64,000 nucleotides of DNA, taken from positions 25,657,021-25,721,020 of the forward strand of contig OX387602.1 of NCBI GenBank assembly GCA_947568835.1, given 5' to 3'. The position numbers were made by a program, and so were the translations under genes. Positions 1 to 64,000 of the stretch are shown piece after piece. How positions within the stretch are numbered: the stretch's first letter is position 1; every line of letters begins with the position of its first letter. The notes under the pieces were generated by a model. That model was not told where the DNA came from and searched no databases. It worked only from the letters and a program-made list of their open reading frames with translations. The DNA comes from Protonemura montana (lineage: Eukaryota; Arthropoda; Insecta; Plecoptera; Nemouridae).

Positions 1-48
1 ATCTAGTTAGGGTAAGAAAACTCATGGCAATGTATTTCTTTCTTTCAG

Positions 49-167
49 GCAATGCTCTTGCAAGATCAACTGCTAGAGAGGGCTCGATTTGATAGTCTTG
101 AAAGATCTGAGATAGACGGCAATAGGAGGTTATTTGGAAACGATCTCTCGAAAGAAACCAATGGAAG
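49..167 (+). CDS. Lrch: LRCH internal coding exon (upstream of the CH domain)
   Basis: The exon follows a clear acceptor (tctttcag) and ends at a donor AG|GTGAGA in phase 2. It reads AMLLQDQLLERARFDSLERS and onward to KETNGR, a charged and probably helical segment. I assign it to LRCH because phase and strand continue without a break into the CH-domain exons downstream, not because this segment is itself diagnostic. In known LRCH proteins an N-terminal leucine-rich repeat array is followed by a low-complexity linker and a C-terminal calponin homology domain. This exon would lie in the linker. The repeat array must be before position 1, so the gene is 5'-truncated by the window. Confidence 0.72.
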
Positions 168-692
168 GTGAGACAAACCAATATCACACTCACATAGTTT
201 CTTTTATGGCTGTTTTAATGTATATTCCTCTCTAATTCTTCTTTGTGTTATTTATTGTTTGGATTTAAATACTTTACATGTTGAGAGGTTATTTTCTTAA
301 CTTCTGACATTTGGGTGCCTATTCTGAATGGATTTCAGTAGATGCAATTCCTTTCAAAAATAGCACACAGTGCAGAAATCAGTCTTGTTGGTTGGACCTA
401 ATTGTAGTGGTGTAATATTTTCTGCTGTGGAATCTTGATAGAATAAAATCTTCCCTTACTCAGTTTTCAAAAATTCTATGGACAATCGTTTTCAAATAAG
501 CATAAAAACTAGGAATGTAAAACAACAAATAACGCATTGTCAAGATATCAAACGTCCACAGCAGGAAATTTGCACCTGCCGTTGATTCTCGGGCTAACTA
601 CTGGCTGCTTGTGGCGAGGTAGGTAGTGCATGACAGCGGGATCCGTGTGCTTCTCTGGTTGTGTGTTCGATGTATCTGTGTTTCACTTGCAG
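168..692 (+). other. LRCH intron
   Basis: AT-rich intron sequence bounded by a GTGAGA donor and a tttcacttgcag acceptor. I see no other feature in it. Confidence 0.65.
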
Positions 693-836
693 CCCCCGGA
701 TTCCCACGGCTAACAACGTTAACACGGCCGTTAGCGCCTCTAATGGACACCACTTGTCCCCAACTAGAGACGCAATTGTCAATGGCAACGGTTGCCATGA
801 CGATAAGAGGCCTCTGGAGCACATTCAAACCTATAG
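693..836 (+). CDS. Lrch: LRCH internal coding exon (linker)
   Basis: The exon starts after cacttgcag and ends at AG|GTGGGT. It receives phase 2 from the previous exon and leaves in phase 2. The product starts SPRIPTANNVNTAVSASNG and ends DDKRPLEHIQTYR. It is polar and rich in Asn, Ser and Thr, as expected for the disordered linker between LRRs and CH domain. Other frames through the segment are also open but do not join the neighbouring exons in phase. Confidence 0.7.
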
Positions 837-1324
837 GTGGGTACTGTTGCAAGCTGGAAAATGTTGGTTTTTACTTTTTAAATAATATATTTTAGGTGTG
901 TAATGCATCCTGTAGGTAGTAGGAAATTTAAACATGCTAATGTTTGTAAACTTATCTGTGATTGCTGATTAGTTACTCTATTTGTAAAAGGTTTTGTGTT
1001 GTAATATTAATTAGTTGTTGTTCCCAGAATATCGTAGCCAGATTCCTATTAAACATGTGGTTAGTAATTTGAGAGGTCCTTTCTATGCACAGTGAATTGT
1101 GAAGAAACCCATGTGCTAGGACTGAGAGAGGATAAACACTAGATATGTAATTAGATAGACTTTATACTTGCTAAGTACCTTTGCCAGTTCTAGATACAGT
1201 GTTAGTAGTCACTTTAGGTTTTCTGAAACTCTAAAGAAAAGCTTATTAGTTGATGATAGTTGGGTCTAGTACAGATTATACATGATATTAGTTGCTTTAA
1301 TTCTGAGCACCATCAATTTTCCAG

Positions 1325-1865
1325 AGAATACAAAGAAGCACAAAAACAGCAGCGCGGCCAGGACGTCTATCGAACGAGGCAACCGGGAGACCAGCCTCCA
1401 AACAACGAAACCACCAGCCAAGAAACCGATCCAGTCAACAACTACGAACCGATCCTCCGAAACCGAGTCGAGTCGAAACAGTCGTTTGACGACGCCACTA
1501 ACAACCGGCGGCCCGTACAGAAAGTTACTCCGTGCCGGAACAATTCGTCAGTGAGCTTCCAGTGCCCACCGGCGCAGGCCAACGGTAACGGGAGAGCGGA
1601 ATCGTGCTACACCAAGCCGAGCTCACCAACGAAGGTCAATGGAAACGGCAACGCCAGCCCTCGTCTGGTGACCACCGCTCTTGGCTACGTCAACGGCAGT
1701 CGGCCGCAGGCTTTATCGACTGGTACGCCGCCTAGATCGCCCAAGCTTGGTGCACGTGCGATGATGTGGAACCGCGACATCGCCCCCGAGAAGCTGAGCT
1801 TTACGATGCGCCGCGAGTTTGACAAGGCGAGAGAAGAAGCCGATCTCACTGATGCGCTCAGAACG
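1325..1865 (+). CDS. Lrch: LRCH large linker exon
   Basis: A 541-nt exon bounded by an attttccag acceptor and an ACG|GTGAGC donor. It enters in phase 2, completing an Arg codon, and leaves in phase 0. It encodes about 180 residues. First comes a Gln/Asn/Arg-rich stretch (REYKEAQKQQRGQDVYRTRQ), then Pro/Ser/Asn-rich sequence with NGNG motifs. Last comes a more conserved end, MMWNRDIAPEKLSFTMRREF followed by DKAREEADLTDALRT, which leads into the CH domain. It is the most GC-rich part of the locus, as expected for coding sequence. The linker is probably disordered apart from its C-terminal helix. Confidence 0.85.
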
Positions 1866-2358
1866 GTGAGCTGTTTTCTCCACTGTTACACTGCCTTATC
1901 AGTTATCACTTATCAAAATTGTGATGAGCAGTTGTTGTAAAGCCATTGCTTCTAATATCTGGTCTTAACATGTTGTCCCAATCTTTTGGACATCTTTGAG
2001 CAACTGGAATGTACCACCAATTTCACAATTTACACTTAAGTTTCATTTAATATTTGGAGCACTTTAATGCTCTGATATTCTTGTTTATGAAGAGGTACTT
2101 AATTTGATCAGACTACTTGCCGATCGTATTACCTCTCTGTTTGTATTCAATGATGTATTTAATGATTTAATATCATATTTATTTATTTAAACAATGACTT
2201 CCTTTTCTCGAAGTAACTTATTGAGGTTGTTAGCTTCTCAAAGATATTTACAGTTAATTTTACAATTTTTCCCAAGCAAGTAACTGCATTTGCTCCCCTT
2301 ACAGCACGTAGTTTATCCTATAATTTGTTTAACCCGTTGGTTGTTGTCCACCTCGCAG
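1866..2358 (+). other. LRCH intron
   Basis: AT-rich, nothing else recognised. The acceptor is ccacctcgcag. Confidence 0.7.
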
Positions 2359-2496
2359 CTGATCGAGTCCAAGCTGAAGATGTCTCTGCCGGACAATATG
2401 GCTCCAGCACTGATGGACGGTGTCGTGCTTTGCCACCTGGCCAATCACGTGCGCCCACGCTCTGTTGCCAGCATACACGTTCCTTCCCCGGCAGTG
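2359..2496 (+). CDS. Lrch: LRCH calponin homology domain, first part
   Basis: The exon is 46 codons, phase 0 at both ends (acceptor cctcgcag, donor GTG|GTAGGT). It reads LIESKLKMSLPDNMAPALMD, then GVVLCHLANHVRPRSVASIH and VPSPAV. DGVVLCHLANHVRPRSV is the signature of the CH domain in LRCH proteins, which are scaffolds of this LRR-plus-CH architecture linked to cytoskeleton and membrane regulation (DOCK partners in mammals and flies). The next exon continues the domain with PKLTMARCRRNVDNFLEACR. This is the strongest evidence for the gene assignment. Confidence 0.95.
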
Positions 2497-2724
2497 GTAG
2501 GTTTTCCTTTACTGCCAATAAAACTCTTTGTCAAGAATAATTTTTTTTGACTTGAGGGTAAACATTTTTCTATTTCAAATCACAGTGGCCTTTTAAATTG
2601 TAAGATTCTTACTTCCAGCTTAACTAATTTATTCTAATTTGTGTGTCTGCTCATCTTCTGAATTGTTTGAGAACTAGTGCAGTCCCTGTTTTATCTCCCG
2701 TTGTAATGTACGTTCCTGTTTCAG

Positions 2725-2802
2725 CCGAAACTGACGATGGCCAGATGCAGGCGTAATGTGGACAACTTCCTAGAGGCGTGCCGCAAGATTGGAGTTGACG
2801 AG
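2725..2802 (+). CDS. Lrch: LRCH calponin homology domain, middle part
   Basis: A 26-codon phase-0 exon between gtttcag and GAG|GTGAGT. The sequence PKLTMARCRRNVDNFLEACR then KIGVDE is the central helix of the LRCH CH domain. Its donor is the branch point of the gene: two downstream exons (about 4.6 and 7.1 kb) both accept in phase 0 and both plausibly complete the CH domain, one with a membrane tail and one without. Confidence 0.95.
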
Positions 2803-4604
2803 GTGAGTTGGCAATTTGTTTTGGTGATATCGCTTAACGGCTGGAAGCATATTGTGAAATGCAACGCATAATATGGTGCAACCCGAGAGAGATTCATCAG
2901 ATTTTTAGCTGCAAACAAGAACATCAGCTTATTTAGTTCACTTAGCACATGTCACGTGAAAGTACATACCTAATGTCCAGCTTGTTAGATCAGTAATGTC
3001 AAACTTGATAAATTTCATTGAGTAGGTCCATCAAGAACCCGCACATCGTATGGCTTCAATATGTAATGTTGTAACATGCTTTATATGTTTCTTGTAACGA
3101 TGTGCATGACAGTGGCTGCATGTGTGTGTGTGTGTGTCGATTGTAATAACTGCCGTCTTGTTTTTAATTTCTTGTGCATCTTGTTTTAATGTTTCTTATT
3201 CTCACTGGTTTATGTCACATTCGTTGAATATGCACACCATTGCACCATGGAACAGTATGCTTACGAGTGCATTTTCGAACTGCACTTCATATGCACCCAG
3301 TGCCAAAAACGCCAAAATGTGTTAGCAACGTGTTGAAAACACAACGAACAACGACACGAGGCTGGAAGTTTGCTTGCAATGAGAATTTTAGTGCACTTAC
3401 GTTCAATTTTCTATTCTTGACTGGCAGTTGGAATAAGAAGTTTGTAATTAAATGTATTCATTATTTGAATTATATAGCAGTCTACCTCTATGCAAATATT
3501 CTTTCTCTAGAAGTAAATTGCAATCTGTGGAAATAATATAATATTTATAGTAGATTAGTAGTATTTAGTAGTGGAACGTTTTGTCGTGCTTACTGTGACT
3601 TAACTACCAAGTCAAATTTGCATAATTCTGTATTGTATGGATGTTGTTGATAATATGTAGGTTAAACTATCAACCATACCTCTGACATCAATTCCAGTTC
3701 AGTGACAGGAAGTACTGAGTCGCTACAAATGCAATACATGTAAAACAAACATAAGTCTTCTGTAAACTATTTATTTGATCATTGTGAGGGTGAAGGTGTA
3801 CATCTCCGTAGCTGCTTTGGTTCGATCTGTGAGGTTTTCCTATAATATATGTCAATGGCTTTGCGATCGTGGTTTTATGCTGGCTGACTTCATTTCTGAT
3901 ATTAGTCTAAATAATTTTTGTTCTAGAAGCTGCATGTTCTTCATCATTTCAATGTTTTTCTATGCTACGTCCTATGCTTTTGCCACAAAATTGTTCACCG
4001 CTCAATAATTGCTACATAAAACTTGATGCCGAGTTACTATATAAATGACTTGACTGGTGGAGGCAAATCAGTTTCTTTTGGACTGTTAATTTGCAATCTG
4101 AAACTTTTTATTTCTTGTAAAAACATTCTATTTTATTTTGTCTTTGTGAGATGTTGTTACTACTCGATGTGAAATTAACCATGCATCGCATCATCATCCA
4201 TCACTTCATCACTCATCTTCATCGCTCATGCATAAGCCCATGATTTCATCGGTGTGACAGTAAGTCCTGACGAGAATTCAATGATATACACAACTCGATA
4301 CATTTCCTAGCTAATCGTTAGATCAGTTGTTACTTGTTACTGCTTTGCCTTTGTGATCAAAGTTGTAGACTCTTCTTAGACTAATAACTTGACATACCTC
4401 TCTTGAACTATCCTGTCAATATCTTCTTAGCTTGATTGACTAATTAAATATTTGAAATATGTTTTGTAACTTAACCCAGTCAGTGACAATAATCTTCAAA
4501 ATTACGTAATGTGCTAGAATGTAGTCTTGAAATGATTGGTTAAATTACATAACCGCCTGTTTAGCTTGAGAGCTGCGTGACACGTGTCTGTGGTCTCATT
4601 GCAG
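2803..4604 (+). other. LRCH intron before the first alternative last exon
   Basis: AT-rich. A short GT run lies near 3121-3137. Short open frames here lack splice context and resemble nothing I know. No coding feature supported. Confidence 0.6.
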
Positions 4605-4814
4605 GCTGATGTTTGTTGCCGGGACGATATAGTCGAGGCATTCAGTGTTGTCGCACTCGGTCGAACGGTAGCAAAGCTTTTCGAGGCGGTGGCCCCTCCG
4701 ACGCCAGCCGCCGCTCAGCTTGCAGCCAATCACGACTCCAGCACATTGCTCTGTCTTGGCTTCTTTGTCGGGACTCTAGTGCTTCTGTATTTCTTCCCTC
4801 TTCCTGAGCAATAG
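4605..4814 (+). CDS. Lrch: LRCH alternative last exon A: CH-domain end plus C-terminal membrane segment
   Basis: The exon follows tctcattgcag and stays open for 69 codons to TAG. Joined to the preceding KIGVDE it gives ADVCCRDDIVEAFSVVALGR, an Ala/Pro-rich spacer (VAPPTPAAAQLAANH), a hydrophobic segment STLLCLGFFVGTLVLLYFF, and the tail PLPEQ. The hydrophobic run is about 18 residues and sits only five residues from the C-terminus, as in a tail-anchored protein. From family knowledge, some vertebrate LRCH isoforms also end in a hydrophobic segment after a sequence equivalent to ADxCxxxDI. I infer that this exon makes the membrane-associated isoform and the exon near 7.1 kb a soluble one. Expression is not shown by the sequence. 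Confidence 0.85.
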   Translation, partial: ADVCCRDDIVEAFSVVALGRTVAKLFEAVAPPTPAAAQLAANHDSSTLLCLGFFVGTLVLLYFFPLPEQ

Positions 4815-4942
4815 CTTGAAACCCCACTACAGAAACACTACCAAAATACACTTGTTATTAATTATTATATTTTCCAACTATCATTACCTTTTTAAAGCAT
4901 TTTCATGATATGTGTTTTAACACTTCATGCACAACCCTACCT

Positions 4943-4948
4943 AATAAA
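4943..4948 (+). terminator. Candidate polyadenylation signal for LRCH last exon A
   Basis: AATAAA about 130 nt after the stop codon of exon A, in AT-rich sequence. The position suits an alternative polyadenylation site ending the membrane-tail transcript. The hexamer is common in AT-rich DNA, so this is only suggestive. Confidence 0.4.
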
Positions 4949-7086
4949 TTACCTAATAATTATTATTTTTGGCTGAAGTTGGTAAGATTAACAAATGAGG
5001 ATTTAAGCAGTAACGCCTATGCCCTATGCCCAATGCATTGTGTGCTGTTGCATGGTTATGTGGCTTTCTGGTCTTAGTGTCAATAACTCACTGTAGATGT
5101 TTTTGTGCAACCACAAGTGTGATGGAACACCCTTGTTACTGCAGTTGACAGAAATATGCATAATTCATTTGGCAGCACATGGTCAGCGGCAATACTGCAA
5201 TTTCAAGGGAATAAGGCAGGAATAGAGTTGCTACGGCCATGACGTTACTATAATAAGCACAGAGCTTTCACAATTCTTAGTTTAACCTATTATCACATTC
5301 TGTTGGATGCTATTGCATCTTTTTCAAGGTATCAGAAGTTTGGTCATTTGACTGTGAACGAATTGGGAATCGGATCGGTACTTGTTACTTGAAGGCTATA
5401 TATTAATTATTTAAGTGGTCGATAATTTTCTGTGCTTTAAATTTATAGCATGGTGCTTGATGCATCTGATGTTATAATCTGCAAATGGTCAGAGAAATTT
5501 GTAACAAAGACTTAGTATTATCAGCTAATGTATGCAGCTAGTCTGTCGTTAGACATTAAATTCTTAAAGTCAAAATAATTAATTTTTATACTTAGGTATA
5601 GCTAGTTTTGGAGTAATTTTATATCTCTATTGTACGAAAAGTTGATTGGCTTTGATCGGAAAGTCCCAAAATGTTTAAAATGTCCCGAAAGGTTGTTGCT
5701 GGCACGCTTGGCTAAGATGCCTGCATAGCTGAGACAGTAAATATAATAATTGTATGCTCTAGTCTTTGATAGCTTCACATTTTTATTCTTGAATGAAAAT
5801 CAAAATATACTTCTGTATAACTAGTGAGTAGAATGGCATTTACTTGATACATATGTGTCTTGTTAACTAGCTTTTTGATTATCTGCATATTACCTAGCAG
5901 TACACGTATACAAAAGAAGGATGGCAACTTATTATTCCAAATATTTAGTATTTTTTGTATCAAGCAAACTGATGCAGTATTACTTAACTTAGCGTAATTT
6001 ACAATTTCTTGCCAAATCGTTCTTCAAAGAGTGGTGCTTTAGTATTTAGGAGTATACATTAATTAAACCTTCAATATCATTTGTTCACATTTAATAGGTC
6101 TAGGTAAGGGGTTTTTCCAAGTGACCTAGATTGCTACCTGTCTTACTGCTATAGACTATAATTTCCTCGATGCTTAATTTCTGCGGCTGATTTCTTTGCA
6201 GTTGCCAAAAGATTGTCAGTGGAATGTTGTAGGAGAATAACAGGTAGTGATTTAGGCTGCTTGAGAATAACAAAATAGCAGCTAACATGACTAAAGGTTA
6301 AAACCCATATATTTTGTGCACATTTATGACATTAGGGCCACGAACTTGTCGTCGTGAAACATTTATTATAAATGATAAGTACATGTAACTTGATGTATTT
6401 CATTGTACAATATTTTTATTATAGTTCAACGGTTGAAGGAAAACCTTCGGAATAATAACAGCTCTAAAATAAAATGTAACAAATACTAATTTCACGTTGA
6501 AACCAGTGTTATGAAAAGAAAAGCTTCTCTGCTAGAATTTTTTTGTAAAATTATTGCTGGTGGGTGAAGTACTGTATTATTGTAGAGCATTAAATTGTCA
6601 TTTTAATTTTGAGACTGATTTAGCAAAAAAGAGGACCAAAATGCCATTCAACAAATATCTCTTGATTTTTTTATGCTTTTATAATTCCAACATTTTTTTT
6701 GTTGCTAATGTGTTATGAAGTCAAAGAAATACTGTAACGACTATTTACATTTCATGTTGTTTTGTGTTCAAATTCATGCAATGCCATGCTTATCTAGAAA
6801 TTAAATACTTGTTTTTTTACCTTAGTGAAATTCGTGGTAGATGAATTCAGAAGATATCACTTAATTTTAATCACTATTTTACAATTGTGTACAAATTTTC
6901 TTTGCAATATGACTTTAACTCCATTCAGAAATAAAACAGCATGTTAATTATTTTATCTCTTTGTGTCATTCTTTACTTAACAATTCTCATATGTCACGGT
7001 AGGCTGTCATCTTTGTTCTTTAATAGGCCTCGAACTGTATATCCAGGCATTTTTTTCTCCAATGTGTTCTGGTTTCTCTGTTCTAG
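4949..7086 (+). other. 3' UTR of last exon A and intron to last exon B
   Basis: AT-rich sequence without a recognisable coding exon, RNA gene or mobile element. Confidence 0.5.
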
Positions 7087-7212
7087 GGCCTGGTGTGCAG
7101 TCCGGCAGATGTGTTGGAAGGCCGAGGCGTGGTTCAGATTGCAATCACAGTCACTGAGCTGATGAAGTTCCATCAAGCGCGTTCACCGGCTCACGTGCCC
7201 AATCGGGCATAG
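7087..7212 (+). CDS. Lrch: LRCH alternative last exon B: canonical CH-domain end, soluble tail
   Basis: The exon follows ctgttctag and reads 41 codons to TAG in phase 0 with KIGVDE upstream: GLVCSPADVLEGRGVVQIAI, TVTELMKFHQARSPAHVPNR, then A. VCSPADVLEGRGVVQIAITV is the usual C-terminal helix of the LRCH CH domain, and the 16-residue tail has no membrane segment. To reach it the splice must skip exon A at about 4.6 kb, so the two are alternative terminal exons. Exon B matches the insect form better than A does, so it may be the main isoform. No strong polyadenylation signal is obvious close by; an ATTAAA lies at 8343-8348. Confidence 0.9.
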   Translation, partial: GLVCSPADVLEGRGVVQIAITVTELMKFHQARSPAHVPNRA

Positions 7213-8613
7213 TCGGTAGTCACGCCATTCACTTGAAGCCTGTTCTCTCACTATTCAATTCTTCTTTTAATAATGAACTAATTTGTAAAAGTATCTAGGT
7301 AGGTAGGTAGGTACTAGGTAGGTGCATTTCCTGAGGATATAGAATCCAGTGGTATGATTGCAAAAAGCTTAAATGGCAAAGTGCAAACAGAAAATTTTTG
7401 GTAACAGTTCCAATGAACCAACAGTTTGTGAAATTAATCAACAAGCACATCGAATCTATGAACTAATCTTCACTTTTTAATTGCAAGGTGAAAATAGCTG
7501 GATAATACAGCTACCACCAAGGAAAAGTAATTTGTGGTAAATCTTGATGTTTTCAATGTTGACTAGCTTTGTGAAACATGGGGGGAAATTGTTGGCAATT
7601 ACCTAATTGTATGCACATAAAAGGGTACTGTAGAACCAATTTGCTAGACAAATGTCTTGAACTGCCCATCAGTCGAGATAATTTTTTAATTTGGTGACTG
7701 TTCCACAATGTGTATGTTTGCGTCTGTTTCGTAGAAGTTTTAGGGCCTAGCAACCGACGTAATTGCGGTTCAAGGTGTAAGTGATGTGTGGCCGAAGAAT
7801 GGTGTAGTCTGTGCCAAAGATATTGTCTACGTAGTAAATAAGTAAATTTACACAATTTTAATACACGTCTTAGCCACTGCTTATTACAGTATTTAGGCTT
7901 AAGTTACTGTTTTTGTACAAAATTTTATAAATTTTGAGATAGATAAATCAATGTGAATCAGGAAAGAAGTGAAAATAGATCTGTCTTGAGCAACAAATCG
8001 AATTTATGATATTGGTGACTATCAAATACCATATTACCGGTATTCATACCATACTGTTCGTGATTATCAAAAACTGTGTACAAAGTTGTGCAGTTTTTCT
8101 ACCAAAATTGTACAATGATCCTGTTTGCATTCACAGGACAAATATAAGTAGGTATGTCCAATTGTGTTTCTTTAAAAATTTAACTATTCTATTTCTGTGA
8201 GCTGGATTTAAAAAGTACCACCTATGTAACACACAATATTCCTAATTGAAAATGTAAAAAAGATCTCACTTTCAGAAACAACGTATTTGTTGATTTTATC
8301 TGGTCAAATTTTCCTGTCCTTCGTTGTCAATCCTCTTGTAATATTAAACTTTTTCTTTTCTTTGTGTTGAGACAGCTTTTCTGTGATCTGCAGTTGCGTG
8401 CGGCTTGGTTAAATATTTGCGTCAATTCTTGCGTGCAACGTCAACCAATTCCACGGCCTCTCAACTTGACTTGTGTTTTCCATCACTCAATCAACTTCCT
8501 GATCTGCCCACCTTGGTGTGGAAGAAATTGCCTAACAAGTACGGCACCGTTAATATCCTAAAAACGACTTGAACTTATCTATCACAATTTCTATACCCAA
8601 AGTAAGGTATGGG
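7213..8613 (+). other. LRCH 3' UTR and intergenic DNA
   Basis: AT-rich sequence. A (TAGG)n-like microsatellite lies near 7289-7324. Nothing else supported. Confidence 0.5.
7289..7324. repeat. TAGG microsatellite
   Basis: Several uninterrupted TAGG units, then a short gap and two more. It lies in the likely 3' UTR of the soluble LRCH isoform. Confidence 0.8.
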
Positions 8614-8709
8614 CTTAAAGAAAAGAATGGGTTTTGTAGAGCCGTATAAGTATAGGGCGATTTTCTGCCAGAAAAAATAGTTGTTGTTCGGGAGTCACGG
8701 TAGATTATA
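8614..8709. repeat. Left member of the outer inverted repeat of the repeat block
   Basis: The core TATAGGGCGATTTTCTGCCA recurs in reverse complement near 19390. The similarity extends from AAAGAAAAGAATGGG to CACGGTAGAT on both sides. The two copies roughly bracket the repeat block and are about 10.7 kb apart. They may be copies of one family or the ends of a disrupted element. Confidence 0.75.
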
Positions 8710-8714
8710 ACGAA

Positions 8715-9045
8715 AATTGGCCTTGATTTATTTGCGTGAAAATGAAGGAGGGGGTACCTCCTTCAATATTTCACAGATGATAGAGTAAATGAGAAGCTAT
8801 CGATCTGTGATAATTTTAATTTTTGGCCCAGCAATGGACAAAAAATATATTTATTTATATAAATAATTTACAAAAAGTTGGTTTTCATTTATTTTCTCGA
8901 AAATGAAGGGGGGAACCTCTTTAAATTTTTTACAAAGATACAGAAGATAGATAGAAGATAAATGTACCACGATAATTTTTTAGTTTTATATTTTCGTTTA
9001 CTCATAGTAAATATCCTATATCAAATACTCGTTTCACAATACTCA
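8715..9045. repeat. Two diverged tandem repeat units
   Basis: Two adjacent segments share GAAAATGAAGGxGGG, a CCTC box, an ACAAAGAT/ACAGATGAT box and a GATAATTTT box in the same order, about 160 nt apart. The sequence from ATAATTTTTTAGTTTTATAT onward reappears near 16640 and 18595, so it belongs to a repeat family used several times in the block. Confidence 0.55.
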
Positions 9046-9072
9046 TATCCAACAGACTGCGCTGGGGGTCAT
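9046..9072 (+). repeat. Copy of a conserved repeat terminus (CCAACAGACTGCGCTGGGGG)
   Basis: The motif TATCCAACAGAxTGCGCTGG GGGTCA occurs four times in the block: here, in reverse at 16600-16621, forward at 16735-16763 and reverse at 18376-18404. In three copies it continues into a conserved TTAACACGACT box. The alternating orientation suggests a transposon terminus. Confidence 0.7.
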
Positions 9073-9145
9073 GGTGCGACCTAACACTAGTGTCGGACTG
9101 GCCAGGGCAGCCAGGCGGCGAGAGCGGCCGGGGTCCCCGGGCCCC

Positions 9146-10513
9146 CTGAAATTAACCACTGGTCTGGGAACGAATGACGTTGTTAGGAAATTTAGTTTGC
9201 CTGTGAATACTTTGAAGCAACTCGTGGTACGCGTGAGTGCCACGGGACTGCCTATACGTACGGTTAATCCAACCATGACAAGTTTCAACTGAAATAATCG
9301 TCTAAAACGAGGCGAAAATTTGTCTCTTCGTACCAGGCGAGTAGCCGACTGAAGAGTATCGCCTGAAATCTACTGCATCGCTGTGCAAGTGACGTCACAA
9401 CACGTGCTCGATCGACCCCACCTCGTACTGCCTCGTACTGCCCAACCTACTGAAGCTCGGCTCTCATTGGCTGACCGGTTTTCGAAGTGGATCGAGGTGA
9501 TAAAAACAATGGCGTCTACGGCTGCTATCATGGCTGCTATCACGGCTGCTGATCATGTAAGTTAGCTTGAGACAAATCAGTGTCAACGAGTCAATGGAAC
9601 GCTGAAGAATATTAACCTTGAAGGGTTCATAAGAATACCGACTGATTCCATTTCCTAAGTAAATGGGCTAAGAAAATTTGTCGACAAGAGTCAACACGTC
9701 GTCGATTAATAAATTGAATAGGCGATTTACAACAAGGCTATAGGCTAAGCTATAGGACTCTACGAAATCGTAGAAACACGATTCCCGATATTAACACGAT
9801 ATTACAACACAGTATTAATTGCCTTTGGAATTACTGAAAATAAAGCCTTTTTGAAATCGTCTATCTACTTCTCAGAAAAATGCTTGTGCTAGGGCAAAAA
9901 CATACTGGTGCATATTTTTTGTCTGGAATACGATACATTTTCTGCCCACTGCAGAGGTTATTTTTGGCGTAAGCTCACGTTAGCCCCGCATACCATGCAA
10001 GTAAGCTTAGTTTTAAACCTAAATTAAAGGATTTCCTTTTAGATGGCTGTTCTTATTCACTAGGCGAATTTTATGGAAAATGACTGTATATTACAACTGT
10101 ATATCCCGGACTGTCTGTATATCTTTTAGATCACCATGACATTAAAACATTATTATTATTATTATTATTATTATTACCCACTTTTTTTGCGGTAGTGTAA
10201 ATCGATCATTCATTTCCGTAAAGGTTTGCTCTTCTCTGTTTTTATATTTAAGAAACACGTGTTATTTTTACGTGTTAGTGAAAAATTTATTTGCAAACGG
10301 AAATCTGCGATAACGTACGTATTTTCATAGGATCTTATTATTCTGAAAATAATATGCCAACACCTGAAGCCCGAAGTAATTCACAGCTAATATGATGACA
10401 ACGCAAAGCGATCGAACTATCTAGGCTCGACGCAGCGCCAACAAAGCACTGCGACACTCGAAAGTGTGGATATTGTTTCAATGTTAATTCAATGACAAAT
10501 TCGCTGTAATTTT
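9146..10513. repeat. Left arm of a ~1.2 kb inverted repeat
   Basis: The sequence from CCCTGAAATTAACCACTGG to AATTCAATGACAAATTCGCTG reappears in reverse complement at about 13098-14271 with few differences. Even short frames such as MQVTSQHVLDRPHLVLPRTA occur identically in both arms. The left arm is longer because of a 180-nt insertion. High similarity implies a recent duplication or an element with long inverted termini. I see no transposase domain in either arm. Confidence 0.85.
9995..10174 (+). mobile_element. Short non-LTR retrotransposon 3' end inserted in the left arm
   Basis: The right arm of the inverted repeat keeps the uninterrupted site (GCATACCCACTTTTTTT). In the left arm that site is split by about 180 nt ending in an (ATT)n tail, with TACC duplicated on both sides (9991-9994 and 10175-10178). 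A 5'-truncated insert with a simple-repeat tail and target duplication is typical of target-primed reverse transcription. No coding part remains. Confidence 0.75.
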
Positions 10514-11261
10514 AGCCGTTTTTTTCTGGAACTGTTCTGTTTCAAGATACTGATACACACATACCTACCGACACAACAGCTGTTCGAAACATCACTCTAA
10601 AACACATTCTGTAGCCAGCTCAGACTTCAAATTTGAGTTTAGGCTTGCTCGGGGTCATCATTCAGGCAACAATCTGTAGACAGCAAAGCTCGAGTAAATC
10701 AGCCAGACCAGTGTAGCTGACAAATAAAAATCTTGATTTCCCCGTAGAAACGCCAATAATTATTGTTGCTAATGTGAAATAAGCGCGTGGTCGACTTCTA
10801 GCTCCACTGCAAATATGTGGTTAGCTCAATGCAAAACCTCATAATTTAATAACCCATACGATACAAATTTGGAAGTTATAATTTAGAAATTCATGTAATT
10901 CTTATTCGATTATCAACCACTATGCTTTTCGTAACTTCTAAATTTTGTCCAACATCACTTCCTACTTTACTTCGACTTCTTTACTTTACATTTAAAAGAA
11001 ATACCAATTCGGCGGCTACCCCATGCATTTTTGGGGATTACCCCGGGCCCCCCAAGGAAAATTCCTAGCGTCGTCACTAGTTGGGGCCCCCTGAGTGTGC
11101 ACTTTCTTTGTATGTGCTACAAGTGCTACACAAGTGCGTTGTATAAAATACTATTCACTTTGGTGTCGCGTTGAAAGAGCGAGAGGCGATTGAAACGGGT
11201 TAAACCGGGGCCCCGTTTGTGTCGGTGTCGCGAGGCCCGAATGACAGGCGTATAATATGAT

Positions 11262-11947
11262 AAGAAAAACTATTTGAAATGGGTTTTGAATGCTAAGTAA
11301 AAGGCTACTAAATTTCCTGACGTTTCGTAACATTTTACTTCTTCAAGGGTAAGAGCAGTCCTGACAAAAACGCCAATTTTTCGGGGTTATCCTAACTTTA
11401 TGTGATACAACCAAAATGTCCTTCTTCATTAGGTACGTTTAGTTCTTAATCTACCTATCCAAATATTTTCTTCTGGATTCTTTGTGCTGATTTCTTCTGT
11501 CTCCTCACTGATATTCTCCATTCCAATTTTTCTGCTGTAAAATTGTTCCCCATGCTCTCTCTAGTTGAAAACTATCATCTCTATTAAAGTGATTGGGTTG
11601 TTTTTTTAATTTGTATTGCTTCTCTGAATTTTCTAGTGAATTTCCTATCATCTCTATTTTCCATACACATAATTAGTTAGTTAAAAAAAGCCAATGTGTT
11701 CGAGATCTTTTTTCAGAAAATACATCATACATTAGTTTTTAAGTTATTGACCCTGATTATTTTATTTAGATGCATTTAGGAAGCTTGAACTAGGTAATTG
11801 TTATAATTTTATGTGGTTCTTTTGTTATTGGAAAATTGTCAGGACTGCTTTTACCCTTGAAGAAGTAACTAGTATATGTTACGAAACGTCGGGAAATTTA
11901 GTAGCCTTTTACTTAGCATTCAAAACCCATTTCAAATAGTTTTTCTT
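11262..11947. mobile_element. Foldback element with ~106-bp inverted arms
   Basis: The left arm 11262-11367 and right arm 11836-11947 are near-perfect reverse complements, with a small indel (GTAAAATGTTAC against GTAACTAGTATATGTTAC). Each arm holds TTGAAGAAGTAA, a loop, then GTTACGAAACGTC, which resembles a hammerhead ribozyme core. The ~470-nt centre is AT-rich without coding potential. Similar GAAACGTC-type motifs are known from Penelope-like retroelements, but no reverse transcriptase or GIY-YIG frame is present. Confidence 0.7.
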
Positions 11948-12177
11948 CAAACTAGTGCTAAGGATAAATCAAGTAGACATGAGTCTAAAAACCAACGGCG
12001 TATAATGTTATTCCGTAAGTCTACAAAAGTGATCCTAGAAATTTTCCCAAAATTATGCTTGGAACCCTGATTTGTGGGTTTAAGCACGAAAATCAAATAA
12101 AAAAAACTCCAGCCGGCCGGGGCTGGGGGCCCCAGCGGCTTTTGCCGCCTGGCTGCCCTGGCCAGTCCGACACTGGC

Positions 12178-12281
12178 TAAGCCACAAGGTAGACATGCCG
12201 GTGCAATCCGGACAGCCGGGCGCTGCATGTGACGATTCGAGGAGGGCTCATACGCAATTTTACTCTCAATGTCACTTGATT
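12178..12281. repeat. Inverted repeat partner of 14853-14957
   Basis: The segment from AAGCCACAAGGTAGACATGC through the CCGGACAGCCGGGCGCTGCA box to TGACATTGAGAG-complementary sequence is found in reverse complement at 14853-14957. It is a further inverted pair, 2.6 kb apart, nested with the ~1.2 kb arms. Confidence 0.8.
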
Positions 12282-12309
12282 TAGTCAAGAGCGCTCACAT
12301 CTTTTTTTT

Positions 12310-13000
12310 TGTTTTTAATAATAATAATAATTTTATTAGCACAATTGATCGCATATAAATGTGATATTAGCTATGTCAATGCAATACAATACAATAAAAT
12401 ACCAAGTCAATATTATGGTTACATAATAGTATAATAATACAGTCATATATATTAAGTGAATACAGAAGTAGTCATTATGTAAAATAAATATATTCGTCCA
12501 AGTTATAAAATGAGTGTGACATTAAAAAAGTTTTTAAAATAGACGGAAAGTTATTATCATTCTTCCTTTTTTTATTTCATGTGGTAATTTGTTGAATAGC
12601 CAGATACCAGTGGTTGAAGGACTTTTGTGAGCAAAATTACTATATTCTAATTTATATTTACTTTTACACCTAGATATATTATAATTGCCTGTCACAAGTC
12701 CAGCTCTTATTACATATAAAATAATATTACCTATAAATATTGGCAGGTCACTGGTAAAATATTAAATTTATTAAAAAGAGGTCTGCACGAGTCCTTGTAG
12801 TAAAAACCTGGAGTGGTCGGATCATAACTGACCTCAGTCATATACTTTAATGCTCGTTTTTGTAAAAGTAAAAGTTTCTTTGTGTAAGAGGAATGGCCCC
12901 ATAGAATAATGCCATAATTAATTAAAGAGTGAACATATGCAAAATAAACCTAACATCTAACAAATGCTAACATAGTTAAAATGAATCGTATTATACATCC
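12310..13000 (-). pseudogene. Decayed 3' end of a non-LTR retrotransposon (RT C-terminus)
   Basis: On the minus strand the frame just before a (TAA)n tail reads VYFAYVHSLINYGIILWG, then HSSYTKKLLLLQKRALKYMT, SYDPTTPGFYYKDSCRPLFN and KFNILPV, with stops beyond that point. The order HSLxxYGIxLWG, LLLLQKRAxxxM, SCRPLFxKxNILP is characteristic of the C-terminal region of reverse transcriptases of Jockey/CR1-type LINEs. Only the end of the protein and the 3' tail survive. It is 5'-truncated and inactive. Confidence 0.8.
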
Positions 13001-13097
13001 GGAATTAAAGTACGAGAATTTGCAGTTTATTAGCATCTGCATGCCTGGAAAACATTTGGTCAGTGATAGCAGCCGTGTAAGCCATTGTTACAGCGCC

Positions 13098-14271
13098 AAA
13101 TTACAGCGAATTTGTCATTGAATTAACATTGAAACAATATCCACACTTTCGAGTGTCGCAGTGCTTTGTTGGCGCTGCGTCGAGCCTAGATAGTTCGATC
13201 GCTTTGCGTTGTCATCATATTAGCTGTGAATTACTTCGGGCTTCAGGTGTTGGCATATTATTTTCAGAATAATAAGATCCTATGAAAATACGTACGTTAT
13301 CGCAGATTTCCGTTTGCAAATAAATTTTTCACTAACACGTAAAAATAACACGTGTTTCTTAAATATAAAAACAGAGAAGAGCAAACCTTTACGGAAATGA
13401 ATGATCGATTTACACTACCGCAAAAAAAGTGGGTATGCGGGGCTAACGTGAGCTTACGCCAAAAATAACCTCTGCAGTGGGCAGAAAATGTATCGTATTC
13501 CAGACAAAAAAATGCACCAGTATGTTTTTGCCCTAGCACAAGCATTTTTCTGAGAAGTAGATAGACGATTTCAAAAAGGCTTTATTTTCAGTAATTCCAA
13601 AGGCAATTAATATTGTGTTGTAATATCGTGTTAATATCGTGAATCGTGTTTCTACGATTTCGTAGAGTCCTATAGCCTTGTTGTAAATCGCCTATTCAAT
13701 TTATTAATCGTCGACGTGTTGACTCTTGTCGACAAATTTTCTTAGCCCATTTACTTAGGAAATGGAATCAGTCGGTATTCTTATGAACCCTTCAAGGTTA
13801 ATATTCTTCAGCGTTCCATTGACTCGTTGAGAGACACTGATTTGTCTCAAGCTAACTTACATGATCAGCAGCCGTGATAGCAGCCATGATAGCAGCCGTA
13901 GACGCCATTGTTTTTATCACCTCGATCCACTTCGAAAACCGGTCAGCCAATGAGAGCCGAGCTTCAGTAGGTTGGGCAGTACGAGGCAGTACGAGGTGGG
14001 GTCGATCGAGCACGTGTTGTGACGTCACTTGCACAGCGATGCAGTAGGTTTCAGGCGATACTCTTCAGTCGGCTACTCGCCTGGTACGAAGAGACAAATT
14101 TTCGCCTCGTTTTAGACGATTATTTCAGTTGAAATTTGTCATGGTTGGATTAACCGTACGTATAGGCAGTCCCGTGGCACTCACGCGTACCACGAGTTGC
14201 TTCAAAGTTTTCACAGGTAAACTAAATTTCCTAATAACGTCATTCGTTCCCAGACCAGTAGTTAATTTTAG
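13098..14271. repeat. Right arm of the ~1.2 kb inverted repeat
   Basis: Reverse complement of the left arm, without the 180-nt retrotransposon insert, and therefore the older pre-insertion configuration. It ends at CCCTAAAATTAACTACTGG on its reverse strand. Beyond it lies a short inverted GTGGACGGCGTCCAC box. Confidence 0.85.
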
Positions 14272-14471
14272 GGTGGACGTAGGTGGACGGCGTCCACCAA
14301 CCCAAGTATTTTCGAAATGCCTTTTATTTTAATTTTGCCTTGTCAATGTGCTGTTCTAATTTACTCAGAGTGCAGACGATATGACATTTTATTTTGTACA
14401 AACTTGCGGTTTTTAAGTTGGACAGAATTCCTTACGATCTTGTTGTTTAGGGCTAATGTTTTGGTCAAAAG

Positions 14472-14472
<1 letters not shown>

Positions 14473-14506
<34 letters not shown>

Positions 14507-14760
14507 AATAATAATATGTTTATTCAGCCTTAATTGATCACAGTACATGATATTAGTACGTCAGTGCTTATGGTACCTACTAGTTATTTTCTTTATCACA
14601 TAGAGAATTATGTGAGAATTTAGAGAATTACATAATTCTTTCACTTTGAAGTAGCATTTGGTCAGCAGATACAGTTTTAGACTATCTTTATATTTGTAGC
14701 CTTTTAGATTTTTAACTCTACTTCGAAATTAAAATTTTTATTTATTTTTTTTATTATGCT
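14473..14760 (-). pseudogene. Second non-LTR retrotransposon 3' remnant
   Basis: It starts at a (TAA)n tail. On the minus strand it contains KNLKGYKYKDSLKLYLLTKC then YFKVKE, a pattern typical of the last residues of Jockey-like LINE proteins (…LKxYLxxKxxYxVxE…). Only about 30 residues can be read, so the assignment rests on pattern and tail. Confidence 0.55.
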
Positions 14761-14852
14761 GTTGTACAGGATCAAGTTTTAGTGGTTTTTGAGTGACACT
14801 TAGTTTTGTTTTTCCATCTGCCAGGGACAGGTCTTTTTCCTCACATTGACAT

Positions 14853-14957
14853 TGACAAGTGACATTGAGAGTAAAATTGCGTATGAGACCTCCTCGAATC
14901 GTCGCATGCAGCGCCCGGCTGTCCGGATTGCACCGGCATGTCTACCTTGTGGCTTAG
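14853..14957. repeat. Inverted repeat partner of 12178-12281
   Basis: Reverse complement of 12178-12281, differing at a few bases. It immediately precedes the first of the two direct repeat units. Confidence 0.8.
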
Positions 14958-15261
14958 TTAAACCAACGACTGCATGTTTGGGGTGGGATTGGATAGAAGC
15001 CTCTACAACTATGCTGGGGAAGACCTTCTTCCTCGGCGCTGTTGCTGGAATTTTCTAATCGCTTGATGGCGTTCAGATATTTGGCCAAACTACTTAAACC
15101 GTAACCGTAAAACCGAAATATGTACTTTCCGATGTAATCTTGTAAAATCGCATTCTAAATTTTAAGCCATGACGAGTTCATATCATGTACTGTGATCAAA
15201 CCGAACAAAAAAACAAATTATTATTATTATTATTATTATAACGAAAAAAAAAAAAAAAAAC

Positions 15262-15345
15262 TGAGGTTAGCGGAAACGAACGCGAGTCTGGCCGCACTGC
15301 AATGAGAAACTTTAACCGCTCGACCCCGAGACACGCAAGGAGTAA
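15262..15345 (-). repeat. Degenerate tRNA-like segment (copy 1)
   Basis: On the minus strand it carries GTCGAGCGGTTAAAG, an A-box-like block. The B-box is degraded compared with the equivalent segment near 17070-17150 in copy 2. Confidence 0.4.
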
Positions 15346-15530
15346 ATTATCCTATGATACTAGCTTATTCTCGTTTATACCAGCTTATACTAGCGTATAA
15401 TAGTTATATTATATTATTATATAAATTGCTAAACTATGAAGAATAGAAGCACGTTGGTAATTAGGAGGGATTGGTTACTTCGGGCGAGAATAATATCGTT
15501 AGCAGTTTAGTCGGTTTATTTCCCGCACTC

Positions 15531-15605
15531 TCAATCAGTGGAGAGTTGCTCTGCGGCAAGCGCTGTGCTTCGTGTCGAGAAGGTTCAGCGTTCGGTTCCC
15601 GGCGT
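15531..15605 (+). repeat. tRNA-derived SINE-like head (copy 1)
   Basis: ATCAGTGGAGAGTTGCTCTG resembles a pol III A-box block and GCGTTCGGTTCCCGGCG a B-box block, about 50 nt apart as in a tRNA. It does not fold into a complete tRNA, so a SINE head is more likely than a tRNA gene. Confidence 0.55.
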
Positions 15606-15930
15606 AGCCGAGTTTTTGTTCCTTACCATCGAAATAGATAACACTTGACCAAAAATGAAAAATTATTACAAGTCCAGAGTGTAGTACCAATTTCTGCCAA
15701 CAGGTGGCTCTGATGCAAGTTTTGTACTTAACTCTAGTTGCCATGTTCCTATATACTTGATGCTAGACTTAGGAGCTGCACACGGGGTATAGGTGGGGTT
15801 TGGGGTCGTGGGAACGGCCCGCAAAATTGGCGGGCGTGACTGGCGCGAAGCGCCAGGAGCGCCCGGCAATTTTGCTACTGTCTATAACATACGCCTAAAA
15901 AAAAAAGCAAAAGTGTGCAACGGCGTCGTG

Positions 15931-16012
15931 GAACATTCGTGATTCGAACCCGTGATCCAAACTATTGTCATGTAAACGATGAATTTGATGCCTTTAACCG
16001 CACGGGCAAACA
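15931..16012 (-). repeat. tRNA-derived segment, minus strand (copy 1)
   Basis: Read on the minus strand: GTGCGGTTAAAGGCATC (A-box-like), then GGATCACGGGTTCGAATCAC (B-box). The spacing suits a Leu/Ser-type tRNA ancestor. Confidence 0.55.
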
Positions 16013-16599
16013 TCCACGTGTTTTCACGTGAATTTTTTAGATATATTAGTCTCCAGACTCCAGTTGCCACTGGTGGATGTCGGATGTCGTATTCCAACGG
16101 TAAAAAATTCCTACGTCGAGTGGATTCGATACAGGTAGCGGTTACCAATGCCGCTACCGAAGCAGCGACTTTACAATTGTACCACGCAAACGGCCATACA
16201 ATGCGAAGAAAGATGAACCTATTTCAATTTCATGTTTGAAAACCTGGCCTACTGGGGAGGTATCTTACATTAACCACACCTTCTGTTTCGTTTGGTTTAG
16301 AACCGCATTCTCTTTAGCAGTCCGGGATGGAATCTTTTAAAATAATTGAAATATCATGGAGGATTATTATTCGTCCTCGCAAGTAAGAGCTTTAGACCAG
16401 GCCACCACAATTAGCAATGCCGAAGCCCTCAGCCACCCCAATATGTGGGCTTTCACCATTTGCCAGGATCGATCTCGTATGTGCAAGCATACGAACCCGA
16501 CATGTACAATGCCATTCGCGGCTCATTGCTCATGGCAGGGTTCCCATTTACTCTTATTTGTACAGATTCACCGAACACGCAGTCGTGTTAAGTCGCGCC

Positions 16600-16763
16600 G
16601 TGACCCCCAGCGCAATCTGGTGGTTTTTAAATGTACCAAATTATTTTCCGAGTTTTATGTTTTAGTTTACTCATTATATTTAATACAAAATACTCATATT
16701 CAATATAATATCCATTAATATAATAATATCCAAAATATCCAACAGATTGCGCTGGGGGTCACG
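16600..16763. repeat. Head-to-head pair of repeat termini between the two direct units
   Basis: The reverse terminus at 16600-16621 and the forward terminus at 16735-16763 each continue outward into TTAACACGACT and GTTCGGTGAATC-like boxes, so the similarity is an inverted repeat of about 70 nt each side around an AT-rich centre. This is the junction between copy 1 and copy 2. Confidence 0.7.
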
Positions 16764-17067
16764 GTATGACTTAACACGACTACATGTTCGGTGATTCATT
16801 TACAAATAAAAGGACTTGGAGGCCCTGCGAACAGACAATGGAGTTCGACTGGCATTCCTCCAGTCGGGTAGTAATAGTTGCATCAGCGTGCTAGATATTG
16901 TGAAATGGTGAAAGACCCGCTTGCGCAGCTTGGTGGGACAGGGGGGTAGGATTGGATAATTGACTGCAACTATGAAGGGGCAAGTCCTTCTTCCTCGGCG
17001 ATTTTACTGAAATTAATAATCGCTTGATGGCGTTAAGATATTTGGCCATACTACTTATTACGAAAAA

Positions 17068-17148
17068 AAAAAGCGATAGGCGGCGGGCTTCGATCGCTGG
17101 CCTTGCCTCACTGCTAACGGTTACGTTAACCGCTCGACCACGAGAAGA
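17068..17148 (-). repeat. tRNA-derived segment, minus strand (copy 2)
   Basis: On the minus strand it reads CGTGGTCGAGCGGTTAACG (A-box) and CCAGCGATCGAAGCCCGCCG (B-box), resembling a Ser/Leu-type tRNA. It flanks an A-rich run, as SINEs often do. Confidence 0.6.
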
Positions 17149-17280
17149 TAGGATACTTTTGGAAGTTTTTTTGTAAATATATATTGCTTAACTATGAAGA
17201 ATAGAAGCATGTTGGTAATTAGGAGGGATTGGTTACTTCGGGCGAGAATAATATCGTTAGCAGTTTAGTCGGTTTATTTC

Positions 17281-17362
17281 CCGCACTCTCGATCAGTGGA
17301 GCGTAGCTCTGCGGCAAGCGCTGTGCTTCGTGTCGAGAAGGTTCAGCGTTCGGTTCCCGGCG
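17281..17362 (+). repeat. tRNA-derived SINE-like head (copy 2)
   Basis: Nearly the same sequence as the head at 15531-15605: A-box-like GATCAGTGGAGCGTAGCTCTG and B-box-like GTTCGGTTCCCGGCG. Confidence 0.55.
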
Positions 17363-17690
17363 TAGCCGAGTTTTTGTTCCTCACCATCGAAATAGATAAC
17401 ACTTGACCAAATATGAAAAATTATCACAAGTCCAGAGTGTAGTACCAATTTCTGCCAACAGGTGGCTCTGATGCTAGTTTTGTACTTAACTCTAGTTGCC
17501 ATGTTCCTATATACTTGATGCTAGACTTAGGAGCTGCACACGGGGTATAGGTGGGGTTTGGGGTCGTGGGAACGGCCCGCAAAATTGGCGGGCGTGACTG
17601 GCGCGAAGCGCCAGGAGCGCCCGGCAATTTTGCTACTGTCTGAATCATACGCCTAAAAAAAAAAGCAAAAGTGTGCAACTGCGTCGTGGA

Positions 17691-17770
17691 ACATTCGTGA
17701 TTCGAACCTGTGATCCAAACTATTGTCATGTGAACGATGAATTTGATGCCTTTAACCGCACGGGCAAACA
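17691..17770 (-). repeat. tRNA-derived segment, minus strand (copy 2)
   Basis: Counterpart of 15931-16012, with GTGCGGTTAAAGGCATC and the B-box CAGGTTCGAATCACG on the minus strand. Confidence 0.55.
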
Positions 17771-18484
17771 TCCACATGTTTTCACGTGCATTTTTGAAAT
17801 ATATAAGTCTCCAGACTCCAGTTGCCACTGGTGGATATTGTATTTCAACAGCCAAAAACTTCCTCCGTTGAGTTGGTTCGATCCAGGCAGCGGACACCAT
17901 TGACATCACTGTAGCATCGACAACACTGCTGTGCCACGCAGACGTCCATGCTATAAGGATGATTATGAACCTTTTTGAATTTCATGTTTGAAAACCCGAC
18001 TTACTAAGTCGCCATATGACATCGACCGCACTGTCTGATAAGTTCTTTTTAGAATATAATTCCCGCTAGCAGTCCGGGAATTTATATTTTTAATTTTTAA
18101 TCACCACCATTTACAACTTTTAATCGTCCTCACGAGCAAGAGCGACCACCACACATAACAGTGTAAGGGTACTAGGTCGCCACACTTAGCAGTGCAGAAG
18201 CTCTGACAACTAAAACAATGTGGGCTTTCACCATTTTCAACGAGCTAACGTGATAATTCAAGCTGTAGCGGCTGCCTGTAGGAACTCCAGTCTAAGCCCG
18301 CTGCACGATCACAGTGGCCCAATTCACTCTTATTTGTAAAGTTTCACCTAACACGCAGTCGTGTTAAGACGCACAGTGACCCCCAGCGCATTCTGTTGGA
18401 TATCAAATGTACTCGATCAATCAATGCCGGACTCCGGTCGGTAACCCGGATATTGATACGCCTGATGTTAAAAAATGGAATACT

Positions 18485-18575
18485 TACATTCCTTGGCCGG
18501 GATTCGATCGTGGACCCTTCACCACATCAACCGGACGGTCTCACCGCTCGAATTACCTACTTCGGACGCAGACTC
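18485..18575 (-). repeat. tRNA-derived segment
   Basis: On the minus strand: TTCGAGCGGTGAGACCGTCC (A-box-like) and CCACGATCGAATCCCGGCC (B-box). It does not belong to the direct repeat unit, so it is a separate SINE head. Confidence 0.55.
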
Positions 18576-18654
18576 CGAATTAGCAGCATAGAAGATATTT
18601 TCCGAGTTTTATATTTTCGATTACTGAAAGCTCCCAGAGCAGAATAACTGCCGT

Positions 18655-18735
18655 CCAGTGGTGGCGCCGGGTTTCGAAACCGGTGTCCCGGAATTGGCAG
18701 ACTCGTTAAGATTCTTAGCCTGTACCAACATGACC
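18655..18735 (-). repeat. tRNA-derived segment
   Basis: On the minus strand: GGCTAAGAATCTTAACGAG, then CCGGTTTCGAAACCCGGCG, the second being a perfect T-stem-like hairpin with a B-box. Confidence 0.5.
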
Positions 18736-19044
18736 TCGTGTAGTTGAAAACACCCGCCGCCGCCTGATGCTCGTCATCTCACTGGCTCGGTTTGATCCGA
18801 GTACTGCCATCCTGACACAGACCCCTGCCATTGATTTACTCAAAATATCAGGAAACCCCTCACTACCATCCTGTTAAAAAAAAAAAATCTGCCAGGTTTT
18901 GGAGCTAAGCAGCCAACATGCAAGTGGAGAGGTAGGTATAGATCGTATATATATATATTCTATAAATAACTTGGTAAAAAATAATTCAAAAGTATATTTT
19001 GGACTATTTTATCGCCAACAGAAATGTGTATTGCTTTGGGTCAC

Positions 19045-19130
19045 AAAAGTTGCAGGAGCCGGGAATCGAACCGCGGATCACTGGCACATTAGACGACGAG
19101 CATTCAACAGATCTACGTGGGCCAGTGCTG
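19045..19130 (-). repeat. tRNA-derived SINE head
   Basis: On the minus strand: GTAGATCTGTTGAATGCTCG, then GATCCGCGGTTCGATTCCCG and GCTCC. The B-box and T-stem are intact. The GTAGNxxGTTGAATGCTCGTCGTC pattern is typical of arthropod tRNA-derived SINEs. Confidence 0.6.
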
Positions 19131-19348
19131 GTTCAAGGATTTATTTCTAAACACCTAATGAAATTGTCGATAATAATTAAGTCAAATATGATACGTCCAG
19201 ATGTACCTGGCACGACCCAAAGAATTTATTTCTTAGTTAGCCTCAGTCACGTCGGCCAAGTCTCAAAGTCCAACTTTTGCACAAAAAGTTACTTGGAATC
19301 ACACTCCAACGACTGGCGCTGTAGTTGAATTCGCCGCCCGGTATGCGA

Positions 19349-19435
19349 TCTACCGTGATATCAGAACAACAATTTTTTCTGGCAGAAAATCGCCCTATAC
19401 TTATACGGCTTGATCTAACCCATTCTTTTCTCAAA
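19349..19435. repeat. Right member of the outer inverted repeat of the repeat block
   Basis: Reverse complement of 8614-8709, sharing the TGGCAGAAAATCGCCCTATA core and flanks. It marks the right limit of the dense repeat block. Confidence 0.75.
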
Positions 19436-19449
19436 GCATACACCAACAT

Positions 19450-22400
19450 ACACTGTCTATGTTTTTGAATGGGTGACTGCAGGGTTGCTAGATGCAGTGA
19501 ACCACGGAACCTCCAAAGTGCAACGGCTGTTTTCTTACCGAGTTTCTATGTCGTCATCAAGGACAGCATCCGTCTAAAATTATCTGTTGGAGATCATCGG
19601 CGACTATAGTAAAACTTGGAAATTTTTCAACATGCACGTATATGTTAAACGCTGACCAACGGTCAGTTTTACAATGTACAGTGAAAAAGATGACCGAAGG
19701 TCAAGGTAAAAATAGAAGTATGCAATTGGCTGTGACCATGAAGATGAGTCTGTAACTGAACATTTTCTTTTTAACCTAGACATTGTAAATCTGGCTTTAG
19801 GTCCCACTGTTGCAGGTTTCGGTAGAAATGGATTGTTCCTCGAATTGCTCTCCGACCTCTTGTCTCAACTGAATTGGGATAAAGGAGTCATACCTTTGCT
19901 GGATAAGGAGGTTTTATAGCTTATAAGAATGCTTATAAGAATCCTGGTAAATGCTTATCAGGAAAATATGTTCCTTTGAACTGTATATCTCACAGAATTG
20001 TTTATTAACTATTGTAAATGTGGAGATGGGATTTTTACTATTATCAATATATTTTACCATGTCAGTAGGATGATGGTAATAAGACCTTAGCAGGCTTTTA
20101 CATTGTGATTGCAGTAACTGCTAATTGTGATGTATGAAACTAGACTCGTCCTTATGTTAACACTTACAAAATAATGTGAACACCAATTAATTATATAATC
20201 ATATCATATTGTTATTTTAATTTGTATATTATATGTAATCAATCGCAATGGAATGTAGCTTTAAACCTTGCTGTTCGAATTATTCGTGGTTATTTCTTAT
20301 AAATTTGGAACATTCAGTTTTCTTTTTTGAATTTAATTTTCAATAATAAACAACTCTATGAAATGTCTTCATGTCTGAAACTTTCTTTCAAGATATTTAG
20401 TTCTTTTTCACAAAATATGTTAATCAAGTGATTTTCTCCACATGCTTCAGATAACACAAGAAAGTAAACACTAAACACAATGTTGGTAATTAGGTCAGAC
20501 GATAACATTCTCAAATTTAATGTAATTTTTTTATAACCAAAATTCAGACAGATATATGTCCTGAGCATCATCTGTTTTTAAATCCTGTCACACAGGAAAT
20601 ATCTTGAAAGATTTACAGCTCTCTGAATCCTTATTGAAAAATAATGTCACTTCTTGGACATGCATAATATTAAAAGTTATAATAAACCAACCAACAACAG
20701 ATACCTCCTTCTGGGCTGCATTTCACATCCTGATCTCACCATTCTCCCATACCAATACAAATTATTACCCAGCATTGAGGAAGACACTAGTTTTATTGGC
20801 CAGACAACTTGCGATAATAAATTTATCCCATCGTTTAAGACAGAGTTAATTTTAATTAGTTCAAAAAATAAAGTATTACTGTATGTTAGATATTGTTAAG
20901 TTTCTTCCTCAATGCTGGATGAGCCAATTCTAATTGCAATTTCTAACAATAACATAACAATAGGTACTAGAATTATTGGCTATAGTGAGACTTAAATATA
21001 ACAATCATCGTTACTAAAATATCACAAATTAATAATTTTTTATAAATGAAAAAATACTGAGCCACAATGTCATGTTGTTGAGGAGACTCCTTAGACCTTG
21101 AAAAATAGATTCAATGACGTTTGCAAGGGTCAAAGACAACCTGCCTACAAGATAAAGTGAAGAGTGTGTAACGGGCCTCATTGTCAAGGGGGGGTGTTGC
21201 TTGCGTTTACCAAAACCATCCATTTTTATAGGCTTTGTCCAGAGCAGTTCTAGGGCAGCATGGGTAGGCAAGAAATAACTATGGTGCAGGCTTTTTGCAG
21301 TTCCAACTAACAAGATGGGGAACAGCATAGCAGATATAGAGACTCACTTTCTTTGCAGATATGATCCATGCAGACCAGCGATAAGAATTTGAAAATCATG
21401 TATTGTTCACAGTTACCAAACATAAGCAGCTGTGTTATGCTGTGCTTATGCTAGCTGTGTTATTTGAACGTTGCTGAAAAATCCCTTTAACTCCAGTGCC
21501 CCAAGTTATAAACGTGCCGCTAAAAAAATGTTGCTATTTTGTGGTCATATCAAGATGGCAGATTTGCAATATGATCATGTTTGATCGAGTCTCTAAGCTA
21601 TCCTTGCCCCAGTTCTGTCAAATGGTACAGCTGTGCTCTTGCACCATACAGTTTTTCTATGAAAAAAAAGCATTCACCAAATACCGCAGTTTCCGTTTGC
21701 GTTTTTGCAAGTTTGCAATTTCATTCTGCGCAGGACTTGAATCAAATCATGACTCGAGTATGGGGACTGCGAAAGATATTTGTTTACTGGAACAAGCATC
21801 CGAAAGCCTATCAAGATGGACAGTGATTATAGCATTGACTTTGTCAAGGTAAGCTGGGGAAGACAGAAGTGTCAGCAAGACCTATAAAGCGGCTAGCAGG
21901 GCTGCCGTCAAGCAATTCAATGACCATATAAAGCACATTTGTTTCTGAAAACAAAATCTATTACAATATTAACGATATTATTACTAGGTTTGAATTGATT
22001 CAAGAATTAAATATATCTGTGAAGAAGCATCATCTTTCGTTGAATCACGCGTGTTCGTTTGTAACTAAAAAGCTTGAATAATATTCTATCGTAATGCAAG
22101 GAGACCTTTTACCAGCCAAGTTCAAAAGAGAGCATTTTGCTTGTAAATGTAAAACAACTTAGCTAAATTAAAAGACCCCCTTTCTAATCCACTGGAAACT
22201 GAAAACGTAAGAAATTTGTAAAGAAAAGTCCAGAAAGTCCAGTTATTTATTAAGTTTATTATAAAGATCTTGTTATGTAACAATTGACATTGGACACCTC
22301 CTAAAAAGGCTCGCAATGATTATGATAATAAGATTTCATTTTCCAGCGGTTAACATGCACATTGTTAAGGTCATACTGTACGTAGGTACGATACTGATTA

Positions 22401-24465
22401 TACTGTTAGCATAGGTAGTGTAGTTCTGAACATCTATGAGATCTACACATACATGATTTAATTCGTGGCATGCACTAAACAGACAAATATGCCTTCCTCT
22501 TGTCGTTGGCAAAAGCAGCATGAGCTAATGAATGTGTCCCACCAAAGGGTAAGCATGCGTTGCAAGGGATCGATTGGGATGGACGTTGAACAAAGTATGA
22601 ATCCACTCTTGAAATATTACCGATCACTAATAAGTCCATCAGCTAGGCCATTGTAGTCAACATTTTGTCAGAGAATTGGCGTTTCACGCAACTTACCACG
22701 ACGACGCTGGAATCGTCACATGGTAGACAGATGGTACAAGATGGCAGACTAGTCAGAAGGACAAGGCGACGATGGAAGCCGGGATAGCATGCTTTGCCGT
22801 GAGCCACATCGCAGCGAGGGGGGATGGGGTTGGGATGGACCAATCACTCGACTCAGGTGGACGAAAACAAGCTGTAGAAGCCTAACGTAGACTATGAAGC
22901 ATGCGTGTAGCGCATCAAGCTATGTAACCCTGCCCGGTCCTGAACTGTGCCTACAACCCTTGACTGGAGTCAATATAATTTTTTGGAAGCTCACTCTTCT
23001 AAATCTTGGTATTAAAGGGAAGATTTTCTGTCACTTCAACATGGTCTAAATTGTTCAATTGTTATCACTAATTAAACTAATGTGTATGAATAAAAGTAAC
23101 ATCCACTTTGAAAACTCGCATGTACGCTAATAGTTCACTTTTAAGTGCATTGTCGAGCCTCTTAAATCCATGTCCTTATCACATTCATCTCACAAACTTG
23201 TGGTTACATTATTTACAATAAGTCTATTATATAAGATAATATCTTGCCCTTTAATACCAAACTGTCACAATCTTGTCCAGGTTTGGTAATTCCACTATGA
23301 ACAGAATCCAAAAACACAACGCCTGGTTAAGGTATCTTCTAACCACGAACTTTGATTCTTATATATGCTGTTCAGGAACATTAACTTCAATTTTCTTTTC
23401 GTTAAAAAAAATGTGGCACTTCTTTCGTCTGAGAGATATCACGGAGTACAGTGCAAAGAAGACCGCGTTACGTAATTTTAATATTCTTGCGAGGCTCATT
23501 GGTCCAGTTTGCACTATGTACCTACGCGTTTGCGTTTGTTTGTATGGGAAACATCCTAATACATTTTTGTCACAGCCTCTAAGGACAGAACAGCTGTTAG
23601 AGACTGAGTTGCTACAATCACTCATCGTTTATGACTAGATTAAATCAAAAGGAGCGGAGATTTTTGCCAACAGACAATTTCTAAAATGTTAATTTAAAAT
23701 TTGACAAACAAGTGGGTGATGCCATTTGAGAAATAATAAAACAAATACATACCGACACAAATTGTAAACAAGCTGTGCTAACTACCTACTGTAAGTAGGC
23801 ACCTGTTCAATTCTGTTACTGCATGGGTTACCTGTCACTGAAACACGATCAACAAATATTCTGTCTGAATGAATTGAAACATAGTCACTCAGTCTGTAAC
23901 GTCCCCATCATCTATCTTTTATCTCGCTTTCACCACTGACCGCCCCATACATCTCGCTTGCCTTGCTTTGCCTTTCTTGGTGTATATGACGAGATATATT
24001 TTTTAACAACTAGGAGTATCTTTGTTATTATTATTTTTATCTACTAGGGAACAATACAAAACAATAGTTTCGCCAATATTAGCCCATTCAACGGTCTATT
24101 CGGTCTGACATTTTATCGAAATTAAAACAAGGGCAAAGAGTATAAAATATCTTCTTCCAATCGTGTTAGTTGACTGCGGTTAGTGATTTGCAGGCATGTT
24201 TCAATCGCATCATGATTCATGATGTCATGCAACAATACCCTAACAAATACTTTTCAAAGTCTTTACCATTATAACATAAAAATTAACATAATAGATCAAT
24301 ATATTTTGTGTCATCTTATGACATAATAGTTATATATTATTATAATCCGTATAATAAACATATGTTCAATTTGTTTTTTTAAACAATAAAAGAAATCTCT
24401 TTAAAAGAGAATTAGAGGGAATAATGTCGTCGGCACACCGTACCCCAATAATTACAGTGCGGGAG
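19450..24465. other. Intergenic DNA between the repeat block and mbl
   Basis: Mostly AT-rich. Short frames here have no recognisable domain. The only structure I single out is a 16-bp inverted pair near 20.8-20.9 kb. The stretch probably includes the 3' UTR of the last mbl exon at its right end. Confidence 0.5.
20769..20918. repeat. Small hairpin-forming inverted repeat
   Basis: Perfect 16-nt arms CCAGCATTGAGGAAGA (20769-20784) and its complement (20903-20918), with 118 nt between them. Could be a MITE remnant or a foldback end. No ORF. Confidence 0.5.
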
Positions 24466-24677
24466 CTAGGTGTTGAGCCCGAGAACTTGATGGCAGATGA
24501 GGTGATTCGAGGCGACCGCTCCTTGCTGTTGCGGCTGCGACTCCATCGTCTGGCACATCTCGTTGGCGGGCGGCAGCGCGATGGGGATGTGGTAGTATTT
24601 ACATAGAGGTCTCGCACATTTCCCCTTGGCTGCGTCACGGCACACCATCACCTTCATGTCCGCAATCTCCACATGAC
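24466..24677 (-). CDS. mbl: Zinc finger 6 exon (second finger of the third muscleblind-type pair), stop included
   Basis: The exon follows cttttgacag on the minus strand and enters in phase 1, completing a Gly codon. It reads HVEIADMKVMVCRDAAKGKC, ARPLCKYYHIPIALPPANEM, a Gln-rich segment and GLNT, then TAG. CRDAAKGKC-ARPLC-KYYH is a C-x7-C-x4-C-x3-H finger, the spacing of muscleblind even-numbered fingers. The linker HVEIADMKVMVC aligns with the NVEVQNGKVTAC-type linker between muscleblind fingers 1 and 2. CCCH pairs of this type bind YGCY RNA. The exon is downstream of the ordinary mbl stop, so it is either an alternative mbl 3' end or a small separate gene. Confidence 0.8.
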
Positions 24678-24988
24678 CTGTCAAAAGCCAGAAGCTGCCA
24701 TTAAAACGGGGAACTAGCCTGGTACGTTGGCCACTGCACATCAAGCTGCACATCATTAAATGCTTCCGAAAAAATTCAAAACAACCATCAAAACTAAAAT
24801 ATTTGAAAAATATCTTTTATTCTGCAAGTCTGCAATCTTTTTAATGATAATCGAAAAGTCTAAGATAAAAACATAAAGATATTGCTAAGACCTATTCAGT
24901 TATACATATTTTGCGTTCAGTTTAGTGGTTTGAGTCATTTGTGTCGATTGGTCATGGTCCGAGTTAGCGAATTAGTGAGAAGACCTAC
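24678..24988 (-). other. Intron between zinc finger 5 and 6 exons
   Basis: A 311-nt AT-rich intron bounded by GTAGGT and TTGACAG. It splits the tandem pair in the inter-finger linker, in phase 1. The canonical second pair at about 35 kb is in a single exon, so the gene structure differs. Confidence 0.7.
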
Positions 24989-25073
24989 CTTCCTGAAGAT
25001 GAACATACTTGCAAGCTGGCCGGTAGCAGAGTTGCCGGTTAAAATCTTGGCACACCGGGAGGGTGTCCAGTAA
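24989..25073 (-). CDS. mbl: Zinc finger 5 exon (first finger of the third muscleblind-type pair)
   Basis: An 85-nt exon between tgtgtttcag and GAAG|GTAGGT on the minus strand. In phase 0 it reads LLDTLPVCQDFNRQLCYRPA, CKYVHLQE, then the first base of a Gly codon. CQDFNRQLC-YRPAC-KYVH is a complete C-x7-C-x4-C-x3-H finger. Muscleblind odd-numbered fingers normally have x6 between the second and third Cys; here it is x4, so this finger is atypical. It joins the finger 6 exon exactly in frame. It can accept in phase 0 from several mbl exons or from the candidate exon near 26.1 kb. Confidence 0.8.
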
Positions 25074-26043
25074 CTGAAACACAAAAGGTTGGTGTCAGGT
25101 TTTTGTAACGTACCGAACTTATTTCTTTCTCAACCTTTTTTCCAATACATTTTGTCTCGGTCTTGTATAAAAGCTCTCACAATATTCATGCGTTGAACTA
25201 GTCATGCGTTGACACATATGCACATCGTATTTATGTCACGTTCTATTGTCACTACTACTGGGTTCAGAAAAGACATAACAACAAATTAGTCTAAATGAAG
25301 TATTGAAGAAAAACGTAACAGTTTCACAAAACATGCCATATCTTTGGAGTGCATAAGAAACTTAGAAATTATAATTAGAAATGTTGCCAAAAATGTATAA
25401 TTACGGCCTTGAAGATTATTCTTGTGACCGGCGTTCTTCTGGCAAGAATAAGTACCGATTAAAGTAATTTTATAATCATTGAAAATTAGTTCATCCTAAC
25501 AAGTGGGTATTCAATATGATAATATAAACTATGCTATCTTTAAGTACAATCATGGCTCTGACACACTGGTTATGTTATAACTTGGAGGGTAATCTAAAAA
25601 TTCAACATCACTCAGTGTTGATTGAGCATACAATCAATTTTGACAATATATAATAAAAATTTAGAAACATCGCTGCATACATACAAAGTTTTGTCGGTAG
25701 GTTGCAACTGCATCGAGAGTATTAAAGCCAAAGAGAAAGAGAATGAAATTCTGCCACCGGTTAAAGAACCAATTAATATACCGATATGAAGCTAGCATTT
25801 TAAATATGTAGGTATTCTCATATGCCAATAGTTGATGTAAGCCATCAGGTAGGGAAAAACTGATTTAAAAAACTGCAATATTGTAAGCACCATTATTATT
25901 AAGTCCATAAACCATTGTCGATAGCAATTCCATGACAAACAATTAGAGTTGTTCGTTAGTAATTCTGAATGGCTAAAATGTAAATTAAGAAATAGATAAG
26001 GTCTAAAAAATAATAAAGCATGGTGTGCTGGTGGTTGTCTAAC
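25074..26043 (-). other. Intron
   Basis: AT-rich, no other feature recognised. Confidence 0.45.
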
Positions 26044-26099
26044 CTGTCCATGTTCATCAGTATAGACGACACAGTGAGCGTTTTGGGGCACGGCGGTGG
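26044..26099 (-). CDS. Candidate bridging exon before the third zinc finger pair
   Basis: A 56-nt segment between a possible acceptor (ggttggcag, weak pyrimidine tract) and a possible donor CAG|GTTAGA on the minus strand. It reads TAVPQNAHCVVYTDEHGQ after two bases that complete a codon. Entry phase 1 matches the internal GTGAGT donor in the mbl terminal exon near 30.16 kb, and exit phase 0 matches the finger 5 exon. I do not recognise the peptide. It lies in a GC- and CpG-rich island (about 26.05-26.28 kb) that could instead be a promoter or first exon of a separate gene. Support is phase compatibility only. Confidence 0.35.
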
Positions 26100-29000
26100 C
26101 TGCCAACCGGCCGGACCGCCATGCGACAAGCGATGAGGGCGGGCGTGCGTGCGTGCGTTCGAGCAGGGGAGGGGAAGCGGTCCCCGACACCACACGGCAG
26201 GCACCGTTCATTAAGCCCACCACACACAGGCACAACGTCAACAGCAGGCAGGTGGCGGCGGGAGTAACGTTGCGGACGGGTGTGTTATTATTATTATTAT
26301 GTTCGTGGACGGTGGTGTTGTTTTTTGGATGTGCAGTTTTTTTTTTTTTTTTTTGGATATGTTCATTATTCAGGCCAAGTGAAAGAAAGCATGAAAAAAA
26401 AGAAATTAAAGCAGAAAAAATTAATGATAACTCACATGCTTAATTAATTTGAGAAAAAAAAACCAGTAAAAGATAGTCTCACAAACCTGTAAAGTTTAGG
26501 CATTAAATGTCTACTACAAAATTAGTTGTACATACTATTTTGGGCTAGTTTTATTCTGCTGTCTATGATAACTGAATCATTTTCGACTGCCACAGTAAAA
26601 CTGGCCCGTATTAGTAGAACTGAAATAAAGCAAACCTCTACAAGTCAGTTGGTCATGCAAATTAGCATTGAACTGTGTGAACTTAAACTACTGAAGCCAG
26701 AGCAGAATCAACTGCATACCATATGCAAAAACTATAGTAAGCGTATTCAATTAACATTTTATAAGTCGAAAATAGGCAAAAGTAGTATTTAACGCAAAGG
26801 AAAAATGTAACTAATGGCTCAATTGCATATATGAGCCAATGCACCTTTGCAAATGAGCCGAGCAGATTATTTAGTGGCTGAATAGGTAATGATCCCTCAA
26901 TTAGCAAAGCTCTTGGAAACAGTGCCTAATGATTTACTGATCTCTGAATTGCTACTGCTTAATACTTTGTTGATCGATATGAATCCAGGACGTCTTGTGG
27001 TCTCAGAGACTAAAGAACCGTTCAGCAATATCATGTATCCGTATCCCTTATTGCTTGAGTGGTGTATGTGTGTGTGAAATAAATCTCAAAAAGTGAACTG
27101 CCAACCAAAGAAACACGAAGTAGGTTCTAGGTAGAAATAAGCATTTGGTTAAGCAGAGAGAATTTGTCTCGTAAGTCTTAACAACATTCCCTTACTTTTG
27201 TTATTATTTCACTGTACTTAACACCAATATATCTTTGGATGAGCGAGCACTCTCACGTACATACTGGTATGTGACAGCAAAGCTTGAAATTATGAAGCAC
27301 ATAAAAAAAGTAAAAAAAAAAATATATACCATGCTGCTCGTTCATCCAACAGTGTAAGCCCTCCAAAGGATTAAATATTAAACATCAACTGTAGAATGTA
27401 CAAGGATTGAGGTTAGGAATAAACTGTAGAAGCAACAAGCCCACTCGTCCGCGTCCCCGTCAATCATAGTTTGCAGAGCACACTAGTGGCAGAGGACATG
27501 TCTAGCAAATGACACTGCACACTCCGTGGTAGCATCTTCCAAAAAGCAGTCAAATGTGGCGGCAAATCCATTTACCTAGATCGAAGAAGCGTCCTACACT
27601 GATGAGGGTTTTGGGAAGGAGTATCAGGGTCGGCAGTGGTGGGGAAGGTTAGTCAGTTATCTATTGGAGAGAGTAAATACAGGATGGTGACAGTAAGGCC
27701 AAATGCATAGAAGGGGAAATAGCGGTAGAATGTGTTTGAACAAAACTGCAGCAGGATGTTGTATAAAGGAGAGAAGATTGAAAAAAGAAGCATTAATAAA
27801 ACAAATAATCATGCATTTCCAAGCATTATTATTACAAATACTGGCTGGTGTTTGTTGTTTGATTCACATACAAAGATCAGCAGGATTAGACAAGTAGTAC
27901 AATACACAATGAAATGTAATGGAATACAGTCAAAACTTTGTGTTCGGCCAAAGGCGTAATAAAGAAGCGTGTGACAAATCAGCCAGAATATTGTAGTCAA
28001 ACCCAAATCCTTTTAAAGACAGTAAACAGAAGGCACTTTCTTCATTTTAGAAGACAGCAATGCTGCACACTTCTGATCGTATTTGGGCCTATATAATGCT
28101 CATTTTTTTTCTTTATACTAACACATTTAAATGCAAATTACTTCTACATATTATTGTTAATTGTTAATGGAATATTATTTGATACTATGTTCTCATTTTG
28201 CCAGGTGCAGTTATGTGTGAATAACTGTTGAATTTGTCTGAGACCTTGCATAGCCCAAGGGAGCTGGCATAGACTCAGTCCAAGCAATTTTAAGAGCTCT
28301 TCTCTATAAACGATCGGGAAAACCGGCATCGGGGTACGCTTACGAGAGTTTCTATCTTATTTCTATATGAGATTTTCCCCAGTGCTGTCTGGTAAATGTA
28401 CGCTACTTAAAAGTGCTTTGTACCAGTCCCATTGGGGGTCACAGGTAATTCATCAAAATCTACTAACAGTATATTATAAAACCATGGTCTTTGAGACCTT
28501 CGAACATCAAGTTCCCATAGACTTTGCTACTTTTGCGGCTAAAATAGGAACACTTAAAACATACAATTTGTAGGCATTCTTAAAAAATACTCAAAACTAC
28601 TAAATATCATAAATTAAAACTATGAAGTAAAAACAATACACAGAAAGCAACATAGTGAGATAGTTTTTAAAATATACGTAACTTTGTGGCTGATTTGTGA
28701 GTGCTGTTTACTCAGTCTTTTGATTTTATGTCATGACGTGACCGATAAAAACAAGGAAGACGTAAAAGCTTTTTCTCATAATAGCAAATAGCAAATATAT
28801 ATAAAATATATATATTTTATATATCACAAGGTTCCTTTTTAACTAGTACGTATTACAATCTATTTTCAATAGGTTGGAATAAAAAAAATGGACTTAATTG
28901 CTAGTCTAAGCTTAAATGACCACGGATCTCAAATTTATGAAATCGTAATGGCAAATAAAATATGGAAACAAATAACCCACCATAATCTTAAAAAAAAATT

Positions 29001-29582
29001 TGTTGTATCTTGCATAACATAAAGCTACTGACTGACCACTTAGAGATCCTCCAGGTCAGATAAGTCGGATTCTAGCTACAATATGTAAGCTACTACAGTG
29101 ACAGATACAGGGTGATAAAGTATACATTGTTTATATAGAGATAGGTAATCTACCATGCTATGCCTAGTGCCTACATGATTAATATTATAGACCAACCATG
29201 GTTGCTATGTTAAATAGGTATCGCAATACCAATGTGCATGCAGAGACAGTTCATTTTGACAAGAGACAAACTTTTGCCCCAGTGGTAAAGTGGTCAAGGA
29301 ACTAACTGGCGCGAGCCGGGGGGCCTATAATATCACAGCTTAGCCGCTCAAAATACCACTCAACATGCCTGGCTCTGCTCTTTGATAGGCAAAATTCATT
29401 TAAAATTGGTCCTCTTTAAAACAACTATTCCGAAAATACACCATCTCTAGGTCGCTCGTTAAAATAGCCGATTACTTTTTTCACCGTGACAAATACTGAA
29501 CAACGTTCAACAATATAATTTTGACTAGAACTTACTAGATTTTAAAATATATAACAAGATAACGAAACGAGCGAGAATAGAT
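26100..29582 (-). other. mbl 3' UTR and intron
   Basis: AT-rich after a GC-rich start. A poly-T run lies near 26338-26354 and an AT palindromic tract near 28795-28830. No coding exon supported. Confidence 0.45.
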
Positions 29583-30290
29583 TTATGTGGTTTTCATTTT
29601 CTTATACGGCTGCAGAGAAACAATGTTATTATTGTTGTTATTTGCGTTGGCAGCTGCTGCCAGAGGACTATACTGAGCAGCCATCATGTTATTCATGTTG
29701 AGTAGAGCGCTATTCAGCACAGGCTGCTGCTGAGCCATCATGTACTGTGGGTGCATAAACTGAGGCCGCAGAAACGAATAGGGCGAGACCAAGGTGGGCG
29801 GCGGTGCCCTATTGAATGCATACAGATTCGGGGGTGGGTAGTGGGGCGGCGGTGCCAGCGACAGACCCGCAAACCTCTGTGGAGGCGGCACCGCCATCGC
29901 CTGCTTGTTCAAAGCGACGCCTGTGTAATTCAATGCCATCAACGGATTTACGGCTGCGGCTTGGCGGATGGCCTTGGCATAGTTCTGCTGCGCCACCTCT
30001 TTGGCGATGGCGGCGGGATCGGGTGGGGCTGAGACGACAGCTTCGGGCTTGTCGGACTCGTCCAGCAGCTCGCTGACTGAGATCGTGCTAGGGGGCGGGT
30101 CGACCGTCCCGCCGGCTGCCGAGACGGTAACGGGGGGCGGGAGAGAGGGGGTCGTGTACTCACATGAGACGGGGACATACGGCTGCTGCAGCTGCATCAG
30201 CTGCTGGTACGTCGTGGCGTTGGGCTGGTAGACCGGCATGCCGGACTTGTCGGCGGCCGGCCGCTTGTATGGGACCATCCCGGGGAAGGC
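29583..30290 (-). CDS. mbl: muscleblind terminal coding exon (one- and two-TZF isoforms)
   Basis: The exon follows ctcgttgcag in phase 0 on the minus strand and encodes 235 residues to TAA. It starts AFPGMVPYKRPAADKSGMPV, continues YQPNATTYQQLMQLQQPYVP and VSCEY, the conserved insect muscleblind C-terminal region, then becomes Pro-, Ala- and Met-rich. Near the end come an Asn run and QPYKKMKTT, a basic end that could help nuclear import. Muscleblind proteins are nuclear and cytoplasmic RNA-binding regulators of alternative splicing, RNA localisation and stability. The C-terminal region lacks zinc fingers and is thought to mediate interactions. An internal GTGAGT offers an alternative donor after VS. 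Confidence 0.93.
   Translation of the reverse strand, partial: AFPGMVPYKRPAADKSGMPVYQPNATTYQQLMQLQQPYVPVSCEYTTPSLPPPVTVSAAGGTVDPPPSTISVSELLDESDKPEAVVSAPPDPAAIAKEVAQQNYAKAIRQAAAVNPLMALNYTGVALNKQAMAVPPPQRFAGLSLAPPPHYPPPNLYAFNRAPPPTLVSPYSFLRPQFMHPQYMMAQQQPVLNSALLNMNNMMAAQYSPLAAAANANNNNNNIVSLQPYKKMKTT
30158..30165 (-). promoter_or_regulatory. Internal alternative 5' splice site in the mbl terminal exon
   Basis: The minus strand reads TCAT|GTGAGTAC, where GTGAGT matches the donor consensus at all six intron positions. Use of it would truncate the exon after PVS in phase 1 and allow splicing to downstream exons, for example the candidate at 26.1 kb and the third zinc-finger pair. Muscleblind genes are known for 3'-end isoform diversity at about this point in the protein. 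Confidence 0.5.
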
Positions 30291-30555
30291 CTGCAACGAG
30301 CGTGGCAATACGTTAGCACCAGTGGCCCCCGACAGTCGTGGGGAGACACGATTCGTTAGAGGTTATTGGTACCGTTTGCGACGATAAAAACAAGAAGCGA
30401 ACCGTTTAATTTATCAATATTATCCCAAAACTGAAGGTGCCCAATTTGTCTCTGCAAGAGATCTCAATAGAAATAGCTGTTAGCAGTCATAAGTTTTGAG
30501 ACAAATATTTTTTGCAGAACCGGGATACGGTACGAAACAAGGTGGAAAAACTTAC

Positions 30556-30597
30556 AAAGCTTTCGTAGTAGAACGACCCAACAGACTTCATCTCCAT
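30556..30597 (-). CDS. mbl: muscleblind 42-nt microexon
   Basis: A 14-codon exon, phase 0 at both ends, between ctccttttccag and TTT|GTAAGT on the minus strand. It reads MEMKSVGSFYYESF. Fly muscleblind has a nearly identical short segment (MDVKTVGSFYYDNF type) directly before the GMVPFKRP segment, and here the next exon begins AFPGMVPYKRP. Strong splice sites, position and similarity all agree. A multiple-of-three microexon can be included or skipped without shifting the frame, as expected for tissue-specific splicing. Confidence 0.93.
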
Positions 30598-32206
30598 CTG
30601 GAAAAGGAGAACGTCGACATTAGCGAGTTGCGCCCACACGTTCCGTTCAAGGTCATGCAAATCTTTAAGCTTAGTCCTGACTTTAATCTCAGAATACTGC
30701 AGCTAGTCAAACCACGACCGTCAGATTGGTCGAGGGCTGGCGTCCGAGTTGGATGACACACTGCGCTTGTGCGGTGATGGTTTGGAATGCGGGCAAGACA
30801 TATATTTTATCAAGAGTAATTAATTCCGGATACAGCATCGCGATTAGGCAAGTCCTGCCTGTAATTAGCCAGATGCTTTCTAGAAAATTTACATTGGTAA
30901 CATCAAAAGAACAGTACATTCCAGATCACATGGGTGGGATCCGCGCGGGAATTTCGCTTCTACGTGAAATAAGCACAGGTCAAGTCGTGGTCGAATGGCC
31001 AGTGATTGTCGGCTTCTTTCTTCGGTAGCAAAGACTACTGGCTGTGCGTAAGCGTAATAAATGGATAAAAGTATGATAACATTAACAGGCAGTCCGTTAC
31101 TCCAATCCATCACCGTAGGCACTCTGTATCCAACATTCTCTACCAGATTTACGCAAACTTTTACGCTAGGATCTGTGACCGAATATCACAAATCTGCATG
31201 CAAACCTTGATTTTAAACAACTGATCTATTCAAATTTGTCCAAAGTTAACCAAATCAAAATTAAAACTAAGGATTAAAACTAAGTTGTATTATTGTCTTA
31301 AAGTACTGTAAACAGGGGTGAGGGATTGGAGATCTTGAAGAGTATTGTTTTTGTTTAGTAGTATTCTAGAAGATAAGAGAATGTTGTGTAAAGGATAATT
31401 TTTGCTTGGTGACATTTAAACATTTATTACAGAATATGAAATACTTGTCCCTTGCATTGCCCATGCATTCCTCACTTTAATGTCAAAAAGCAAAGAAAGT
31501 ATTGTTGTATTTAGAAAAAGTTTATATATATATATATATTTGGTCTGTTTGAAACAAAAAGTAAGCACACAAGCAATATGCAGCCTTTGCACAACATGCT
31601 AACAACTCGTGAGACAAGAAGCATCTCAGACGAGTGGCCTGTGAAAGGCTCCAAGCTCGATAAGATATACGGTGCAAAGTTCTAATCAAGAGCATAAAGC
31701 ACGATCACATGACATTGAAGAAGCAAATATCAACTTTCACTCAAATAAAAAAAGAGAAAAATAAAGTAATAAACTACAACAGGTGTGGCCATTCAGCAGG
31801 TAACAATGAGATAAGAGACAAGTAATTTGAAACAATAAAGGGGTGAAATAGATTGCTTTAAAATTTTGGATTTCTTAGGTGCTTGACCAACTGGAAGGCT
31901 AAAATTTTTTACTGTCAACAGAAAGGTTATTACGTGCCATTTGAGTGCTGAATCGAAGACAGAAGATCCAAAGCCACTTCAGGCAGAAGTGGTTCAAGAA
32001 CGGGTTTTCCTTGGATTTTATAATTTTCCCAATACAAATTTAACCTTGGTGCATTTTAAGCCAAGTGCAGAGTCACTAGCAATTTCGAGAGTACCCGCAT
32101 CGAGGCGTCGTCTTTGGGGTCTGGTCATGTGAGCCTGCCTTAGACTCGTTTGGGGCCAGAACGGTAGAGGTGGTGACTAATAGTGACATGCAAAGCATTA
32201 TGGTAC
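30598..32206 (-). other. mbl intron
   Basis: AT-rich. A (TA)n tract lies near 31525-31540. No other exon supported. Confidence 0.6.
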
Positions 32207-32290
32207 CAGTAATAAGTCATCGCTAGGGTCGCGGGCACGTTTCTTCCCCACCTCCTGCGGGGCGCCGGCAACCGCAGCCATTGGCACTGG
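32207..32290 (-). CDS. mbl: muscleblind exon encoding GKKRARDPSDD
   Basis: A 28-codon segment, phase 0 at both ends, after the acceptor tctgctactaatag on the minus strand. It reads PVPMAAVAGAPQEVGKKRAR then DPSDDLLL. Joined to the next exon it gives DDLLL-MEMKSVGSFYYESF, which fits my knowledge of insect muscleblind. GKKRAR is a plausible nuclear localisation signal. The donor CTG|GTACCA is weak. If it is not used, the frame runs on for V-P and meets TAA (32198-32200), which would give a truncated isoform. The acceptor region is packed with YGCY motifs. Confidence 0.75.
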
Positions 32291-32298
32291 CTATTAGT

Positions 32299-32327
32299 AG
32301 CAGAGCAGGCAGACAAGCAGCCAAGCA
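32299..32327 (-). promoter_or_regulatory. YGCY cluster (muscleblind-type binding motifs) upstream of the KKRAR exon
   Basis: On the minus strand five YGCY motifs (four TGCT, one TGCC, including two TGCTT) fall in 29 nt, ending nine nucleotides before the exon. YGCY, especially in pyrimidine-rich context, is the known binding motif of MBNL/Mbl zinc fingers. Binding just upstream of an exon usually represses it, so autoregulation of this exon is a reasonable inference. Confidence 0.5.
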
Positions 32328-32335
32328 TCAGGGAC

Positions 32336-34932
32336 ATGGAGGCAGGCCCAAGTGGGAAGAAAATGAGCACAGCAAATCAGAGAAAATAACAGAAACTCTT
32401 TGTAGAAATTGCAATAATTTTTTGCAAAAGTATTTTATAAGATATAAAAAATATTTAATGGACCAGCAAAGAACATGGCAAGGCATTGCCCCATGAATTG
32501 GTTGTTTGGAGTATGTTTTTTTGGCGCTGTGCCTAGAAGAGTAATAATCGTTCGGAGTTGGCATTTAATAAATTATAAAAAAAAGATGACAGAAGAAACA
32601 AATACATTAGAAGAAGTGTGGTTCATGCAGCTCATTGTTGTTAACTGAAACAGAATTTGCCGTGCAAGTGTTGAGGCAGATATCACATTGCTGTACAATA
32701 CGATTCAGCGTTTGTGTGCTTTGTCATCTTATGGATTTTGTACGAAAAGTTTCAGAAAAATTATTTCAAAGCTTGAAATGTTTGAACATCAATATCATCT
32801 TATCATCTTAGATCTTTGTCTTATGTAGTTTCATTTTGTTGATTTTATTAATTATTTGATCAAACTTGAAGCAATGTGACACCAACAACATTTTGCCCAG
32901 CAAAGAAAAGTGGTGGGGAAGAGTGGCTGGCTTGCATTTTCTGGTTCGTCCCCTCATACCTACAGCACAGTATAGTTGACATTAAAAAATGGTAAATACG
33001 GTAGGTACATAACGGTAGCAGCATGCACACCTGTAAAGCATAGGAAACAACAACGATGGACAAAAATACAACAATCATAGCACCGGCAATTTTATATAGC
33101 ACTCCCAAGCATTACACAGTGTCGCTAACTAGTGAAGGGAACGGAAGGAGTCGATCACGACCTTGAGACGTAATGCGAGTAAAAAAGACGAGCTTAATAA
33201 AAAAAATGCATATAATATTAGATTGAGAACATCTGCCCTACAAGGGGCAAGTTTAGTCCGGCAAATATTTGAAGCATGGAGCAATGGAGACAAAAACTGT
33301 AAAAAATATTCAAAGGTGTAAAAAAAATGCATCGTGGTAGGGCAGTTGTAGGTTTGCAACACAATAGGCAAGAAACAGCTTGTGCACAAAATAAACAAGA
33401 AAAAAAAAGCATTGGAGAAGTGATTCCCATCTCAATTCAGCCACAATACAGCCATATATTATGAAAGCAAAAGAACATTTCTAGACCATTTTGATTTTGT
33501 AAACAAGCTGCTTTGATTGGTAGACAACTTTATTAGATAACATAAACATCAGCTAGGAGGACCGATTGTTAAGATGAAAAGTGCAAGAAGACATCAGAGG
33601 CAGAGTTGGAGTGCTTTGGCAGCAAACCATGATTGAATAACCAACATTATTGGCAGATCGAGCCATAAGCAAGATTTACAAAATTAATTAATGCTTCTAA
33701 TGTCCAAATGCACAAGGTAGCTGAAAAACAAAACTAGTTAAGACATTACAGAAGTAGATGCCAATACTTGTGGCACTGAGACGCTTTGAAATTCAAGAAA
33801 AACATAACGTGTCAGGATGAAACCGTGTTGTACCGTTTTGTGGCGTTCGCCGCCAACAAGCCCTACCCTTTGCCTCGTAACTGTTACATAACGTGTCAGT
33901 GTTTGATTCTAAGCACCATCGTTCGTGTCTATATGTTTGCCCTTGACAAACTCGATGCTCAATCAGCTTGCTTCTAAGTATAGTAATTGCACATCGACCT
34001 TCAAGGGTTGTGTATCTTAAACTGTTTCCTCGAGTGTTCTTGGAGGGCCATTAAGTACAGGTGTCTACATAGAAAGACTATGTCTAATAGGTAGAGAGAC
34101 AGAAAGACAGAAGTAATTAGCAAGAGCAAGAGACAGATAGATAGAGAGCAGCAGTAGAAGGTGCAGGCGCAGGGCTTGTCAGCAGCTAGCAGGGCAGGGT
34201 AGTGGGGAAGCAGTGTCAAAACTAAACTCCTGGCTGCTTTATATGAGGGAAACACACACAGGTCTCGTAGGCACTGCCGCAGTTCATGCAAAACTCGTCA
34301 ATCAGACTTTGTTTGAGTGAACGGCGGCTCCAAACGCGGTTAATCCATCAAACGCCTCGGACCCAAAACAAGCTCATGACGCAGCGCACGATATAAAATC
34401 CAAATTATTTGGTGATTACAGCCACCAGTGTAGTTGTGTGTTGTGTTTGTGTGTTAGAAATAAACCCAGTTGTTAGCTGGAAAAAAATAGTACGTGGTGA
34501 GACAGAAGAAGAAAACATCAAGCTACAGGTAGAGCTGTCTGACACCCAGGTTTCTCACAAGATCAAGGAGATTCAACAGTACGAAGGATCTAATTAATGA
34601 GGGGTTTCAAGCCAACTACCTCGAGCAGAATCGGAGGAGCGCATCTCAAGGAAAGATGGGCGCAGCTGAGCTCGTTCGTGGAAGGACCGCGGCGGAGTTC
34701 AAGAGACAAGCCAAAAAATGACTCACAATTTTAAATTTGTTCGTCGTTGAATCACGCCGGCTAAACTTGAAAGAAACCCGAACGTCGCGACAATAAGCAG
34801 AGAAAAGTGAAAAAAGTAAACAGCATTCTACATCGCACATAGTGTCGAACTAAGGGCTGTCTAGTAACGAAACTAGATGAGCGGAGCGGATAGCTAGGTT
34901 AGCAGCTAGAAGACATGGCGTGAAATGCCTAC
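32336..34932 (-). other. mbl intron
   Basis: AT-rich. A purine tract at 34080-34155 (CU-rich on the transcribed strand) might bind splicing factors. No exon supported. Confidence 0.55.
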
Positions 34933-35151
34933 CGGGCTGGCCCTTGATTGTGCGGCCTTGATATGGGCTTGGAGGTGCAGTGGGGGGTGGAAATAGCGGC
35001 AAGGGTCTCGGTTGCATCGGCCCTTGACTGCGTCCATGCAGACCGTGACCGTTCCGTCTTCGTTGGCCGTCACGGCGGTGGCGGGGGGATGCGCAAAGCG
35101 GCACTCACTTTCCGAGCGTTTGCACGCGCCCCGTTGCCACTCGCGACATAC
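34933..35151 (-). CDS. mbl: muscleblind second tandem zinc finger exon (fingers 3 and 4)
   Basis: A 73-codon exon, phase 0 at both ends, between ctctgctatag and CCG|GTAGGC on the minus strand. It reads VCREWQRGACKRSESECRFA, HPPATAVTANEDGTVTVCMD, AVKGRCNRDPCRYFHPPLHL, QAHIKAAQSRASP. Finger 3 is C-x7-C-x6-C-x3-H and finger 4 is C-x7-C-x4-C-x3-H, followed by the HPPxHLQAxIKAAQ signature of vertebrate MBNL finger 4. It directly follows the linker exon ending RSDRLE, as in vertebrates. Drosophila mbl has been reported to encode proteins with one and two tandem zinc fingers, so this exon is probably alternatively spliced. Confidence 0.95.
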
Positions 35152-37228
35152 CTATAGCAGAGACCAATCAAGCAAGCCCGCCTCGCGCTGCTCAAACGCA
35201 CACAGCTACAGCCAGGGGGGCGGAGCGGGGGGCGGCCCAAGCAGGCCCAGACTCGGCCGGTAGTCTCCCGGCCACACGCGAGCGCAAGGGATTCGCGTCA
35301 AAGTGAGCTAAGCATTGCCATTACCATGTTGCGACTACCGTGGATTTTGTGTTGCAAGTTATGGTTGTTTGCGAGATTGGAAATTATTTGACGGGTTTTC
35401 TGGATGCGGCTGCTTATGGAACGGCAAAATAAGATTAAAAGAGATTAAAGGTAAATCTCAGCACATCCTAATTGAGGTTTAAAGAAGTTAAGGTAACATG
35501 ATTACAATTTTCCTCATTATGTTCCAATCATTCCTTTTTTACTGTTTGACATTTTTAAGGTTATTTTTTTAACTAGGGCAAGTTTGATGATATGCTGATT
35601 GTCAGTGAAATTCTCCCTGGAAAGTGGTAAGTGTAGCTTTTGGGATAAGCACTATTTCCATCAAGCGCTCGTGTGTTGTCTGGGCCGGGAAGGCGACAGT
35701 TCTCTTAAAGAGGAAGGACTCGCTAATGGTATACTCGAGGCAAAAGTTACGTTAGGGTTACTAAATAAGACACGTTAATTACACTCAGCTACAACAAAGG
35801 TCGGAAGAAATCTGGACCAAGTGGTTACTGCTTTTATTTTCTGTTCTGAGAACTGGAAATCTGTAATGAAACTAATGAGACTTAACTTTTCTGGCAACCA
35901 ATGTTGTTCTGTTGGAAATTGAATTCTTAGCTTGGTAATTTTACCACAATTGTTTTGACTACAAGGTCCAGATTTCTTAGTCAGTAGTATAGTTAGTTGG
36001 ATAGGGGAAAGCAGACGAGTGTGCAAATTGCCATAAACCCAGTGAAAGACAGCAACGATAGAAGAGTGAAGAAGCTACATTGCAACGATAACCGTTACGG
36101 GCTACATTTAACCGCCACATGCTCTGTTCAGCGGGCTACAGTTAGACGGCAAAGGGTGGAAGTTAATTTCTTCGTGTTAAGACGATCGGTGCGTTTTACG
36201 TTAGTCTACGAGTAGTATATATCGATTGTAGTCTATCCGTTATGTGTACGCCTGTACGTTATGTTTAGAAGCGTTCAATTAGGATCTGAAAGAAAAATTT
36301 AACGTAAAACATTTAAAATAAATAAATACGGTCGGTTATAAACTGAACTAAAATGGATAACTAAATTATCTCGACGGACAGCTCCATGCATTAGAGAACA
36401 AAATTCTCGAAGATGTAATTATGATTAGCTGCAAACAATAATTTGTTAAAAATAAACACGAATGAAGATGGAAGACCAAGGAATCCATCGGTCGAATGAA
36501 ACAAATTAGAACAGGTTACAAAACGGCTAGTTCAGGCAAGAACGCATTCCCCACATCTACAATCAAGTATAATCAAGCAAATGTACAAAAAAATAGTGTG
36601 AAATAAAATAGTTATGATATAACAAAATAAAAATATTAACAAAACAATTATATCATCGAACAACTGTCCTGAAAGAAACCAAATTTTAGACCACAAAAAA
36701 TTAAACAAAAACCTTAAATAAATGTATTGGACCTTCAAATCATTATTAACTGAGGAAACTCACAAAAGGAGAAGAGCAACTGTCTTTGACGTAGCTAAAA
36801 GTGTATAAACTTTAAGCGAGTACGAGGAATATTATTCAAAACATCTTTAGTTTATTCACATCCAACTAAGCTATTCTAATTGTGCTATTCTATTACACAG
36901 ACAGTATAATAAAAGCTAACTAGAGCGCCTGGAGCGCAAATGTGTGTTTGTCTTTGTGAATTGTTTGTGTGATCATCCAGAAAAAGGGCTTGGGACCATC
37001 CTAACACCCAGACCTGGATCTGGTGTCGTGGCCAAAAAGTTACGACAAAGCTATTTACATATAAACCGTGTCTGTCTTCCAAAGAAGAGGTAAGTGTGAA
37101 AGTACATAGCTAGCTGATTTTGGCAAAAAGCCTGAACATAAGAAATAGAGAATGATTCCATCAAATCTTAAACCGCTTACATTTGCATGGCCGGGCCATT
37201 CAACGCGAGCGTCGGGCGGTAGTCTTAC
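35152..37228 (-). other. mbl intron
   Basis: GC-rich for about 150 nt next to the second zinc-finger exon, then AT-rich. Nothing else recognised. Confidence 0.6.
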
Positions 37229-37411
37229 CTCGAGCCTGTCCGAGCGAGGCATCTTCTGCTGCGTGACGATGGTCTGGGGCACTACGCTGAGGGGGGAGCC
37301 CACCGAGGACGGGTCGGGCCCGAGGATGGCAGGCATCACGTGGCCGGGGGTGAAGTACGGGCTGAAGGTGCTGCCCACCTGGGGCATGCCCGTCAGGTAC
37401 GGATTGGTCGC
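37229..37411 (-). CDS. mbl: muscleblind linker exon (ATNPYLTG … RSDRLE)
   Basis: A 61-codon exon, phase 0 at both ends, between catagcag and GAG|GTAAGA on the minus strand. It starts ATNPYLTGMPQVGSTFSPYF, contains MPAILGPDPSSVGSPL and VVPQTIVTQQKMP, and ends RSDRLE. ATNPYL at the start and RxDRLE at the end are the hallmarks of the linker between the first and second tandem zinc fingers in muscleblind. It is Pro/Ser/Val-rich and without fingers. In the one-TZF form it is followed by the C-terminal exons directly; in the two-TZF form by the exon near 35 kb. Confidence 0.96.
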
Positions 37412-38640
37412 CTGCTATGAGTGGACAAACAACACCAGCCATTAGCACGTTGCGGGCAAACCTGGTGACTGGGCGAGCAGGGAGAATTGACACGCTAGAC
37501 TGTTACAAGGAGGTTGTTTGTGGGACAAAGCGTTTTATAGGTTTCCTAGTCACTAATTACAGAAAAACTTGAATACAAAAATGATATGTTTAAGGGAGGA
37601 GCAAGTCTGGCGTGTCAGATAAAATTTGGGCTCTAATATAAGGAAGGTGAAGAGAAAGCACAGCAATAAACACATTATCAACTCGTTTCAGACCAGAGAT
37701 TTCCTGAAAACAACAGATTAATGCAAAAAGAAGTGACAAGAGAATGTGATCTGAAATTAAATCATTGAGAATTACCAGCTGAATAGAAAAAGTAAAAACT
37801 TGTTTTGAACATTCTATATTTTGTCTGAACTGTTTAAATTATCAAATTAAGAAAAAACTGAACGAAAAATTGTCAAGTCACAATATGTATGCACTAACAA
37901 TAAATTAGGTAATGATTGCATCCCAGACAGTTGATAAAGTGGTTACTGATTATCAAGGTTTAGACTTGTGATAAAGGTAGGTAAAGGTGGGTTGGGACTA
38001 GAAAGCAGACAGTGATAGATAGATAGTGTGTACAGAAGCCAAACCAAGTTACCATGAAAGGCTGCCCAAGCATCAGTGGACTAGCAAACGGCACCTTACC
38101 GCCAACCTCAAACAATAAAACGAAAAAACACAGGATAAAAATATGAGCGTTCTAAACACCACTCGAGATGCATTGAAAATTAGTGTATGTGGTAATTAAA
38201 CAACAGTCGCAAGGTACAAAAACAACACACATCGCACAACAGTTAGGTGGTTCTCCTTGGTTGGAAAACGATGCTTTTTTAAACCTTAAGAGCAATTTTT
38301 CTAGCAAGGAAATCATATCATGCAATGTGAATAAACTGTACAAGCAAACCAACACCACTGACTAGGAAAATTGGTTCAAAAACAAGTCTTCATGCGCTAA
38401 CAAATAAGGAACTAGGCTGCTAGAATTTAATATTTCACACATACAGGAATTAAGAGAATCAAGAATGCATTGCAACTAATGTAGACAGGATAGCAATAAT
38501 TAAAAAAATCATAGATTTTCCCACTAAGTAAATCAGTTTCCTGGTAGGTATATTTACAAAACTCGTTAAAAATCCCGCTCAGCGAAAGCAAAGCCGGGTG
38601 GCCAGCATTCGGCCGGTCGCCGTTCCGCAGACCAACTCAC
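37412..38640 (-). other. mbl intron
   Basis: AT-rich intron; no additional exon seen. Confidence 0.65.
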
Positions 38641-38814
38641 CACTGTGGGGACCTGTCCAGGGATAAGTGCCTGCCCAGGAGGGGTCAGGCCCATTTGTTG
38701 CATCAGCGCATTTTTCAAGGCTAAGTGATTCCGGCCGTTGATCAACAACTGGTCTTTGAGGTGCTGCGGAGGATGGAAGTACTTGCAGGGAGGCTTCTCG
38801 CGGTTACATCGGCC
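38641..38814 (-). CDS. mbl: muscleblind zinc finger 2 exon
   Basis: A 58-codon exon, phase 0 at both ends, between tcggttccag and GTG|GTGAGT on the minus strand. It reads [74 protein letters not shown] supplies the last two Cys and the His of finger 2. Its first Cys, and all of finger 1, are on the preceding exon, which I did not find in the window. The match to fly muscleblind is close along the whole exon. This finger pairs with finger 1 in the RNA-binding TZF. Confidence 0.97.
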
Positions 38815-41800
38815 CTGGAACCGAGAAAGATTCAAAATTAGGATACAGCTACGCAGCAACCAGAGTTAAGGATTTCTGTGCTGGTTCAAATACAGTATGG
38901 ATATTTCTTTTGGAAAACATGAGGTCATTAACCTAACACTAAAATATGGTTTGCAACATTTGAATATAGGTCAAGTTATTTTAGTTGATTGACAGGAAAC
39001 TAATGCCATCATTATTCATATTATTGAAAATATTTCAGATATAAGCATTTTCTATTTAGAGCAAGCTATCTGGCTTTTATTATTGTCAGATAATTGGTAC
39101 AACTGTCCACTTCCAGGCAAAAATTGACAGTGAAACATGAATAATTGACCAACCCTAGTGTAAATCTTTTCTATATCTACAACACTCCTTTACTTGCACA
39201 CTATTAGAGAATAGTTTTATACGGCGAACCATCAGTTAATTCCTTTAAGGATGGTTTATAGGCACACAGTTGACTGTAAGCTGTGCTAAAGCCTACTTTG
39301 AACTCAGTCAAGCAAAGATGAAGGATTGAGGTTTCGCCACCCCTAATTTTCTGGTCCGATGCCTCGGCTGGTACGCTAGTCCTCTTATCTATTTCGCCCC
39401 CCTCCCCCATTCCTCGCCACCCCACATCCAGACGCCGTGTTACCCCGTGCCCTCGGGCCGGCTATTCCCTCATCCAGGAGTTGAAGCCCAGAGGACTTCC
39501 CTCAGAGGTAAACTTGCTAACACTAACACTTGAGACCAACTCTTGAGTGCGTGAGTCATGAAACTCAACATGGACACAGAAATCACGCGCGTAAGTTGTT
39601 CATAGGATGCACCTCTACAAACTTCAATTCAATTATATTGAAATGTGCTTTTTTGTTTCATAGTTTTCTAGAGCTGCACTCTCCGATAAAAAGCATGCAT
39701 CATTGTACCAACAGAGTAATACGTTTGATTATATTCATTGCAAATACTTATCATATTATACAATATATATTATGTCAAATAAATATTTGCCATTTCTTTT
39801 TAAAAAACTTCGGTTTGTTATTGTTTCTTGCAGCATTGTGGGGAGATTGTTCAACACAGCATCCCCCTCGCGCGTATGAAGCGTCTTATCTCGATATTTC
39901 TCGTTTTTTCCGAGTATTTCTTGGGTTTATTCTATCACAAATAAAAGTGCTTAGACTGTAAATAGATGAAACGATAAGGAATCCTAGGAATTGGGCCTTT
40001 TCATTATTGTTATTATTTTTATCTATTTTTCTGAAGTGTAAATATACCCTAGTTCGCCATAATTTGTTTCCTAACGTTTCTGTCGTAAGATTCAGGGCAC
40101 GGACATCGAAAAAAACAAGCCGAGCCAATTCGTGCCAAAATAAGTCGCCATTGAATAATTTTCGCCGGATCAACAGATCGGTAAATGTGATACGAATTTT
40201 ATGTATATTTGATATTCAAAGAGATGAAAACCACCGATTGTACTTCTATTTGGTTGTATAAGGGGAACGAGGGAGGCCGCATGCTACATTAATTACAGAC
40301 CCTCAATCAAGATCGCAATCGAAGGGGTGCACCGAACCGACGGGGCGGAATAGTTGGAGAGATTTCACTTCGAACCTCGGCAAGGTCGGGTCATTGAAAG
40401 TGAGACCGACTGGATGAAAGCGTCGCAAAATTGGTGCGTTGTCATGGCGACGCTCTCGCTCTCTTTCTAGCTCGCTCAGAGCGTCGGGACGCCGCGCAGA
40501 TGTGGACCAGTGAGAGTGTAATTGCGCCCCCGGCGTCGGCGTCGATATTTCGCGGCGCCGACTTGCTCTGGCATTGCGGCGATAAAAGTAAGAGTATCCG
40601 GATTCCAGGCGGGTTATCTCACGTTTTGAGGGCCCGAGAATATCAATCGTATTTTGAGGACGTTCGCTGATTTTCATCGACGTGTTCAGAAAGATTGTTA
40701 TAGCATTTTTTGAAATACGTTATGGATCGCTAACGTGGCGATCGTCAGTGTGTTACATTGTTATAGTCAGGTTCCACCAACAGCTAGCGCAGTTGCTGCT
40801 GCCTTTCAAATAACTCCACACCACCGCTCGTAGAAGAATGCACATTTTCAACTGCGAGTAACATGAAAATTGTACAGCGAATAATCGTTTGTCTAATCTA
40901 ATAATAGCTAGCACAACAAGACAGATGGAAGCGCTCCAAAACGTCGTTCAAAACTGACGCCTCGCCTTCGTGGGTAACAAGGATATAGGTAGCTTACACA
41001 GCCACTCATTCCTTGTGCAGCAGCCACGTACGCGTATGTCAAAGAGGCTGACGACAGATTCGCTGTCGAAACGAGGTGAGGATAATTTAGACGAGAAAAC
41101 GGGCGCGCGTCGAGTAAATTGAAGCCGTCTTCATCAAAATTTTAAGATAAGTAGCGTGTTAACGTCGATGCAGTTCAAAGGCAACTCTCATCAGTCTCAG
41201 TCTTCGCCGAACGGGGCACGTTTATCGGAAACTGTCTCTCGGGCTTTCAGACTTCACGCTTTCCTCGAGCGTAGAATTTTCGAGCGATATTTTCACGCGT
41301 TTCAGGATATGGTGTAAAAATTTCAACGGCCATCACGATGAAATTGGTATAGCAGAAAAACATGGTGATTTTTTTCTCTACGCTATTTCGACACATGGAG
41401 AGTGTCGATCTAGTCTGCTGTATATATTGGCTGCTACAGCTGCCACTCCAGCAAGTTTACAAGAACACAACAATCATGACACCACAATTAAGACAATTGC
41501 CATGAGAGTTCGTAGACTTGTGTGTCAACTCGTTCTGGCTCCTCGAGATATAATTAAGTAGCAAGACGGCGGGAGCGCAAGAAAGAACAATGTTTACCGG
41601 CGCACTTGAGCAGGAGCACGTGAAGTGCCATCAGAGACCTCTCGGCTGCCAACCAACGCAACGTCACGGCGGCAAGTCACGTGGCTAATGATATACCCCA
41701 TCCCAGCGTCCGACGCCCGTTCCTCGCTGCACCCTCATCCTCCTCGTGCCACTTCGAGCGGGTGTCTTTCAGCGCCAGGGACTTCGCACAAATAGTCGAG

Positions 41801-43631
41801 TAGCCCCAGATAAGGTGGCCATGCACATCGCGAGAAAGAGCAGTCCAGTGCGAGACTCCAGATAGCTTTCCTACGATATGTGGGGATTTTTATTACACCA
41901 ACAAATATATTCACATTCTGGCACGGTTTGACCAAGAATTGTTACACAAAGTACTGGTGCAGAGTACCAAGAGAGTGTCTGCAGGCACTGACATCTGAAC
42001 TAGAAAACAATGCAGTAAGTTTCGGACGTGCCCTATATTTTTCCAATTTAAGTCAATGTCAAACTCATTAACGTCACACTAGATAAATAGCGTGCAGTTA
42101 TAGGCGATCAAGAGAAAGAGAACCACGACGGAGAATGCACACAAAGGGGGGTGACCGAGAGAGTGAACCGCGCTTCGGAGAGTGAGTGGAAGCAATTAAC
42201 GCGAGGGGTGCCAAATTGTTCGGCGAAGTGTTTGATTTGGCGAGGCGAAGCGAGCGGCGGGCACGTGTTTGGGAAAGCGGCATACACATGGGCCGAGGAC
42301 GTGTGAGACTATAACGAGCAATCAATAAGATCGGCCGCGCGAAGTTATGAGTGGAGTGAGGGAGAGTTTCGAAGTGGCGAGACGCTGGAAGGGAGGCGGG
42401 GGCACCCACCGCATCATTCCCCGTAGGCGCGACCCCTCGGCCTGTTCCGACAACGGACTAGCAACGAGCACACGCAAACACACGGCGAGCGATAAGCGTC
42501 GGGCGTCGTTTTTATTCCAATTTCCACATGGGCAGACGCGCCGATAAATTGGCAGCTATAGTAAACGGCGTCGACGCGGCGAATGCGAAAGCACCCTATA
42601 CTCTAGCTCTCTCCCCCGCCAATATGTTTGCGATTGCATTAACGACCTATTTACGCGGTAACGGCGAGGTATAACATCCGAGTAATGGATGCCAGTCAAC
42701 ATAGGCGACGCACTTAAGAACGTAAGGGAGAAATTAATTACTCGAAATAATTGCTGATAGCCGAGGTGACGCGAGTATTAATAGGGTTGATTACTGGCAG
42801 AGGCAGGTCGGGCTGGATGGCCGGCGATACGGTTTTGTGCCAGTAGATTGTTAGTCCAACGGTGGGATTTTCGAGCGCCCGGGTGTGAAAACAGTTTGTT
42901 AGCTGGGAAAAGGTATAAGAGATGTTTACCAGCAGAGGTGTTTTATAAAAACAAGCACAACGCAGCGAATTGTTACCCGGATCATGTACCTTCTCTGACC
43001 ATACGCATAATGCGGTCCGACACACCAACTGCACAAAGCATTTATTAATTTCAGTTCCAACTGGCAAAGGAATTATAAACCGATAAATCAGCCGCGTAAA
43101 CATCAAAGCAGCTTTCATATCATATCGCACAAAATATAGCTGGCAAGCAATCAATTATTTATTGTGCACCGAGTCGCAATGACACGAAATAAATAGTATT
43201 GGTAGCTGAATCAACAAGATCGAGAGGCTAATGAATGGCAAGGCATGCTACGTTGATCCAGCATAGTGACCGCTCGATGGTTCTCTTGCTAGGCGATAGG
43301 ACCGCGTCACAGCCGGCGTTTACCAGGAATTTAGGATCTTCGAGTAATTGACAGAATGCTCCCCAGCTTAGGTAATCAAATACAGTTGACAATGTTTGAA
43401 CAATCACAACGAGCCATTTGCAGGGAGAGGACTCCGCCGCACTCCGCCGCACTCTGCTAATAGTCATCAGTCGATCATTTTCTGTTTACGAACTACGGGG
43501 GCGTCAGGAAGGTGTCGTCGACGGGGCTCAGAAGTCTTCGTAATCAGGCTCGAGTCGGTCGAAGAAACTACCGACGAGAACTTACAAGTTCGAAGCCACG
43601 CGAGGAAACACTGCTTTTAGCTTGTATACAA

Positions 43632-43675
43632 GCCAACGCTTTTCACTGTTGTATACAACAGTGAAAAGCGTTGGC
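43632..43675. repeat. 44-bp perfect palindrome
   Basis: GCCAACGCTTTTCACTGTTG then TA, followed at once by the exact reverse complement, with no spacer. The centre is TTGTATACAA, and the same ten bases occur 27 nt to the left (43622-43631). No gene or known element accounts for it. Confidence 0.95.
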
Positions 43676-46600
43676 ATACTACTTAAATTTTTCGTTAATT
43701 GTCTAAATACATTATCGTTAACTCGAAATTTAATCTTCATATTAATTAGAGCTTGTTTAATTAATTCCAGGGCAAGGGTAGTTAAAGACGAACCGCAAGT
43801 GTCCCGGCTCCTGAACTATGTGTGCTCGCACGAGCTTCATAAAAGCGTGGCTTCTCATCTTGTTGGCTGATATCGAGCAAAGCGAGCTCTTGCTGATTGC
43901 GTTTTCACGGCATAACGCACGGTGCACGTTGGCAGGAGAGACGCGGATACCCGATGGATTCCCAATAGCAAAATTGCGAAGAGCAGATTGTTTCGTTCGC
44001 AGTTTGAAGACCTAATGGAACGATTACATTTCCTCCCATTGACGTTTCGCATTTTCATCGTTTCCAAGCGTTTACCCCGGCAATCAGCGGAAAATGCACA
44101 TAAACTCTTCGGATAGGCACATTCCAGATTGCAGAATCGAACACCGCAGGTGATTACAGGTGTGTTGATTTTTGGCGTTTTCGATTGATGAATCTCCCGC
44201 ATTTCAATTGCAAAGCGATATGTCATGCATTTGTAACCGTCCACCTAATTACGGCACAACGGCCATATCGAGATCTATTGCATTTTCATCGCGCTTGGCA
44301 TTTGATATATTTCAATCGTTATATCGAAGGTTGGCTATTTTCGACCGGGACCAGAGAGCAATCACCATGTCATCGAACGTCGTTTTATTTGCTTTCGAGT
44401 AACCGTGACCTGGTTCAGGTTTTGCCGAATGCTGCGGTTCATGTTATCTTGGCCAAGGCCTGTATACCTATGACACTGCATGGAGCCGCTGGGATTGTCC
44501 TATTAAATGAACACCCGCTTGAGGAGATGAAATTAGCACGTACAGCTCGGTCGACGCAATGGCCGATCATAGATACAGAGCCGACGCGCACACATTAACC
44601 CGTCCGCTTACAACGGAATTAAAAACGCCGCTGCCTGCCATGTATCAGAATGAAACACCTTTTTATCGCTTTTAAGGTTATAACAGGGATAAAGAGAGGA
44701 TGAAGAATGATGATATGCACTTAATGAACGTTCGACTATAATGCGAAAAGACAATAGATATCATGTTAATCGTACCACAAGAAAGCCGAGAGAGGTGGAA
44801 GAAAATGAAGCGCGCGAGCGAGCAGTGACGCTCGGCGGCGTTTTGTTTTGAGCAACGCAATCAATTAGGCTTCAACAAAAAGACGAGGGAAGAAAGCGCG
44901 TTCCTGCCAACGAACCTTTCTCCCCGTCGCCCCGTCGCCCCGTCGAGTGTGTGGAGGCTAAGGATGTGTATACAAAGAGCTTCTTCTGAATGCCAATATG
45001 AAAGGGATTAGCAAGTTAATTACGGATGAGCTGAAATTGAAAGGTGACTATATGCATCAAGTAATATAGTAGAAGTAGTAAGGGTAAGGGAAGATGAGAA
45101 ACGACCCGAGTCTGACCCTCGAGGGTTGGGAATATTTCAACTAGAGCGTTTTCAAAGGGCAGTTAAATGCCACAGCAAATAACGCTATTGAATGAGCGCT
45201 TTGACTTTCAGTTTCTGCACATAGTGCGGTCCCGAGCGAGCGAAAACACGGCAATTAGACGCCGCCGCTGCAACATTGTCGGCGAACCAGGAATGTCGGC
45301 CTCGAGGAGATTGAATATCGCGGAGCACTTAACTCAGCATCCTCGTCTCGAAAGCATTGGTCCGTTGTAATTCGCAGTTGCTTATCTGTCATTATGTCAA
45401 ATTAATTAAAAATACAGCTGGAAAACTTATAGGCGCTCAATTTTCACAAAATATCAAGGAGGTATCATCAAACAATGGCTTCGGGGTGAACCACAAGTTA
45501 TGATACCATAATAAAATCAGAATTAATACATTCTAGGACACGCACAAGAAGGCTTGTACATTGTCTATAGATGTCGGAGACCGCCCATGCTTCATGTCTA
45601 CCTGCCAATAAAGAAGACATGTCACTGTATCGTGCACGCTTGTTGGCTCCTATCTCGATATAAACTGGATTAAATTTAATGCACGGGCGACGCCCCCTTT
45701 CCCCAAGAGTCACGGTCCCTGTCGGCCCGTGCGATTTCCCGTGCACAGCAGATTTATGCGCTCAATTAGCTGATTGGGGCCATCCTCGCCGATCGCCTAG
45801 CCTGCCACGCCAGGCGCAGGTCGCTCCTGCATTTCGCTGCGCGCCACCCGAAGGGGAAACGACCCAGATTGCATCTCTTCTTGACCTGATAAATCATTTA
45901 CAATTGAACATCGCCGCATCGGAAAAACGGTGGCCACAGTGACCGTAGTAGTGATTATTTATGAGAAAACACTTTGGAGTGGAATACAAGACTGTGGAAG
46001 ATATATTTTATCGATTCATCGCTGCACTAGAGGTACGACTCGAGGAGAACGTCTATTGAAGGGTTAGACCTGCAACCCTCCAATCCATGTTAGGGCATGA
46101 AGTTTCTAATTGACTTGTAATTTGCTATTAGGAACGCTATTACTGGCTGAGAATTGGGTTCTACGCATGCCGCTTACGATGAAGACTACGGCACTTTGTG
46201 TGTTTAGCTGGCTATGCTCGAACCGCTTTGAATGGACTCGCGCCACGCGTTTGCCCAAAAGAGCCCACTAATCGGAACCAAGTTCGCGCCAATTGAACGT
46301 GGCCCGCCTGAACTCTCTCGGCCTGATAAATGATAAAACAGATCGAGGGCTGTAATCAAAGCGGGCATCAATTGGGTGCTCTCATCGCCCTCCTGCAGAG
46401 CAGCCAAGTGCTCGGCCGGCGCGGTCAGAAAACCAAGTCATTTTATATCCGGATGTCATTTTTATCGGTTATAGATGAAAACGGAAACGGCTGTATCCAG
46501 GCCCGCCCTTGCCCTCACCCCTTCATAGCTACGGACCACGCGGAATTTGGAATTTATGGACTTGGCTCGGCAGACAAATAGCGGTTCTATATATCGTCCA

Positions 46601-49106
46601 AATCCCACATATAATACCCCGGACTCTTCCTCCTCAACCCTTACTGGTCGATAAACACGCATGTTTCTAGTAAAGGACCATCGAATATAGCCACTCCGGT
46701 CAATGCATCGCTAAATTCAGTTTCTTGAGATATGGAAATAGCTTTTATTGGCCGACCACGAAATTTTGCCACGCTGCCAACCGTCTGCAGAGGATTGCTT
46801 GTACAGCGTAGAACGATTCGCCAAGAACGATTCGGCACCAAATCTTGGGGTTCATTTTATGAACATGTTACAAAAAGATAATGTACGCAAATAGCTGAAA
46901 GCCTCGTAGCGTAATGGTGCACACATAAAAATCTCAAAGGTCTCATGCACGTAAAGTAGTGGGCGTATATATATGAGAACATTTTTCAATCAGTAATTAC
47001 ATAGTAATACTGAAAATATTTATTACGCCAGCAACCCATAAACTAAAAAGCTTGGGCATGCCATATACCGAGTTGCACTCAAGTTTATTATAGCGTTGGC
47101 GAAAACGGCGTCGGCTGCGTCGTCGGTGGCGACGGGTCGGTCTCGAACCCCGGACCGGACGCGAGAAGACCGACCGTTGCCGGACTCAATTGATGGCTGA
47201 CGTGAGTCAAAGTTCCGGTTCGGCCGCCATTACGGCCGATCAAACAACAATATTAATTTCCGGTCACTGATGAAAACAACAGCACACAGCCACTGGCCAG
47301 CCATTCGGAATTCGCGCAACACGCCCGTCTGACAGATGTTTTCTCGCAAATATCGTTACACTGCGACCCTATGTTCTTTGAAAATAATTTCCTTTAAATT
47401 AGTTATAGCAGTTTATAAATAGATTAGCCGATTCGTTATCCAGCTGAAATAATTTATAATCCAATTCTGATACGAGACAAAAGATTGAATTCTATCACCG
47501 CGAGGTATTTTTGAACGCACACAGTTTCATTATTTCGGGAGCTGCCTGCACATCGGTTCAGACTCGGAGGCAATGAACACTGACCACACAAATAGTCCAC
47601 CCACACTGCGCCTGCGAGCGAACACACACACATGAGAGGGAGTGGGATGGGGGGAAGGCCATATCCCCATTTATAGACTCCCGACGTTCCGACCGAACAC
47701 AATAGGCCATCGGCTACGGATTGATTCCCCGAGCAGTCCAGCCAGCCGTATGATGGGACTCGGTGCTGGAGCTTCCTACATATTGCTTTATACACATTTA
47801 ATTCCCGTGCACGGATCTCGGGAATCCGAATTGCCGACTGGCTGAACTGGGAACCACGGGCCCGTACGCATCGAGCGTGCAGATATAGCGGCGCATTCCC
47901 GTGCGTTCCCGCGTCCTGTTCCCGTACCCGTTCCCAGCCGAGCGCCGTCCGCATTCCGGCCGAGGAGATTCCACCGCCCGGCCGACGCGGCAGCTGTCAA
48001 TCGCATCCCACCGCTACCGCCAACGCCGACAGCGCCTCCGGGGATACAAAACTAATATGTGGAACTGAAGGCACACCGTACGAATAATTACACGAAGTAC
48101 AACTTTTGTTCATGCATCGATTCCCATTGAAATGATCCGAGGAGTTTCACCAGTGCTCTGTGTATGTACCTAAACCTAATAATTCTATCGGAAAAGTATG
48201 AAACGAATGCGAAGCCCGGATTTTCTGATGTCAACCAAAGCGGTGATCCGACAGGATGTATACCATCTCATTCTGTAAACGTTGGCAGTACACAATGAGT
48301 TGTTAACCCAGGCGTAAGCTTAACTCATCAACTCTCGCTTTATGCCGCACACGGATTTCGGTTGCTGCCGGGGATAGGCTGATTAATCCCCTTAATTAGG
48401 CTTAGAGCTTAGCAGTTTCAACCTCACTTCTCTCAGCAGAAATGCCAAGCCGAAATTATTTGTCTGCCGCTGACATTTAGACAAATGATTTTCTTTAAAT
48501 AAAAACAAATTCGAAGAGATACTATTAGAATTTGTTTTAATTAACAGCGACCAAGTATTTGCCTTTGGTCCAGGGCCCAATCAAACACTTCATTGGACGC
48601 TTACTGGAAGAGCTCTATCGATTTTTGAACGTTTGATAATGTTTTTTTTTGCAACACAGACGAGCGTTTGTGTCTTGTTACAAGACGACTGGTGCAGGGG
48701 TGCCTGCCGCCCGGTCCCTACATGAGCCTGCACCGCTTCGTTGGCGTCGGCGTCGGAACGCACGGGGACGACATGAATTACGCCAGGCGAAACGGGAGCC
48801 TAGGGGATCGTTTGGCCCGGCGCGATGGATGGCAGTGTCGTCTGCCTCCAGAACCCGGGCCCTGCCGGGCCCGACATTAACACGTTCAAGATGGCTCTCG
48901 ATTTACACACAACGCCAATAAAACGCGAGCGCCGAATGATATCTCGGCACCGATGATAAAGTAACGTGATATATTTTATATGAATGTGGAATCGGATCGA
49001 TTTGTAACGTCCGTGGCGGGGAGTTGACGGGGGCTCGATTGAGGCTGACCCGAGAAAGATGTTGTGCATTTCGTGGAGCTTTGGCCAGTGTAAGGGGCAA
49101 AGTCCT

Positions 49107-49124
49107 CCCCCCCCCCCCCCCCCC
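49107..49124. repeat. 18-nt poly-C run
   Basis: Uninterrupted C run in CpG-rich intron. Length is likely variable or error-prone. Confidence 0.9.
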
Positions 49125-51290
49125 AACTAGTGAACGCATATGCACGAACCGCACCACGACGAGAGGGACAATTTGCTTGTTTTTCTTCATTTTGTGTATC
49201 CGGCTTTTGCTCGCGGCAAAGATTTTCTTTGCAATTGCCCGCCAGACTTTTCCAGAGAGTGACGCGACAGTAAATTATAAAACTACATCAACTTCTATTC
49301 TTAGAGCGTATGCAATCATTAACCCCGATTTTTATCGATCGAAACTCGCACAAAGTGCTTATAAAGAAGATGATTCTCAGGCGAGGTTTCCGTCATGATT
49401 AATGGTGATAAGTTTTTCTCAAGCCCGAATGAGGTCCACGAATTGCCAGCGCCGCGCGGCCCGGCGCGGTCGTAACTAAGGTTCATAAAGATGTCACGGA
49501 CGATTCAATACTCGCAAGCCTTCCACATAACAATGGGCCGATCGTAAAACTAGGCGGAGAATATTTTAAACATTATTCGCCGGAGAAAACAATGAGTCGT
49601 TACATTTATCGCTAACCGTGGACATTTGGTAGAGATAAAATGACGCAACCCGTTTAGATGACTTGCAATGTAGCAATAAATAATAACTGGCGATAGAGAT
49701 GTTCGTGGTGGAGGAGCCATGCTGGTGGAGGCGCCTGTCTTTTAAAACGTAGACTCTGGGGAAATATGCTTGCATGCCTCCTTCTCTGAAACAATAACTG
49801 GTGACTCTCAACAGCACACTTACCGACGCAACGCGCTTAGTCCAAACATTGACGTGCAATCCGCCCGTCCAACCCCTCCCCGCCCAATAATTTAGCGTCG
49901 TGCGTCATCGCGACGACGGCCGGCGACGCCGACGCGTGATTTTATTCAATGAAACACACTCGAGCGCACATCGGCGTCGCCAGGCAGCAAGGGCTGATAC
50001 GCGGTCCGTTGCCCATCATAACCGCGGCCATACATCACGGTCCATGAAGCGTCGGCGTCGGTAGCGTCGGCGGCGTCGTGGCGCTGGGGGAAGCGTGACG
50101 GATGGCCGGCCATCAGTCAACGCACTCCTCGCATTTGCCTGCGCGGCGTCTCGTGTGACCTATGACCTGATGAATCAGCCATTGCCTCATTGTCGGACTG
50201 TGATGGATCCCGATGGATCACGTTACATCCGCCGCCGGCTCGTATCATTCACGACGCCCGCGATTGTCGGAAGACATTGTTTGTCGTTGTCGTAACCAGA
50301 GACCCGGCACAGCTCGGCCCAACTGCATGCAATTATGTAGATTGCTTACAGTTAGACGCGTGCATTACCGTTTTGTAATCTACGTCTCCATTTCTCTTCG
50401 CGTATTCTCCGTACGCGTGTGCACTTCACCATTGTACATTATCCGATTAATCTAATTACGAAATGGAAAATGGAAACATAAGAAAACACTCCGTGCACAA
50501 TGGCTGGAAGCAAAGTAGCGTGCACGCTAGTCTCCGAGATGTGTGCTTAAATATCTTCGCGCTGATTGATACGCTAATATTTGTCCTGTTCACCGAGTGA
50601 CTCCATAGCGTGGTTCGAGCGATTTAGCGGGATAGGGATTAGGACGGGCGCGTGGTATGTCGAAGGAGTCACGTCGGAGCCGCCGTCACCCCCGCCAGCA
50701 GACAATGGGGCCGGCGGGCGGATGCAGAGATGATATTTATTTGTCTTCCTTATTTCCATGGCTAATGAGTGAGTGAATGAACGATGTTATGATGGATGCA
50801 TCACAGCTGGATGGCAGAGTGACAATGATACAGACTAATGTGTGTGTTAAAGGCGTGGTCGCTCGTGCCACCGCCGTCGGCGGTGGGCGCAATGGAGGTT
50901 ATCGTCGTCATGCAATATCCAAGCCTTTGGTCCATCAACGGGGAAGGGACGAAAAGCCGTTTTCATTCAACCCACGCTGTTGTCAGAGGAAGAGAATACC
51001 GAAATAACTGCCATTTCATCACAGTCGATAGGGCAGGGGAGGTGGGTAAAATTTATATAGACCGAACGAGTTTTTTGATGTAACAAATTATTAAATTCCC
51101 TCGACGAGAAGGGTTGACCAGAAAACTCTTTTACGTGATTGCCAGTTTCACGACGGAAAAATTAATTACACGCAGCGTGCTATTTTTGAAATACAATCGC
51201 ATTAATGTGTATACGGATTAGCGATCAGCATTGTTCTGATAGAATCGCTCACGGGAACCATCACGCGGAGCGCAAACTGGCCAGTGGATG

Positions 51291-51307
51291 GCAGCAGCAG
51301 CAGCAGC
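51291..51307. repeat. (GCA)n microsatellite
   Basis: GCAGCAGCAGCAGCAGCA. On the transcribed minus strand it reads TGCTGCTGC, i.e. a short CUG repeat inside the presumed mbl intron. Confidence 0.75.
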
Positions 51308-53539
51308 ACCCGTCGCTATCTATTCTTTGTGCTGCATGGCTAGGAATGTTTATCGGGTAATACGCAATTATTCAGCCACCTTCACGGGCCATTAAACCCT
51401 GCACGCTGCATTCTGGTAGACGTTGAAGAATGGACCATAAGCTGTGTTCTCTAGCACTAGCTATAAGCCATAAAAAGGAACGGACACTGAGAGAAAAAAA
51501 GAACAAAATCTCAAGGTATGTGAAGTGAAAAAGGGATGAACGTGCTCCAATTCTTAGCAGTGCTGTTTTAAAAGTTTTTCAAGGACCGACGGTGACGGCC
51601 AATTTTGCAGAAACTAAAACCACGATTTATTCCGCCGCGGGATAAAGAAACCGAATGCGATAGTGTTTCAAACGGCAGGCTGCCGAGCCAAATGTCTGAG
51701 CGGATATTGGCGAGCAACGACAACAAATATGTGTTCCAGTCGACCAAAGTGGCCAGAAATCAAAATCCTGGCAGCAGCAGCCATTGGACGAGATATTTTT
51801 ATTTGTGCTGCAGATAATTTTCGATCCAGTGCACCACATAAAATTGTTCTGCTAGATTATGATGCTAACCAGTAGCTTCGGCGAGCAACGGTCATAGCCT
51901 GACGGTGTAAACACCGGAAATGCACTAAATGGCAATACTTTGGTCAGAAATGACCCACAAACGTCCATAAAATTGAAATCTGGACGTACACTACGTTTCC
52001 ATCGCTGTTCGAAAGTAGAGCAGCGCTTAAAAAAGTCAGTGCACACATTTCTGTTGAACTTATTGGCAACATTCTGGTGATTTCTACGAACCAACAATGA
52101 AACAGTCGCGTATAGCTGCAAAACGGCGTGTTTATAAAGGGGACGTGTTCCTGATTGGTTGACATGTTCAGTCGTGATATTTAATGCGTAAAGGAGGCAG
52201 AGATGCTGTAGCGATAAAGGCTAGATAATCGCTCTCGAATCTCGATGCCAACAATAAATAGGGTGGGGTGGTTCGAACTCGATTCAAGCCGACGAATCCG
52301 ATCACAGGTAATTTGAAATGGCCCCCCGAGTGTTTTTCAGCCGAGCTTGCTACACACAGGAAAAAACAAACGGCTGGCTAGGTCCAAGACAAAGCTCAGC
52401 AGGAAAGGACGAAGAAATGATTTGTGTAGACTTTGGTAGAAGGCTGGAACCGGGGAATGTTATGAAACTATATAATTTGCAAGATAATATGAAGGGTTAT
52501 TGTGGTAAAAACAATATTCACACAAATTCCTTGCATGTGGTTTCGTATTTGAAATATGGCCCCTATAATTTTCACTCTTTTCCTTATTTGAACGTCTTTT
52601 TAGAACGGCTCCGCGAGAACGATTCGCAGTTTTACAAGAAGTGCATACGGCTACATAGCTGTTCATATAAATGCGCCCATAGACTAAATTCGCACACCTA
52701 ATGGCACCTTGGATGGGGCTGAGCACACAACTCCGAATACGTTTTATCTTGATACCCACTCTTGGGAAACGAAAGCTGAGCAAACAGTTCCTTGCATATT
52801 GTGTTCCAGAGTTTACCGAGCAAGCTAGACGATATTAATTGCACTTTCAACGAATCTCGTACGCTATACTATAACCGAGTGTCGTTGCTCGATGATATAA
52901 CAAGAAAGAGCGAAGAGCCCGAGGTGGGTAATTTTCCGATTTTCTCGCGGGCAAGAAAATGAAAAGTCTTGCGCACGCTTTCGAGATCTCTTTGACAAGA
53001 ACATGTGCACCACGCGGATGAGATGACTTGGGTACACACGTACACAGATTGCCGAATTCAGAAAGAGGGTGAAAGTTTCGTAGAGATCAGCCTCGACCCC
53101 TTTGTCTTGTCGTTTTCCTCGCGTAGCAAGAAAACTTAATCCCGTTAGCATGGAAAATTTTGCACGTTGTAAGAGGTGTACTCTTCTCCACAAACATGAT
53201 ATTTCCATGGTGTAAAACATGTTCAAATTTTTCAAAAAAGTTCCCAAGTGTTCAACAATCTTCCTCTTTTAAATAAAACAAGTTCTCTCTAAGCCACGTA
53301 AATTTTAATTTCATCTCGAGCAAGACTGCAAATTATCATTGAATTAACGTAAATTGATCCCATCCCTGCAAGCGCTCACTGCGAGCTAACCCCTAAAGAG
53401 CTTTAGTACCGATTTATTTATCCATGGAGGCTAGAGGTATACCTTGCGAATGAATTCGTTCGAGCTATGAAACCGCTTTGAGTCTGAGCACACCACTCGG
53501 TACGGTACTGTAAAGTGCCGAACACCTTACAAAAACAAC

Positions 53540-53740
53540 GAGCACCTTGAGCACCCCCTTCAAGGGGGCGGGGGGTTAATATCTCATTCTGTGCGCTTGT
53601 CAGTTTCAGACCAGAGACGCGCGTTCACGTCCGCGATTTCCCTGCCAACAAACCCGAAGAGGGCGCAGCGGCCGCGGTCGCCCGGGTCGCGTAAAGCCGC
53701 GGCCAAGCGACAGTTTGACCGAATGGAAATTGAGACCGAG
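53540..53740. promoter_or_regulatory. CpG-dense patch, possible promoter or enhancer
   Basis: Contains AAGGGGGCGGGGGG and a run of GCGGCCGCGG, CGCCCGGG and GCCGCGGCC. Similar patches are scattered from 40 to 63 kb. No initiator, TATA box or downstream donor lets me call a start site. Confidence 0.2.
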
Positions 53741-55790
53741 GGGTGGAATGTGTGATCAACCAATTAAAACCTTCCAGCGTCGCCAATAGAGGTTAACAGT
53801 GACCACAGTACATTTTTTTCCCGGTCGTTGGTTCGAATAGAAATCATTTCGCATTGTCTACTTCACCCATGTGATGTGATTCGGCGTCGGGGATTACACG
53901 ACTCGTTGCATCCCTCGGAATTTCTTACCTGCGAACAAAGAAAACATCCGTCTGTTAGTTGATTCGTTAACAAAGTAACGCGGCGAGGACACGAGAGCGT
54001 GACTGGCACCCAGTTTACGCCCATCGTTCTCCGCGGCAAAGTGCGTCGTTAAACTCGATTAAAAAGGAAACTGGATCGCACTGCGCGTCGAGTCAATTTC
54101 GCGGACCGGCATGCAGTAAGAGCGAGCGAGATGGTACAACAAAACGAAACAAAAGAGGCTCCGTGTCAGTTCGGCGGCTTCCTGCCTGCGGTCTTTGGGC
54201 GCCACCATCTATCACGGGATTAAGCCACGCTAACGGGCGTCGATCACGCGAAGACGCCGCCGCCGACGCCACCGTCGCGTCCCTTAACCTACTTCCCAAC
54301 TTGCCCGGTGAGTTTGTAAAGCCGAGGTACGATATTCATGAGGTAAATTTCACGCAAATTTGCCTCGGTCGTCGGCGAATTATGCGTGACAAGCGGCGAT
54401 CAAAGACGGAGATATTCATTTTATATCATTTACCTTCTACGTGCAAGCATATTATATTAGTTTTCAGTTTCGGGGAGTAATTTAAAGCAACATTCAGAAA
54501 GTCGGCTCTTCGTGAATAGGTCACTCTGTAAACTTTGAAAGATTACATTTTGCGCCTGGGAGAGATAAATGGATAGAAGAGACGGGGGGCGGCACGCAAA
54601 AGGAGTGGCTCGATCGTGGCGAGCGAGTAAGCAACTTGCGTTTCGCATAAAGGCACCAAGGATCCGCGCTGAGAAGTGGGTACATAGCAGAGGCAAATGT
54701 TGCTTGCACCATGGCGCACATTGATGTATTATTCAGAGTTGGACTATAGATCCGACTGGTCAGTTACACCGCCGAGCCGGAGCAGATGACACTTGAAGGA
54801 AGGGCGGGGGAGACGGCGACGCCAGAGGGAGAAGGGAAGGCATTTAACGACGGAGGCGTCGTGGCGCCGTTACAGTAGTGACGTCAGGGCTTTCCAATCA
54901 ATATTCGTGCTGGTTTTGACCGTGACAACAGGGAATACGACGGCCTACAACCATGAAGCCTATGCTTCGGGAGCACGATACTGAGGAGGACTCGCTGTTG
55001 CGGGCAACGTGCCGGGGTTTGAGTGGCCGAGGCCAAGAAGTTGCACGGCAATACCACCATTCTTGGGCTAGCGACAGGGAATCTATAACATGACGTCGCG
55101 AGGCAGGAACATGCTGCTTTCTGAAAACGGAAAACTACTGTTGGCCGAATTTGAGTAATGTAAAAGAGCAATGAATAAATAGATAAATATTTTTTTCTAC
55201 CGAAAAAAAGGTTCACTTCAGCGTTTAAAATGTATGTACCTAACTAACTCTTTGTCAGTTGTATTTTTAGGCTTTAGTTTACGAGGAAATATCCCCTTTG
55301 TCTAATATATTTACAATCAATTGCACGCATACCATTTGATGTCATACGCTTTGTTAAAATTACGGAAAACCGCGCTATTAAATCGAGGTGTGTGAAATCT
55401 TGTTATTCTTAACGTATACACGAACGCTTTGCATGTAGCTGTACCCTGCAGATATGAACCTACAAACACAACAAACACCTCTATATCCGTGCTCTAAACA
55501 CAACAGTTCCGAGTCATGCGCTTAAAGAACACCGTAACAGCTTTTTAAAGCGGCTCTCGGACCCGGCACCTCCACCATGGAACTTAAATCTCCTCCGATT
55601 GCCTCGAAGGCAGGAAAACATCATTCAGACTTCAGAGAGCTCTGAATAATTAAATTAGCCGATTCCGTCTGTCACAGCCACGTCTGCGATCCGAGTAGGA
55701 AGCCGTGGGCGCCGATCAGGCGAGCGGAGCGTCAGTCTGGGTTCAAGTCACCACGGGCTACCACGTGGTCCGCGGGGGAACCGGAGGGAA

Positions 55791-55880
55791 GGGGGGGGGG
55801 GCGTCACGAGGAGCTCCCGTGTGACATATCACCAGCACGAAACGTGCCCCTGTGGGCCGGTAAGGGGGGGGGGGGGGGGG
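55791..55880. repeat. Two poly-G runs (11 and 17 nt)
   Basis: G runs at 55791-55801 and 55864-55880. Potential G-quadruplex on the plus strand, poly-C in the presumed mbl transcript. Confidence 0.85.
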
Positions 55881-56416
55881 TCGCCGTTCGATATCCGCGA
55901 ACACGGCACGGGCCCCGTCGGCAAACGGGGCATGTAAACATGTCGCAGAGTCACGCTGAACTGCAGCTACCACACGTAGCAGATTTACTATTATAGAGTT
56001 TTCCGCTAAATTGAGTTCTCGGAACAAAAATAATATTGTTTTATGGATAAAACTGCGGGCGCGCTTTTAAACAAAACCAATCATGTTTTTCCATGTGTTC
56101 GCTTTTCCCGAATCAATTCTAGACAAACACGTAATCGAAAATCCTTTCCTAGCAGTCATGCGCATCACACGTCATCTAGGAACAGAATTTCCTCAATAAT
56201 CTCTAATCGATGTCAGTTTAATTAGGTTTAATCAAAACAAAACTCGATTTTCACCATTTGAATACTGATTAACGGGAGCATGGACGTGACAAAATCAACC
56301 CCGCGATGTAGCACGAGTATATGCACGCAAATTGCCTCGAAAATTACACGTACCGCGCGCAAAAGCGAGCGATGAGTTGTCGGGAAATGGCAGCGACACG
56401 AAATCATACACAGAAT

Positions 56417-56442
56417 TGCAGCAACAGCAACAGCAACAGCAG
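56417..56442. repeat. CAGCAA microsatellite
   Basis: GCAGCAACAGCAACAGCAAC then AGCAG; TGCTG-type units on the minus strand. Confidence 0.75.
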
Positions 56443-59400
56443 GGCTGTCACACTTTATAGCATAACAGGCCGAATACACTCTCACAAACGACAATTTCGC
56501 ATATCAACCATAACAACAACGGTATGCATTTAGCGAATTCGTGTTGCCAATTACTTCCCATTATGCACGGCATGTATCCGAACGCTTGTAGCTCGCAAAC
56601 AAGGCGCCTCCTACGAGCAATATTTCCTCTCCAGCTTTGCCTGGCCTGGCGGGCTGGTTGGCATAACAATGCCATACCAGAGATGTTAGTTGAGGGCTAA
56701 TACGTGAACGCTGCATAAGCTGCATTAGCACTTGCACGTGCATGCTGCAGTTTGCATAGCGTTAATAAATGTGCATAATATTACACTTCGTGTTCCGTGT
56801 ATATGGTGTATTACAAAATGCATGCCTTACGGTAAATGAGCAACAAGACACCTGTGATGTATTTACGGGAAGATGATTGTTGAACAGATAGGATTCTTAG
56901 TGATTTCTTGGTGATGATTCGTCTCGAGTTGATCGCCTTGTATTACCATGTAGACTAAACCATATTAATTATGAAGCGTTAGTGCTTGAACCGCTTTCGT
57001 ATCAGGAGAAGTAATTATCTACACGAGCACGGCTTTCGGGGGTTACGCGATCAGTCAGGTAATGCTGTCTGCCGTAGCGTTGCGAATCTCGCCGCGCCGA
57101 GGTGGCGGAGGACGCTAAGCCGACGTCGCCGATCAGCCAGAACCGTGACGCCGACGCCAACGCAGACGCCGCGAGCGCCATGAGCTCAGCGACGCTCGCT
57201 CAAACACATTAACAGAAACACTTTCTAGCGCCGCCTAAAGCGAACGCGGCTGTTTATGAATCCTTCATCGAAATTTGCGCTGTGGAAAGTTTCGTGTCAA
57301 ACTTTTCACCAGTATCGTGGATGTTATGTAGATATACAATCATTCGCGAATGCCGTTTTATTGTTGGATTCCAAATTACATATATATGTATATCGCGATG
57401 AGGTAATCTCACGTATTTTTATATTATAAAATACCACTTACTTCGGAATTTCTTTATGTATAAAGGAAATTGAAAAGCAAGCGCACTCCTATAGCACCAA
57501 TAGCACTGCAGTTCAACGCAAAGTTTTTCAATATAGCAAACTATATCCACCATTTTCCGGTTTTGCTATCTACCATTACTGATTCACTTCCAGAAATCTG
57601 TTGCCCCCGAAAAACTTAAGTACAGCGCGTGGAAAAAGGACGAAGAAAGAGAGCTTTTAAAGCTGGCAGGAAAGTTTCGCCTGCTCTGGATAGGAGGACT
57701 TTCTATCCCGCCACTTTGTCCCGAAAGTTCGGGAAACTTGTGCAGCAGCGCCTTGCCGTACGCGACGCATCCCGGTGTCTTATCGCCGAGCCCCTGTCCC
57801 CGTTTGTGTGCTTTATGTGGGATCATTCGATCTAGTATAAGCACCTAATGTGATGTAGCCTATTCAACGCCGCCCAGACTCCGACAATTCCACTGACATT
57901 AGATATGCAAGGAAAAAAATCCGATTCCACGCGAAATTGCCATGCTTCAAGGTCTAAAACGGCTACATTGAATTCGCGTGGCTCACCACGGCCAAAAAAA
58001 GCATGTAAAACTCGGTATTTTGGTCGGTGTTAGTATATTGGACGTCCCCTGGATCGGACATGATAGCTTGGGCAGGAAGACCCTTTACAGAAAATGTTAT
58101 ATCCATACATGAGAAGGTAATGGGTTCACGACACCTCGCACGACAGGCGAACGACAACGGGGTGGGGTGAGGGACAACCAAATCGATACAAACGCGACGT
58201 CTCGGGATCAGAGCAACGAACACGTCGCTGTCATCCCCATGTGTGAAGGACTGTTATTACCTGTAATATCCAGGTACACGTTAGGGAGCCTGTTTAAAAT
58301 AAGCCAGCACTTGCGGGGATAAGCCCCAACAACGCTTGGCAAAGGAGGAAGGAATCCATTACCTCAGTCAACTCAGGCTGGAACCGACATCCTCTCTCTA
58401 GCGGTTACTTTCAAGAATACGTTCATCGTCAATTGCGTGGACACCGTAGTTAAAATTGTAATGTAGGCGAACACTCAGCAATCTATAACCCCTGCTAGAA
58501 GCCGCAACCATGTTTTGAAACTGAGTAATCATGTATTATCCAGAGCACGTGTCGACGCTGTGGGCAATGACTATCAGCGGCTTCGATCGCCGCGGGATTG
58601 GAAATGAGTCAAGGAGGCGTCTAGCATGTCGGCGTCGCTCATGAATAACGCACGCTCGCGCGATGCGGCAGTCAAGCAGTTGTACCGTCGCATCCAGTTG
58701 AGCTATCTAGGCGGGATTATGTCTGCACAATTGTAGACTCGAGAGATAGAAGGAGATTGGAAGAAACCCAGGGAAAAGTGCGTGAAGGAGAGGGAAAAAA
58801 GGGAACGAAAGGCTTTTCTTAAAAGAGCCGACATTGCAAAGCTGCACACGCGGCGCCGCGAAAGGTTGGAAAGTTTCTCGAGGCACGTCTCTAGCCGGCG
58901 AGACGAAGCTGCCCCAACCCCCGACCAAGTCCCCCGAAACCACCCCCCGGGAGCGCAGGCAACGTGCACACGGTGAATACCAAAACCAAGTCGGGCGAGA
59001 GTCAAAAGTTCACTCGATCCACCGCTAACTCTTTGTCAAAAAGATGAGAACTTTTGTCTATATATCCGCAATGCCGCCCCTTCCCCAACTATCCTCTATT
59101 CAGGCACCTTGCTCTACCTGAAGACAGAGAGCTCGTCTATATTGTGAGACACGAACCACGCGGATATCTAGACGTCGTTAAGATGGATTTAAGGATATCA
59201 AAGCCACAGTTCAAACTTTTCGAGACGAGGAAAGTTTCAGCTTTAAATAACCGATTAGCGTGTGTATTAGCATTATGAATCTCCGCCCTTGCTCTGACGC
59301 GCGGCTGCTCGACATTAATTTCATTCCCTGACTCACACGGTGAAGTGTAAGTACTAAGTGCCAAGGCTGCTGCAGCGCCGTGCAGAAATCAAAATGAGGC

Positions 59401-62400
59401 ACTGCGAGGGCGCATCGGTAGTTGCCATCCCCTCCTGAATGTTTCATCGCAAGCCAGGCCAGGGAAAGACTGCACGTAGATTCCAGTGTCGGCGATGTTC
59501 GCTCGCTCAGCGATGCCCCGGCAACTTCTATAAAACTGCGCTTCTTCCGTCGAATGGTAGCTATATATGTAGCGAGAATTTAGATTATATCCCGAGTAAA
59601 AGATGATAGCGTAATGGGACCGGGTAAATTACCTCCCCCTCATCCCATCCTACTCCACCTTGGCACCGCCCGGGAAACTCGACAAAATGTATGCTAAGCA
59701 GAGATACAGCGCATAAACTGTATAATGAGATTTACATTAGTGGCCGTATATAAACGTGCAAAGTGTGAACGCAATCTTTACTCTTTAAAAAAGAAAAGTG
59801 AGCAAAAGTTGGCTGCATCAACTTATTAGAGAGGCGATTGCCAAAATATACGAAATATCGCGCAACTCTGAACAGGAAAATTGGTAGAATCTACTGCATT
59901 GGGTCTAATTGTCTCCGAGAAAAACACACTTAGGGGTAGTAAACTGTCACAGATAAGTGGCGCTGGCATGCGCGTTAGGATATGCGTGCCGCGGTGCGTG
60001 CGATCTGTAAGGTTGATGTTGCATAAAAGATTCACGAGGAAAAAGAAAGGAAATCAGCAAAGTGCGCATCGTGATGGTGGAAGGCCATTAGGGTGGTCCG
60101 GGCGAGCTCAAGAGTGTAAGGGTGCAATGTGTGTACGTAATGTGCCCGGTGAACCCTGGTAGCAGCGCTTGCAGAGACTGTCCCCGAACGAAGCCAACCA
60201 TCCCCCGTCATACCTAAGCTGTTTTATATTTGACGGGTGGGGCAACAAATAAAAAAAAAAAAAATGCAATCCGTGTATTCAAGAAGTTTTCAAGAGATGT
60301 TGTGTATAAAAGGGAATATTATGTTGATGTTTCGAAATAAAGCTCAGAAATAAAGCATCGAGAGCGCACTGCAGACCGTTGTGAAAATGTCTACGCGCAA
60401 AACAAGCAGTAAAATATATTTGTTTGCTCATTAAATTTAAAGAAAACTAATTACGTGCTTGTCTGTAAGTTTTCTATCGAGAGTCGAGGACGGCGAGAGG
60501 AAGAGACCCGTGAAAGAGCACTGCGACAGGATTCTAATAAACCTTGCGCCGGGCCCCCGTTCGGCGGCTCGCCGTTCGCTCACTGGTACATGACAAACGA
60601 CTCTCAAAAGCGAGCGCGACTCGAGACAACCCCGGCTCGGCAAAACGTTGCGCTGCGACTTTCCCGACCGAGTTTCTCCGTTTTCTCTCTTATAATATCT
60701 TTTCCAATAAATAATTCATTCATAAAACATAACCACCATATTCTCTCATCCCGGCAATTCTTTTATGTATCTTCTTTTATGCATTTCTTCCCGTCGCGCC
60801 TTCCTGTTCCTCTATTTATTGCCTGCTCCAACCCTTAGTGGTGTACCTCCACTCTTCAGCGCCGAGGAACGCAGTCGAGTGGGTGAACAAACGGGCGCAT
60901 TTACATTCTGCCCCGAGACGAGGGAGACAATGTTATTTAGGGCGTCTCGACAATTTACAAAACTAATGAAAGCATCTAGCAGCAACATCAACACGATAGC
61001 GATCTGCGTCATCAAGTTTGAGAGGCACTCTACACTTTATGCCATCATTTGTACGAATTGCAGTGTTACATCCCTGCCATCATCATGGTCTGCGCTGTGC
61101 GCATGTTGCCGACGAAACCGTACACTTTATGAACAAGCACGAGTATTAAAGTTATTGCATAGGTCTACACAAGTCGTCAAGGAGGTATGATTTGAATGCT
61201 TTATGAAACAATTGACAATAACTTCATAAAATAACTATGACTAAATCGCAGCCTTGAGGTTTTATGCATCAATATTTTTGGGTCAGTATTATATTTTATA
61301 GACAAAACAGTCGTTAAAAATAACGCCACACATGTAGCAAAATCGGTGACCATATTTACTGAAGTAAAAAGCCATACTGTTCCGAATCTATCAACCTAGA
61401 TTCGATCCCATGACAATGTCCATCTATACACCTCTATCTGCCCTCTTCCACTTGACTATGCAGCCGACAGGATATAAATTGCGCGACAACCTAATGCGTT
61501 TTCCATGTTGTTTAGTATTTAAAACTAAATTTGCATATCAGATCGCGCAGAAATATATTCATCAGCCGCGGGAAATGGTCCGCGGTCGCGTATCTCACAT
61601 CAAAATTTTATGAATAATTTTCATCAGTTTAATTTGAAGGCACATGTTAATATTTCTGGCTGTCACCGCGAGAACTCTGAATTCGTCGGGTGGTTTGACA
61701 AGGCAGGGGGACATTCGCGCTCGAACAATGCCGACGAAAAGAGGGCTGTAAATATCAAGCGATGGGCCCAGTGAACAACCAGTCATTAATGAGAAAGTTA
61801 AAACTTTGTACTGAAATTAGAATTAAATTTATATCTTTGCTGTAACTTTCAAAAATGTGTGTTTTTCAATTCCCCCGAGTTGTCTTTAAAAAAGCATGTA
61901 ACATCGAAAATAAGATCGAAAGTACACAGAAACATTAAGCAAACAACGCATGCTCTACTCGGATTCATAATATAAATGCAATTACGTACTAATGCATCTC
62001 TGCTTGCATGTGGAATCACGTGGGCGTAGGATATCAGCTACGTGTCTACAGCACACGAGTAGGTTGCACGTGAGCCGTGCCCCACGCACTGCACACGCAC
62101 AATGCACGTAACTGAATCGATAAGTAGACGAAGTGCGGGCGAAGGGAGGGAGACGAATTTATGGAAAACTGCAGTGCATGTACTCGTCACGAATTCTTTC
62201 GATCCCATTAAAACTGGATTCTCAGAAAATTAAAACATGTTCGCCGGGTACGAGATCGAAAAGTCGTATCATCACAAATGTGCGTGCGTTCTACGCGTTT
62301 TCCACTGACACATTAATGTTTCTCAAAATTCTGTCGCACTTTTCCGTTCTAAAAATTGGGTTTCATTTGGGGATAACGCGCTAACTCATTAATGCAATAA

Positions 62401-64000
62401 TACCTACATTAAAACAATGATAACGGATTAAATTAATTTAATTTTCGGACCTTTTAAACATGAAACGTTGTCAGAAATCAAAATGAAAGTCATGTACAGC
62501 GTCCATAAATCACAAGTGAATGCAAAATAATTAAATATGTTCTCGAATTTCGCAATTTATGAAAGCAATTTGAAATTGGAGTTGATTACTCGTGGAGTTT
62601 GGTTTGCATCAGTCGTTGGACACATTGATGTCCCTCGGCCCCGCGTTTCACGGCTTGTTTAACAGCGACTGACAGTTTATTTAAATTTAAAGCTTAGGAG
62701 TTATACGTATAGCATACTGCCTTCCACGACCCCACCCCTAACGCTCACCCTACCATTCTACTCTCACTTTTATCAACTTATAGGCAAACTCAATTTGGAG
62801 TCAGCTAAAATACCCCCGAATGAATATCATAATTTGCCGCATGAACAAAAGGAATGTAAAAATCCGACTGGGATTCGATACCCTACTGTCTAGCTTATGA
62901 GAAAAAATACCATCACAAAGTGCCCCTGCCAGCTCAACTCGTAAGTGAAATTTCGCAAATTATTTCAGTGACGGGATTTCCAAATAGTACTTATTAAAAC
63001 AGAAAACTAATTCCCAAGATTGTTATTATTGGTAGCAAGATTCTCATAAAAACTCTAAAAGCAAAACATCTTGGCAATTAGAGTAAAAGATAATTTGCAA
63101 TGTTTTTCAAAAATGACAGTTGGCCCGCATAAACCCTCAAAACGACCGATGACGCCTCTGCCGGCCAAGTATGTACTCTCGCTGAACGGAGTATTGTCTC
63201 GTTGAAATCTGTCCCGTCTCTGGATTATTAGGGTAACTAAAGCTATTCCTGCGCCACTTTACCCAAAATACGCTGTAGTCATTTAAGATGCTCTGCCAAT
63301 ACAACATTTCCATTACAACATATACCCAGTGACCTCGAACCAGGTTAAACTGTTGTTTGCATCTAAATAAAACCGTCGATTCACCTCTTCAATAAGTTAA
63401 TTTACACGATAAAAGCAAACAGGGAGAAATACACGAATAATCCGATCCCACTGCTCAAGCGCTACGGTTCTAACTAGCTTTATTTCATGCTGCGGTTGAT
63501 GTAGGTGCTTCTCTTTATTTATGATAGCCGGTAAATTTATAAGCAGTTTTATCAGACAATCTCCAGGGAGCGAGTGCTTTGCATTCGTTAGCGAACTTGG
63601 CTGCTGCTATCGCCCGTGCACAAGGAGCGGGCCGTTTGGCGTCGACGACGTCGGGGTAAGTGTACTCCTTGTATAACGTGCAGGCCCGCATCAAAGTTGT
63701 GACGACCCGCGCCTCAGCTTGCGACGCCGGCATGCGTCACGGCGCCCTCGACGCTTCCAAATCACACACACTCTAATTGTCCACGAAAGACATACCTATT
63801 TACTTAGGAGCAGCAATTATAGAAGGGAATGTCGTCGAATTTTCCACTTCCAGAAACGCATTTAGCATACGCAGTGGATCCTGTTTACAATTGCGGACTG
63901 GGGAGGTAAAACTTTCCACAAAACTTCCAAAATGAAGTCAACAGAATTGTTCTTTAGAAATAACACAATAATCCGGCGACCAAAGAACCGTTGCACAACA

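Follow-up and report, generated by a model that had tools for sequence, protein, structure and literature searches.

Muscleblind, a splicing regulator, is sequestered in myotonic dystrophy, for which flies serve as a principal model. The muscleblind (mbl) locus of the stonefly Protonemura montana raises the question of whether two short exons lying beyond the usual mbl stop codon encode a third muscleblind-type tandem CCCH zinc finger pair and, if so, whether they serve mbl as an alternative end or belong to a compact two-finger paralogue immediately downstream. We analysed a 64,000-nucleotide stretch of genomic DNA (C1:25657021-25721020, hereafter the window) from a 258.5 Mb genome of 34 contigs. 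Positions are those of the window unless the contig is named, and the two exons are called A and B in the order of translation.

Results

Two spliced exons encode an intact pair of CCCH fingers

Spliced translation confirmed the coordinates, strand, splice sites and peptides given for the two exons in the original prediction (Table 1). Exons A and B join in phase 1 to give 297 nt, corresponding to 98 residues and a stop, and contain the fingers CQDFNRQLCYRPACKYVH and CRDAAKGKCARPLCKYYH, each spaced C-x7-C-x4-C-x3-H and separated from one another by 15 residues. Exon A is bordered by the acceptor tgtttcag/TTACTG and the donor AGGAAG/gtaggt, and exon B begins at the acceptor ttttgacag/GTCATG. 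With a rough, hand-made donor matrix (generic, approximate frequencies), the exon A donor ranks third among the 3678 minus-strand GTs of the window, and a crude pyrimidine score places the acceptors of exons A and B at the 91.9 and 97.0 percentiles of AGs, respectively. The exons have a GC content of 0.56 and a GC3 of 0.69, the latter inside the 0.56-0.93 span of the mbl exons; in three measured flanking stretches the GC content is 0.30-0.36.

A mobile element or a recent duplication was set aside as the source of these exons: a nucleotide search found the 608-base stretch 24466..25073 at a single place in the genome, and the direct repeats across 22-31 kb are short and weak (25-32 nt). Searches with the prokaryote library NCBIfam and, for the window at gathering score, with Rfam returned no match. 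In a collection of genome contigs, 22 pattern matches led to two loci, both in bacterial records and both aligning only within residues 1-21 of the open frame; as these residues fall in the intron, the two matches are attributed to chance. Viral contigs yielded one pattern match and no relative.

The third pair follows the canonical mbl exons in the same orientation

Mapping and translation bore out the claim that this pair lies downstream of the usual stop, in mbl orientation and third in locus order. The exons run from finger 1 of the first pair through finger 2, the linker, the second pair, a 42-nt exon and the last coding exon to the third pair, which sits 4.5 kb past the mbl stop. Two of the mbl exons reach 89% and 84% identity to a Drosophila Mbl sequence. 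We take the 42-nt exon to resemble the fly MblC-specific exon and the last coding exon to be MblC-type; the latter had no match in Pfam or PDB. The canonical first pair had been counted as already accounted for, which is correct for its finger-2 exon in the window, but its first finger lies outside the window, some 60 kb upstream. A large intron after finger 1 is likewise described, in the sections consulted of Irion (2012, PMC3315501), for the insects named there.

Table 1. Position and properties of the exons and candidate exons at the mbl locus, in the order of translation
Feature	Position	Strand	Properties and basis
mbl finger-1 exon (first pair)	C1:25755406-25755594		beyond the window; ~60 kb intron before the finger-2 exon
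mbl finger 2 of first pair	38641..38814	-	phase 0/0; tblastn, translation
mbl linker exon, ending MPRSDRLE	37229..37411	-	phase 0/0; tblastn, translation
mbl second finger pair, one exon	34933..35151	-	phase 0/0; tblastn E 7e-29
possible further alternative last exon, PVPMAAVAGAPQEVGKKRARDPSDDLLLVP + stop	32198..32290	-	read by eye, translated
42-nt exon, MEMKSVGSFYYESF	30556..30597	-	phase 0/0; translation
last coding exon, with the 'normal' mbl stop; AFPGMVPYKRPAADKSG...KKMKTT + stop	29583..30290	-	translation
only candidate start exon between mbl stop and exon A	26044..26211	-	5 codons or more; donor in phase 0, 5.5 bits or more
exon A, third pair	24989..25073	-	85 nt; LLDTLPVCQDFNRQLCYRPACKYVHLQE + 1 nt; acceptor phase 0, donor phase 1
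intron, third pair	24678..24988	-	311 nt, gtaggt...tgacag, 36% GC; within the inter-finger linker
exon B, third pair	24466..24677	-	212 nt including stop TAG; (G)HVEIADMKVMVCRDAAKGKCARPLCKYYHIPIALPP...HQVLGLNT

A whole-genome search with the Pfam family zf-CCCH_10, in which 19 candidates were scored and at least four matches were listed at E up to 0.001, placed all four of the matches listed, each above the curated cut-off, in the mbl locus, namely at finger 1, finger 2, the second pair and exon B (exon A alone is absent). By this search, the muscleblind-type locus is single among the genome matches listed.

The locus contains further candidate exons. The stretch ending in PVPMAAVAGAPQEVGKKRARDPSDDLLLVP follows an AG in phase 0 and carries a basic KKRARD run; it had no Pfam match and is perhaps another alternative last mbl exon with a nuclear signal. 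Between an AG and a GT at 38106-38053 on the minus strand lies a 54-nt open stretch, VGGKVPFASPLMLGQPFM, of phase 0/0 and with a weak acceptor (49th percentile), perhaps an mbl cassette exon. Elsewhere in the window, exons of a convergent gene that resembles an LRCH gene lie at 1324-2496 on the plus strand; parts of two of them, joined by eye, give a weak calponin homology domain match below the cut-off (E 1.5e-4). The minus-strand open frames 15882-16223 and 17424-17981 have long, nearly identical peptide stretches in common (e.g., ARAVKGIKFIV[YH]MTIVWITGSNHECSTT) and are probably copies of an interspersed repeat.

Sequence comparisons assign the third pair to the muscleblind family

A phmmer search of the PDB with the joined frame returned seven sequences at E up to 10. 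The top six (E 3.7e-10 to 5.5e-9) comprise five MBNL1/MBNL2 entries and 2e5s, which has a clone-type name and an aligned sequence of the same kind, and the seventh is Nab2 at E 7.4. Pfam zf-CCCH_10 matches the joined frame at E 4.1e-14, above the curated cut-off, covering two stretches of which neither exceeds E 0.1, and matches the canonical pairs of the locus more strongly (8.5e-27 and 6e-24). As the same profile also recognises ZC3H10 fingers (1.2e-11 and 1.3e-15), it is indecisive by itself as to the family. In tblastn, human MBNL1 matched exon B in the window at E 1.2e-5 and exon A at E 0.010, so the case for exon A rests chiefly on its join to exon B.

The fingers could instead belong to another CCCH family. 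ZC3H10 came into consideration since its middle finger, in the human sequence, has the x7/x4/x3 spacing of the third pair together with a CSRPNC core, and a 26-residue match between the third pair and this protein reaches 46% identity. The other ZC3H10 fingers, both in human ZC3H10 and in the genome's own gene on contig C2, are spaced x5, unlike the third pair. In blastp comparisons, the third pair scored 47-52 bits against four muscleblind pairs (52.4 for its own first pair and for the human first pair, 48.5 for the human second pair and 47.4 for its own second pair) versus 32-38 bits against three ZC3H10 segments (37.7, 34.3 and 32.3). Scores near 50 bits also occur outside muscleblind and reflect relatedness between CCCH pairs in general, not family, given that the ZC3H10-like fingers of this genome reach 52.0 bits to both second muscleblind pairs. 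In an eight-row tree, ZC3H10 was split from muscleblind with support 99/83, the third pair falling on the muscleblind side, with long branches in the tree. Below E 7, the solved structures matched are exclusively MBNL-type pairs. Similarity to the muscleblind pairs exceeds that to other CCCH families by phmmer, blastp and the tree, and we regard membership of another CCCH family as hardly credible. A grouping with such fingers had been named at the outset as evidence to the contrary; the tree parts the two, and the ZC3H10-like gene lies on a different contig from the mbl locus. By these comparisons (phmmer against PDB, tblastn, the genome search with zf-CCCH_10 and the tree), the third pair is a muscleblind-type tandem CCCH pair, as predicted.

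The position of the third pair within the muscleblind family is less sure, because three of the five inner branches of the tree are open and two rows, including the third pair, are very long. In the tree, the third pair joins the first pairs (88/96), on a branch of 6.4. The first pair is also its best match, with 43% identity for the mbl pair and 41% for human MBNL1 ZF1-2, and shares its CxRP core, but the first finger of the third pair is two residues shorter. The second pair (the mbl exon, or human MBNL1 ZF3-4) resembles it in the tandem arrangement and in a second finger of the form KG[RK]C-x4-C-[KR]-Y-x-H, at 39% (own) and 37.5% (human) identity, but is spaced x6/x4. Moreover, the intron of the third pair lies in the linker in phase 1, whereas the first pair is split inside finger 2 in phase 0 and the second pair is unsplit; as its intron position matches neither, the third pair is no simple copy of the first or the second.

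Zinc ligands and stacking aromatics are retained in a pair with a shortened first finger

All eight Cys/His ligands common to each of the four canonical pairs are present in the third pair, compared to agreement at only 13-17 of 45-46 aligned non-ligand residues. By a crude count that assumes independent sites, the chance of keeping all eight at background conservation is ~4e-5 to 4e-4. Both fingers also have a tyrosine two residues past the third cysteine (CKYVH and CKYYH). According to the portions of PMC3880588 consulted, the equivalent MBNL1 aromatics are F36, Y68, F202 and Y236, all four of which were mutated to disrupt binding, and F202 and Y236 intercalate in a GC step. As ligands and stacking aromatics are kept, binding of zinc and of GC-containing RNA would be expected, and the pair is likely to bind RNA in broadly the way that muscleblind fingers do.

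The third pair is spaced x4/x4, as predicted, so that its first finger has x4 in place of the canonical x6. The canonical spacing against which it had been set, x6/x4, holds for the second pair of the locus, but the first pair is x6/x6 (TRPDTE, NREKPP); this agrees with the two extra residues reported for the second finger of the first insect pair in the sections consulted of PMC3315501. On spacing, the x4 first finger bars the label of a canonical pair, not kinship with the family. RNA specificity may be altered, as the first finger is shorter by two residues.

These features also bear on the explanation that the exons are a relic, formerly used by mbl, which lost transcription and survived by chance. 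The strong divergence of the third pair in blastp would fit such a history, but the open frame, the top-ranked donor and two plausible acceptors, together with the retention of all eight ligands and both stacking aromatics against the odds estimated above, speak against it, and we consider a relic very improbable.

The third pair is probably an alternative 3' end of mbl

We propose, with a probability of about 0.72, that exons A and B are alternative 3'-terminal coding exons of mbl. The MblC-type last exon (30290-29583) would be skipped and an upstream phase-0 mbl donor would splice to 25073. In the resulting protein, the MblC tail would be replaced by the diverged pair plus a short tail, placed after the first pair alone or after the first and second pairs. 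A shorter first finger and a missing MblC tail would then alter which targets are chosen, how far apart bound sites lie and, possibly, where in the cell the protein is found. We infer the splicing to mbl, the RNA binding, the altered specificity and the altered location from sequence features.

Upstream of exon A, the open frame meets a stop at the eighth codon with no ATG in between, so exon A needs an upstream exon for its start. All six upstream mbl donors examined (those of the finger-1 exon and at 38641, 38053, 37229, 34933 and 30556, the one at 38053 belonging to the provisional exon with the weak acceptor) are in phase 0 and fit the phase-0 acceptor of exon A, an agreement in phase that by itself would arise by chance about one time in three. 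Further points in favour are the GC and GC3 values given above, the siting of all listed zf-CCCH_10 matches at mbl, the place of the pair inside muscleblind in the tree and the finding of one weak candidate start exon in the interval before exon A. Counting against the isoform are an AATAAA at 26555, in the interval separating exon A from the mbl stop, a GC- and CpG-rich patch at 25.9-26.2 kb that could be a promoter, the unmatched intron position, the absence of exon A from the zf-CCCH_10 matches and the distance of such signals as AATAAA past exon B, where an ATTAAA first occurs ~1 kb on (23482) and an AATAAA 2.2 kb on.

The signal at 26555 would equally part the end of mbl from a compact paralogue that has two fingers and a promoter of its own, arising as a tandem duplicate of the mbl fingers just downstream in the same orientation. 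Such a freed paralogue would be expected to diverge, and the third pair is far more diverged from the human counterparts than the first and second pairs are. A start could be supplied by the candidate exon at 26211..26044, which has a phase-0 donor of 6.5 bits and overlaps a GC- and CpG-rich patch. Our search covered ATG-bearing exons at the stated donor thresholds, and its single candidate is no excess over the 3, 1 and 4 counted in three comparison stretches of about the same size. At a threshold of 7 bits with no length limit, the sole start candidate was an ATG alone at 28983. The patch itself (25901-26200; GC 0.50, CpG o/e 1.1) lies inside a 215-codon minus-strand open frame, 25792-26439, which surrounds the candidate exon and had no Pfam match; it could be a promoter, an enhancer or an unknown exon. 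We consider a separate paralogue unlikely, and between the two readings the sequence favours the mbl isoform.

A bolder form of the isoform proposal is a six-finger muscleblind in which the first, second and third pairs occur together, the x4/x4 pair would add specificity and the MblC tail would be replaced, giving a functionally separate isoform. We regard this extension as doubtful.

Discussion

A divergent finger pair at mbl has a precedent, so the third pair is not new in kind. In the sections consulted of PMC3315501, Drosophila and other insects are described as having a conserved second-pair exon, besides which the Drosophila transcript RF (MblF) has a divergent second pair. On this account the fly locus seems to have a divergent pair in addition to the first pair and the conserved second one, like the locus described here. 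The statement that muscleblind proteins have one or two tandem zinc fingers agrees with the same source when taken per protein, whereas a further pair at the locus is already on record there. The MblF pair is given at 32% identity and 49% similarity, apparently against human MBNL1, and the third pair, with values of similar magnitude, is 37.5% identical and 54.7% similar to the human MBNL1 second pair (blastp). On these printed percentages, which are the only values compared, and on its presence at the mbl locus besides the conserved first and second pairs, the third pair is probably the counterpart (orthologue) of the divergent MblF pair.

The literature touches on this module sparsely. The parts consulted of PMC5041496 mention four-finger fly homologs, citing PMC3315501, and those of a 2026 review (PMC13044900) give one pair for invertebrates and name isoforms MblA-G. 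Among the matches listed in searches on mbl isoforms, finger counts and evolution, MblF is named only in PMC3315501, and six peptide strings of the third pair (three exact, three guessed variants) had no match in the literature.

Taken from its sequence, the third pair is real, intact and muscleblind-type, and most likely an alternative end of mbl. If orthology to MblF alone proves true, the advance is modest, extending a neglected isoform to another insect. The presence of an intact extra pair in another insect suggests that insect mbl may have retained the MblF-type module, and this little-noted module may have RNA targets of its own.
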